Origin: Cycloclasticus sp. symbiont of Poecilosclerida sp. M | GTDB lineage: Bacteria > Pseudomonadota > Gammaproteobacteria > Methylococcales > Cycloclasticaceae | Length of the DNA: 45,570 nucleotides | Assembly: GCA_002101225.1 (NCBI GenBank) | Contig: LWTN01000235.1 | Location: forward strand, 1-45,570 | Reading direction: 5' to 3' | Part shown: positions 1-45,570 of the stretch, in pieces | Numbering within the stretch: the first letter of the stretch is position 1 | Layout: each line of letters opens with the position of its first letter | Translations under genes and position numbers: made by a program | The notes under the pieces: model-generated | Seen by the model: only the letters and a program-made list of their open reading frames with translations | What the model was told of the DNA's origin: nothing | Database searches by the model: none

Positions 1-134
1 GTGAGTAATGTTTCTATTTCAGACCATTCCAACAAGGCTTCTGTGTCATCAAGACTATGAAGAATAGGGTGCTCTAAGTCAGCGGTTGAAAAGAAGAGGT
101 TGGATTGTGTTGAGAATGATTTTTGCAGATGCAT
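1..134 (-). CDS. 5' fragment of a possible transposase, cut by the window edge
   Basis: An open frame reads leftward from an ATG at 134 and runs off the window at base 1, giving 44 residues that begin MHLQKSFSTQSN and contain LDDTEALLEWSEIETLL. An N-terminal hydrophobic-aromatic stretch followed by a 'LD..EALLEW..IE.LL' helix resembles the start of IS5-type DDE transposases, but no catalytic residue lies inside the window, so the family is a guess. The region just before its start (135-296) is AT-rich and holds no gene. If it is a transposase, an IS terminal inverted repeat should lie in or near 135-230. It could equally be an unrelated small protein. Confidence 0.4.
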   Translation of the reverse strand, partial: MHLQKSFSTQSNLFFSTADLEHPILHSLDDTEALLEWSEIETLL

Positions 135-178
135 TATAACAAAATTTATACGTATTTTTTGGGTTATGCTGAGGTCTC

Positions 179-199
179 ATTAAAGTGATGTGCTTTAAT
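179..199. other. Small perfect inverted repeat (7-bp arms, 7-nt loop)
   Basis: The arms attaag/ctttaat-type match exactly: attaaag at 179-185 and ctttaat at 193-199, with a 7-base spacer. It lies between the leftward edge fragment and the rightward crotonase gene. It could be part of an element end or a weak hairpin. No T-run follows, so it is not a convincing terminator. Confidence 0.35.
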
Positions 200-234
200 A
201 ATCTAAGACCAATGCGCAATGAATCAATACGTTT

Positions 235-248
235 AAACTTGCAAGTTT
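235..248. promoter_or_regulatory. Perfect 14-bp palindrome, candidate operator
   Basis: The sequence aaacttgcaagttt is its own reverse complement. It sits 55 bases upstream of the ATG of the crotonase gene at 303, in the place where a promoter would be expected, and TTGCAA inside it (239-244) could serve as a -35 element. A dimeric repressor such as a TetR- or GntR-type fatty acid regulator would bind a site of this form. No regulator gene is present nearby, so the partner is unknown. Confidence 0.4.
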
Positions 249-302
249 TAATTCAAAAATGTAAGACTTATTACATAATTTAAATCATAAATAGGAGTGG
301 GA

Positions 303-1100
303 ATGGCAGTTGTTGAAATCATTAAGGAAGGCCCAATTGCGCAATTGGTTTTAAATAGACCAGAAAAACTGAATGTGCTGAACGTAGATATGCCTGCGGA
401 GTTAAAAAAGTGCACAGAAGAGTTAAAAAATGTCGATGACATTCGGTGCGTTATCGTAAAGGGTGCTGGCGATCACTTTATGGCTGGAGGTGATATTGAT
501 TACTTTAAATCGCTTGCCGATGCTTACGCTAAAGAAGGTGAGCCTGCACTGCCTGATGATTTGTTTGACATATTACATGGGGCGATACTCAACATCACCC
601 ATATGAATAAGCCCGTTATAGCCAGCGTTCAGGGCGCTGTCGCGGGCTTTGGCTTAAGTTTAATGCTCTCGTGTGACGTGGTGATTGCGGCAGACAACGC
701 AGTACTGTCGGCTGCCTATTGTAAGATTGGTTTAACGCCCGATGGAGGCGTGACTTACTCCTTACCGCGTGCAGTGGGACAAAAAAAGGCCATGGAGTTG
801 CTGTTAACCGGGCAGAGATTTACTGCAGAGCAGGGTGAACAGTGGGGCATGATTAATCAAGTTGTGCCAGCAGATTTACTGCACGCTAAAACATTAGAGC
901 TTGCAACACAGTTGAGTGACGGGCCATCTGATGTTTTAGCGCGCACGAAAAAGTTATTGAATCAATCGTCCGATGTAAGCCTTAATGCTCGATTGGATGA
1001 TGAAGCTGATAATTTTTACAGCAGCATGCAGAGGGCAGATTTTTACGAGGGTGTCACCTCATTTTGCGAAAAACGCCCTGCTAAATTTAATAAGCCCTAG
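303..1100 (+). CDS. Enoyl-CoA hydratase/isomerase (crotonase) family protein
   Basis: The 265-residue product is a full-length crotonase-fold protein. It shows the first oxyanion-hole segment (MAGGDIDYF) and the second (VQGAVAGFG). The two glutamates that carry out water addition in true enoyl-CoA hydratases are absent. The GGG.E position reads GFGLSL, with Leu near residue 118, and the PE position reads AYCKIGL. An aspartate in TPDGG (about residue 147) is retained, as in PaaG-type epoxyacyl-CoA or enoyl-CoA isomerases. I infer an isomerase or another non-hydratase acyl-CoA activity, with unknown substrate. A GTG at 297 is also in frame, but TAGGAG at 292-297 is ideally spaced for the ATG at 303. 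tviB follows after 11 bases, possibly co-transcribed although functionally unrelated. Confidence 0.88.
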   Translation: MAVVEIIKEGPIAQLVLNRPEKLNVLNVDMPAELKKCTEELKNVDDIRCVIVKGAGDHFMAGGDIDYFKSLADAYAKEGEPALPDDLFDILHGAILNITHMNKPVIASVQGAVAGFGLSLMLSCDVVIAADNAVLSAAYCKIGLTPDGGVTYSLPRAVGQKKAMELLLTGQRFTAEQGEQWGMINQVVPADLLHAKTLELATQLSDGPSDVLARTKKLLNQSSDVSLNARLDDEADNFYSSMQRADFYEGVTSFCEKRPAKFNKP

Positions 1101-1111
1101 AAGAATCTTAT

Positions 1112-2377
1112 ATGAGCTTTAATATCGCTGTAGTTGGCCTTGGCTATGTTGGCCTACCTTTAGCTGTTGAACTGGGTAAGCGGTATCCGACGGTTGGTTT
1201 TGATACCCATAAAGAGCGTGTGGCGTCATTAGCTGAAGGTAATGATGTGACCTTAGAAATAACGTCAGCAGAACTAGCGACTTCTAAGGGTTTAACTTTC
1301 ACGGCCAGTCCGGCCGATATTGCTAGTTCTAACATCTATATTGTCACTGTTCCAACTCCTATCGATAAGCAGAACAAGCCAGATTTGACTCCGATTAGAG
1401 AAGCTACAAAAATGGTGGCAACCGCGTTAAATAAGGGCGATATCGTCATTTATGAATCGACCGTTTATCCGGGGGCAACGGAGGAGGTATGTGTCCCCCT
1501 GTTGGAGCAACTATCGAGGTTGGAATTTAACAAAGACTTCTTCTGCGGTTACAGTCCAGAGCGTATTAATCCGGGCGATAAAGAGCATCGTTTAACGACG
1601 ATTATCAAAGTCACATCAGGTTCGACGCCTGAAATTGCTGAAACGATAGACGCGTTATATCGTGAAATTATTCCAGCAGGAACGCATAAGGTGAGCAGTA
1701 TCCGTGTGGCGGAAGCCGCCAAAGTGATTGAGAACATACAGCGTGACACGAATATTGCGTTGGTCAACGAGTTGGCGCTAATTTTCAATCGTATCGGCAT
1801 CGATACAGAAGAAGTGTTGGAAGCGGCGGGTAGTAAGTGGAATTTTTTACCGTTTAGACCCGGCCTAGTGGGCGGGCACTGTATTGGTGTGGATCCGTAC
1901 TATTTGAGTCATAAAGCGCAAGCTTTGGGGTATAACCCGCAACTCATCGCAGCGGCGCGCCATATAAATGACAACATGGGTTCTTTTGTTGTAGCTGAAG
2001 TGGTGAAATTGATGGCGCAAAAGAAAATTGCCATTTCAGGCTCGAATATTTTAATGATGGGTTTATCGTTTAAAGAAAACTGCCCGGACTTACGCAATAC
2101 ACGCGTGGTCGAAATGGTTGAAGAATTGCAAGAGTTTCACGCAAACATTGATGTGTTTGACCCTTGGGTTGACCCAGAAAACGTACGCAAGAGTTATCAA
2201 TTAGAGCTCATCAAAGAACCGAAAAAAAATCACTATGACGCGATTATTATTGCTGTGTCTCACCAGCAATTTAACGCGCTAGGTGCTAATGGTATTAAAG
2301 CGTTTGGCAAAGAGCAATACGTGTTGTACGACATCAAATATTTGCTAAAAGACAGTGAGGTCGATGGCCGTTTGTAG
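1112..2377 (+). CDS. tviB: UDP-N-acetylhexosamine 6-dehydrogenase (TviB/WbpO type)
   Basis: This 421-residue protein belongs to the UDP-glucose/GDP-mannose dehydrogenase family. It has the NAD-binding GLGYVG (residues 9-14), the TVPTPID segment, the central helix domain, and the catalytic cysteine in GGHCIGVDPYYL (about Cys257). The overall pattern (KRYPTVGFDT, SPERINPGDKEH) matches the TviB/WbpO branch, which oxidises UDP-GlcNAc or UDP-GalNAc to the uronic acid for Vi-like capsule or O-antigen. It is a cytosolic enzyme. No other polysaccharide gene lies beside it apart from galU, which is convergent and 11 bases away. The exact hexosamine substrate cannot be decided from sequence. Confidence 0.88.
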   Translation: MSFNIAVVGLGYVGLPLAVELGKRYPTVGFDTHKERVASLAEGNDVTLEITSAELATSKGLTFTASPADIASSNIYIVTVPTPIDKQNKPDLTPIREATKMVATALNKGDIVIYESTVYPGATEEVCVPLLEQLSRLEFNKDFFCGYSPERINPGDKEHRLTTIIKVTSGSTPEIAETIDALYREIIPAGTHKVSSIRVAEAAKVIENIQRDTNIALVNELALIFNRIGIDTEEVLEAAGSKWNFLPFRPGLVGGHCIGVDPYYLSHKAQALGYNPQLIAAARHINDNMGSFVVAEVVKLMAQKKIAISGSNILMMGLSFKENCPDLRNTRVVEMVEELQEFHANIDVFDPWVDPENVRKSYQLELIKEPKKNHYDAIIIAVSHQQFNALGANGIKAFGKEQYVLYDIKYLLKDSEVDGRL

Positions 2378-2388
2378 CCCGATCTAGA

Positions 2389-3285
2389 CTAGTCTTTTTG
2401 GTGGTCTAGCGCCTCGCAAATTTTATCGCTACTCTCCTTTAGTTGTTCTTCTAAATCGGCGTGTTGTAGTGCAAATTCAATATTGGCGCGAAGAAAGCCC
2501 GCTTTGGATCCGCAGTCGTGACGTACACCGTTAAATTTGAAGGCATTGACGGGTTGCTCAGATAACAACGCGCTAATTGCGTCGGTTAGTTGAATTTCGC
2601 CGCCCGCGTCTTTGCCCGTTGTTTCCAATAACTGAAGAATTCGAGGCGTTAAAATATAGCGTCCAACAACGGCTAAATTAGAGGGCGCATCAGCAGGCTT
2701 CGGTTTTTCAACGATGGCCTGAATAGCAGTGCATTTAGACGCTGCATCATCGACCTCAACAATACCGTATTGATCCGTCTTATCGTGATCCACTTCTTCA
2801 ACGGCGATAACACTGTTACCCCTTTCTTCAAAGGCTTCAACCATTTGTGCGAGACAGGGCTGGCTATTACCATCAATAAGGTCGTCGGCAAGCAACACGG
2901 CAAAGGGCTCGTTACCCACGACCTTTTTTGCGCAATGTACCGCGTGGCCTAAACCCAAAGCTTCACTTTGTCTAATATAAATACAATCAACGTGCGCGGG
3001 AATAATTTCTCGTATGGTACGTAGGCGTTCTTCTTTTTGCTTTAATTCCAGTTCGTGTTCAAGCTCGTACGCTTTATCAAAGTGATTAGCGATAGCTTGT
3101 TTATTACGACCTGTAATGAAAATCAAGGTATCAATCCCTGCAGCAACAGCTTCTTCAACCGCGTACTGAATTAACGGCTTATCGACTACGGGCAGCATCT
3201 CTTTTGGGATAGACTTGGTCGCGGGTAAAAATCGTGTGCCAAGGCCGCCAACGGGGAAAACTGCTTTTGTTATTTTTTTTGACAT
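2389..3285 (-). CDS. galU: UTP--glucose-1-phosphate uridylyltransferase
   Basis: The 298-residue product matches GalU over its whole length (usual size about 290-302). It makes UDP-glucose from UTP and glucose 1-phosphate in the cytosol, for exopolysaccharide, LPS and trehalose-type pathways. The nucleotide-binding signature is at residues 13-32 (GGLGTRFLPATKSIPKEMLP), and VEKPKP and DAGGEIQLTD, both typical of GalU, follow. The gene is read leftward, towards tviB, so the two nucleotide-sugar genes converge. Its upstream region (3286-3446) is shared with the divergent rnr. Start ATG at 3285. Confidence 0.95.
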   Translation of the reverse strand: MSKKITKAVFPVGGLGTRFLPATKSIPKEMLPVVDKPLIQYAVEEAVAAGIDTLIFITGRNKQAIANHFDKAYELEHELELKQKEERLRTIREIIPAHVDCIYIRQSEALGLGHAVHCAKKVVGNEPFAVLLADDLIDGNSQPCLAQMVEAFEERGNSVIAVEEVDHDKTDQYGIVEVDDAASKCTAIQAIVEKPKPADAPSNLAVVGRYILTPRILQLLETTGKDAGGEIQLTDAISALLSEQPVNAFKFNGVRHDCGSKAGFLRANIEFALQHADLEEQLKESSDKICEALDHQKD

Positions 3286-3446
3286 ATTGTTCGTTAAAAC
3301 ACTGAGTACGCTTTAGTAAAACGAGGGTTAATTGTGTGCAGCAGTTTAGCACTATCATTAGATTTATTAACGAGTATTAGAGCAAATATTGGGCTTTTTA
3401 ATGCTGCAAACGGTATGATGTTGCAAAATCTAAGCTACGGCTAAGT

Positions 3447-5678
3447 GTGTCCAAGAATAAAAAACCAAAAATAACAAAAAATGACGATGCGGGTGAAACG
3501 CAGGATGGCGTGAGTCTAGAAAAATCAACCGTTCTCGACTTTTTAGTCGAACAAAAGACCCCACAAAATTGGCCTAATTTGGTCGATGGACTCGGTTTAA
3601 GGTCAAAAAAATCACATAAAAAGCTAACCCGCATCCTTAAAGGTTTTGAAAGTGCAGGGCAGATAATCGTTAATCGTAAGGGTCAATATTGTGTTACTGA
3701 TCAAGCGGGCTTAATTACAGGCACGATTATCGGCCACGCAAATGGCTTTGGTTTCTTAAAACGTGATGGCGGTGGCGATGACCTCTTCTTACCACCCAAA
3801 CAGATGCGGCTTGCGATGGATGGTGATCGTGTGGTTGCGAGCGAAGGTGGGGTTAATCGGCAAGGGAAGGTCGAAGGCCGAATTGTAGAAATTTTAGAAA
3901 GAAAGGTGTGCACGGTGGTGGGTCGTTTTTTTGAAAAAATGGGCAGCTTTCACGTAGAGCCTGAAAATAAGCGCATTAACCACAATGTTTTTATTCCTGC
4001 CGAGCTGACGCAAGGCGCGAAACAAGGGCAGATTGTCTTAGCGGAAATCACCCATTATCCCAATATACGCATGCAAACCATTGGCAAAGTGGTTGAAATA
4101 ATGGGCGACCATATGGCGCCGGGTATGGAAATTGACGTTGCCATTCGAGCCCACGATTTACCGCATCAATGGTCGCAAGTTGTGTTGAGCGAAGCGCAGG
4201 GTTTTTCAGTAGATGTTCTTGCGCAAGATGTTGAAGGCCGTAAAGACTTACGTAAGTTGCCATTGGTCACCATTGATGGCGCAGATGCTAAAGACTTTGA
4301 CGATGCGGTTTATTGCAAACCAGATAGTAAAGGTTGGACTTTGTATGTAGCGATTGCAGACGTAGCGCACTATGTACGCCCTAGTTCAGCGCTTGACACA
4401 GAAGCAATCGAACGGGGTACCTCGGTATATTTCCCCGGGCAAGTATTGCCGATGTTGCCAGAAGTTTTATCCAATGGTCTGTGCAGCTTAAAGCCAAAAG
4501 TGGATCGTTTGTGTATGGTTTGTGAAGTACATATTGACCCGCAAGGCCAGCTGTCCAATGCGCAGTTTTATGAAGCAGTTATGCATTCACACGCACGACT
4601 TTTATATGACGAGGTCGGCGGTATTTTGGATGGCTCAGACCAGCAAGCGAAACAAAAACACGCGGCGCTTATCCCACATTTAAAAAATTTACACGACCTT
4701 TATGCGGTGCTTAAAAAAGCGAGTGTCAATCGCGGGGCATTAGATTTTGATACTGTTGAAACCCAGTTTGAATTCGACGAAGAAAGAAAAATTAAGGCTA
4801 TAACGCCGGTTGTTCGTCATGACGCACATAAGTTAATAGAAGTGTGCATGATCGCTGTAAACTCAGCGGCGGCGCGCTTTTTAATTGAACGTAAAATACC
4901 TTTGCTATTACGCGTTCACGAAGGCCCCGGCATTGAAAAGCTACTGAAACTCAGAGAATTTCTATCTGAACTAGGGCTGAGTTTGGAGGGTGGGGAAGAG
5001 CCCAAGCCAGCCCATTACAAAGCATTAATGGAGAAAGTTAAAGATAGGCCTGATAGTCATCTTATTCAAATGGCCGTATTGCGTTCTATGTCGCAAGCGA
5101 TATACAGCCCGGAAGAGGAAGGCCACTTTGGCTTAGCGATTGATCGCTATGCACATTTCACATCGCCCATACGGCGTTACCCCGATTTGCTCGTACACCG
5201 TGGTTTAAAACACGCGATTAAAGGTTCAAGCGCTAAAAAGTTTAGTTATTCAGCGGGTGATATGGCCGAGCTGGGCGAGCATTGCTCATACAATGAAAGG
5301 CGTGCAGATGAAGCAACACGTGATGTAACGAGCTGGTTGAAGTGCGAGTTTATGCTGGATAAAGTTGGCCAAGAATTTAAAGGTGTCGTTTCCTCAGTCA
5401 CTTCCTTTGGGCTGTTTGTTGAATTAGAAGGTACGTATGTAGAAGGCTTGGTTCATGTGACCGCCTTAGGCGATGACTATTACCAATACGACGCAGCCCA
5501 ACACCGCTTATTGGGCGAGCGTAGCAGACGGTCATTTCGAATGGGGGATGAACTTAGCGTAGAACTCATCAGTGTAAACCTAGATGAAAAGAAAATAGAC
5601 CTCGCTTTAACCGGTGCTTCAACACAAAAGCCGTCGCGTAAGAAGCGAACAAAGCACAGCAAGTCCAAAAGAAGATAA
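3447..5678 (+). CDS. rnr: Ribonuclease R
   Basis: The 743-residue 3'-5' exoribonuclease has the RNase II/R order: N-terminal winged helix (about 25-85), cold-shock domains, the catalytic RNB domain and a C-terminal S1 domain (about 640-725), ending in a Lys/Arg-rich tail typical of RNase R. The metal-binding aspartates are in IDGADAKDFDDAV (about residues 276-288). It degrades structured RNA, including rRNA fragments. The start is a GTG at 3447 with only a weak ribosome-binding site; no better in-frame start precedes the helix domain. Its stop codon TAA overlaps the ATG of rlmB by one base, the usual rnr-rlmB pair. Confidence 0.96.
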   Translation: MSKNKKPKITKNDDAGETQDGVSLEKSTVLDFLVEQKTPQNWPNLVDGLGLRSKKSHKKLTRILKGFESAGQIIVNRKGQYCVTDQAGLITGTIIGHANGFGFLKRDGGGDDLFLPPKQMRLAMDGDRVVASEGGVNRQGKVEGRIVEILERKVCTVVGRFFEKMGSFHVEPENKRINHNVFIPAELTQGAKQGQIVLAEITHYPNIRMQTIGKVVEIMGDHMAPGMEIDVAIRAHDLPHQWSQVVLSEAQGFSVDVLAQDVEGRKDLRKLPLVTIDGADAKDFDDAVYCKPDSKGWTLYVAIADVAHYVRPSSALDTEAIERGTSVYFPGQVLPMLPEVLSNGLCSLKPKVDRLCMVCEVHIDPQGQLSNAQFYEAVMHSHARLLYDEVGGILDGSDQQAKQKHAALIPHLKNLHDLYAVLKKASVNRGALDFDTVETQFEFDEERKIKAITPVVRHDAHKLIEVCMIAVNSAAARFLIERKIPLLLRVHEGPGIEKLLKLREFLSELGLSLEGGEEPKPAHYKALMEKVKDRPDSHLIQMAVLRSMSQAIYSPEEEGHFGLAIDRYAHFTSPIRRYPDLLVHRGLKHAIKGSSAKKFSYSAGDMAELGEHCSYNERRADEATRDVTSWLKCEFMLDKVGQEFKGVVSSVTSFGLFVELEGTYVEGLVHVTALGDDYYQYDAAQHRLLGERSRRSFRMGDELSVELISVNLDEKKIDLALTGASTQKPSRKKRTKHSKSKRR

Positions 5679-6433
5679 TGGCAGAGATTCAAACCATCTT
5701 TGGTCTTCATGCGGTGCAGGCGCTGCTTGCTAACAGAAGCGAACGCATTTTAACCACGAATGTGGATGCACAGCGCGACGATGATAAGTTAAGAAAACTA
5801 ATCAACGCGTTGCAACAAGCAGGAGTTGCGGTTCAGCGGGTGGATAAAAAAACCTTAGAAAAACTGGCGGATGGCGGCAATCATCAAGGGCTTGTTGTTA
5901 CGGTGCGCTTGCCAGAGGAGCAAACCGAAGATGCGCTAAAAAAAGCCGTTAAAGGCTACAAAGGCGACGCGTTTTTTCTCGTGTTAGACCAAGTTACAGA
6001 TCCGCATAACTTAGGCGCGTGTTTAAGAACGGCGCTCGCAGCGGGTGTGCAGGGCGTTATCGTACCCAAGGACAATGCTTGTCGGTTGACGGCAACGGTT
6101 TGTAAAGTGGCCAGTGGCGCAGCCGAAAGTATGCCAATCTACCGCGTAACCAACCTGGTTAGAACGCTTAAGTGGTTAAAAGCCGAAGGTATCTGGTTAA
6201 CGGGCGCAGCAGGGGGGGCGTCGCTAGATTTGTATACGTCTGAACTTAAAGGTTCTGTGGCGATCGTAATGGGGGCAGAAGGCAAAGGCTTAAGGCAGTT
6301 GACCCAGAAACAATGCGATCAGTTGGTTAAAATACCCATGCAGAAAAAGGTAGAAAGTTTGAATGTGTCGGTCGCAGCGGGCATTATTATGTACGAAGTC
6401 GTAAGACAACAAAATTCAAATAAACAAAGTTAA
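5678..6433 (+). CDS. rlmB: 23S rRNA (guanosine-2'-O-)-methyltransferase RlmB
   Basis: This 251-residue SPOUT-class methyltransferase uses S-adenosylmethionine to 2'-O-methylate a guanosine in 23S rRNA (G2251 in E. coli). It has an N-terminal substrate-binding domain starting IFGLHAVQALL, then LDQVTDPHNLGACLRTA, and the knot motifs MGAEGKGLRQL and SLNVSVAAG (227-235). Its length is normal for the family. The ATG overlaps the rnr stop codon, so the two are translationally coupled. The YcxB-like gene follows after 15 bases. Confidence 0.96.
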   Translation: MAEIQTIFGLHAVQALLANRSERILTTNVDAQRDDDKLRKLINALQQAGVAVQRVDKKTLEKLADGGNHQGLVVTVRLPEEQTEDALKKAVKGYKGDAFFLVLDQVTDPHNLGACLRTALAAGVQGVIVPKDNACRLTATVCKVASGAAESMPIYRVTNLVRTLKWLKAEGIWLTGAAGGASLDLYTSELKGSVAIVMGAEGKGLRQLTQKQCDQLVKIPMQKKVESLNVSVAAGIIMYEVVRQQNSNKQS

Positions 6434-6448
6434 AAAAGAGAGATTTAA

Positions 6449-6976
6449 ATGTCAGCCATAACGTATTCACTAAAAAAAATAGACTTATTGGAGTTTAACG
6501 AGTATCACGCAAAAATGACCGGGGTGTATGGCAAAAGCATCACACGCCATCAAATTTTATGGCCGTTTATTCTGGCTGCACTTGCGTTGTATATCGTTCT
6601 TGTGCAAAAAGACGAGCAACTAGGCGTTCTGTTTTTAATGCTCGCTTTTATTTGGTCGCTTATTATTCCTAGTATTTTAAAAAAACGATTTCATGACCAC
6701 GTTTCTGGGCTTTACAGTCATAAGCAAATTGCTGATGCAACAGGTAAACGGACGTTGTCTCTATCAACAAAGGGGTTAATCGAGCATAAAGACGAGGGCG
6801 AAGACAATGTCATGGCGTGGGGCGATATCAGCAAGTTCGAACAAACAAAATTTCATATCTATTTATATGTCTCAGACGATGCAGCCGTCATTATCCCGAA
6901 AGAAGCGATAATCGAAGGCGATTTAGATGCGTTTATAGAACAAACGATTGAGCAGATTAAAAGCAGTGCTGGTTGA
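6449..6976 (+). CDS. YcxB-like membrane protein
   Basis: The 175-residue protein has two predicted membrane helices, roughly residues 36-52 and 59-76, flanked by a soluble N-terminus and a C-terminal beta-rich domain. The C-terminal half (LSLSTKGLIEHKDEGEDNVMAWGDISKF... IIPKEAI) has the layout of the YcxB-like C-terminal domain, a PH-like fold found in many uncharacterised bacterial membrane proteins. Function unknown. It follows rlmB with a 15-base gap containing an AAGAGAG ribosome-binding site, so it is probably co-transcribed with rnr-rlmB. Confidence 0.7.
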   Translation: MSAITYSLKKIDLLEFNEYHAKMTGVYGKSITRHQILWPFILAALALYIVLVQKDEQLGVLFLMLAFIWSLIIPSILKKRFHDHVSGLYSHKQIADATGKRTLSLSTKGLIEHKDEGEDNVMAWGDISKFEQTKFHIYLYVSDDAAVIIPKEAIIEGDLDAFIEQTIEQIKSSAG

Positions 6977-7008
6977 GGTTTTCGTATTGTAATCAAGCAA
7001 TGTAAGTA

Positions 7009-7037
7009 TTGCTTTGAAACAGCAAGCCAAGTAAAAT
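7009..7037 (+). promoter_or_regulatory. Sigma-70-type promoter of the rpsF operon
   Basis: TTGCTT at 7009-7014 and TAAAAT at 7032-7037 are separated by exactly 17 bases, the optimal spacing. This places transcription start near 7044 and leaves a leader of about 70 bases before rpsF. It is the strongest promoter-like sequence I found in the window, and position and operon content support it. Confidence 0.6.
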
Positions 7038-7041
7038 GCCC

Positions 7042-7091
7042 CGCTAGTCGCGCGTAGCGTGACCCCTTGCTCCACCTTAATAGAAGGGGGG
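7042..7091 (+). promoter_or_regulatory. Structured leader of rpsF, candidate S6:S18 autoregulatory element
   Basis: Two hairpins can be drawn. One has GTCGCG (7047-7052) against CGTGAC (7058-7063), or alternatively CGCTA (7042-7046) against TAGCG (7055-7059). The other has CCCCTT (7063-7068) against AAGGGG (7084-7089), with a 15-base loop containing CCACC. The S6:S18 protein pair is known to bind its own rpsF mRNA leader in many bacteria, and a structured leader of this size just before AAGGAG (7102-7107) fits. I cannot match the published consensus in detail, so the specific assignment is an inference from position. Confidence 0.35.
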
Positions 7092-7112
7092 CTTAATTCA
7101 TAAGGAGTAGAC

Positions 7113-7532
7113 ATGAGACATTACGAAGTCGTTTTTTTGGTGCATCCAGACCAAAGCGCGCAAGTACCTGCCATGGTAGAACGTTATTGTGCAATAGTTG
7201 AAGAAGGTAAAGGCAAAGTTCACCGCGTTGAAGACTGGGGTAGAAGACAGTTAGCCTATTCAATTAACAAAATCCATAAAGCACATTACACATTGATGAA
7301 TATTGAGTGTGGGCAAGATGTTCTTGACGAACTTGATAAAGCATTCCGTTTTAATGATGCGGTGCTTAGAAATCTTATTATGCGTCGTGAAGAAGCCGAT
7401 ACCGGCGTTTCTCCATTGATTAAAGAAAAAGAAACTGCAAAGCCAGCTGCTGAAACTAAAGAAGCTCCTAAAGTTGAAGTGAAAGCGGAAAAAGAAGCCG
7501 AGCCTGTTGCTGAAAAAGCAGCGGCCGAATAG
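7113..7532 (+). CDS. rpsF: 30S ribosomal protein S6
   Basis: The 139-residue product begins [15 protein letters not shown], the classic S6 start, and contains [16 protein letters not shown]. The conserved fold ends near residue 98. The last 40 residues are a charged Lys/Glu/Ala/Pro-rich tail ([13 protein letters not shown] and similar), longer than the poly-glutamate tail of E. coli S6. S6 pairs with S18 on the platform of the small subunit. AAGGAG at 7102-7107 is a strong ribosome-binding site. rpsR follows after 30 bases. Confidence 0.97.
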
Positions 7533-7562
7533 CAGTTACACACAAATTATTAAGGAATAGAT

Positions 7563-7799
7563 ATGGCATTTGATAAAGGTTTTAGACGCCCACGTTACTG
7601 CAAATTTACCGCAGAAAACGTTAAAGAAATTGATTACAAAGATTTAGATACATTGAGAGAATACATTTCTGATACGGGAAAGATTATTCCAGGCCGTGTG
7701 ACAGGTGTTAAAGCGAAGTATCAACGTCAACTGACAGCTGCGGTTAAAAGAGCAAGATTTCTTGCGTTAATTCCGTATTGTGACGCGCACGAACGTTAG
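7563..7799 (+). CDS. rpsR: 30S ribosomal protein S18
   Basis: The 78-residue basic protein has the S18 core: [17 protein letters not shown], then [19 protein letters not shown] and [21 protein letters not shown]. Its length is normal (E. coli 75). It binds S6 and 16S rRNA. It lies between rpsF and a DUF2232-like gene, in the usual operon order, with an AAGGAAT ribosome-binding site. Confidence 0.97.
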
Positions 7800-7848
7800 A
7801 GGAAAAGGTGGTTTGCTGCGCACGGTTGTGGGCAGTTAGCTAAAACGT

Positions 7849-8748
7849 ATGCACGCTTTCGCGTCGTTTATTATGCAAGGTGGCCGTCAAGCCACAGCCG
7901 CAATTGTGGCGCTTGCGACGCTGTCGTTTTTAATACCACCGTTAGTTGTTGTAAGTGTTGCCGCTATTTGTTTGGTAACACTAAGAAAAGGGCCTACTGA
8001 GGCTTCGCAAGTTTTAATAGGTTCGACCGTTGGTTTGGCCTTGATGGGTTATTTGATTGTAGGCACACCACTGGTTGCAATCAGTTATTTGTTGGTGATG
8101 TGGTTGCCGGCGTATATAGCTGCCTTGGTGTTGAGAGAAACAACGAGCTTTAATACGGCTTTAGAGTGTTTAGTACTATTAGGTGTTATAGCGGTTGTGG
8201 GTGTTTATGTTTCTGTAGATGACCCGGCTCAGCAATGGTTGGTTAATATACAAGCGGTTGCTGAAAACCTGGGTCAAGAACAAGAGTTACCCATTAGCAA
8301 GGTTGAGTTACAAGAGAGTATTCAGTTTTGGTCGAAGTATATGACCGGGCTGGTATTAGCGGGCTCGATAGTAAGTGTGGTGGTTGGTTTAATGCTTGGT
8401 CGCTGGTGGCAAGGGTTGTTGTATAACCCAGGCGGATTTAGCGATGAGTTTAGCCAGCTTAGAATGCCACAACGCGATGCCGTGATTTTTGGCATATTGA
8501 TGTTAGCTGCTTTTTTTCTGGAAGGAGAATTGGCAGAGATTGTTTGGAATATAGATATACAAGCCTTGCTGTTGTTTATAATGGTGGGCGTATCGGTTAT
8601 TCGAACAATCATTGTAAAAAGCGGAAAGAGCCCAGTTATGTTATTGGTTTTTTATATCGCTTTATTTTTTGTACCGCATTTGATGTTTCCTGTGGTGTTA
8701 GTGGGCTTGTCAGATGTTTGGGTGGATTGGCGTCGACGGTTTATTTAA
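7849..8748 (+). CDS. DUF2232-like (YybS-type) polytopic membrane protein
   Basis: The 299-residue protein is almost entirely hydrophobic, with about seven or eight predicted membrane spans from residue 12 to the C-terminus and no recognisable catalytic motif. A membrane protein of this kind sits between rpsR and rplI in many Pseudomonas-like gammaproteobacteria, and family DUF2232 (YybS) is the likely home. Its role is unknown. No ribosome-binding site is evident before the ATG at 7849; an alternative ATG at 7873 also lacks one. It is bracketed by rpsR and rplI on the same strand and is probably translated from the ribosomal mRNA at a low level. Confidence 0.7.
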   Translation: MHAFASFIMQGGRQATAAIVALATLSFLIPPLVVVSVAAICLVTLRKGPTEASQVLIGSTVGLALMGYLIVGTPLVAISYLLVMWLPAYIAALVLRETTSFNTALECLVLLGVIAVVGVYVSVDDPAQQWLVNIQAVAENLGQEQELPISKVELQESIQFWSKYMTGLVLAGSIVSVVVGLMLGRWWQGLLYNPGGFSDEFSQLRMPQRDAVIFGILMLAAFFLEGELAEIVWNIDIQALLLFIMVGVSVIRTIIVKSGKSPVMLLVFYIALFFVPHLMFPVVLVGLSDVWVDWRRRFI

Positions 8749-8791
8749 ACGACGAGCCAAATTTTTTTGACTATAAAAAGGGTTAAGTACG

Positions 8792-9241
8792 ATGGACGTT
8801 ATTCTTCTTGAAAAGATAGCAAACCTAGGTGATCTAGGTGAGAAAGTTTCTGTTAAACCAGGTTTTGGACGTAATTTTTTAATTCCGGAAAAAAAAGCAG
8901 TATTGGCGACAGAAGAACGCATGGCTGAGTTTGAAAAACGCAGAGCTGAACTAGAAAAAGCGGCTGCTGAGTCATTAGCTGCTGCAAAAGTTCGTGCGGA
9001 AGGTGTTGGAAAATTAGCCTTAACAATTACTCATCAAGTGGGTGAAGAGGGCAAGTTATTTGGCTCAGTAGGTATTTCGGATGTTATTAAAGCGGCCGCT
9101 GATGCGGGCGTTGAAATTGCAAAATCAGAAGTACAAATGCCAGACGGCGTGCTGAAACAAATAGGTGACTTTGAAGTTGCGATTAACCTCCATACAGACA
9201 TCACTGTTGCTCTTAAATTAGCGATTGTTGCTGAAGAGTAA
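8792..9241 (+). CDS. rplI: 50S ribosomal protein L9
   Basis: The 149-residue product has the two-domain L9 shape. The N-terminal domain begins MDVILLEKIANLGDLGEKVSV, with KPGFGRNFLIP. A long charged connecting helix (about 40-75) and the C-terminal RNA-binding domain follow. Length equals the family norm (E. coli 149). It ends the ribosomal part of the operon, and a strong hairpin terminator follows within 20 bases. Confidence 0.97.
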   Translation: MDVILLEKIANLGDLGEKVSVKPGFGRNFLIPEKKAVLATEERMAEFEKRRAELEKAAAESLAAAKVRAEGVGKLALTITHQVGEEGKLFGSVGISDVIKAAADAGVEIAKSEVQMPDGVLKQIGDFEVAINLHTDITVALKLAIVAEE

Positions 9242-9256
9242 GCGTTAAAGTATTTT

Positions 9257-9291
9257 AAAAGCCGGTGGCTTAAGGCTCACCGGTTTTTTTT
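9257..9291 (+). terminator. Rho-independent terminator after rplI
   Basis: CCGGTG (9262-9267) pairs with CACCGG (9278-9283), extended outward by a G-T pair and an A/T-rich base, with a 10-base loop region, and is followed by a run of eight T (9284-9291). It sits 16 bases after the rplI stop and separates the ribosomal operon from dnaB. Confidence 0.88.
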
Positions 9292-9390
9292 CGCCTAATT
9301 TTTAATGTTAGATAAAGCGGCATATCAATCTGTTTTTTTTATACTGTACAATCGACTAGTATTTTCAAAAATAATCTAAGTTTTCAAGCC

Positions 9391-10785
9391 ATGGTCGAAC
9401 CACAATTCGAAATTGATTCATACGATGAAGTAGAACAGTTAAAAGTTCCACCGCACTCATTGCAAGCGGAGCAATCTATTTTAGGCGGCTTAATGCTGGA
9501 TAACCAATGTTGGGATGTTGTAATCGATAAAGTAGCTTCTGAGGACTTTTATCGCAAAGATCACCGAATGATTTTCGATGCCATCGAAGATTTATCACGA
9601 CGTGAACAACCCTTTGATGTTATTACAATTTCTGAGGTGCTCGGTCAGCAAGAACAGTTAGACGAAGTAGGTGGTTTAGCTTATTTAGGTGCTTTGGCGA
9701 AAGATACGCCGAGTGCTGCAAACATTGCCAGCTACGCAGATATCGTGCGCGAGCGTTCGGTACGTCGGCAGTTGATTCATGTGGGTAATGAGATTGCAGG
9801 GTCGGGTTTTCAAGCGGAAGGCAGGCAAATTACCGAGCTATTGGATGAGGCGGAAACCAAGGTTTTTAAAATTGCCGAGCAAGGGACTAAAGGCCAAAAA
9901 ACCTTTGAATCAATTAAAGGTTTACTCGCAAAAGCTGTAGACCGAATTCAACAGATGCATGAAAGCCAAAACGCTATTACAGGTGTGAGTACTGGGTTTT
10001 CTGATTTAGACGAGATGACATCAGGTTTTCAACCTGCTGATTTGATTATTGTTGCGGGTCGTCCGTCTATGGGTAAGACAAGTTTTGCCATGAACGTGGC
10101 CGAAAATGTCGGCATTAAAACAGGTGATCCAGTAGCCGTATTTAGTATGGAGATGCCGGGTGATTCATTGGCTATGCGGATGATGTCGTCACTGGGCCGC
10201 ATCGACCAGCATAAAGTGAGGACGGGGCAACTCGATGACGATGAGTGGCCGCGTATGCAATCGTCTATTAATTTATTAGCTGAGGCAAAAATTTTTATCG
10301 ACGATACGCCTGCGCTAAGTCCCGGAGATGTACGCGCCCGCGCAAGGCGCTTAATGAAAGAACACGGCCAACTCAGTTTGATTGTTTTGGATTACTTGCA
10401 GCTGATGCAATCACCCTCTAGCAGCGAAAGCCGTGTGGCTGAAATTTCTGATATCTCCCGATCTTTAAAGGCTTTGGCTAAAGAGCTCAATGTTCCGGTT
10501 GTTGCTTTGTCGCAGCTCAACCGTAACCTAGAACAACGACCCAATAAGCGACCAGTGATGTCTGATTTGAGAGAATCAGGCAGTATCGAACAAGACGCCG
10601 ATGTGATTATCTTTATCTACCGCGATGAGGTGTATAACGAGGAATCGCCCGAAAAAGGCATGGCGGAAATCATTATCGGCAAACAGCGTAATGGACCGAT
10701 TGGTACGTGTCGATTGACCTTCTTAGGTCAATATACCCGCTTCGAGAATTATGCGGCTGATGCTTATACCGCCGAAGATTATTAA
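9391..10785 (+). CDS. dnaB: Replicative DNA helicase DnaB
   Basis: The 464-residue hexameric 5'-3' helicase has the N-terminal primase-interaction domain (VPPHSLQAEQSILGGLM, about 20-120). The RecA-like C-terminal motor follows, with Walker A GRPSMGKTS (about 223-231), Walker B LDYLQLM (Asp about 334), and SDLRESGSIEQDADV near the end. It unwinds DNA at the replication fork. Length is normal (E. coli 471) and I see no intein. It follows the rplI terminator and has its own 100-base upstream region. alr follows after 21 bases. Confidence 0.97.
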   Translation: MVEPQFEIDSYDEVEQLKVPPHSLQAEQSILGGLMLDNQCWDVVIDKVASEDFYRKDHRMIFDAIEDLSRREQPFDVITISEVLGQQEQLDEVGGLAYLGALAKDTPSAANIASYADIVRERSVRRQLIHVGNEIAGSGFQAEGRQITELLDEAETKVFKIAEQGTKGQKTFESIKGLLAKAVDRIQQMHESQNAITGVSTGFSDLDEMTSGFQPADLIIVAGRPSMGKTSFAMNVAENVGIKTGDPVAVFSMEMPGDSLAMRMMSSLGRIDQHKVRTGQLDDDEWPRMQSSINLLAEAKIFIDDTPALSPGDVRARARRLMKEHGQLSLIVLDYLQLMQSPSSSESRVAEISDISRSLKALAKELNVPVVALSQLNRNLEQRPNKRPVMSDLRESGSIEQDADVIIFIYRDEVYNEESPEKGMAEIIIGKQRNGPIGTCRLTFLGQYTRFENYAADAYTAEDY

Positions 10786-10806
10786 CTAGAAAGCGAAGGA
10801 TAGTAG

Positions 10807-11901
10807 GTGTCTAGTTATTCTGTAGCAAGCATTGATTTATCAGCCGTTCGGCATAACTTTAAGCGTGTAAAACAGGCCGCGAGTCAGGCAAAAACCGTGG
10901 TGGTTGTTAAGGCAAATGCCTATGGGCACGGTATGCTCGAAATTTCTCAGGCCTTATCAGAGGCTGATGGCTATGCGGTTGCGCGCTTGGATGAGGCGAT
11001 TGCGCTACGCGACTCAGGCATTAAGAAAACGATTTTAATCCTTACCGGTTTCCATAGTGTTGAAGAAGCGCAGGCCTGCGCTGAATACGACCTTGCCGCT
11101 GTGTTACACAACGATGAGCAATTGGACTGTTTGAATAAGACGCGGTTAAGTCGGCCAATTTCTATTTGGCTGAAAATCAATACGGGTATGAATCGTTTAG
11201 GCATTGATGTGGGTAGTTTGGCGCATTTTTCACGTGAATTAACCTTGTCCGAAAATATCTGTCAGCCCGTTAAATTAATGACGCACCTAGCGTGTGCCGA
11301 TGACATGTCTAACGCAGCAACAGAAGATCAAATTGCTGTATTCGATAAAGCGATTAAAGGTCTATCCGAACAGAACCCAATAGGTGAACAAAGTATTGCC
11401 AACTCAGCCGGTTTGCTCGGCTGGTCATCGGTACAACGCGATTGGGTAAGGCCTGGCATTATGCTCTATGGAGGTAATCCGTTTTGCGATAAAACGGCGG
11501 CGGATGTTGAGCTGGAACCGGTGATGACCTTACGTAGCAAAGTAATCGCGCTACGTACGATACAAAAAGGTCAAAGCGTTGGTTATGGCGCGAGTTGGAC
11601 GGCGACAAAAACGTGTCGTATTGCGACTCTAGGTATAGGTTATGGAGACGGCTACCCAAGGCACGCTAAGACCGGCACGCCCGTTCTTATTTCGGGCCAA
11701 CGCGTTCCATTAGTAGGCCGCGTGTCGATGGATTCAATCAATGTGGATGTGACCGAGTTAGATTCAGTTGAGGTGATGGATGAAGCCATACTATGGGGTA
11801 AGGGTTTGCCGATTGATGAAATTGCTAATAGTAGTTCCACTATTTCTTACGATTTGATGTGTGGGGTAACTGATAGAGTGCCACGCGTGTACGCCGAATA
11901 A
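10807..11901 (+). CDS. alr: Alanine racemase, biosynthetic
   Basis: The 364-residue fold-III PLP enzyme interconverts L- and D-alanine for peptidoglycan precursors. The PLP lysine is in VVKANAYGHG (Lys35), the catalytic tyrosine in SVGYGASW (about Tyr260), and the C-terminal barrel has GYGDGYPR and GRVSMDS. The start is GTG at 10807, with GAAGGA eight bases upstream. It lies between dnaB and radA on the same strand, an order shared with many gammaproteobacteria. Confidence 0.95.
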   Translation: MSSYSVASIDLSAVRHNFKRVKQAASQAKTVVVVKANAYGHGMLEISQALSEADGYAVARLDEAIALRDSGIKKTILILTGFHSVEEAQACAEYDLAAVLHNDEQLDCLNKTRLSRPISIWLKINTGMNRLGIDVGSLAHFSRELTLSENICQPVKLMTHLACADDMSNAATEDQIAVFDKAIKGLSEQNPIGEQSIANSAGLLGWSSVQRDWVRPGIMLYGGNPFCDKTAADVELEPVMTLRSKVIALRTIQKGQSVGYGASWTATKTCRIATLGIGYGDGYPRHAKTGTPVLISGQRVPLVGRVSMDSINVDVTELDSVEVMDEAILWGKGLPIDEIANSSSTISYDLMCGVTDRVPRVYAE

Positions 11902-11909
11902 AGAGCAGG

Positions 11910-13274
11910 ATGCCGAGTAAACAAAAACTATCCTATCGTTGCCGTGAGTGTGGTGGTGTTTCGAGCAAATGGGCTGGGCAATGTCAGGAGTGTCAGGCTT
12001 GGAATTCATTGGAAGAATCTTCTGCTCCCACGTCGGCCAAACAAAATCGCTTTAGTGGTTATGCGGGTCAAAGCGAAGTGGGGCAAGTTGAGGTGCTTTC
12101 GGACGTTGAAGTTGCGCGAGTTTCGCGTACCCCTACGGGTTTAGAAGAGCTCGATCGGGTATTAGGCGGTGGGCTGGTTTCAGGTTCTGCCGTATTAATT
12201 GGCGGTGACCCAGGTATCGGAAAATCGACTTTATTGTTACAAACGATGGCCTCGTTAAGCGAAAAAAACAATACCTTGTACGTTAGCGGCGAGGAGTCGG
12301 CACAGCAAGTCAGCATGCGCGCGGTTAGGTTGCAGCTCAATGTTGAAAAGGTAAAAATCCTCTGTGAAATTTCGCTCGAAACAATCATGGCGACGGCGGA
12401 GAAGCTTTTCTCCACTATTTTGGTCATCGATTCAATTCAGACGGTATACAGTGATGAGCTTCAGTCTGCACCGGGTTCGGTGGGGCAAGTTAGGGAATGC
12501 GCAGCGCGTTTAGTGAGGTTTGCTAAGCGCACCGGAACGACTATCTTTTTGGTGGGGCACGTAACCAAAGAAGGCACTATTGCAGGGCCGCGTGTATTGG
12601 AGCATATGGTCGATACGGTGCTGTATTTTGAGGGAGACTCGGGTAGTCGTTTCCGCGTTATACGCGCCATTAAAAATCGGTTTGGCGCGGTGAATGAATT
12701 AGGTGTTTTCGCCATGACCGAAAAAGGCCTGCGCGAAATTACAAATCCGTCGGCTATCTTTTTGTCGCGTCACGAGCAAGAAGTACCCGGGAGTGTGGTG
12801 ATGGTCACGCGAGAGGGGTCTAGGCCGTTATTGGTTGAAGTTCAAGCTTTAGTGGATGAGAGCTATTTGGGAACGCCTAGGCGGGTAACAGTAGGTATGG
12901 ATCAAAATAGATTGGCGATGTTGCTGGCCATTTTGCACCGGCACGGCCAATGCTCTTTGCTTGACCAAGATGTTTTTGTGAATATTGTCGGTGGCTTGCG
13001 TGTTATGGAAACTGGGGGTGATTTGGCAGTCGTCGCCGCCTTGTTGTCGAGTTTTAAATCGCACAACATTCCTAAAGACTGGGTAATTTTTGGTGAGCTT
13101 GGCTTGTCGGGTGAAGTTCGCCCAGTGCCGAATGGAGAAGAGCGTTTACGTGAGGCGGCGAAGCACGGATTTAAGTTTGCCTTAGCACCAAAAGGCAACA
13201 TCCCAAAGGGCGGTATTAAAGGTTTAGAAATTAAGCCAATTAGCGTGTTGAGAGATGCGCTGGAGCTTTTTTAG
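11910..13274 (+). CDS. radA: DNA repair protein RadA
   Basis: The 454-residue RecA-related ATPase promotes branch migration during homologous recombination. Its N-terminal zinc finger has C11, C14, C25 and C28 (CREC...CQEC). The Walker A is GGDPGIGKST (98-107), the RadA-specific KNRFG motif is near 255-259, and a C-terminal Lon-like domain follows. Length matches E. coli RadA (460). It starts eight bases after alr, so the two are co-transcribed. Its stop TAG directly abuts the stop of the convergent CorB-like gene, with no intergenic base. Confidence 0.96.
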   Translation: MPSKQKLSYRCRECGGVSSKWAGQCQECQAWNSLEESSAPTSAKQNRFSGYAGQSEVGQVEVLSDVEVARVSRTPTGLEELDRVLGGGLVSGSAVLIGGDPGIGKSTLLLQTMASLSEKNNTLYVSGEESAQQVSMRAVRLQLNVEKVKILCEISLETIMATAEKLFSTILVIDSIQTVYSDELQSAPGSVGQVRECAARLVRFAKRTGTTIFLVGHVTKEGTIAGPRVLEHMVDTVLYFEGDSGSRFRVIRAIKNRFGAVNELGVFAMTEKGLREITNPSAIFLSRHEQEVPGSVVMVTREGSRPLLVEVQALVDESYLGTPRRVTVGMDQNRLAMLLAILHRHGQCSLLDQDVFVNIVGGLRVMETGGDLAVVAALLSSFKSHNIPKDWVIFGELGLSGEVRPVPNGEERLREAAKHGFKFALAPKGNIPKGGIKGLEIKPISVLRDALELF

Positions 13275-14549
13275 CTAAGCGGATTCTTCGTTGTTTTTCT
13301 TAGCAATAAACTTTACTAATTTAATACTGTTGCCGTCCATTTGAACAATTTCAATAAGGTGTTCAAAGAGTTTTAAACTGGTACCCGATTCTGGAATAGC
13401 TTCTAAATATTCAAGAATAAGCCCATTGAGTGTTTTCGGGCCGTCACTGGGGAGTGACCACGCCAGAGCGCGATTAATTTCTCTTATCGTAATATTGCCG
13501 TTAATGTGCATGCTGCCATCCTCTTTTCTCTGAATATTGGGTGAGCTATCTGAAGGGTCGGTGGTAAATTCACCCACCACTTCTTCAAGTACGTCTTGTA
13601 GGGTTACTAAGCCCAAAATGACGCCGTATTCATCCACTACCATGGCGAATCGTTGTTTACGCTTTTGAAAATTAATCAGTTGTTGATAAAGAGACGTATT
13701 GTTTGGAATGAAATAAGGTTCATTGATAAGCGGGGTGAGTGATTCGAGAGAAAAAGTTTCGTTGTTGATTTGGTTAAGCACGTCTTTTGTTTTAATAAAG
13801 CCTTGTACGTTATCGACGTTGGTTTTAAACACAGGCAAATTCGAATAGGCCGCGTTAATAAGTTGTTTCTTTATTTCATCCAACTCATCGTCTAAATTAA
13901 TGCCATGAATTTCATTGGCTGGAATCATGATGTCTTCAACAATCGCGCTTTCAAGGTCCAAAATACCCAATAACATCGCTTGGTGTTGCTTGGGAATAAG
14001 AGAGCCTGCCTCTGTCACGAGGGTACGTAGTTCGTCGTGCTTTAGTGGTTGTTCTGCTTTAACGTTTAGGTCGATCCCTAGCAATTTTAGTAGCCGATTG
14101 GCGATGGCGTTAATAAGCCAAACCAAGGGGTAAAGTAGTTTTAGTAAAGGGCTGTATATTTTGGAAGAGAAAAACGCTAAACGTTCTGGGTGCGCAGCAG
14201 CCCACGTTTTGGGAGTCACTTCTGAGAAAATTAAAATCACGAAGGTTAAAAGCCCTGTGGCGATAGCAATACCCGACTCCCCATAAAGACGTAGTGCGAG
14301 CACGGTCGCAATGGCAGAGGCGAGGATATTAATAAAATTATTACCCAATAAGATTAAGCCGATAAGTCGGTCTGGCCGTTGTAAAAGTTTGTGCGCAAGT
14401 TTTGCACCCGCGTGATTATTTTTAACGAGGTGCAATAAGCGATATCGATTAAGCCGCATGAGGGCGGTTTCTGAGCCGGAAAAAAATGCGGACAACAGAA
14501 CTAAGATAAAAAGTAGGCCAGAAAGGGCCGCAATAGATAGGTCGGTCAA
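13275..14549 (-). CDS. CNNM/CBS-domain membrane protein of the CorB/YfjD family
   Basis: The 424-residue protein has an N-terminal CNNM (DUF21) membrane domain with three or four helices (about 5-180, beginning LLFILVLLSAFFSGSETALM), two CBS domains (about 205-330), and a C-terminal CorC/HlyC transporter-associated domain (about 345-415). Proteins of this family act in magnesium efflux or cation homeostasis; the E. coli relatives are YfjD (CorB) and the soluble CorC. The transport function is inferred from family. It is monocistronic and convergent with radA, with its promoter in 14550-14709 shared with the divergent acyl-CoA ligase. Confidence 0.88.
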   Translation of the reverse strand: MTDLSIAALSGLLFILVLLSAFFSGSETALMRLNRYRLLHLVKNNHAGAKLAHKLLQRPDRLIGLILLGNNFINILASAIATVLALRLYGESGIAIATGLLTFVILIFSEVTPKTWAAAHPERLAFFSSKIYSPLLKLLYPLVWLINAIANRLLKLLGIDLNVKAEQPLKHDELRTLVTEAGSLIPKQHQAMLLGILDLESAIVEDIMIPANEIHGINLDDELDEIKKQLINAAYSNLPVFKTNVDNVQGFIKTKDVLNQINNETFSLESLTPLINEPYFIPNNTSLYQQLINFQKRKQRFAMVVDEYGVILGLVTLQDVLEEVVGEFTTDPSDSSPNIQRKEDGSMHINGNITIREINRALAWSLPSDGPKTLNGLILEYLEAIPESGTSLKLFEHLIEIVQMDGNSIKLVKFIAKKNNEESA

Positions 14550-14709
14550 ATTGAGTTATGCGTGATAATTATGTAGGATATATTTTCTAAGGTTCGTTAG
14601 ATTTATTTTCTAGTGTACTAATGAATCAAACTGTACGTATATAATTGCACAGAGTTAAAGATGTGTTCAATGATAAGTTGCTGAAATAAAAAGACCCCTG
14701 AGGTGATGT

Positions 14710-16329
14710 ATGTCCAATATGAAGAGTTACGATGAAGTAAAAAGCAGTTTTAAACTAGAAACACCGGAGCTGTATAACTTCGGTTTTGAGGTGATTGATA
14801 AGCGCGCAGATGAAGCAGATAAGCTGGCTTATATCGAAGTGGATGGGGCGGGCGAAAAGATTACACGTTACAACTTCAGTGACTTGCGAGACGTCTCCAA
14901 TCAGTTTGCAAATGGCTTGCTGGGTTTAGGCGCTAAAAAAGGTGATCTCGCTTTCGTTATGATTCCACGCATTGGTGAATGGTATTCAGTGATGGTGGGT
15001 TGTTGCAAAATTGGCGTAGTCACCATGCCGGGCACAAACCTATTAACCTCCAAAGACATTGAATACCGCATTAACCGTTCTAAAGCCTCTATGGTAATTG
15101 TTACGGCTAATAATGCGGATAAGGTCGATGCAATTAAAGCTAATTGCCCAACCCTAAAAACACTCATTGTTATTGGCGGTGATCGAGATGGCTGGAGCAC
15201 CTTCAAACAATTAACAGAAGGTTCGAGCACAACGCTGGATAAAAGTCAGTTAGCGCCGAGTAAAGCATCGGATTTGATGATGATTTACTTTACTTCGGGT
15301 ACAACCGGTATGCCAAAAATGGTGCCGCGCGATAATGCTTACGCTCATGCGCATATGATTACTGGCAAGTTTTGGATGGACCAAAAGGAAGAGGATATTC
15401 ATTGGACGCTATCCGATACCGGTTGGGCAAAAGCGGCGTGGGGTATGTTGTACTCGCCGTGGCAAATGGGATCAGCGATGGTGTTGTTTGATGGCTCAGG
15501 CTTTGACGCGGAACTGCATTTAAACTTGATTAAAAAGCTCGGCGTAACGACCTTTTGTGCGCCGCCTACGGTTTATCGCGTGTTTGCACAAATGGATTTA
15601 TCTCAATATAACTTGAGCTCAATTCGTCACGCGATTGGCGCGGGTGAACCGTTGAACCCAGAAGTAATTAAAGTTTGGAAGGAGGCGACCGGCGCTGATA
15701 TTTATGATGGTTATGGTCAAACCGAAACGATTAATATCGTCGCGAACTATCCGTGTATGCCGGTTAAGCACGGTTCAATGGGGAAGCCTGTACCGGGCGT
15801 AAACGTTCAAATTGTGGACGAAGATGGTAATATTTGTGCGGTGGACTCAGTGGGCAGTATTGCGATTGAAATTACCGACCCGCTACAGCCAGGTATGTTC
15901 CCGGGTTATTGGGAAGACGATGCAGCGACGGCCAAGTGCTTCACAAACGGTTGGTACCACACGGGCGATAACGGCACGATGGATGAAGACGGCTACTTTT
16001 GGTTTGTGGGCCGTTCAGACGATATTATTACCTCATCAGGTTACAGAATTAGCCCCTTTGAAGTGGAAAGCTCCTTATTAGAACACCCAGCGGTGCTGGA
16101 ATCCGCCGCGATTGGTAAGCCCGATGAGGCGCGCGGTGAAATCGTTAAGGCGTTCATCATCCTAGCGGAAGGCTTTGAAGGTAGTGCAGAATTAACCAAA
16201 GAAATTCAAACATTTATGAAGGAACATACCGCGCCGTATAAGTATCCGCGCGAGGTCGAATACGTAGAGTCCCTGCCGAAGACTATTTCAGGCAAAATCA
16301 GACGTATTGAATTAAGACAAAATTGTTAG
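14710..16329 (+). CDS. Acyl-CoA ligase (AMP-forming, medium-chain/ACSM-like)
   Basis: The 539-residue protein is an ANL-superfamily adenylating enzyme that would activate a carboxylic acid with ATP and CoA. Core motifs are [13 protein letters not shown] (about 193-205), the DGYGQTE motif (about 333-340), WYHTGDNG, the hinge [16 protein letters not shown], and the catalytic lysine in SGKIRR (Lys529). The pattern is closer to medium-chain and branched acyl-CoA synthetases than to acetyl-CoA synthetase. The substrate is unknown. It is ten bases upstream of icmF, so it very likely supplies that enzyme's acyl-CoA. A GAGGTGA site lies just before the ATG. TATAAT at 14640-14645 may be the -10, but no good -35 accompanies it, so an activator is possible. 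Confidence 0.88.
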
Positions 16330-16339
16330 GAGTTTAGGT

Positions 16340-19300
16340 ATGTCAGCAGCAAAAGAAACAGTGATTGATCCAAGTAAAATACCAAAGTTCAAAGCAAAAA
16401 ATCACGTACGCTTTGTTACGGCGGCGAGTTTGTTTGATGGCCACGATGCGGCGATTAATATCATGCGCCGTATTCTCCAATCAACGGGCGCAGAGGTTAT
16501 TCACTTAGGCCATAACCGTTCGGTAGAAGAAGTGGTGAATGCTGCAATTCAAGAAGACGTGCACGGCATTGCGATTAGCTCCTATCAGGGCGGTCACGTT
16601 GAGTACTTTAAGTACATGATTGATCTGCTGAAAGAAAAAGGCGCCTCGCACATTAAGATATTTGGTGGTGGCGGTGGTGTGATCGTACCAGAAGAAATTG
16701 CAGAATTGCACGCCTACGGCGTGTCTCATATTTTCTCGCCGCACGATGGGCAGAGCATGCAGTTGCAAGGCATCATTAATGAGATGATTGAAACGTCTGA
16801 TTACGATTTGGCGAACGACGACATCCCAGATAATTTTGATGCTTTGACGGATAACGCATACAGAAAATTATCGCGTTTAATCACGGGGCTTGATGAGAAT
16901 ACCGTTTCAGATAAGAAAGTTGCGGAAATTTCAAAAAAAGCAGAGAGTTCGGCTAAAACGCCCGTGCTAGGTATAACGGGTACAGGTGGTGCGGGTAAAT
17001 CATCGTTAACCGATGAGCTTGTCAGACGCTTCAGCTTAGAACTTGGGCATTTAAAAATCGCCATTATCGCTATCGACCCAACTAAGCGTAAAACGGGCGG
17101 GGCGTTACTCGGCGACCGTATTCGCATGAATGCGATTAACCACCCAAACATTTACTTCCGCTCTATTGCCACACGAAACACACAAGGCGAAGTGCCAGAA
17201 GCGTTGCCTAATATTATTAACGCCTGCAAAGTGGCTGGTTTTGATTTAATCATTGTGGAAACACCGGGCATTGGCCAAGGTGACGCCGGCATTGTGCTGT
17301 ACGTAAATACCTCTATGTATGTGATGACACCTGAATTTGGCGCAGCCAGCCAGCTTGAAAAAATTGATATGTTGGACTTTGCTGATTTGGTTGTGATTAA
17401 TAAGTTTGACCGTAAAGGCAGTGAAGATGCTTTCCGGGATGTGAGGAAGCAATATCAGCGTAACTACGAGTTGTTTACTACGCCGATGGAAGACATGCCG
17501 ATTTACGGCACGATTGCCTCTAAGTTTAATGACGATGGCGTAACCGCTTTGTATCAAGGCTTATTAAAGACGTTTGAAGCGAAAGAATTAAACACGTGGG
17601 AAGGTGAGTTTTTTGCACCGGTTGACGTTAAACGATCAACTACCAGCTCATCAATCATCGCCGCAGAGCGCCAACGTTATTTGGCGGAAATTGCCGAGTC
17701 CGTTCGTGATTACCACAAAACGATTAAAGAGCAGGTGGCTCACGCTAGAGAGCGTCAACAGCTTCAAGAAGCGCAGCGTATGTTGGGTGATGACGCGGTC
17801 GTTGCGGATGCATTCAGCAAACAAATTGCCAAGCGTGAAGATGCACTAGACCCACGTTGTAAGCGATTGCTTGAAGTGTGGGAAGATATCAAAACGGCGT
17901 ATAAAAAAGACACGTATGTAAACAGTATTCGAGGCAAAGAGTTCACCACGAATATTGCGACGTATTCCTTATCGGGTACGCGAATCCCTAAAGTATCGAC
18001 ACCGGTTTTTGAAGATGATGGCGAGCAATTACGTTTCTTGCTTAAAGAGAACGTACCGGGCAACTTCCCGTTTACTGCTGGGGTGTTCGGCTTTAAACGC
18101 GAAAGCGAAGACCCTGCGCGTATGTTTGCCGGCGAAGGTGACCCGTTCAGAACCAATAGACGGTTTAAACTCTTATCAGAAAACTCAGATGCAACCCGTT
18201 TATCCACAGCGTTTGATTCGGTAACTTTATACGGAAACGATCCCGGCGTGCGCCCTGATATTTACGGTAAAGTGGGTAACTCAGGTGTATCTATTGCGAC
18301 CTTAGACGACATGAAAGTACTGTTCGATGGCTTTGATTTATGCGCGCCAACCACGTCTGTATCGTTGACGATTAACGGCCCAGCACCGACCTTATTATCA
18401 TTTTTCTTGAATGCCGCGATTGACCAACAATGCATTAAATTTGAAAAAGAAAAAGGCCATTACCCAACAGAAGCTGAAAGAAATGAGATAAAAGATTGGG
18501 CCTTAGCCAATGTTCGAGGCACGGTTCAAGCGGATATCTTAAAAGAGGATCAAGGCCAGAACACGTGTATTTTTTCAACAGAATTCAGCTTAAAAATGAT
18601 GGGCGATATTCAGGAGTACTTCATTGAGAAAAATGTGCGGAATTTCTATTCTGTATCTATTTCGGGGTATCACATTGCAGAAGCCGGTGCGAATCCGATT
18701 TCACAATTAGCCTTTACCTTGTCGAATGGTTTTACCTATGTAGAAACTTATTTGTCTCGAGGTATGCATATTGATGACTTCGCGGCGAACTTATCGTTCT
18801 TCTTCTCTAATGGTATGGATCCGGAATATACCGTGATGGGACGGGTGGCTCGTCGAATTTGGGCGGTCGCTATGCGCTTTAAATACGGCGCGAATGACCG
18901 TTCACAAAAGCTTAAATATCATATTCAAACATCCGGCCGTTCTTTGCACGCGCAAGAAATGGACTTTAATGATATTCGCACCACTTTGCAGGCGCTAATT
19001 GCGATTAACGATAATTGTAATAGTTTGCATACTAATGCATACGATGAGGCGATCACTACGCCAACGGAAGAGTCTGTACGTCGTGCGATGGCTATTCAAT
19101 TAATCATTAATAAAGAGTATGGCTTGGCTAAGAATGAGAATTCATTGCAAGGCTCATTCATTGTCGATGAATTAACAGACTTAGTTGAAGAAGCGGTGTT
19201 ACGCGAGTTTGAACGTATTTCAGAACGCGGTGGCGTGTTGGGTGCGATGGAAACAGGTTACCAACGCGGTAAGATTCAAGACGAATCGATGAATTACGAA

Positions 19301-19615
19301 ATGTTAAAGCACACCGGTGAGCTACCCATTATTGGCGTGAATACGTTTAGAAACCCACACGAAGGTGACTCTGAAACGACGATTGAATTGGCACGCTCAA
19401 CAGATGAAGAAAAGCAAAGTCAATTGAGCCGATTAAATGCCGTTCATGGTGAGCATAAAGAAAAGGCTGCTGAGGCTATAAAAGCGTTACAGCAAGCGGT
19501 GAAAAACAATAAGAACGTCTTTGAAGTATTGATGGAGGCGGGTCGTTATTGTTCATTAGGACAAATCACCGATACGTTCTTTGAAGTGGGTGGGCAATAC
19601 AGACGTAATATGTAG
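16340..19615 (+). CDS. icmF: Fused isobutyryl-CoA mutase / G-protein chaperone IcmF
   Basis: The 1091-residue protein is a full-length IcmF. It has an N-terminal cobalamin-binding domain ([15 protein letters not shown], about 35-50), a central MeaB-like GTPase with P-loop GTGGAGKSS (about 214-222), and a C-terminal mutase TIM barrel with the substrate and AdoCbl-binding half ([14 protein letters not shown]). It interconverts isobutyryl-CoA and n-butyryl-CoA, or related branched acyl-CoAs, with adenosylcobalamin; the GTPase domain guards cofactor loading. The exact acyl substrate (isobutyryl, isovaleryl/pivalyl) cannot be read with certainty. The ribosome-binding site TAGGAG and a ten-base gap after the ligase indicate one operon, and a terminator follows. 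Confidence 0.95.
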
Positions 19616-19634
19616 GCTGCTAAATAGTAGAGAG

Positions 19635-19667
19635 AGGCGCTTTGACAGAACTGAGGCGCCTTTTTTT
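19635..19667 (+). terminator. Rho-independent terminator after icmF
   Basis: AGGCGC (19635-19640) pairs with GCGCCT (19656-19661) around a 15-base loop, followed by seven T. It lies 20 bases after the icmF stop and isolates the ligase-icmF operon from oadGAB. Confidence 0.85.
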
Positions 19668-19700
19668 GCTTAATAATTATTGTCTATTTTACTTACAAGC

Positions 19701-19729
19701 TTTTATTAACCGAACGACCGATTTATAAT
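19701..19729 (+). promoter_or_regulatory. Putative promoter of oadGAB, close to the start codon
   Basis: TATAAT at 19724-19729 is a perfect -10 element. The corresponding -35 position (19701-19706, TTTTAT) is a weak match. Transcription would start near 19736, only about three bases before the oadG ATG at 19739, which would make the mRNA almost leaderless. No ribosome-binding site is visible between them. Confidence 0.4.
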
Positions 19730-19738
19730 GTCCGGCCT

Positions 19739-19972
19739 ATGAATATTTCAGAACAACTAGAACAAGGCGTCAATCTCATGCTACTGGGTATGGGGATGGT
19801 GTTTTTTATCTTGAGCCTCTTAATTGTGGTCTTGAAAGTGGTCTCCACTTTGATCATTCGTTATGAACCTTTGCACGTGAGCTCCAGTGTTGGAAAAGGC
19901 CAGAGTGGAAAAATAGATGCCGATGTTATTGCCGCTATTTCTATCGCGATGCAGCGTTATCGTTCTAAGTAA
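19739..19972 (+). CDS. oadG: Oxaloacetate decarboxylase gamma subunit
   Basis: The 77-residue protein has one membrane helix near the N-terminus (about 13-36) preceded by [15 protein letters not shown], the OadG/PCC_beta signature, and a short polar tail ending in a Ile/Ala-rich segment ([18 protein letters not shown]). OadG anchors and assembles the OadA-OadB complex in the inner membrane and helps hold zinc. It is slightly shorter than the usual 80-90 residues. It is the first gene of oadGAB, with oadA eight bases downstream. No Shine-Dalgarno sequence precedes it. Confidence 0.9.
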
Positions 19973-19980
19973 ATAATATT

Positions 19981-21762
19981 ATGACTAATCCATTAAAAAT
20001 TACCGACGTCGTTTTACGCGATGCTCATCAATCTTTGTTCGCTACGCGTATGCGTATCGACGATATGTTACCGATTGCAGAAAAGCTCGATAAAGTTGGC
20101 TATTGGTCGCTTGAAACGTGGGGCGGCGCAACTTTTGATTCGTGTATTCGCTTTCTGGGTGAAGACCCATGGGAAAGACTGAGGTTATTGAAAGAAGCTA
20201 TGCCTAATACTCCGCAGCAGATGTTATTGCGTGGTCAAAACTTATTAGGCTATCGTCACTATGCGGATGACGTCGTTTTTAAATTTGTTGAACGTGCAGC
20301 GGAAAATGGTATGGATGTATTCCGTATCTTTGACGCGATGAACGACGTACGCAACCTTCAAACCGCGGTTAAAGCAACCTTAGAAATGGACAAGCACGCG
20401 CAAGGTACCATTTCGTATACCGAAAGCCCTGTACACAGCTTAGATACTTGGGTAGATATGGGTAAGCAGCTGGAAGATTTGGGCTGTCATTCAATTGCTA
20501 TAAAAGATATGGCGGGCCTACTGAAGCCATACGACGCCGTTGAATTAGTGAAACGACTAAAAGCTCACTGCGATATACCGATTGCTTTACACTCTCACGC
20601 AACAACGGGTATGAGTGTAGCGACTTGTTTGAAGGCGGTTGATGCAGGTTTGGACATGCTAGACACAGCCATCTCATCGATGAGTATGACTTATGGTCAT
20701 TCACCGACTGAAACCTTTATTGCGATGTTAGAGGGCACTGACAGAGCGACGGGTTTGGATATGTTGCAGGTTGAAGATATCGCCTCTTATTTCAGAGGCG
20801 TGAGACCAAAATATGCTGAGTTTGAAGGTTCGCTCAAAGGGGTGGATTCTAGAATCCTTATCGCACAGGTGCCTGGCGGTATGTTGACTAACCTTGAAAG
20901 TCAGCTAAAACAGCAAAATGCAGCAGATAAAATTGATGAAGTTTTAGCCGAGATTCCCGCAGTACGTAAAGATTTGGGTTACTTGCCTTTGGTGACACCA
21001 ACGTCGCAAATTGTAGGTACACAAGCGGTGATGAACGTGATGATGGGAGAGCGTTATAAATCGATTAGCAAAGAAACCGCGGGTGTTTTAAAGGGTGAGT
21101 ATGGAGCGACACCGGCGCCTGTTAACGCAGAGCTACAGACGCGCGTTTTAGAAGGTGTCGAGGCGGTTACCTGTCGCCCAGCTGATTTAATAGAAGACGA
21201 ACTAGAAAGCTTGATTACCGATTTGGATGAGAAAGTTAAGGTAGATAATCTTGAGTTAGCAGAACAAAAAATTGATGACGTTTTAACTTATGCCCTGTTC
21301 CCCCAAGTTGGATTAGACTTCATCAAGAACCGTAATAATCCTGATGCATTTGAGCCTGTTCCAACGGGTCTAGTGTTGGAAACGGCGGCTTCTAGTGCAG
21401 AGCAAAAAGGTAATGAGAGCTACGACGTGTCGGTTAACGGTAAGCTTTATCAGGTTGATGTAGGCCCTAGCGGTTCGGTTGAAAATGTTGCGCCTGTAGT
21501 GCCAGTACCAAATTTACCAGAGCCTGAGATTGCAGGGGCTTTTTGTCAAAATGATCCTTTGGTATCGCCGATGGCGGGAAATATTTTTAGAATTGGCGTA
21601 GCAACCGGTGATTCGGTACACGAGGGCGATGTAGTTATTATTCTAGAAGCCATGAAAATGGAAACAGAAATTCGTGCGCATATCGAAGGTCAAATTTCTG
21701 ACGTATTTGTAAAAGAAGGCCAGTCTGTTCCTGCGGGCGAGCCACTTCTACTTATTTGCTAG
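19981..21762 (+). CDS. oadA: Oxaloacetate decarboxylase alpha subunit (biotin-carrying)
   Basis: The 593-residue protein has an N-terminal carboxyltransferase TIM barrel ([33 protein letters not shown] with the active lysine near 178, and the metal ligands in LHSHATTG). A conserved carboxylase domain follows, then a linker and a C-terminal biotinyl domain with EAMKMETE (biotinyl lysine about 559, 35 residues from the end). It transfers the carboxyl group of oxaloacetate to biotin; OadB then decarboxylates carboxybiotin while pumping sodium ions. The order oadG-oadA-oadB and spacings of 8 and 9 bases make a clear operon. Confidence 0.96.
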
Positions 21763-21771
21763 GTTAATAAA

Positions 21772-22905
21772 ATGGAAAGTGGATTAATACAAGTTTGGCA
21801 ATCAACGGGAATCGCTAATTTCGAGTGGGGTAACGTGTTAATGATAGGCATCGGCTTATTGTTAATTTACCTCGCGATTTCAAAAGAGTTTGAACCCTTA
21901 TTACTTTTACCTATTGGATTTGGCGGTATTTTGGCTAATATCCCTATCGCGGGTATCAGTGGGCCCGACGGTTTGTTAGGTATTTTGTACCATATGGGTG
22001 TTGATACGGGCTTATTCCCACTCTTGATTTTTATGGGTGTCGGCGCCTTGACTGATTTTGGCGCGTTAATTGCGATGCCCAGTTTATTGGTGCTAGGCGC
22101 TGCGGCTCAGTTTGGTATTTTCGCGACTTTGCTCGGTGCGATTGCAATGAATTTCCTGCCGGGTATTGAGTTTAGCTTGGCGGATGCTTCAGCGATTGCG
22201 ATTATCGGCGGTGCCGATGGGCCGACCGCCATTTTCCTTGCTTCCAAGTTGGCGCCAGATCTATTGGGTGCGATAGCTGTTGCTGCGTATTCATACATGG
22301 CGCTTGTACCGATTATTCAACCGCCAATTATGCGTGCCTTGACGACTGAAACAGAGCGTAAAGTAGAAATGAAACACCTACGACACGTCAGCAAGCGCGA
22401 GCGCATCGTCTTCCCAATATTGATACTGACGGTGGTAATTTTATTCTTACCCGCCTCGGCCCCACTGATTGGTATGTTGGCCTTTGGTAATTTATTGCGT
22501 GAAAGTGGTGTGGTGGATCGTTTAAGTTCGACGGCTCAAAATGAGCTGATTAATATCGTCACCATCTTTTTAGGCTTATCAATTGGCTCAAAACTATCTG
22601 CAGATAAATTCTTAACGACCGAAACCTTAGGTATTTTGATATTGGGTATGGTCGCTTTTTCTATTGGTACTGCTGCTGGGGTATTAATGGGAAAAATTAT
22701 GTATCGTATGACAGGTGGCAAAGTGAACCCATTGATTGGTGCAGCGGGTGTATCAGCAGTCCCTATGGCAGCGCGTGTTGTCAACAAGGTGGGTCATGAA
22801 GCAAATCCACATAACTTCCTCTTGATGCATGCAATGGGGCCAAACGTAGCCGGTGTTATCGGGTCAGCTGTTGCAGCAGGGGTATTATTGGCTGTCGTCG
22901 GCTAA
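21772..22905 (+). CDS. oadB: Oxaloacetate decarboxylase beta subunit, sodium pump
   Basis: The 377-residue polytopic membrane protein decarboxylates carboxybiotin and exports sodium ions. The conserved [11 protein letters not shown] segment carries the aspartate used in sodium translocation, and the C-terminal membrane half includes [19 protein letters not shown] and the [19 protein letters not shown] end. Length is within the 370-430 range for this subunit. It lies nine bases after oadA. The 5' remnant of dusA begins about 40 bases downstream. Confidence 0.95.
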
Positions 22906-22944
22906 AAGTTAGGTAAGCTATGCCGTTTAGGCGCTTAAACCCGC

Positions 22945-22991
22945 ATGAAAACCCCGAATTACGCGCTATCTGTTGCCCCATGATGGATTGG
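22945..22991 (+). pseudogene. dusA: Displaced 5' end of dusA, frameshifted
   Basis: From the ATG at 22945 the frame reads MKTPNYALSVAP and then hits TGA. The DNA continues ccccatgatggattgg, the same bases that encode APMMDWT at the start of the intact dusA at 23962-23977. One C is missing here (four instead of five), which causes the stop. The region is therefore the original dusA start, cut off from the gene by the inserted segment 22992-23961. The intact gene now begins with a different N-terminus ([13 protein letters not shown]). Homology is lost after the 16-bp identity. Confidence 0.75.
22976..22991 (+). repeat. 16-bp direct repeat, left copy (candidate attL)
   Basis: ccccatgatggattgg is identical to 23962-23977. 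The similarity extends upstream with mismatches (gctatct is shared, with one gap). It lies at the 5' end of dusA, where a known family of integrases inserts genomic islands and prophages. Confidence 0.7.
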
Positions 22992-23056
22992 GCGGCACAT
23001 TCTAGAATTCTTTATAAATCAACTAGATAGGCATAGCAAAAAATAACTCACCGTAT

Positions 23057-23067
23057 ATATGCGGACT
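23057..23067 (+). repeat. 11-bp direct repeat, copy 1, flanking the toxin-antitoxin pair
   Basis: atatgcggact occurs here and again at 23850-23860, on either side of hicB-hicA and inside the larger dusA-sequence repeat. It may mark an inner insertion boundary or be chance. Confidence 0.45.
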
Positions 23068-23077
23068 TCTGAATTGC

Positions 23078-23095
23078 TTATGCAGTTTTGCATAA
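23078..23095. promoter_or_regulatory. Inverted repeat upstream of hicB, candidate operator
   Basis: TTATGCA (23078-23084) and TGCATAA (23089-23095) form a perfect 7-bp inverted repeat with a 4-base centre, just upstream of the -35 element at 23100. Toxin-antitoxin operons are commonly autoregulated through such palindromes. Confidence 0.5.
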
Positions 23096-23099
23096 TGTT

Positions 23100-23129
23100 T
23101 TGCTTTTTAAGAGCAAGGAACGGTATAAT
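23100..23129 (+). promoter_or_regulatory. Promoter of hicB-hicA
   Basis: TTGCTT at 23100-23105 and a perfect TATAAT at 23124-23129 with an 18-base spacer. Transcription would start near 23136; the GAGGAG ribosome-binding site at 23135-23140 lies at that point, so the leader is very short, and the real start may be a few bases upstream. Confidence 0.55.
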
Positions 23130-23147
23130 TAACTGAGGAGTATGGCA

Positions 23148-23495
23148 ATGAAAAAGATAAATCCAGCAGAACTTTTTTTAAGGTGTTATGCACAAAAAGA
23201 AGCCAACGATGATTGGTTTGCGATTTGTATAGACCTTAATGTTAGTGCAACCGGGTCAACTTTGAATGATGTGATGGAGGATGTGCACAATCAAATTGCC
23301 GACTATGTGCACGAAGCGTTTACTGATGATAAAGAGCATATACAACGATTGCTTACTAGGAAAGCTCCATTATATTTTCTTGCACAATATCATTGGATAA
23401 GCTTAGTGTTGGGTTTTCGCAACCTTTGTAGCCTCGCAAAAAACCAGCTTAATAAAAAAATCTTTAACGAGCAACTTCCGCTTATCCCTGCTTAG
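23148..23495 (+). CDS. HicB-like antitoxin, without a visible DNA-binding domain
   Basis: The 115-residue product has the HicB-like partial RNase H fold in its first 65 residues. A strand starting FLRCYAQKE is followed by DDWFAICIDLNVSATGSTLNDVMEDV, the typical 'W.A.C.DL...G.T..EA' layout of HicB, and then a helix NQIADYV. The remaining 50 residues are hydrophobic-basic and show no ribbon-helix-helix or helix-turn-helix that I recognise. The role would be to bind and block the following HicA. GGAG at 23137-23140 favours the ATG at 23148 over the in-frame ATG at 23142. Gene order is antitoxin first, with a one-base overlap to hicA. Confidence 0.7.
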   Translation: MKKINPAELFLRCYAQKEANDDWFAICIDLNVSATGSTLNDVMEDVHNQIADYVHEAFTDDKEHIQRLLTRKAPLYFLAQYHWISLVLGFRNLCSLAKNQLNKKIFNEQLPLIPA

Positions 23496-23734
23496 TGTTT
23501 TCTGGTTATAGGCCGCTTAAATGTACAGACGTTGAAAAGATTCTAAAAAAGCTTGGCTTTAAAGAGGTAAAGAAAACAGGTGGTTCACACCGGAAATTCA
23601 AGAAACACCATTGCGGCGTGTTGTTTAAGACTACTCTTGCGTGCCATAAAGGGGAAGTTCAAGCTAAGAACATTCGGAGCATGATCTCTCAGATGGGCGT
23701 AAGCAAGAGCGTTTTTTATTCCGCAATAAAATAG
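23495..23734 (+). CDS. hicA: HicA-family toxin (mRNA interferase-like)
   Basis: The 79-residue basic protein shows the HicA fold signature: an N-terminal helix (VEKILKKLGF), a strand with KKTGGSHRKF containing the catalytic histidine (His32), HHCGVLFKTTLACHKGEV, and a terminal helix (AKNIRSMISQMG). HicA toxins bind and cleave mRNA. The start is a GTG at 23495 overlapping the antitoxin stop by one base, with no ribosome-binding site of its own, so its translation depends on the upstream gene. No ATG in this frame is available before the conserved region. Confidence 0.8.
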   Translation: MFSGYRPLKCTDVEKILKKLGFKEVKKTGGSHRKFKKHHCGVLFKTTLACHKGEVQAKNIRSMISQMGVSKSVFYSAIK

Positions 23735-23849
23735 CTTAAAATATTTCCCTTTTTATCCGTTAGTTCGTTCTTGCCGTTGTTTTACTTTTGTAATGCCAAA
23801 TAGCCGCCAATTTTCCAACTTCAAATCCACATTTTATTTTTATACCTAA

Positions 23850-23860
23850 ATATGCGGACT
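23850..23860 (+). repeat. 11-bp direct repeat, copy 2
   Basis: atatgcggact, identical to 23057-23067, located about 115 bases after the hicA stop. Confidence 0.45.
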
Positions 23861-23941
23861 GATATAGTCAAAACTAACGTGATAATGCAAGAAATAACGA
23901 GAAAGAAACATAAAAAATCCAATAAAATCAAGGCAAAGCCC

Positions 23942-24925
23942 ATGTATAAGCTATCTATAGCCCCCATGATGGATTGGACAGATAGGCACTGCCGGTATTT
24001 TCATCGTCTTTTATCTCCTAACGCTTTGTTGTATACCGAAATGGTCACGACGGGTGCTTTGTTACACGGTGAGTCTGAACGATTTCTACGTCACGATATA
24101 TTTGAATACCCTTTAGCTTTGCAACTAGGCGGTAGTGAACCCAATGCCTTAGCGCAGTGCGCAAAGTTGGCTGAACAGGCTGGGTTTCAGGAAGTGAACA
24201 TTAATGTCGGCTGCCCTAGCGATCGAGTGCAGAGTGGTCGTTTTGGTGCTTGTTTAATGGCCGAGCCAGGCTTGGTTGCGCAGTGTGTAGAAAAGATGCA
24301 AGACGCCGTTGATATCCCCGTTACGGTTAAAACGCGGATTGGTATAGATGATTTCGAATCGGCTGATTTCCTACTGAAATTTATTGAGAAAGTCTCAAAT
24401 GCAGGGTGTCGAGTTTTTATAATTCACGCGAGGAAAGCGATTTTAAAAGGGCTCTCACCCAAGGAAAACAGAACGGTTCCACCTTTGAATTACGGCAGAG
24501 CTTACCTCATTAAACGTGAGTTCCCGGAGCTTACGGTGATTGTTAATGGTGGAATTAAAACGGTTGCGGATATTGAGCAACATTGGGCTTTCGCCGACGG
24601 CGTGATGATTGGGCGCGAAGCCTATCAAAATCCTTATTTTTTGGCTGAATTAGAGCAGCAACTATTTCATCAAGCGCTAAAAAAACGTGAGGCGTATTTA
24701 GCTGACTATCTACCGTATGTCGAACAGCAGCTTGCAAGTGGAGTGGCGTTGCCAGCGATGACGCGGCATATTCTAGGTTTATTTTCTGCTCAAATGGGCG
24801 GGAGACATTGGCGCCGTCATATCAGTGAAAATGCACATAAAGAGAGTGCAGGGATTGAGGTAATTGAAGCCGCGTTAGCCGCAACGAAAGCCGTAGCAGG
24901 GCAGGCGACGCAGGCCTTGAATTAG
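23942..24925 (+). CDS. dusA: tRNA-dihydrouridine(20/20a) synthase DusA
   Basis: The 327-residue flavin enzyme reduces uridines 20/20a in the tRNA D-loop. Conserved segments are [17 protein letters not shown] near the N-terminus, [21 protein letters not shown], the catalytic cysteine in [19 protein letters not shown] (Cys91), [23 protein letters not shown] and [13 protein letters not shown]. This pattern is DusA rather than DusB or DusC. I chose the ATG at 23942, preceded by AAGG, because the 30 extra residues available from 23852 are low-complexity Lys-rich and absent from the family. The start was apparently rebuilt after an insertion, since the original N-terminus (MKTPNYALSVAP) remains at 22945. 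Confidence 0.95.
23962..23977 (+). repeat. 16-bp direct repeat, right copy (candidate attR) inside dusA
   Basis: ccccatgatggattgg, identical to 22976-22991. It encodes the start of the conserved APMMDW segment of the functional dusA. Confidence 0.7.
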
Positions 24926-24961
24926 CGTTATAATTCGGCGTCTAGTAACCAAGTGAACTCT

Positions 24962-25510
24962 ATGGAAAAGCAATACAAAGAAATCATCAAGAGTATTGGC
25001 GAAGATATTAATCGTGAAGGCTTGCTCGACACGCCAAAGCGCGCAGCAAAAGCGATGGAGTTTTTGACCAGTGGTTATCACAAAACCTTGGACGAAATTG
25101 TTAATGGTGCGGTATTTGAATCTGACGCCGATGATATGGTAATAGTCAAAGATATTGAGCTGTATTCAATGTGTGAACACCATATGTTGCCGTTTATTGG
25201 CAAGTGCCACGTGGGCTATCTACCCAATGGAAAGGTACTGGGTTTATCTAAAGTGGCCCGAATCGTGGATATGTTTGCCCGTCGTTTGCAAATTCAAGAG
25301 CAGCTCACCACGCAAATTGCCAATGCAATTAGTGAGGTTACTGGAGCCAAAGGTGTCGCTGTCGTGCTTGAGGCCAAGCACTTGTGCATGATGATGCGCG
25401 GCGTTGAAAAGCAAAACTCTCAAATGGCGACGTCTTGTATGTTGGGTCAGTTCAGAAAAAATACGGAAACTCGAGCGGAATTTTTGAGCTTGTTAAAACT
25501 AAGGTCATAA
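24962..25510 (+). CDS. folE: GTP cyclohydrolase I
   Basis: The 182-residue homodecameric zinc enzyme converts GTP to 7,8-dihydroneopterin triphosphate, the first step of tetrahydrofolate synthesis. It shows [15 protein letters not shown], the zinc ligands in [12 protein letters not shown] and [14 protein letters not shown], and [11 protein letters not shown]. Length fits the canonical short FolE of Pseudomonas-like bacteria. A GTG at 24953 in the same frame would add three residues; neither start has a clear ribosome-binding site. hemH begins six bases after the stop. Confidence 0.95.
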
Positions 25511-25516
25511 GCGCTA

Positions 25517-26554
25517 ATGACTGACAAACCGATGACGCAGCCAAAGACAACCGTCTTATTAATCAATTTAGGTACACCCGAAGCGCCAACAGAAAAAGCG
25601 GTTCGAACTTTTTTGAAAGAGTTTTTATGGGACCCACGTGTTATAGAAATACCGCGGTTTATTTGGTGGTTTATTCTTAATTTCGCGGTGCTAAGAACAA
25701 GGCCAAAGATAAGCGCCTTGGCTTATCAGAAAGTTTGGACGGATGAGGGCTCACCGCTGATGGTTAATTCTGTGCGAATTCAAAACAAGTTGCAACAATA
25801 CGCCGATCAAAAAGCGGATGGAAAATATCTCGTTTCATTGGCAATGCGTTACGGCCAACCTTCAATTGATACCGCAGTACAGGCATTAAAAAGCCAAGAT
25901 ATTTCCAATATTATTGTCTTACCGCTGTACCCACAGTTTGCCTCATCTAGTACGGGTACGGCATGGCAGTCATTTCGTAAATCCTATGCAACTTGGCGTA
26001 GAGCTCCCGCAAGCAGAACAGTGATGGATTACCACGATGACGATGCCTATATTTCAGCACTAGCTGACAGTATTAAACAGCATTGGTCGGAAAATGGACG
26101 TGCGCCGTGTTTAGTGATGTCTTTTCATGGTGTTCCTGAAAGAATCATACGCCAAGGTGACCCTTACTTGGAGCAGTGTACAAAGACGGCAGATTTGTTG
26201 GTTGAAAAATTAGAGCTGGAACCGCTGCAGTGGAGACTTGCCTTTCAGTCTCGCTTCGGAAAGGCAAAATGGATACAACCGTATTGTGTTGATGTTCTGC
26301 AAGAATTGCCGTCAGATAATATTAAAGACGTAGACGTAGTTTGCCCAGGCTTTGCCGCAGATTGCTTAGAAACACTGGAAGAAATTGCGATGGAAAACCG
26401 TGAGGTCTTTATTCAAGCAGGGGGCGAGGCATATCACTATATTCCAGCGTTAAACGATAATGATGCGCACATCAGCGCCTTATATTCTTTGATAGACCGG
26501 CATAATATTGAAGAACAAAATAAATTACTTGAATCTGAAAAAGACGAGCAATAA
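25517..26554 (+). CDS. hemH: Ferrochelatase
   Basis: The 345-residue enzyme inserts ferrous iron into protoporphyrin IX in the last step of haem synthesis. Typical segments are LLINLGTPEAPTEKAVR, FLKEFLWDPRVIE, MRYGQPS, LPLYPQFASSSTGTAW, the metal-site histidine in MSFHGVPERI, FQSRFGKAKWIQPY, and CPGFAADCLETLEEI. Length is normal for the gammaproteobacterial enzyme. It probably shares a transcript with folE, which ends six bases upstream. Confidence 0.95.
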   Translation: MTDKPMTQPKTTVLLINLGTPEAPTEKAVRTFLKEFLWDPRVIEIPRFIWWFILNFAVLRTRPKISALAYQKVWTDEGSPLMVNSVRIQNKLQQYADQKADGKYLVSLAMRYGQPSIDTAVQALKSQDISNIIVLPLYPQFASSSTGTAWQSFRKSYATWRRAPASRTVMDYHDDDAYISALADSIKQHWSENGRAPCLVMSFHGVPERIIRQGDPYLEQCTKTADLLVEKLELEPLQWRLAFQSRFGKAKWIQPYCVDVLQELPSDNIKDVDVVCPGFAADCLETLEEIAMENREVFIQAGGEAYHYIPALNDNDAHISALYSLIDRHNIEEQNKLLESEKDEQ

Positions 26555-26567
26555 AGGGATTATTTTT

Positions 26568-26840
26568 ATGAAAATTTCAGTACTAACGGCGTTGCTAATT
26601 CTAATTAGCGGTTGCTCAGAAGAGCAACAAAATCGGATATCTCGGTTTGGCGTAAGCTGGTTAGAGGGTGACTATAAGGTTACTTTTTATGAGGGAAGCC
26701 ATAAAAAAGAATGGAAAGTCTTAGGCAGCAAGGTGACATCTGATGCGCAAAAAGGGTATTACTATTTTTGGACCACCATCGATGGAAAAAAGAAATACGT
26801 GCAAGTACCGATTGAAAGAACCGTTATTGAAGAAATCTAG
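26568..26840 (+). CDS. Small predicted lipoprotein
   Basis: The 90-residue product starts MKISVLTALLILISGC, a signal peptide with a lipobox ending at Cys16, so a membrane-anchored lipoprotein is expected. The mature part contains two beta-rich segments (DYKVTFYEGSHKKEWKV and KGYYYFWTTIDGKKKYVQV) and no family that I recognise. The ribosome-binding region AAAGGGA lies at 26553-26559. An upstream in-frame ATG at 26508 inside the end of hemH would spoil the signal peptide and was rejected. It lies 11 bases before the amidotransferase gene. Confidence 0.75.
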   Translation: MKISVLTALLILISGCSEEQQNRISRFGVSWLEGDYKVTFYEGSHKKEWKVLGSKVTSDAQKGYYYFWTTIDGKKKYVQVPIERTVIEEI

Positions 26841-26851
26841 AGTCGATTCAG

Positions 26852-27631
26852 ATGTGTGAATTATTGGGGATGAGTGCGAATGTTCCGACAGATATTTGTT
26901 TTAGTTTTAGTGGTTTATTGAAAAGAGGCGGTGGTACAGGCCCGCATAAAGATGGCTGGGGCATCGCTTTTTATGAAGGCAAAGGCTATCGCGCATTCCA
27001 TGATCCGATTGCAAGTGTCGATTCTGAGATAGCCAAATTCATTCAAAACTACTCGATAAAAAGCAGTCAAGTGATCTGCCATATAAGAAAGGCCAACCGA
27101 GGCCGAGTTTGTATAGAAAACACCCATCCATTTTCAAGAGAACTCTGGGGTAGAACGTGGTCTTTTGCGCATAACGGCCAGTTAAAAGGAATTAAAAAAA
27201 AGCTACTTGAATATTATTCACCCGTGGGTACAACCGATAGTGAGTATGCTTTTTGTTGGGTACTGGGTGAACTTAGAAAAGAATTTACAGAAAAACCCAG
27301 CAGTAAAAAAATTCTTTGGGAGTCGATTCACCGCTTATGCAAAGAGGTGGCGCAACTCGGAGTTTTCAATATCTTGATGAGCGATGCGAGTTGCCTTTAT
27401 GTGTATTGCAATACCAAGTTGTCTTGGCTAACGCGACAAGCTCCATTTAATGATGCGCAATTATTGGATGCCGATATTTGCGTTGATTTTAAAACACAGA
27501 CATCGGACACAGATGTTGTGACGATTATTGCGAGCGAACCTTTGACGGTTGACGAGCAATGGACTCAGATGGAGGAAGGTGAGTTTATTGTTTTTTGCCA
27601 AGGTAAAAAAGAGTGGTCTTGTTTGCAATAA
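26852..27631 (+). CDS. Class II glutamine amidotransferase (YafJ-like)
   Basis: The 259-residue protein starts MCELLGMSANVPTDI, so Cys2 becomes the N-terminal nucleophile after removal of Met. Further class II (Ntn) amidotransferase features are HKDGWGIAFYEG, HIRKANRG, NTHPFSRELWGRTWSFAHNGQL (the RNxHPF/HNG oxyanion segments) and GTTDSEYAF. It consists of the glutaminase domain alone, like E. coli YafJ, whose physiological acceptor is not established. I cannot assign a pathway from the neighbourhood. Confidence 0.88.
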   Translation: MCELLGMSANVPTDICFSFSGLLKRGGGTGPHKDGWGIAFYEGKGYRAFHDPIASVDSEIAKFIQNYSIKSSQVICHIRKANRGRVCIENTHPFSRELWGRTWSFAHNGQLKGIKKKLLEYYSPVGTTDSEYAFCWVLGELRKEFTEKPSSKKILWESIHRLCKEVAQLGVFNILMSDASCLYVYCNTKLSWLTRQAPFNDAQLLDADICVDFKTQTSDTDVVTIIASEPLTVDEQWTQMEEGEFIVFCQGKKEWSCLQ

Positions 27632-27695
27632 TGAGCTCTCAATATCTAAATATTTAGTAATCGATAGCCTGTTCATTTAAGCTTGTAGCCTCATT

Positions 27696-30032
27696 ATGGT
27701 TAAAAAGAAAGTTAAAACTAAAACACGTAAACGTCCCTCGCGTGCGCGCAAAAGCATAGTACAAAAAATTCGAACTTATCTAGGTGAAAATCGCTTTAAG
27801 TTGGGCGTAGTCTTTGTCGTATCTTCACTATTATACGTCATTTATCTCGATTACGTTGTCCGCAGCCAATTTGAAGGTAAGCGCTGGGCTTTACCAGCAC
27901 ATGTTTATGCGAACCCTGTGGAGCTGTACCAAGGCTTGCCGCTATCGGTTAATCAATTTGAATCCTTGCTCGCCGACCTGCGTTTTCAGAATGTGAGTCG
28001 GCCCTCTGCTGCGGGTATGTACCGTCGCTCTGGCGATACCTTCACGGTCAAAACGCGCGCATTTACCTTTTGGGATGCAGCAGAGTCTGCACAAACTTTA
28101 AACATTCAGTTTTCTGAAAATAAAGTTGCGTCAATTTTAGATTTATCTAATCAACAAACTTTGCCGATTCTAAGGCTTGAACCTGTGCGGGTGGGTAGTT
28201 TTTACCCATCGCACAAAGAAGAGCGGGTGTTGGTTAAAATTGATGAAGTGCCACAGACGCTAATTGATGGCTTGATTGCAATTGAAGATCGTGACTTTTA
28301 TGAGCACTATGGCGTTTCTTTAAAAGGCATTGCGCGTGCGCTTTTAACCAACCTCCAAGCGGGCAAGGTTGTACAGGGAGGCAGCACGCTAACTCAGCAA
28401 TTGGTGAAGAACTTTTTCTTAACCTCTGAACGTAGCTTATGGCGTAAAGCAAAAGAGGCGGTGATGTCGCTTATTTTGGAAATTAGGTACGAAAAAGATG
28501 AAATTTTAGAGGCGTACCTCAACGAAGTATTTTTGGGGCAAGACGGTGTTCGCTCCATCAACGGTTTTGGTATGGCGAGTGTGTTCTATTTTAATCAGCC
28601 CTTGGCGAGCTTAAAGCCACACCAAGTCGCGTTAATGGTCGGCCTTGTTAAAGGGCCTTCGTACTACAATCCACGCCGCAACCCGAATCGCGCACAAGAG
28701 CGCCGTAACCTCGTGTTAGAAGAAATGGTTAAGCTTGAATTATTGCCTGAAGAGCAACAGCGGATAGCGCTCAGTCATGGTTTAGATGTTTCCCCATTAA
28801 AGCGGCTCAACAATTCACGTTTCCCTGCTTATCTGGATTTAGTCAAACGCCAACTAGCGAGAGACTACCAAGAAGAAGATTTGACCTCAGAAGGGTTGAA
28901 TATATTTTCCACGCTGGATTACAGCATTCAAACGACGGCCGAACGTTTATTTAAGAAAACGATGGATGCGTTGGTTAAAGACTATGGCGTAAAAAAAGGT
29001 GTATTGCAGGGTGCGATGGTGATAACCCGTCGTGAGGGTGGTGAAATCGTGGCGGTCATCGGCGATCGTAATCCGCCATTTAATGGCTTTAACCGTGCCT
29101 TGGATGCGATAAGGCCGATTGGTTCATTGGTTAAGCCGGCGGTGTATCTCACTGCGCTTGAGGACTCATCTAATTACACATTAATCACCCCAATTGAAGA
29201 TGCTGAAGTTAGTCTTATGCAGTTTAGTGGTGAATTATGGGAGCCCAAAAATTACGATGAGTTGGTGCACGGGATTGTTCCGTTACACAGCGCTTTAACG
29301 CACTCTTATAATTTAGCGACGGTTAAATTAGGTATGGATATCAATGTCTCGAAGGTTAAGCGCACGCTCGAGCGTCTAGGTGTCAATAGACCGATCAAAC
29401 CCTACCCATCATTACTATTAGGCTCGCTTGCTTTGCCACCGATTGAAGTAACGCAAATGTACCAAACTTTTGCCGGTGAGGGTTTTTTAACGCCACTACG
29501 CTCGATTCAGTCGGTGACCTCAAATGAACATGAAAGACTACAGCGCTATCCGTTGACGGTGCGCCAAACAGTCAAACCCTCCGCCGTATATTTAACCAAT
29601 ACCATTATGCAAGAAGTGATGACAAAGGGGACGGGGCGTTCTGCCTATCAGCGCTTATCGCCGACGTTAAACCTGGCGGGTAAGACGGGAACGACTGATG
29701 AATTGCGCGATAGCTGGTTTGCAGGTTTTAGTGGTGACTATCTCGCGGTGGTTTGGTTGGGCCGTGATGACAATAAGCCGTTTAAGTTCACGGGTGCGAG
29801 TGGTGCGTTACAAGTTTGGTCCGCGGTTATGGGCGCCATAGCAAAAGAGCCTTTGCAATTAACACCGCCGGACGATATCGAATTTGTGACGGTGGATGAA
29901 AGCGGGCTTCTTGCTGATGAATCGTGCTCCAATGCGGTACAATACCCCTTTATAAAAGGTTCGGCTCCTACCGAAAAATCGCCTTGTAGAGGTGGCCTCG
30001 GGAAGTGGTTAAACCGAATTTTTAACGACTAA
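27696..30032 (+). CDS. mrcB: Penicillin-binding protein 1b, bifunctional peptidoglycan synthase
   Basis: The 778-residue inner-membrane protein has a basic cytoplasmic N-terminus, one membrane helix (about 35-54), and a UB2H domain (about 70-150). The GT51 glycosyltransferase follows, with the catalytic Glu197 in IEDRDFYEHYG and GGSTLTQQLVKN. The transpeptidase domain has SLVK (Ser477-Lys480), SYN (about 537-539) and KTGTTD (663-668). It polymerises and crosslinks peptidoglycan. The UB2H domain marks it as PBP1b, not PBP1a. The next gene, 24 bases downstream, probably encodes its lipoprotein activator. Confidence 0.96.
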   Translation: MVKKKVKTKTRKRPSRARKSIVQKIRTYLGENRFKLGVVFVVSSLLYVIYLDYVVRSQFEGKRWALPAHVYANPVELYQGLPLSVNQFESLLADLRFQNVSRPSAAGMYRRSGDTFTVKTRAFTFWDAAESAQTLNIQFSENKVASILDLSNQQTLPILRLEPVRVGSFYPSHKEERVLVKIDEVPQTLIDGLIAIEDRDFYEHYGVSLKGIARALLTNLQAGKVVQGGSTLTQQLVKNFFLTSERSLWRKAKEAVMSLILEIRYEKDEILEAYLNEVFLGQDGVRSINGFGMASVFYFNQPLASLKPHQVALMVGLVKGPSYYNPRRNPNRAQERRNLVLEEMVKLELLPEEQQRIALSHGLDVSPLKRLNNSRFPAYLDLVKRQLARDYQEEDLTSEGLNIFSTLDYSIQTTAERLFKKTMDALVKDYGVKKGVLQGAMVITRREGGEIVAVIGDRNPPFNGFNRALDAIRPIGSLVKPAVYLTALEDSSNYTLITPIEDAEVSLMQFSGELWEPKNYDELVHGIVPLHSALTHSYNLATVKLGMDINVSKVKRTLERLGVNRPIKPYPSLLLGSLALPPIEVTQMYQTFAGEGFLTPLRSIQSVTSNEHERLQRYPLTVRQTVKPSAVYLTNTIMQEVMTKGTGRSAYQRLSPTLNLAGKTGTTDELRDSWFAGFSGDYLAVVWLGRDDNKPFKFTGASGALQVWSAVMGAIAKEPLQLTPPDDIEFVTVDESGLLADESCSNAVQYPFIKGSAPTEKSPCRGGLGKWLNRIFND

Positions 30033-30056
30033 AACGCGTTCTGTCCAAATTAAAAA

Positions 30057-30596
30057 ATGCACGTAAGACTTAAATTAATATGGTTGTTAGGGCTTGTTGT
30101 TGTCCTCTCTGGTTGTGCAGGCGTGTCTATGCACAACCAAGTGCCAGCACCCGTTGGCCAAGGCCACCCATCATCTAGTGCCTCAGGCGATGAGGGCGCA
30201 TCACAGACCTACCCAATCGGTGACCCAAACGAGTATCAACAATTCGACATCTCACCGTCTGCTAGTAGTACAGGCAATGCTGCAATCTTGGCCTTGCTGG
30301 ATACGGCGAGACAAGCGCGTCAAGAAGGTCGTCTTGACGTTGCCGCATCAACGCTTGAAAGAGCCGTTCGTATTGAGCCGCGTAACCCAGTGGTATGGCA
30401 TGAATTAGCGTGGGTTCGTTTCCAACAAAAACAAGTGAGGCTGGCGGTTAGCCTAGCTGAAAAATCAAATTTATTGGCAGAGCAAAACACCCGAATTCGG
30501 GTCAGTAATTGGTTGTTAATCAGCGAATGTGAAGAAGCACTAGGTAATCCTGTAGGGGCAGAGCGTGCGCGTGAACAAGCCAGTAATCTGCAATAG
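30057..30596 (+). CDS. lpoP: TPR lipoprotein, probable PBP1b activator LpoP
   Basis: The 179-residue protein has a signal peptide with a lipobox ending LVVVLSGC (Cys20), a Ser/Pro/Gly-rich linker (about 21-75), and a C-terminal tetratricopeptide repeat region. The latter shows LLDTARQARQEGRLDVAAS, VRIEPRNPVVWHELAWVRF and VRLAVSLAEKSNLL. In Pseudomonas aeruginosa an outer-membrane TPR lipoprotein encoded next to the PBP1b gene, LpoP, activates PBP1b. The same layout and position here support that role. It is an inference from architecture and context; a generic TPR lipoprotein remains possible. Confidence 0.7.
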   Translation: MHVRLKLIWLLGLVVVLSGCAGVSMHNQVPAPVGQGHPSSSASGDEGASQTYPIGDPNEYQQFDISPSASSTGNAAILALLDTARQARQEGRLDVAASTLERAVRIEPRNPVVWHELAWVRFQQKQVRLAVSLAEKSNLLAEQNTRIRVSNWLLISECEEALGNPVGAERAREQASNLQ

Positions 30597-30621
30597 CTCG
30601 AAGTAGAACATAGACACTTTT

Positions 30622-32556
30622 TTGCACGAACTTAAAACAATCTTCGGCCCAAATGGTGGCCTCGTCAATCATATCGAAGGCTTTCAGCCGCGCGAAGGCC
30701 AATTGTCGATGGCAGAAGCGATTGAAGACGTGATTGAGAAAAACGCACATTTGGTCGCCGAAGCGGGCACAGGGACGGGTAAAACGTTTGCGTATCTGGT
30801 ACCTGCAATTTTATCCGGGAAAAAAACGATTATCTCGACGGGTACGCGTAATTTGCAAGATCAGGTTTTCGAGAAAGATTTCCCGTTGGTTCGTGATGCT
30901 TTAAAAGTTCCCGTGCAGGCGGCAGTCTTGAAAGGGCGTGCTAATTATTTATGCCTATATCGTATGGAGCAAGCGAGCGAAAAACATACCGGTTTTGACC
31001 GCACGCTGGAAGCCGAGCTTAAGCATATACAAGCGTGGTCTAGTGAAACTCAAAGCGGTGATATTGTTGAAGTCGGTTCGGTGGCAGAAGACTCATCAAT
31101 TTGGCCACAAGTTACGTCCACGGCAGATAATTGCCTAGGTAATGATTGCCCTCTAGTCGCTGAATGCTACCCGTTGAAAGCGCGGCGTAAAGCACAAGAA
31201 GTTGATGTGCTGATAGTTAACCACCATTTATTGTGTGCAGATTGGTCGTTAAAAGATGATGGCTTTGGCCAGCTATTACCTGAAGCCGAATTAATCATTG
31301 TCGACGAGGCGCACCAATTAGTCGATACCGCATCACGATTTTTAGGTGTTACCGTCAGCGCACGCCAAATCATGTCACTGATGGGCGACATCAATTCAGA
31401 ACAAATTAAAATTGCAGATGATATGCCTGCGCTACAAGACCTGACGCACGTGATAAACGAGGACATAAAGGAGCTTAGAAAAATCTTCCCAGATAACGTG
31501 TCAAAAGGCCCGTGGTCAGAGTTACTCGTGACGAAAGATTTCGAATTTGCGCTCAGTTCTTTGATTGATCGGCTGGAGCAATTATTTACCCTCCTAACAA
31601 AAGCGGCGGTGCGTTCAAAAGGCATGGAGATGTGTTGGAAGCGTAGCGAAGATCTTTTATTGCGTTTAAAACTGTTTGCCCAATCAGAACAAGATAATTG
31701 GGTGCAGTGGTTTGAATCGTTTCGTCAAACGTTTAGTTTGCACCGAACGCCGTTGGATATTTCCGAGACTTTCTCAAGTTTTGCATTTGCCAGCGAGGCT
31801 AGTTGGGTTTTTACATCTGCCACTTTATCGGTGAATGGTCAGTTCGATTTTTTCACCCAACGTTTAGGTTTGCAAGATGCCCAAACACAAGCGTGGGATA
31901 GCCCTTTTGATTATACAAAGCAATCGTTAATGTATGTGCCTAGGGGCTTACCCGAACCGCGCAACTACGAATACACATCGAGCATGATTGATAGCGTCAT
32001 CCCTGTTTTAAACGCCAGTGAAGGGCGTGCTTTCATCCTATTCACAAGCCACCGTGCGCTACGAGAAGCGGCGCAAATTCTTGGTGAGAAAACTAATTTT
32101 AGCTTATTAGTTCAAGGTGATTTACCTAAGCAACAAATGCTTGATAAGTTTCGTAGAATTGATCGTGCTGTATTGCTGGGCACTTCAAGTTTTTGGGAAG
32201 GTGTTGATGTTCGGGGCGAAGCACTATCGTGTGTGATTATTGATAAACTACCCTTCGGCTCACCGGGCGATCCCGTAACCAAAGCGCGTTTGGACTACAT
32301 GGCCTCGCATGGGCAGTCTGCTTTTAATCTTTTTCAGTTGCCCTCAGCGGCATTGGCTTTAAAGCAAGGGGCTGGGCGATTGATTCGCGATGTAGGTGAT
32401 AAAGGTGTGTTGGTGCTATGTGACCCTCGTCTTGCCTCCAAAGGTTATGGGCGCGTGTTCGTTCGCTCATTGCCGCGCATGCCCATCACGCGTGAAATAA
32501 CGGATGTAGAAGCTTTTTTCCAAGCCTCAGAAAAGAGGCAAGGTGAAGTGGCGTGA
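30622..32556 (+). CDS. yoaA: ATP-dependent DNA helicase YoaA (DinG family)
   Basis: The 644-residue superfamily 2 helicase has FQPREGQLSM, Walker A AGTGTGKT (48-55), four cysteines for a 4Fe-4S cluster (about Cys111, 171, 176 and 182), a DEAH box (228-231), and the C-terminal motifs SFWEGVDVRGEAL and GAGRLIRD. Length matches E. coli YoaA (636). It acts in DNA repair with the chi subunit of the polymerase in E. coli. The start appears to be TTG at 30622. The first in-frame ATG (30709) would remove the conserved FQPRE segment. It overlaps tsaB by four bases. Confidence 0.92.
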   Translation: MHELKTIFGPNGGLVNHIEGFQPREGQLSMAEAIEDVIEKNAHLVAEAGTGTGKTFAYLVPAILSGKKTIISTGTRNLQDQVFEKDFPLVRDALKVPVQAAVLKGRANYLCLYRMEQASEKHTGFDRTLEAELKHIQAWSSETQSGDIVEVGSVAEDSSIWPQVTSTADNCLGNDCPLVAECYPLKARRKAQEVDVLIVNHHLLCADWSLKDDGFGQLLPEAELIIVDEAHQLVDTASRFLGVTVSARQIMSLMGDINSEQIKIADDMPALQDLTHVINEDIKELRKIFPDNVSKGPWSELLVTKDFEFALSSLIDRLEQLFTLLTKAAVRSKGMEMCWKRSEDLLLRLKLFAQSEQDNWVQWFESFRQTFSLHRTPLDISETFSSFAFASEASWVFTSATLSVNGQFDFFTQRLGLQDAQTQAWDSPFDYTKQSLMYVPRGLPEPRNYEYTSSMIDSVIPVLNASEGRAFILFTSHRALREAAQILGEKTNFSLLVQGDLPKQQMLDKFRRIDRAVLLGTSSFWEGVDVRGEALSCVIIDKLPFGSPGDPVTKARLDYMASHGQSAFNLFQLPSAALALKQGAGRLIRDVGDKGVLVLCDPRLASKGYGRVFVRSLPRMPITREITDVEAFFQASEKRQGEVA

Positions 32557-33236
32557 AAATTCTAGCGATAGAGACAGCGACAGAAGCGTGCTCAGCAGCG
32601 TTATTAATTGACGGAGATATTATCGATCGCTTTCAAATTGCACCGCGCCTGCACGGCGAATTAATTTTACCCATGGTTGATGAGCTTTTATCAGAAGCAG
32701 GTGTAAGCCTTCAAAATTTAGATGCATTGGCTTTTGGACGGGGACCGGGTTCATTTACGGGTGTTCGCATGGCGACGGGAATTATTCAAGGTCTGGCCTT
32801 TGCAACGGATTTACCCGTTGCGCCTGTGTCGACCTTGGTAGCATTAGCTAAACAGCTTAGCAACGAAGCTGAGGTTAAGACAATTTATGCGGCTTTGGAT
32901 GCGCGTATGGGTGAAGTGTATTGGTGTGAATACGCTTTAGAAAAAGGTGATCTGCAGGCAGTTTCAAAAGAGATGGTGATTGCACCAACGGCGGTGGCAA
33001 GCGTTTCGACAACTCAAGCGGTGGGTATTGGGCACGGTTGGCGCACGTATAATGATGAGCTTTTGCAATCACTCTCACGGCCAATACAAAAAATTCTGCC
33101 GGATGCATTACCTAGTGCGAAAGAGGTCGCCCAGTTGGCTACGAGGTTGGTCCAAAACGAAGAGACTGTGAGCGCGGAAAATGCATTACCGGTCTATTTA
33201 CGCGATAATGTGGCGAAGAAAAAGGCACAACAGTAA
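32553..33236 (+). CDS. tsaB: tRNA threonylcarbamoyladenosine biosynthesis protein TsaB
   Basis: The 227-residue ASKHA-fold protein begins MKILAIETATEACSAALL, with the FGRGPGSFTGVRMATG signature and the VSTLVALAKQL helix. It partners TsaD and TsaE in adding threonylcarbamoyl to A37 of ANN-decoding tRNAs. The start is a GTG at 32553 that overlaps the yoaA stop, and the yciO-type gene starts two bases after its stop. Confidence 0.93.
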   Translation: MKILAIETATEACSAALLIDGDIIDRFQIAPRLHGELILPMVDELLSEAGVSLQNLDALAFGRGPGSFTGVRMATGIIQGLAFATDLPVAPVSTLVALAKQLSNEAEVKTIYAALDARMGEVYWCEYALEKGDLQAVSKEMVIAPTAVASVSTTQAVGIGHGWRTYNDELLQSLSRPIQKILPDALPSAKEVAQLATRLVQNEETVSAENALPVYLRDNVAKKKAQQ

Positions 33237-33238
33237 TT

Positions 33239-33871
33239 ATGGCTAAATACCTTAGTATCCACCCAGATAACCCGCAGCAACGCTTGATTGCTCAGGCGAC
33301 TGATATCATCCGGCGTGGTGGTGTTGTCGCATACCCTACAGATTCCTCTTATGCCTTAGCGTGTCACATTGGCGATAAACAAGCGATTGATCGAATACGC
33401 GAGATTAGGCGTATCGACGACAAGCACAACTTCACGTTGGTTTGCAGTGATTTAACCGAAATTTCCAGTTACGCACAGGTCAATAACGATACCTATCGCT
33501 TATTGAAGTCGCTGACCCCCGGTCCATTTACTTTTGTTCTTAAGGCTACGCGTGAAGTACCGAGGCGTTTGCAGCACCCGAAAAGAAAGACCGTTGGAAT
33601 ACGCGTCCCAAATCAGCCTGTAGCGCAAGCGATATTAAAAGAACTGGGTGAGCCTATGTTGACGAGCACGTTGATTTTGCCAGATACTGTTGAGGCATTA
33701 GCTGACCCGTATGATATTAATGAATCGCTCGGTCATACACTCGATTTGGTTGTGGACTCGGGTGTGATTCCCTATCAGCCTACAACCATGGTGGTATGGG
33801 ATAATGATTACCCTGAAATCGTTCGACAAGGGCTTGGCGTTGCAGACTTTCTTCAGACGAGGGTTTCATAA
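33239..33871 (+). CDS. yciO: YciO-type Sua5/YciO/YrdC-family protein
   Basis: The 210-residue protein has the YrdC/Sua5 fold: GGVVAYPTDSSYALACHIGD, IREIRRIDDKHNFTLVCSD, LTPGPFTFVLKATREVP, and KRKTVGIRVPNQPVA. The KHNFTLVC and LQHPKRKTVGIR features match YciO rather than TsaC. TsaC/Sua5 makes threonylcarbamoyl-AMP; whether YciO does so is less certain. Its position next to tsaB is suggestive. It overlaps the next gene by one base (TAA/ATG at 33869-33873). Confidence 0.85.
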   Translation: MAKYLSIHPDNPQQRLIAQATDIIRRGGVVAYPTDSSYALACHIGDKQAIDRIREIRRIDDKHNFTLVCSDLTEISSYAQVNNDTYRLLKSLTPGPFTFVLKATREVPRRLQHPKRKTVGIRVPNQPVAQAILKELGEPMLTSTLILPDTVEALADPYDINESLGHTLDLVVDSGVIPYQPTTMVVWDNDYPEIVRQGLGVADFLQTRVS

Positions 33872-34533
33872 TGTTGCCAATGGAGGAGCTTTCACTGGTA
33901 GGCAAGGTTGCTGTTTGGGCACTACCCGTTATTTTTGCGATTACAGTGCACGAATACGCCCATGGCTGGGTCGCCAATAAATTAGGTGATAACACGGCGA
34001 AGAGAATGGGGCGATTAACCTTAAACCCAATTAATCATATAGACCCTATAGGAACAATTGTTGTACCTGCTGTTTTGTTATTTTTGGGCGGCTTTATGTT
34101 TGGCTGGGCAAAGCCTGTACCGGTTAATTTTGGGCGGCTTCGGCGACCTAAAAAAGATATGATTTATGTCGCAGTGGCAGGTCCTTTAGCGAATCTAGCG
34201 ATGGCGCTTATGTGGGGCTTGGCTTTAAAAATTGGCTTTGTACTATCCACAACTAATGAAATGATAGGCTTGCCTCTAATTTACATGGGGTATGCGGGTG
34301 TTTTTATTAATATAGTGCTCATGGCGCTGAACTTGTTACCCATCCTTCCGCTAGACGGTGGGCGAGTGTTGGAAGGTTTGTTGCCACAACGTTTGAGTAT
34401 ACAGTTCCATCAATTAGAGCGATTTGGCCTACCGATTATGATTGTGGTTATTGCTATGGGGTGGTTGTCTACAATACTTGGGCCACCCGTGTATTATTTG
34501 CAAAAAGGTATTTTTGCATTGTTTTCAATTTAA
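33871..34533 (+). CDS. Site-2-protease-family (M50) membrane metalloprotease
   Basis: The 220-residue protein has about five membrane segments. The zinc motif is HEYAH (His27-His31) in the first helix, the GPLANLAMAL segment is near residue 107, and the LPLDGGRVLEGL motif supplies the third zinc ligand (about Asp162). No PDZ domain is present, so it is not RseP; it belongs to the short M50 branch of unknown substrate. Its start overlaps the yciO stop. trpS follows after 34 bases. Confidence 0.88.
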   Translation: MLPMEELSLVGKVAVWALPVIFAITVHEYAHGWVANKLGDNTAKRMGRLTLNPINHIDPIGTIVVPAVLLFLGGFMFGWAKPVPVNFGRLRRPKKDMIYVAVAGPLANLAMALMWGLALKIGFVLSTTNEMIGLPLIYMGYAGVFINIVLMALNLLPILPLDGGRVLEGLLPQRLSIQFHQLERFGLPIMIVVIAMGWLSTILGPPVYYLQKGIFALFSI

Positions 34534-34567
34534 AATTAACAATTAAACGTTCTAAAAAGGGGAATAC

Positions 34568-35788
34568 GTGAATTCAAAAGTACCAGCACAATACCGACGC
34601 GTTTTATCGGGTATGCGACCGACAGGTCAATTACACCTAGGGCACTACCATGGTGTTTTAAAAAATTGGACCGAATTACAACAAGAGTATAAGTGCTATT
34701 TTTTTGTCGCTGATTGGCACGCTTTAACGACGCATTACGAAGATCCATCTATCATCGCTGATAGCACGTGGGAAATGATTATTGACTGGTTAGCCGCCGG
34801 CGTGGATCATGGGCTTGCAGATTTATTTATACAGTCGAGCGTGCCGGAGCACGCAGAACTGCATTTGCTGCTTTCAATGGTCACTCCACTCGGCTGGCTT
34901 GAACGCGTGCCGAGCTATAAAGATCAACAGGAAAAATTAAAAGAAAAGGATTTGGCCACTTACGGTTTCTTGGGTTATCCCTTGCTGCAAAGTGCAGATA
35001 TTTTAATGTACAAAGCGGGTTTAGTGCCTGTGGGTGAAGACCAAGTAGCGCACGTGGAATTAACGCGCGAAGTGGCGCGGCGTTTTAATCACTTGTATGG
35101 ACGTGAGCCAGATTTTGAAGAGAAGGCTGAAATTGCCATAAAGAAAATGGGTAAGAAGAACGCAAAAATGTTTAATAAACTGCGTAGTTCATATCAAGAA
35201 AATGGTGATCATGAAGCGCTTAACGTCGCGCGGGCTTTACTAGAAGCCCAGCAAAACATAACAGTTGGAGATAAAGAGCGCTTGTTTGGTTACCTTGAGG
35301 GGTCGGGCCGAGTTATTTTGCCAGAGCCACAATCATTGCTAACAAAAGCGTCGAAAATGCCAGGGCTCGACGGCCAAAAAATGTCCAAATCGTATAACAA
35401 CACAATTGCCTTACGCGATGAGCCGGAAGAGGTTGAAAAGAAGCTTAGAACCATGCCGACAGATCCTGCGCGTGTGCGCTTGACTGATCCGGGCAATCCT
35501 GCGAAATGTCCGGTATGGCAGTTTCATGAAGTGTATTCAGACGAGGGAGTATGTGAGTGGGTGCAAGAAGGTTGCCGTAGCGCTGGCATTGGTTGCTTAG
35601 AGTGTAAGCAACCGGTAATAGAGGCCGTGCTGCGAGAATTGAAGCCGATGCAAGAGCGTGCGCTTGAGTACACGGAACAACCTGACTTGGTCCGTTCGAT
35701 TATTGTTGAGGGTAACGAGAAAGCGCGTGATGTTGCTAAAGAAACGATAGAAGAAGTTCGCGCAGCAATGAGTTTAAATTTAATCTAA
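34568..35788 (+). CDS. trpS: Tryptophan--tRNA ligase
   Basis: The 406-residue class I aminoacyl-tRNA synthetase charges tRNA-Trp. The HIGH-like motif is LHLGH (22-26) after SGMRPTGQ, and the KMSKS motif is at 271-275. Between them are PLLQSADILMYKAGLVPVGEDQVAHVELTR segments typical of TrpRS. It is longer than E. coli TrpS (334) because of an insertion around the middle and so resembles the Pseudomonas-type enzyme. It has a GTG start with AAGGGG upstream at 34556-34561. It leads the scpAB-rluB cluster. Confidence 0.94.
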   Translation: MNSKVPAQYRRVLSGMRPTGQLHLGHYHGVLKNWTELQQEYKCYFFVADWHALTTHYEDPSIIADSTWEMIIDWLAAGVDHGLADLFIQSSVPEHAELHLLLSMVTPLGWLERVPSYKDQQEKLKEKDLATYGFLGYPLLQSADILMYKAGLVPVGEDQVAHVELTREVARRFNHLYGREPDFEEKAEIAIKKMGKKNAKMFNKLRSSYQENGDHEALNVARALLEAQQNITVGDKERLFGYLEGSGRVILPEPQSLLTKASKMPGLDGQKMSKSYNNTIALRDEPEEVEKKLRTMPTDPARVRLTDPGNPAKCPVWQFHEVYSDEGVCEWVQEGCRSAGIGCLECKQPVIEAVLRELKPMQERALEYTEQPDLVRSIIVEGNEKARDVAKETIEEVRAAMSLNLI

Positions 35789-35855
35789 AGTAATCAAAAA
35801 TCCTGCGCAGCCCCACTGGGTTGCAATGCGGGTGAATTAAACATGAGGAACACCT

Positions 35856-36170
35856 GTGCCAGAGTTTAAGAATGTAAATATTATTAAAAAGGCAAATGTC
35901 TATTTCGGTGGGAAAGTTGTTAGCCGCACGGTTAATTTTAGCGATGGGAGTAGAAAAACCCTTGGTTTTATGATGCCGGGTGAATATAGTTTTGATACAC
36001 AAGCAGCCGAAATAATGGAAATTATGAGCGGTCGGCTCGATATTCTTTTGCCCGGAGAAGAAAGCTGGAAAAGAATTGTGGGTGGTGAAATGTTTCATGT
36101 GGATGAGAACTCAAATTTTAAATTAAAAGTTCACGAGGCTACTGACTATTGTTGTTCTTTTAGCGCTTAA
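35856..36170 (+). CDS. ppnP: Pyrimidine/purine nucleoside phosphorylase PpnP
   Basis: The 104-residue cupin-like protein matches the PpnP (YaiE, DUF1255) family: VYFGGKVVSRTV, LGFMMPGEYSF, AAEIMEIMSGRLDILLPGE and GEMFHVDENSNFKLKV. The E. coli protein phosphorolyses many nucleosides. It is ten residues longer than the E. coli form at the N-terminus, where it uses a GTG start with GAGGA upstream. It sits between trpS and scpA, a place where most relatives have no gene. It is a small gene that may have been inserted there. Confidence 0.9.
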   Translation: MPEFKNVNIIKKANVYFGGKVVSRTVNFSDGSRKTLGFMMPGEYSFDTQAAEIMEIMSGRLDILLPGEESWKRIVGGEMFHVDENSNFKLKVHEATDYCCSFSA

Positions 36171-36176
36171 GACCTC

Positions 36177-36989
36177 ATGGATAACGCAACAGAAAAACTA
36201 AGTTCTACAGGGCAAAGGCTTGCCTTGGTGGGTGGAAAGCCGTTTCAAGAATTGCCAGAGGATTTATATATTCCGCCAGGCGCGCTTGAGGTTTTTTTAG
36301 AAACTTTTGAAGGACCGTTAGATTTGCTGCTGTATCTCATTAAGCATCAAAACATCAATATTTTAGATATACCCGTTTTAAAGGTAACTGAGCAATACAT
36401 CCAATACATCGAGATGATGCAGAATTTACGCATGGAGCTGGCAGCAGAGTACCTTGTCATGGCGGCGATGTTAGCAGAGATAAAATCCAGAATGTTATTG
36501 CCGCGTCAAACGATTGAAGAAGTAGAAGAAGAGGATCCACGCTCAGAACTTATTCGGCGTTTACAGGAATACGAACGATTTAAGCAAGCAGCAGAAGGGA
36601 TTGATAAAATACCTCGCTTATATAGAGATAACTACAAAGTTACCGCCGAGCTGGTTGCGGATAAAATAACAAAGCCATTGCCGGAAATAGAACTGGATGC
36701 CGTGTTAATTGCTTTTCAAGACGTTTTAAAGCGTATGGAGAAATTTAGTCACCACCACATCCAGCGTGAACCTTTGTCGGTACGGGAAAGAATGTCACGC
36801 ATCTTAAGTCGTTTAAACGACGATGAAGAAAAGTTTTTGGCGTTCCATCAATTCTTCACGCTCGAAGAAGGCCGCTCTGGTGTAGTGGTTACTTTTTTAG
36901 CACTGCTTGAGCTGTGTAAAGAAGGCTTATTAGAAATCGTACAAGGCGAACCCTTGTCAGAATTATGGGTAAAACCCATCGTTGAATAG
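36177..36989 (+). CDS. scpA: Segregation and condensation protein A
   Basis: The 270-residue kleisin links the Smc dimer and ScpB in chromosome condensation. It shows the N-terminal FEGPLDLLLYLIKHQNINILDIPV block, VTEQYIQYIEMM, AAEYLVMAAMLAEIKSRMLLP, and a C-terminal winged helix with VTFLALLELCKEGLLEI. Length is normal. It starts six bases after ppnP, and scpB follows after five bases. Confidence 0.94.
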   Translation: MDNATEKLSSTGQRLALVGGKPFQELPEDLYIPPGALEVFLETFEGPLDLLLYLIKHQNINILDIPVLKVTEQYIQYIEMMQNLRMELAAEYLVMAAMLAEIKSRMLLPRQTIEEVEEEDPRSELIRRLQEYERFKQAAEGIDKIPRLYRDNYKVTAELVADKITKPLPEIELDAVLIAFQDVLKRMEKFSHHHIQREPLSVRERMSRILSRLNDDEEKFLAFHQFFTLEEGRSGVVVTFLALLELCKEGLLEIVQGEPLSELWVKPIVE

Positions 36990-36994
36990 GAATA

Positions 36995-37600
36995 ATGAAT
37001 ACAGAAATTAGTAATATTATTGAAGCATCTTTGTTTGCAGCGGGCGAATCGTTAACGGTAAACGAGTTGCAGAATTTGTTTTCAGTAGAAGACAGGCCTG
37101 ATAAGCGGCGGGTAAAAGAATGCTTGGAACAACTACAGCAAGACTACCAAGAAAAGCCGATTGAATTAATCGAGACGGCGAGCGGGTTTCGTTTTCAGGT
37201 AAGAACAAAATACGCAGATTGGGTGTCACGGTTATGGGAAGAAAAGCCCGTTAAATATGGCCGCGCTTTGTTAGAAACCTTAGCGATAATTGCCTATCAG
37301 CAACCTGCCACGCGTGGCGAGATTGAAGAAATTCGCGGCGTGAGTGTTAGCACAAATGTTATTCGAACTTTGCTCGAACGAGAATGGGTGAATGTTATTG
37401 GGCATAAAGAAGTACCCGGAAAGCCTGCCTTATATGCAACTACCAAAGAGTTCTTAGATTACTTTAGTTTACAAACATTGGCTGAATTACCGCCATTAGC
37501 AACCTTACAAAACATTGATATTTTAAAGGCCACGGATATTCAATTGAAACTTGGCGAGGAAGCGGTTGAGCCAGAGGGGGCAACTAATGAAGAAGAATAG
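36995..37600 (+). CDS. scpB: Segregation and condensation protein B
   Basis: The 201-residue ScpB has two winged-helix domains: IIEASLFAAGESLTVNELQ near the N-terminus, and ALLETLAIIAYQQPATRGEIEEIRGV in the second domain. It binds ScpA in the condensin-like complex. Its stop codon lies 14 bases inside rluB, so the two are translationally coupled. The usual scpA-scpB-rluB order is kept. Confidence 0.94.
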   Translation: MNTEISNIIEASLFAAGESLTVNELQNLFSVEDRPDKRRVKECLEQLQQDYQEKPIELIETASGFRFQVRTKYADWVSRLWEEKPVKYGRALLETLAIIAYQQPATRGEIEEIRGVSVSTNVIRTLLEREWVNVIGHKEVPGKPALYATTKEFLDYFSLQTLAELPPLATLQNIDILKATDIQLKLGEEAVEPEGATNEEE

Positions 37601-38381
37601 AGTAAACCCGCGCCAAGTAAGTGCCAGAAAAAAACCCACAGAAATAAAACCGGAGCGTATCCAAAAATTATTAGCCCAAGCGGGTTTGGGTTCTCGGCGT
37701 GAAATTGAGAGGTGGATTGTTGACGGGAGTATATCTGTGAATGGAGCAACCGCAAGTTTGGGTGACAAGATTACCGTGCGCGAGGTGGTAAAACTGCGCG
37801 GGCGAATCGTAAAGCTTGCGGATAAGTTGCAACGCATGGATACAAAGGTTTTGATTTACCATAAGCCAGCTGGCGAAATAGTAAGCCGAAAAGACCCTGA
37901 AGGACGCCCAACCGTTTTTAAAAAATTACCTAAGTTGGCTGCTGGCCGTTGGGTTGCGGTAGGCCGCTTGGATATTAATACCCAAGGCTTGTTAATGTTT
38001 ACAAACGACGGTGATTTAGCCAATAAATTAATGCACCCATCGCAGCAAATTGACCGTGAATACGCTGTAAGGGTGATGGGAAATATTACATCAGAGACGG
38101 CCGAAACTTTGGTGAATGGCGTTGACCTGGAAGATGGCCGAGCTCGATTTGAAGACGTGCAAGAAGCTGGCGGAGAGGGCGTTAACCGTTGGTTTCATGT
38201 GGTCGTCGCGGAAGGGCGGAACCGTGTAGTGAGACGCTTATGGGAATCGCAAAACTGCAAAGTGAGTCGTTTGATTAGGGTACGCTATGGTTCGGTCTTT
38301 TTACCGCCGGGATTGCCTACAGGCCGTTTCGAGTTGTTGGATAAGAAGGGCTTAGAGGCTTTGAATGCCTTGTTGTCTTAG
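37587..38381 (+). CDS. rluB: 23S rRNA pseudouridine(2605) synthase RluB
   Basis: The 264-residue protein has an N-terminal S4 RNA-binding domain (RIQKLLAQAGLGSRREIERWI) and an RsuA/RluB catalytic domain with the nucleophilic aspartate in VGRLDINTQGLLMFTNDG (about Asp129). The family C-terminus EGRNRVVRRLWE is also present. It makes pseudouridine in 23S rRNA. I chose the ATG at 37587, preceded by AGGGGG, over the upstream in-frame TTG at 37551. It overlaps the end of scpB by 14 bases. Confidence 0.93.
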   Translation: MKKNRVNPRQVSARKKPTEIKPERIQKLLAQAGLGSRREIERWIVDGSISVNGATASLGDKITVREVVKLRGRIVKLADKLQRMDTKVLIYHKPAGEIVSRKDPEGRPTVFKKLPKLAAGRWVAVGRLDINTQGLLMFTNDGDLANKLMHPSQQIDREYAVRVMGNITSETAETLVNGVDLEDGRARFEDVQEAGGEGVNRWFHVVVAEGRNRVVRRLWESQNCKVSRLIRVRYGSVFLPPGLPTGRFELLDKKGLEALNALLS

Positions 38382-38408
38382 GGGCTCTTTATAGAGAGGC
38401 TTTTTTTA
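38381..38408. terminator. Likely terminator between rluB and the convergent sufT
   Basis: GGGGCTCT, a short loop and AGAGAGGC form an imperfect hairpin (one bulge), followed by seven T on the plus strand. It lies directly after the rluB stop and is only 20-odd bases from the sufT stop on the other strand, so it may serve both directions. Confidence 0.5.
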
Positions 38409-38954
38409 TATCATGCCCAGTTGTAGTTTTGCCGCTTCAGACATCATATGTTGGTTCCAAGGTGGGTCTAGGACCACTTCAACTTCAACCGACTCAACGC
38501 CTTCCATGCGCTTAAGGCCCGACTCAATATCTGCTTGGATTACCGGGCCCATGCCACAGCCAGGTGCGGTTAAGGTCATTTTAATATGCACGTGACTCAA
38601 GCCGTCGGTTAATGGGCGAACCGCGCAGTCATAAATTAAACCGAGGTCGACCACGTTAACGGGTATTTCTGGGTCATACACGGTGCGCATAAAGTCCCAC
38701 GCAGCTTTTCTGATGGATTCTGGATCGGTACCTGTTTCGTAGGCGTGAATGACTTCGACTTCTTTACCGAGTGCATCAGCATCTATGGCTGAGATTCTAG
38801 CGATAACCCCAGATTCATTAGTAACAGTATAGGTGCCTCCAAGCGACTGCATAATCGTGACGACCTCATCTTTTTTTAAAGTAGTGTGTATACCGTCAGG
38901 AACGATAATGGCGTTGACGTCTCTGGTTAGCGCGATGCTTTCTTGTTCGGGCAT
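38406..38954 (-). CDS. sufT: Iron-sulfur cluster assembly protein SufT
   Basis: The 182-residue protein belongs to the DUF59/MIP18 family. Its C-terminal two-thirds carries the signature YDPEIPVNVVDLGLIY, MTLTAPGCGMGPVI (conserved Cys133) and VVLDPPWNQHMMSEAAK, with an N-terminal extension typical of SufT. It takes part in maturation of Fe-S proteins. It stands alone here rather than with suf or isc genes and is convergent with rluB. Start ATG at 38954. Confidence 0.9.
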   Translation of the reverse strand: MPEQESIALTRDVNAIIVPDGIHTTLKKDEVVTIMQSLGGTYTVTNESGVIARISAIDADALGKEVEVIHAYETGTDPESIRKAAWDFMRTVYDPEIPVNVVDLGLIYDCAVRPLTDGLSHVHIKMTLTAPGCGMGPVIQADIESGLKRMEGVESVEVEVVLDPPWNQHMMSEAAKLQLGMI

Positions 38955-39106
38955 TTGGTTCTATGATTTTGACTGTATAGAAAGAAATAATACCTCAATT
39001 TGTTTAAGAAAAGCTAAGCCTGTACGATATTCATACGATTAAGTCTGCGAGCGCATAAAACTGTGCTTGTTAGGCGCTTAGAAACTTTCACTAGAAAAGG
39101 TTAAAG

Positions 39107-40429
39107 ATGGCAAAGGGAAAGGCAGCAATTATAGTACGCATTGAAGGTTTTTTGTGGCCCGAAGAGGCTCAACAATCAAAGCAGCCATTGGCCTTATTAA
39201 AAGTGCTGCGTATTATCTATGCCACTATGCTTGATTTGGTCGGTGGCGAACTCAGTTTGCGGGCCATGAGCCTTGTGTACACGACGTTGTTATCACTGGT
39301 GCCATTACTTGCGTTGAGTTTTTCTGTGCTAAAAGCGATGGGTGCGCACAATGAAATAGAACCCTTTCTTTTTCAATTTCTAGAACCGCTTGGCCAACAG
39401 GGAATACAGATTGGCGAGAACATTATTGGCTTTATTGACAATATAAAAGTAGGTGTGCTGGGTTCAGTCGGCTTGGGGTTATTGATTTATACCGTGCTAT
39501 CACTTGTACAAAAAATAGAGAATGCTTTTAACGTAATCTGGCAGGTAGAAGCCACGCGCAGTATTGGCGAGCGTTTTAGTAGTTACTTAAGCGTTATTTT
39601 AATCGGGCCTGTATTGATAGTGTCTGCTTTGGGAATGACGGCCAGCATGATGAACTCGTCCTTTGTTCAATACTTTATGGATATCGGGCCGTTCGGTAGT
39701 TTGATTTTGCTTGCGACAAAAATGCTGCCTTACTTAATGGTGATGGGCGTGTTTGCATTTATTTATATGTTTGTACCTAACACTAAGGTACGGATTGTTC
39801 CTGCTTTAGTGGGTGCGGTTATTGCAGGGTTCTTATGGGAAACATCGGGCTTGTTATTCGCAACCTTTGTGGTCAACTCCACTAAATATACGGCTATCTA
39901 TTCAAGCTTTGCGGTCATTATCATGCTGTTGATTTGGCTTTATATTAGCTGGTTGATTTTATTACTCGGTTCAAATCTTGCGTTCTATATTCAAAACCCA
40001 TCTTCCATTCGTGGTGCAAGAGAAGGGTTTGAAATTAGCAATCGCGTAAAAGAACGTATCGCCTTATTGCTTATTCAATTGGTCGGGACGCGTCATTATC
40101 ATGGCCAAGAGCCGTACACGCTGGCCGATTTAGTCGAAAAAACGAGCCTTTCTAGCCGTGTGGTTTTGTACGTGCTAAATAAACTGTTGGCAAAAGATTT
40201 ATTGCTTAAAGGCGGGGATGACTCAGAAGCTTATGTTCCAGCTAAGGCTATAGAAAGCACCACGCTAGCAGAGGTGGTCATTGCGGCGCGTTCAGCCGAA
40301 GAAGAGCATTATTTACAAGCGGGTTCTATTGTTCTACCTGTGGAATTGCAAACTCTTACTGGTTTAATGGATGATTCATTATCTAAGGTAATGGCTGGAA
40401 AAGTCGTGAGTGACTTGGTTGATAAATAA
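39107..40429 (+). CDS. YihY-family inner membrane protein
   Basis: The 440-residue protein has the YihY/virulence-factor-BrkB membrane domain (about 50-300, six helices) with SLRAMSLVYTTLLSLVPLLAL, IENAFNVIWQVE, and SSFAVIIMLLIWLYISWLILLLGSNL. A soluble C-terminal tail of about 140 residues includes a winged-helix-like segment (TLADLVEKTSLSSRVVLYVLNKLL). Family function is uncertain; it was once misnamed ribonuclease BN. The ATG at 39107 follows AAAGGTTAAAG. It is divergent from sufT. Confidence 0.9.
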   Translation: MAKGKAAIIVRIEGFLWPEEAQQSKQPLALLKVLRIIYATMLDLVGGELSLRAMSLVYTTLLSLVPLLALSFSVLKAMGAHNEIEPFLFQFLEPLGQQGIQIGENIIGFIDNIKVGVLGSVGLGLLIYTVLSLVQKIENAFNVIWQVEATRSIGERFSSYLSVILIGPVLIVSALGMTASMMNSSFVQYFMDIGPFGSLILLATKMLPYLMVMGVFAFIYMFVPNTKVRIVPALVGAVIAGFLWETSGLLFATFVVNSTKYTAIYSSFAVIIMLLIWLYISWLILLLGSNLAFYIQNPSSIRGAREGFEISNRVKERIALLLIQLVGTRHYHGQEPYTLADLVEKTSLSSRVVLYVLNKLLAKDLLLKGGDDSEAYVPAKAIESTTLAEVVIAARSAEEEHYLQAGSIVLPVELQTLTGLMDDSLSKVMAGKVVSDLVDK

Positions 40430-40514
40430 GTAACGATAAAACAAGGCAGACGCGCCCAGTGTCATGCGATAAAATTACAATTTGTCATCTTAAATAAGTC
40501 AGTTGCCCGCGAAC

Positions 40515-42194
40515 ATGAACGATTCAAGCACAGAACCACAATCCACTAATTTCATACGCAGCATTATCGACGCTGATTTAGCATCAGGAAAGCATAAAAA
40601 AGTTATTACTCGTTTCCCGCCAGAGCCTAATGGTTATTTACATATTGGGCATGCAAAGTCTATTTGTTTAAATTTCGGCATCGCACAAGACTATCCTAGC
40701 GCCGTATGCCACCTTCGTTTTGATGATACAAACCCCGGTAAAGAAAAAAGTGAATATATCGATGCGATTAAAGAAGACGTTCGCTGGTTGGGTTTTAGCT
40801 GGGATGATAATTCACACCACACCTCCGATTATTTTGATCAACTATATGCTTACGCGGTTCAGCTCGTAAAGCAAGATAAGGCTTATGTCGATAGCCTCTC
40901 AGCTGCGGATACTAAAGCCTATCGTGGAAATTTAACGGAACCGGGTATAGATAGCCCTTTCAGAGGTCGATCTATTGAAGAAAATATCGACTTGCTTGAG
41001 CGAATGAAAACCGGTGAGTTTGCCGAAGGAGAGCACGTGTTACGCGCCAAAATTGATATGGCGGCGCCGAATATGAATATGCGTGACCCGGCAATTTATC
41101 GGATAAAGCATATGGCGCACCCGATGACTGGCGATAAATGGCATATTTACCCGATGTACGATTTTGCACACTGCGTGTCGGATGCGATTGAAGGTATTAC
41201 GCACTCGCTTTGTACACTAGAATTTGAAGACCATCGACCATTGTACGACTGGTTTTTAGACGAATTAAAAACACCGGCGCATCCTCAGCAAATTGAGTTT
41301 TCACGCTTAAATCTCGACTATACGGTGATGAGTAAGCGTAAGTTGTACGAGTTGGTTGAAGACGGCCATGTGCACGGCTGGAATGATCCTCGGTTACCCA
41401 CGTTGAGTGGTATGCGTAGGCGCGGTTATACGGCAAATGCAATACGCGATTTTTGCTCGCGTATTGGAGTGACGAAAAAAGATAATATTATTGAAATGAG
41501 CGTGCTGGAAAATTCATTGCGCGAGGATTTGAATAGTGTGGCACCCAGAGCACTTGCGGTACTCGACCCGATTAAGCTTATTATCGACAACTATCCAGAA
41601 GATCAAGAAGAAACCTTGGCAGGGGTTAACCATCCTAAAAATCCAGACGCGGGCACGCGCGATATTCCTTTCTCGAAAACGCTGTATATCGAACTTAGCG
41701 ACTATATGGATGACGCACCTAAAAAATTCTTTCGGTTAACGGTTGGGCGCGAAGTTAGGTTGCGGTTTGCTTACTATGTAACCTGCACCCACGTCGTAAA
41801 AGATGATAGTGGAAACGTTACCGAGGTGCATTGTCGCTACGACCCAGAAACGCGTGGCGGCAAATCAGAAGATGGCCGAAAGGTAAAAGGCACGATTCAT
41901 TGGGTGTCTGCACAGCACGCCGTTACAGCAGAAGTTAGGTTATATGACCGCTTGTTTACCATTCCAGCGCCAGTGGCAGAAAAAGAGCGAGACTTTAAAG
42001 AGTTTATCAATATCGATTCTGCTCAAGTGCTGGCAAACTGCCAGTTAGAAGCGTCTTTATTAAACGCAAATACAACAGCGTATCAGTTTGAGCGCCAAGG
42101 CTATTTTTGCCTAGACAGCGTCGACTCAAAACCTGGTTCATTGGTATTTAATAGAATTGTCACGTTGCGCGACTCTTGGGCTAAAAAGAAGTAG
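40515..42194 (+). CDS. glnS: Glutamine--tRNA ligase
   Basis: The 559-residue class I synthetase charges tRNA-Gln. The HIGH motif is in [18 protein letters not shown] (about 43-46), the KMSKS equivalent is VMSKRK (about 271-276), [15 protein letters not shown] is conserved, and the C-terminal anticodon-binding beta barrels follow. Length matches E. coli GlnRS (554). A TTG at 40503 is in frame, but the ATG at 40515 gives the N-terminus expected of Pseudomonas-like enzymes. No clear ribosome-binding site precedes it. A 238-base gap with no gene follows. Confidence 0.96.
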
Positions 42195-42432
42195 AACGCT
42201 CTGCAACTGGAGCTTCTAAAGTTCTTGAACGCAGATGAGTTATGAGAGCCTGGGCGCAAATCTTATGATGGTGTCTTAAACCGCTTGAGTTTGGGTATAA
42301 AACTTTAAAAACAGCCTTTCAGTCTTAACTTTCTAGAATGTTTTAAAAGGATGTTTAAACTCTATTTAAAGAAGGTACTGCACAATGTTTCTCGGAACCC
42401 GCTAAGCGTTTAAAGCGTTAAATAAAACCTGT

Positions 42433-43305
42433 TCACTTGCTTTCAGCAAAAAGTTGTGGCGTCACCATTCTATGAAAGCCACTAAACGGTGTTGAGTTCG
42501 TGGCTTTGGGTAATGGGAAAACGGCCGTGTTTCCTTGAGACGATGCCCCATCAATACGAATAATGGTTCCGCTTACGTAGCTGGCAGAATCGCTGAGTAG
42601 AAAGCATATAGAGGAGCTAATCTCGGATTCATTTCCCATTCGTCCCAGAGGCACAGCGTCTTTAAGTGTTTTTAGAACCGCTTTGAATTCAGGGCCATAG
42701 GTATCCATGCCGCTCGACATAATCCAACCAGGCGCAACGGCATTAACGCGAACGTTAGCATGCCCCCATTCGTATGCAGCTGTTTGAGTGAAATTAGCCA
42801 TGCCTGCACGCGCTGCACCTGAGTGGCCCATGCCTGGCATGCCGCCCCACATATCGGCAACGATGTTAACGATGCAGCCCCCGCGTTTGGACATAGACTG
42901 TTTATAGACTTCACGAGCCATTAAAAACCCACCTGTTAGATTGGTGTTCACCACAGCGGTCCAGCCGTTATTACTGATGTTCTCAAGGGGAGAGGGGAAC
43001 TGCCCGCCTGCATTATTAACTAGGCCATAAATTTCGCCGTGCTTAGCTATAAACGTTGCCACCAGCTTTGTTACTGATTGCTCGTCGCGTATATCGCAGC
43101 TACCTATGTCACAAGAGCCGCCATCTTCAATAATTTCATCGCGAACGGTTCTGAGTTTTTCTATTTTTCGACCAACTAACAAAACATTTGCGCCTAAAGA
43201 TGCAAGCTCGTGTGCATTGCAACGGCCAAAGCCACTGCCAGCTCCGGTAACAATAATATTGCGGTTGTTGAATAAGCCTGGACGTAAATCTGATTGGTAT
43301 CCCAT
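42433..43305 (-). CDS. SDR-family oxidoreductase, trans-2-enoyl-CoA reductase-like
   Basis: The 290-residue protein has the Rossmann TGAGSGFG motif near residue 21, NNAGGQFPSP, and a C-terminal HSGAARAGMANFTQTAAYEWG segment. That segment is close to peroxisomal trans-2-enoyl-CoA reductase (PECR) and 2,4-dienoyl-CoA reductases, in which the usual SDR YxxxK pair is displaced. Here the Tyr and the Lys of the pair are both absent (GHSGAAR). I infer an NADPH-dependent enoyl- or dienoyl-CoA reductase auxiliary to beta-oxidation, with moderate certainty. It is the last gene of a leftward operon, 33 bases after the crotonase. Confidence 0.8.
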   Translation of the reverse strand: MGYQSDLRPGLFNNRNIIVTGAGSGFGRCNAHELASLGANVLLVGRKIEKLRTVRDEIIEDGGSCDIGSCDIRDEQSVTKLVATFIAKHGEIYGLVNNAGGQFPSPLENISNNGWTAVVNTNLTGGFLMAREVYKQSMSKRGGCIVNIVADMWGGMPGMGHSGAARAGMANFTQTAAYEWGHANVRVNAVAPGWIMSSGMDTYGPEFKAVLKTLKDAVPLGRMGNESEISSSICFLLSDSASYVSGTIIRIDGASSQGNTAVFPLPKATNSTPFSGFHRMVTPQLFAESK

Positions 43306-43338
43306 ACCTAGAATCCTCTATAAATGGTTGTGCGAAGG

Positions 43339-44100
43339 TTACTTCGACTTGTTCAAGAATGCACTCATCATGTTTTTTGCATCTTCGGTATCAAATAATG
43401 GAATAAACGTTTCACGTTCAAACACTAAACCTTCTTCCAATGTTGTGTTTATGGCTTTATTTACACAGGCCTTGCCTGCTCTAACCGCTAAGGGAGCTCT
43501 GCCGGCAAGTTCCCTCGCCAATTGAATGGTCTCAGCCTCAATCTCAGCAGGGTCAATAACACGGCTAACGATGCCACGTTGCAAAGCTTCTTCCGCCAAC
43601 ATGGTGCGCCCATTCATAACCATTTCCATCGCTAACGATTTACCTACAATTCTAGCGACGCGCTGCGTACCACCGGCGCCTGGAATTACACCTAGGTTAA
43701 CCTCAGGTAATGCAAACTTAGCGCCCTTGGCAGCAAGCAGAATGTCACATTGTAGTGCCAGCTCAAAGCCGCCACCCAAAGCCATGCCGGAGACGGCGCA
43801 TACTGTGGGTTTGCTGAAGGTTGAGATAGCTCTCCACCCTGTTGATGCCTCGACCATTTCGAGCATTTCTTGGCCATTTAGACCGACCATCTCGGCGATA
43901 TCGGCACCCGCGGCAAATGCTTTTTCAGAGCCTGTAATAATCACGGCGCCTATGGCATCATCATCTTCGAAGTGTTCAAGAGCCGTGCCTAGTTCGGTTA
44001 ATAATGTCGAGTTAAGCGCATTATATTGGCGTGGCCTATTCAGTCTAATTAAAGCAACACCCTTTGCAGGCATTTCTATTAATAGTGTTTCAAAACTCAT
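43339..44100 (-). CDS. Enoyl-CoA hydratase
   Basis: The 253-residue crotonase has the standard active site. Both catalytic glutamates are present, one in GGGFELALQCD and one in FALPEVNLGVIPGAGGTQRV, and the oxyanion loop is FAAGADIAEM. It should hydrate trans-2-enoyl-CoA to (S)-3-hydroxyacyl-CoA. It lies between the HSD10-type dehydrogenase gene (9 bases upstream on the transcript) and the PECR-like reductase gene. It differs clearly from the crotonase at 303-1100, which lacks the glutamates. Confidence 0.93.
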   Translation of the reverse strand: MSFETLLIEMPAKGVALIRLNRPRQYNALNSTLLTELGTALEHFEDDDAIGAVIITGSEKAFAAGADIAEMVGLNGQEMLEMVEASTGWRAISTFSKPTVCAVSGMALGGGFELALQCDILLAAKGAKFALPEVNLGVIPGAGGTQRVARIVGKSLAMEMVMNGRTMLAEEALQRGIVSRVIDPAEIEAETIQLARELAGRAPLAVRAGKACVNKAINTTLEEGLVFERETFIPLFDTEDAKNMMSAFLNKSK

Positions 44101-44109
44101 ATCAGCACC

Positions 44110-44870
44110 TTATTTTGCGGCCATGCGAATAGCGCCATCAAGACGAACAACTTCACCATTAAGTATAACGTTGTCAATCATATGGCCTGCGAGGGCAGCG
44201 TATTCAGACGGCTTACCTAAACGTGGTGGGAAGGGCACTTGTTGGCCTAATGATATGCGGGCTTCTTCGGGCAAACCAGCAAGCATTGGTGTTTCAAAAA
44301 TACCTGGAGCGATGGTGTTAACACGAATACCATAGCGAGCAAGCTCCCTTGCAATAGGTAATACCATGTCTACCACACCAGATTTTGAAGCAGAGTAACT
44401 GGCTTGACCAATTTGTCCATCAAACGCGGCTACAGATGCGGTGTTAATGATAATGCCGCGTTCGCCGTCATCTGTCGGATCATTGCTTGAGCGGCTAGAC
44501 GGATTACGTTAAACGTGCCAACCAAATTGACGTTAATGGCCCGTGCAAATAAATCTAGTGGGTGTGGGTTGCCATCTCTATCGAGAACTTTAGCAATTAC
44601 TGCAATACCTGCTGCGTTAATTACACCGTGTACGCCGGTGAAGTCTTTTTTAGCCACATCAATTGCAGCTATTACGCCAGCTTCTGATGTTACATCTGTT
44701 TTAACAAAGCGGCTTTTAGCGCCGAGTTCGGCTTCTTTAGCTTTGCCAGTCTCTTCGTTTACATCAAGAATGACGACGTTTGCGCCTTTGTTAACTAACA
44801 TCGATGCAGTTGCACCGCCTAAACCTGAGCTACCACCGGTAACTAAAAAAGTTCTGTTTTCGTAATTCAT
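44110..44870 (-). pseudogene. 3-hydroxyacyl-CoA dehydrogenase, SDR type (HSD10-like), broken by frameshift
   Basis: From the ATG at 44870 the frame gives TGGSSGLGGATA (NAD site), TDVTSEAGV, INAAGIAV and [11 protein letters not shown], then shifts at about 44481-44490 and stops at 44430 after 146 residues. The next frame restores the conserved continuation [10 protein letters not shown], then [11 protein letters not shown], the active-site Tyr/Lys in YSASKSG, and [11 protein letters not shown] to a stop at 44110. The whole would be 256 residues, the usual HSD10-family length. All catalytic residues lie after the break, so the 146-residue product would be inactive. A sequencing or assembly error is possible. 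Position in a thiolase/crotonase operon supports a beta-oxidation role. Confidence 0.85.
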
Positions 44871-44906
44871 TATGTTTCCTTAATTTAAATAGTTTGAATG
44901 TCTATG

Positions 44907-45570
44907 TTAAACACGTTCAATAATAGTTGCTGTTGCCATACCCAAACCAATACACATAGTCTGCAAGGCAAATTGACCATCAGTTGCTTCAAGGCCTGCC
45001 ACCATTTTGGCCATTAAACCTGCGCCAGTAGCGCCGAGTGGATGACCGTGTGCAATAGCGCCGCCCCATGGGTTAACTTTTTCTGGCGCGGGGTTTATTT
45101 CTTTCATCCACGCTAACGCGACTGTCGCGAAGGCTTCGTTAATTTCAAACCAATCGATATCATCAACCGTTAAACCTGCTTTTTTTAAGGCTAACTGAGT
45201 TGCCGCAATGGGGCCGTCCAACTGCAAAACAGGGTCACTACCAATAACAACCCGCGCGCGGAAGCGTGCTCTAGGTGTGAAGCCGTCTGCAATAGCCGCG
45301 TCTTTATTGGCAATGAGTAGCGCCGCTGCGCCGTCAGATAATTGGCTGGCGTTACCGGCCGTTACCACGCCGTTCCCTTTAGGGCAAAAAATTGTTTTTA
45401 AAGAACCTAATTTTGTAGGATCAATTACCGCGCGTATACCTTCATCAGCGTTAAGCATGATTGCGTTGCCATCTGCATCCACGCAGGGCGTCGTAATAAT
45501 TTCTTTATTTAAACTTGCATCTTTAGCTTTCTGTGCTTTCGCGTGGCTTTCAATCGCAAACGCATCGACT
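44907..45570 (-). CDS. Acetyl-CoA acetyltransferase (thiolase), 3' part
   Basis: The gene runs off the right edge; 221 codons are visible. They carry the C-terminal thiolase half: [12 protein letters not shown] (NEAF), [16 protein letters not shown] (catalytic His) and [12 protein letters not shown] (catalytic Cys). The first-half active Cys is beyond the window. It would cleave 3-ketoacyl-CoA or act in the reverse condensation. It heads the leftward operon thiolase, HSD10-type dehydrogenase, enoyl-CoA hydratase, PECR-like reductase, with 36 bases to the next gene. Confidence 0.93.

Follow-up and report, generated by a model that had tools for sequence, protein, structure and literature searches.

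A probable relic of a dusA-integrated island, reduced to 986 bp and a hicA gene pair, in a Cycloclasticus symbiont

The DNA analysed here, referred to as the window, is a stretch of 45,570 nucleotides that makes up one whole contig (LWTN01000235.1) of the Cycloclasticus sp. symbiont of Poecilosclerida sp. M (GCA_002101225.1). The genome is a draft of 2.3 Mb in 244 contigs and is 99.99% complete. We compared it with 17 other genomes of the same genus, which together with the symbiont's own genome gives a set of 18. Between oadB and an intact dusA gene, the window carries two small, intact and overlapping genes, orfB and hicA, on an insert with a G+C content of 36-40%, compared with ~45% in the flanks (Table 1).

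Table 1. Features of the oadB-dusA region, in window positions
Feature	Position	Strand	Basis or remark
oadB	21772..22905	+	left chromosomal neighbour; synteny conserved
abandoned native dusA start; its target core (22976-22991) is the left junction (attL)	22945..22991	+	exact 16-mer; frame; position of the native starts in relatives
left arm-type repeat ATATGCGGACT	23057..23067	+	65 bp inside left core
orfB (117 aa), predicted HicB-like antitoxin partner	23142..23495	+	homologues precede hicA elsewhere
hicA toxin gene (79 aa), overlaps orfB stop	23495..23734	+	PF07927, E 1.3e-9, 38.4 bits, cut-off 27
promoter-like sites, candidate dusA drivers	23839..23886	+	weak consensus matches, not above shuffles
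right arm-type repeat ATATGCGGACT	23850..23860	+	starts 112 bp before right core
putative island-supplied dusA 5' end	23885..23961	+	start may alternatively be ATG 23942
right core (attR) in functional dusA	23962..23977	+	exact 16-mer
dusA, intact tRNA-dihydrouridine synthase A	23942..24925	+	PF01207, 294 bits

An initial annotation of this DNA had described the two small genes as a toxin-antitoxin pair. This holds for HicA, which is recognized by its family model (PF07927), while its partner orfB passes neither a Pfam nor a HicB family model. Structure models of the orfB product were of low confidence (pLDDT 55-57) and gave no usable fold match. The pairing with hicA, however, is conserved: in most of nine unrelated genomes and 6 of 8 viral contigs, the gene immediately preceding hicA is a homologue of orfB, and for this reason an antitoxin role of orfB is likely. 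As in type II HicBA systems, the gene for a HicA domain protein overlaps a small partner gene; the pair differs from these systems in that the partner passes no HicB model and its gene comes first. In genome G024 (L145:1251-2329), orfB-hicA follows a truncated integrase of 62 aa with an Arm-DNA-bind_3 domain. None of the 17 other Cycloclasticus genomes contains hicA.

The start of dusA had been reported to be present twice, and we could retrace this in full. The 16-mer CCCCATGATGGATTGG occurs exactly at 22976-22991 and at 23962-23977, 986 bp apart from start to start, and the whole window holds no third match even if up to two mismatches are allowed. In dinucleotide shuffles, the expected number of matches was 0.02 on average, and two were never seen. 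The frame of the left copy, MKTPNYALSVAP, begins with the ATG at 22945, 39 bp past the oadB stop codon, and reads MKTPNYALSVA(P). It is broken by the loss of one base, since there are four instead of five C residues before ATGATGG. Its earlier reading as an authentic DusA N-terminus was borne out, as was its relationship to dusA: the left copy is homologous to native dusA starts (LSVAP). The 5' end of the right, functional dusA is unlike this native start and resembles the island-supplied N-termini of intact dusA islands and of the Cycloclasticus genome G011 (see below). The duplicated block on the left stops at GATTGG, which is also where identity to the target stops in the left junctions of the Thalassotalea and Shewanella islands used for comparison.

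The order oadA-oadB followed by dusA-folE-hemH is kept in the 17 other genomes of the genus wherever the region is assembled. Across 13 same-genus genomes, the oadB found upstream of dusA shows 88-94% amino acid identity; the window dusA is 65-72% identical to its relatives in the genus. Three genomes display the empty site: in G010, the dusA ATG follows the oadB stop after 17 bp, and G016 and G013 have a gap below ~100 bp and no second dusA start. They belong to other species, with dusA genes ~70% identical to that of the window, and no strain-level relative was found among the compared genomes. Insertion at the dusA site is well supported. The initial proposal that the two starts are attL and attR of a dusA-integrated element is supported too, and it withstood both conditions that had been named to refute it: relatives do have empty sites, and the left copy is related to native dusA starts. 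In some relatives (G005, G007, G008 and G012), the oadB-dusA gap contains a GGDEF-type gene; between oadB and dusA, this gene lies on the minus strand in L039, L042, L043 and L048, and it is truncated in G011. In a draft of 244 contigs, the arrangement in the window might also come from an assembly artefact that fused two loci. We consider this extremely improbable, as a single contig covers the region and the gene order to either side of it is conserved, and a search for further copies of the cassette, which the initial annotation had recommended, showed that it is single-copy in the genome, as is dusA.

Inside the two cores, we noticed a second direct repeat that had been missed before (TATATATGCGGACT / TAAATATGCGGACT, at 23054-23067 and 23847-23860). 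For comparison, we located both junctions of a 38-kb island from Thalassotalea and a 42-kb island from Shewanella subflava, and further included a 6.6-kb element in L100, the attP regions of phages UFOVP1367 and AS1, and G011. Each of these six known or likely dusA-integrase elements has 10-12-mers shared between the two sides of its core, positioned 34-70 bp to the left and 127-173 bp to the right, with a motif that is specific to each element (ATGCGTACT in phage UFOVP1367). In the five elements other than G011, the distance on the right is 135-173 bp. Taken alone, the match of the arm repeats in the window is modest (shuffle p 0.035). Judged from the sequences, the junctions of the window seem to follow the plan of intact dusA islands and phages. 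The layout of arm-type sites is an observation of the present analysis and lies outside the published island definition; the text of PMC8409611 contains no mention of 'arm'. An intact parental island with the ATGCGGACT arm repeat was not found. Among viral contigs, a search for the arm repeat beside a dusA core gave zero matches in one orientation and six in the other, approximately the number expected by chance, all of them without dusA or a dusA-type integrase.

These junctions bear on the idea that an unrelated insertion, by illegitimate recombination or through a different integrase, placed the toxin-antitoxin pair upstream of dusA and that the repeated start is a short local duplication. 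Such pairs also travel with other elements, the orfB-hicA genes behind the truncated Arm-DNA-bind_3 integrase of G024 being one case, and an integron integrase is present in the symbiont's own genome. We regard this explanation as very unlikely. The duplicated block ends at GATTGG, exactly as two intact dusA islands do at their left junctions, and arm-type repeats stand at the expected distances. Moreover, the two dusA 5' ends differ, one being native and the other island-like, and are not copies of each other.

We next turn to the integration machinery. None of the ORFs in the 986-bp interval encodes an integrase, in agreement with the initial annotation. It had also suggested a search for dusA-type integrases elsewhere, which yielded none in the symbiont's own genome and no intact one across the 18 genomes of the genus. 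The PF00589 matches in the own genome are XerC/XerD-like or integron-type, apart from one broken integrase. RdfN/PrtN is likewise absent from the 18 genomes; the same search detects PrtN inside intact islands, which served as positive control. The broken integrase is a relic of a tyrosine integrase in two frames on another contig (G000:C185, L057:6558-7411). We rejected it as the missing enzyme, with a best E value of 9e-5 over 48 aa to dusA integrases and a location away from the insert. The integron integrase (contig C218, L056:7884-8909; TIGR02249, 445 bits) suggests that the bacterium may carry a chromosomal integron. An integron origin of the insert was considered and discarded on the basis of its junctions, which are dusA cores.

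The 986-bp interval is very probably the remnant of an island that was put into the 5' end of dusA by a dusA-specific tyrosine integrase and later reduced by deletion. Insertion of the island by such an enzyme would have split the native gene, with its old start left behind at the left end (attL) and a new 5' end from the island joined to it at the right end (attR). Because this end was supplied by the island, dusA would have stayed usable. The integrase, the directionality factor and further cargo would then have been lost by an internal deletion, and what survives are the two junctions, each with its arm-type repeat, and the orfB-hicA pair. From the form of the locus, we infer both the action of the integrase at this site and the small size through deletion. 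The toxin-antitoxin pair may have favoured retention of the remnant, which should stay fixed in place as long as no matching Int and RdfN are provided in trans.

Islands of this type have been described before. Farrugia et al. (2015, PMC4482086) surveyed 94 islands of 4,758 to 184,808 bp, every one of them with a dusA-associated integrase, and a directionality factor of the RdfN/PrtN type was found in 64% of dusA islands. The window shares with them the 5' dusA site, imperfect direct repeats at both junctions, a dusA start supplied by the island and, as seen in the intact examples examined here, arm-type repeats inside both cores. It differs in lacking an integrase and in its size, 986 bp compared with a minimum of 4,758 bp in that survey. 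Vibrio elements of the IMEVchUSA3 type and the laboratory mini-IE (PMC8409611) likewise have a dusA attL and attR and a new dusA N-terminus, but the Vibrio elements carry int and rdfN, and the window has neither. A further category is the CIME, or cis-mobilizable element, which has lost its integration and transfer genes and kept attL and attR (PMC5704250); CIMEs derive from decayed integrative elements and can be mobilized in cis following accretion. The loss of these genes with both junctions kept also describes the locus in the window, which differs in being located at dusA, in its length of only ~1 kb and in having a toxin-antitoxin pair as sole cargo. The best reading is a non-autonomous, CIME-type relic of a dusA island that is probably immobile here.

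The initial annotation had left the choice between a stabilized relic and a minimal mobile cassette. In the latter case, the attL-TA-attR unit would be a parasite or satellite that moves between genomes by using Int and RdfN from visiting dusA islands, with the toxin holding its place between visits. Both junctions look structurally complete, including the arm repeats. RdfN is a PrtN homologue, and Int plus RdfN suffice to excise the Vibrio dusA element, also in the form of a mini-element; in the laboratory mini-IE, which had int, rdfN was given in trans (PMC8409611). Tandem transfers of a CIME with an ICE have been observed as well (PMC5704250). Against such a cassette stand its single copy in the genome, the absence of hicA from 17 of 17 other genomes of the genus and the base missing from the left core. 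Moreover, viral contigs yielded no second cassette carrying the same arm repeat, and neither the genome nor the genus yielded a helper integrase or RdfN. We found no tandem of the unit with another element. Mobilization of the window unit in trans is unsupported, and we regard the cassette as improbable; the relic is preferred because the insert has no second instance in the genus, a search for a cognate integrase found none, and the partly decayed locus of G011 offers a parallel.

In G011 (L046:10738-14214), the dusA start is duplicated 2.7 kb apart, with a left copy that reads MNRQFSIAPMMD and then stops, and a functional right copy. Its remaining cargo is toxin-antitoxin-like and comprises a Panacea-domain antitoxin with a partner ORF and a pair of HTH and DUF4258 genes. 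An integrase of the dusA type survives there as its first ~102 residues; this piece lies beside dusA, placed and oriented as in intact islands, and has ~45% identity to the dusA integrase of a phage. The sister of G011, G007 (support 96/98 on oadAB), has a native dusA start that is not split. G011 holds a second, partly decayed dusA island of the genus, and it likely shows the decay path taken by the relic in the window.

A survey of 170 dusA loci, with on average 8.7 kb of upstream sequence examined and up to two substitutions allowed in the second core, revealed second cores only in L046, L100, L119 and L128. A version with 80 loci gave zero matches on the reverse strand, used as control, and an exact-pattern survey of 369 genomes found no other short core pair. 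In the gammaproteobacterial MAG L119, an identical core lies 5.2 kb upstream of dusA (2822-8027). The genes in between encode RHH and a PIN fragment, Fic, VapBC beside dusA and an IS3-type transposase; no dusA integrase was detected there and no repeat is common to the two ends. In L128 (1584-8030), a near-copy of the dusA core lies 6.4 kb upstream of dusA, again with neither a dusA integrase nor a shared arm repeat. With the window, G011 and L119, integrase-poor dusA relics with toxin-antitoxin genes recur, three cases being too few for a rate.

The window illustrates the extent to which a dusA island may be reduced without losing either of its recombination junctions. With G011 and L119 added, the last cargo to persist during the decay of dusA islands would seem to include toxin-antitoxin genes. 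This pattern offers a test of whether such pairs guard integrated elements against deletion. The recurring arm-type repeats provide a means to recognize integrase-less dusA relics that have been overlooked by integrase-based surveys. Long dusA N-termini that resemble the island-supplied ones were also seen in G004, G001 and G017 (L047, L049 and L041), there without a left dusA copy; from their sequences, they may be scars of older islands.
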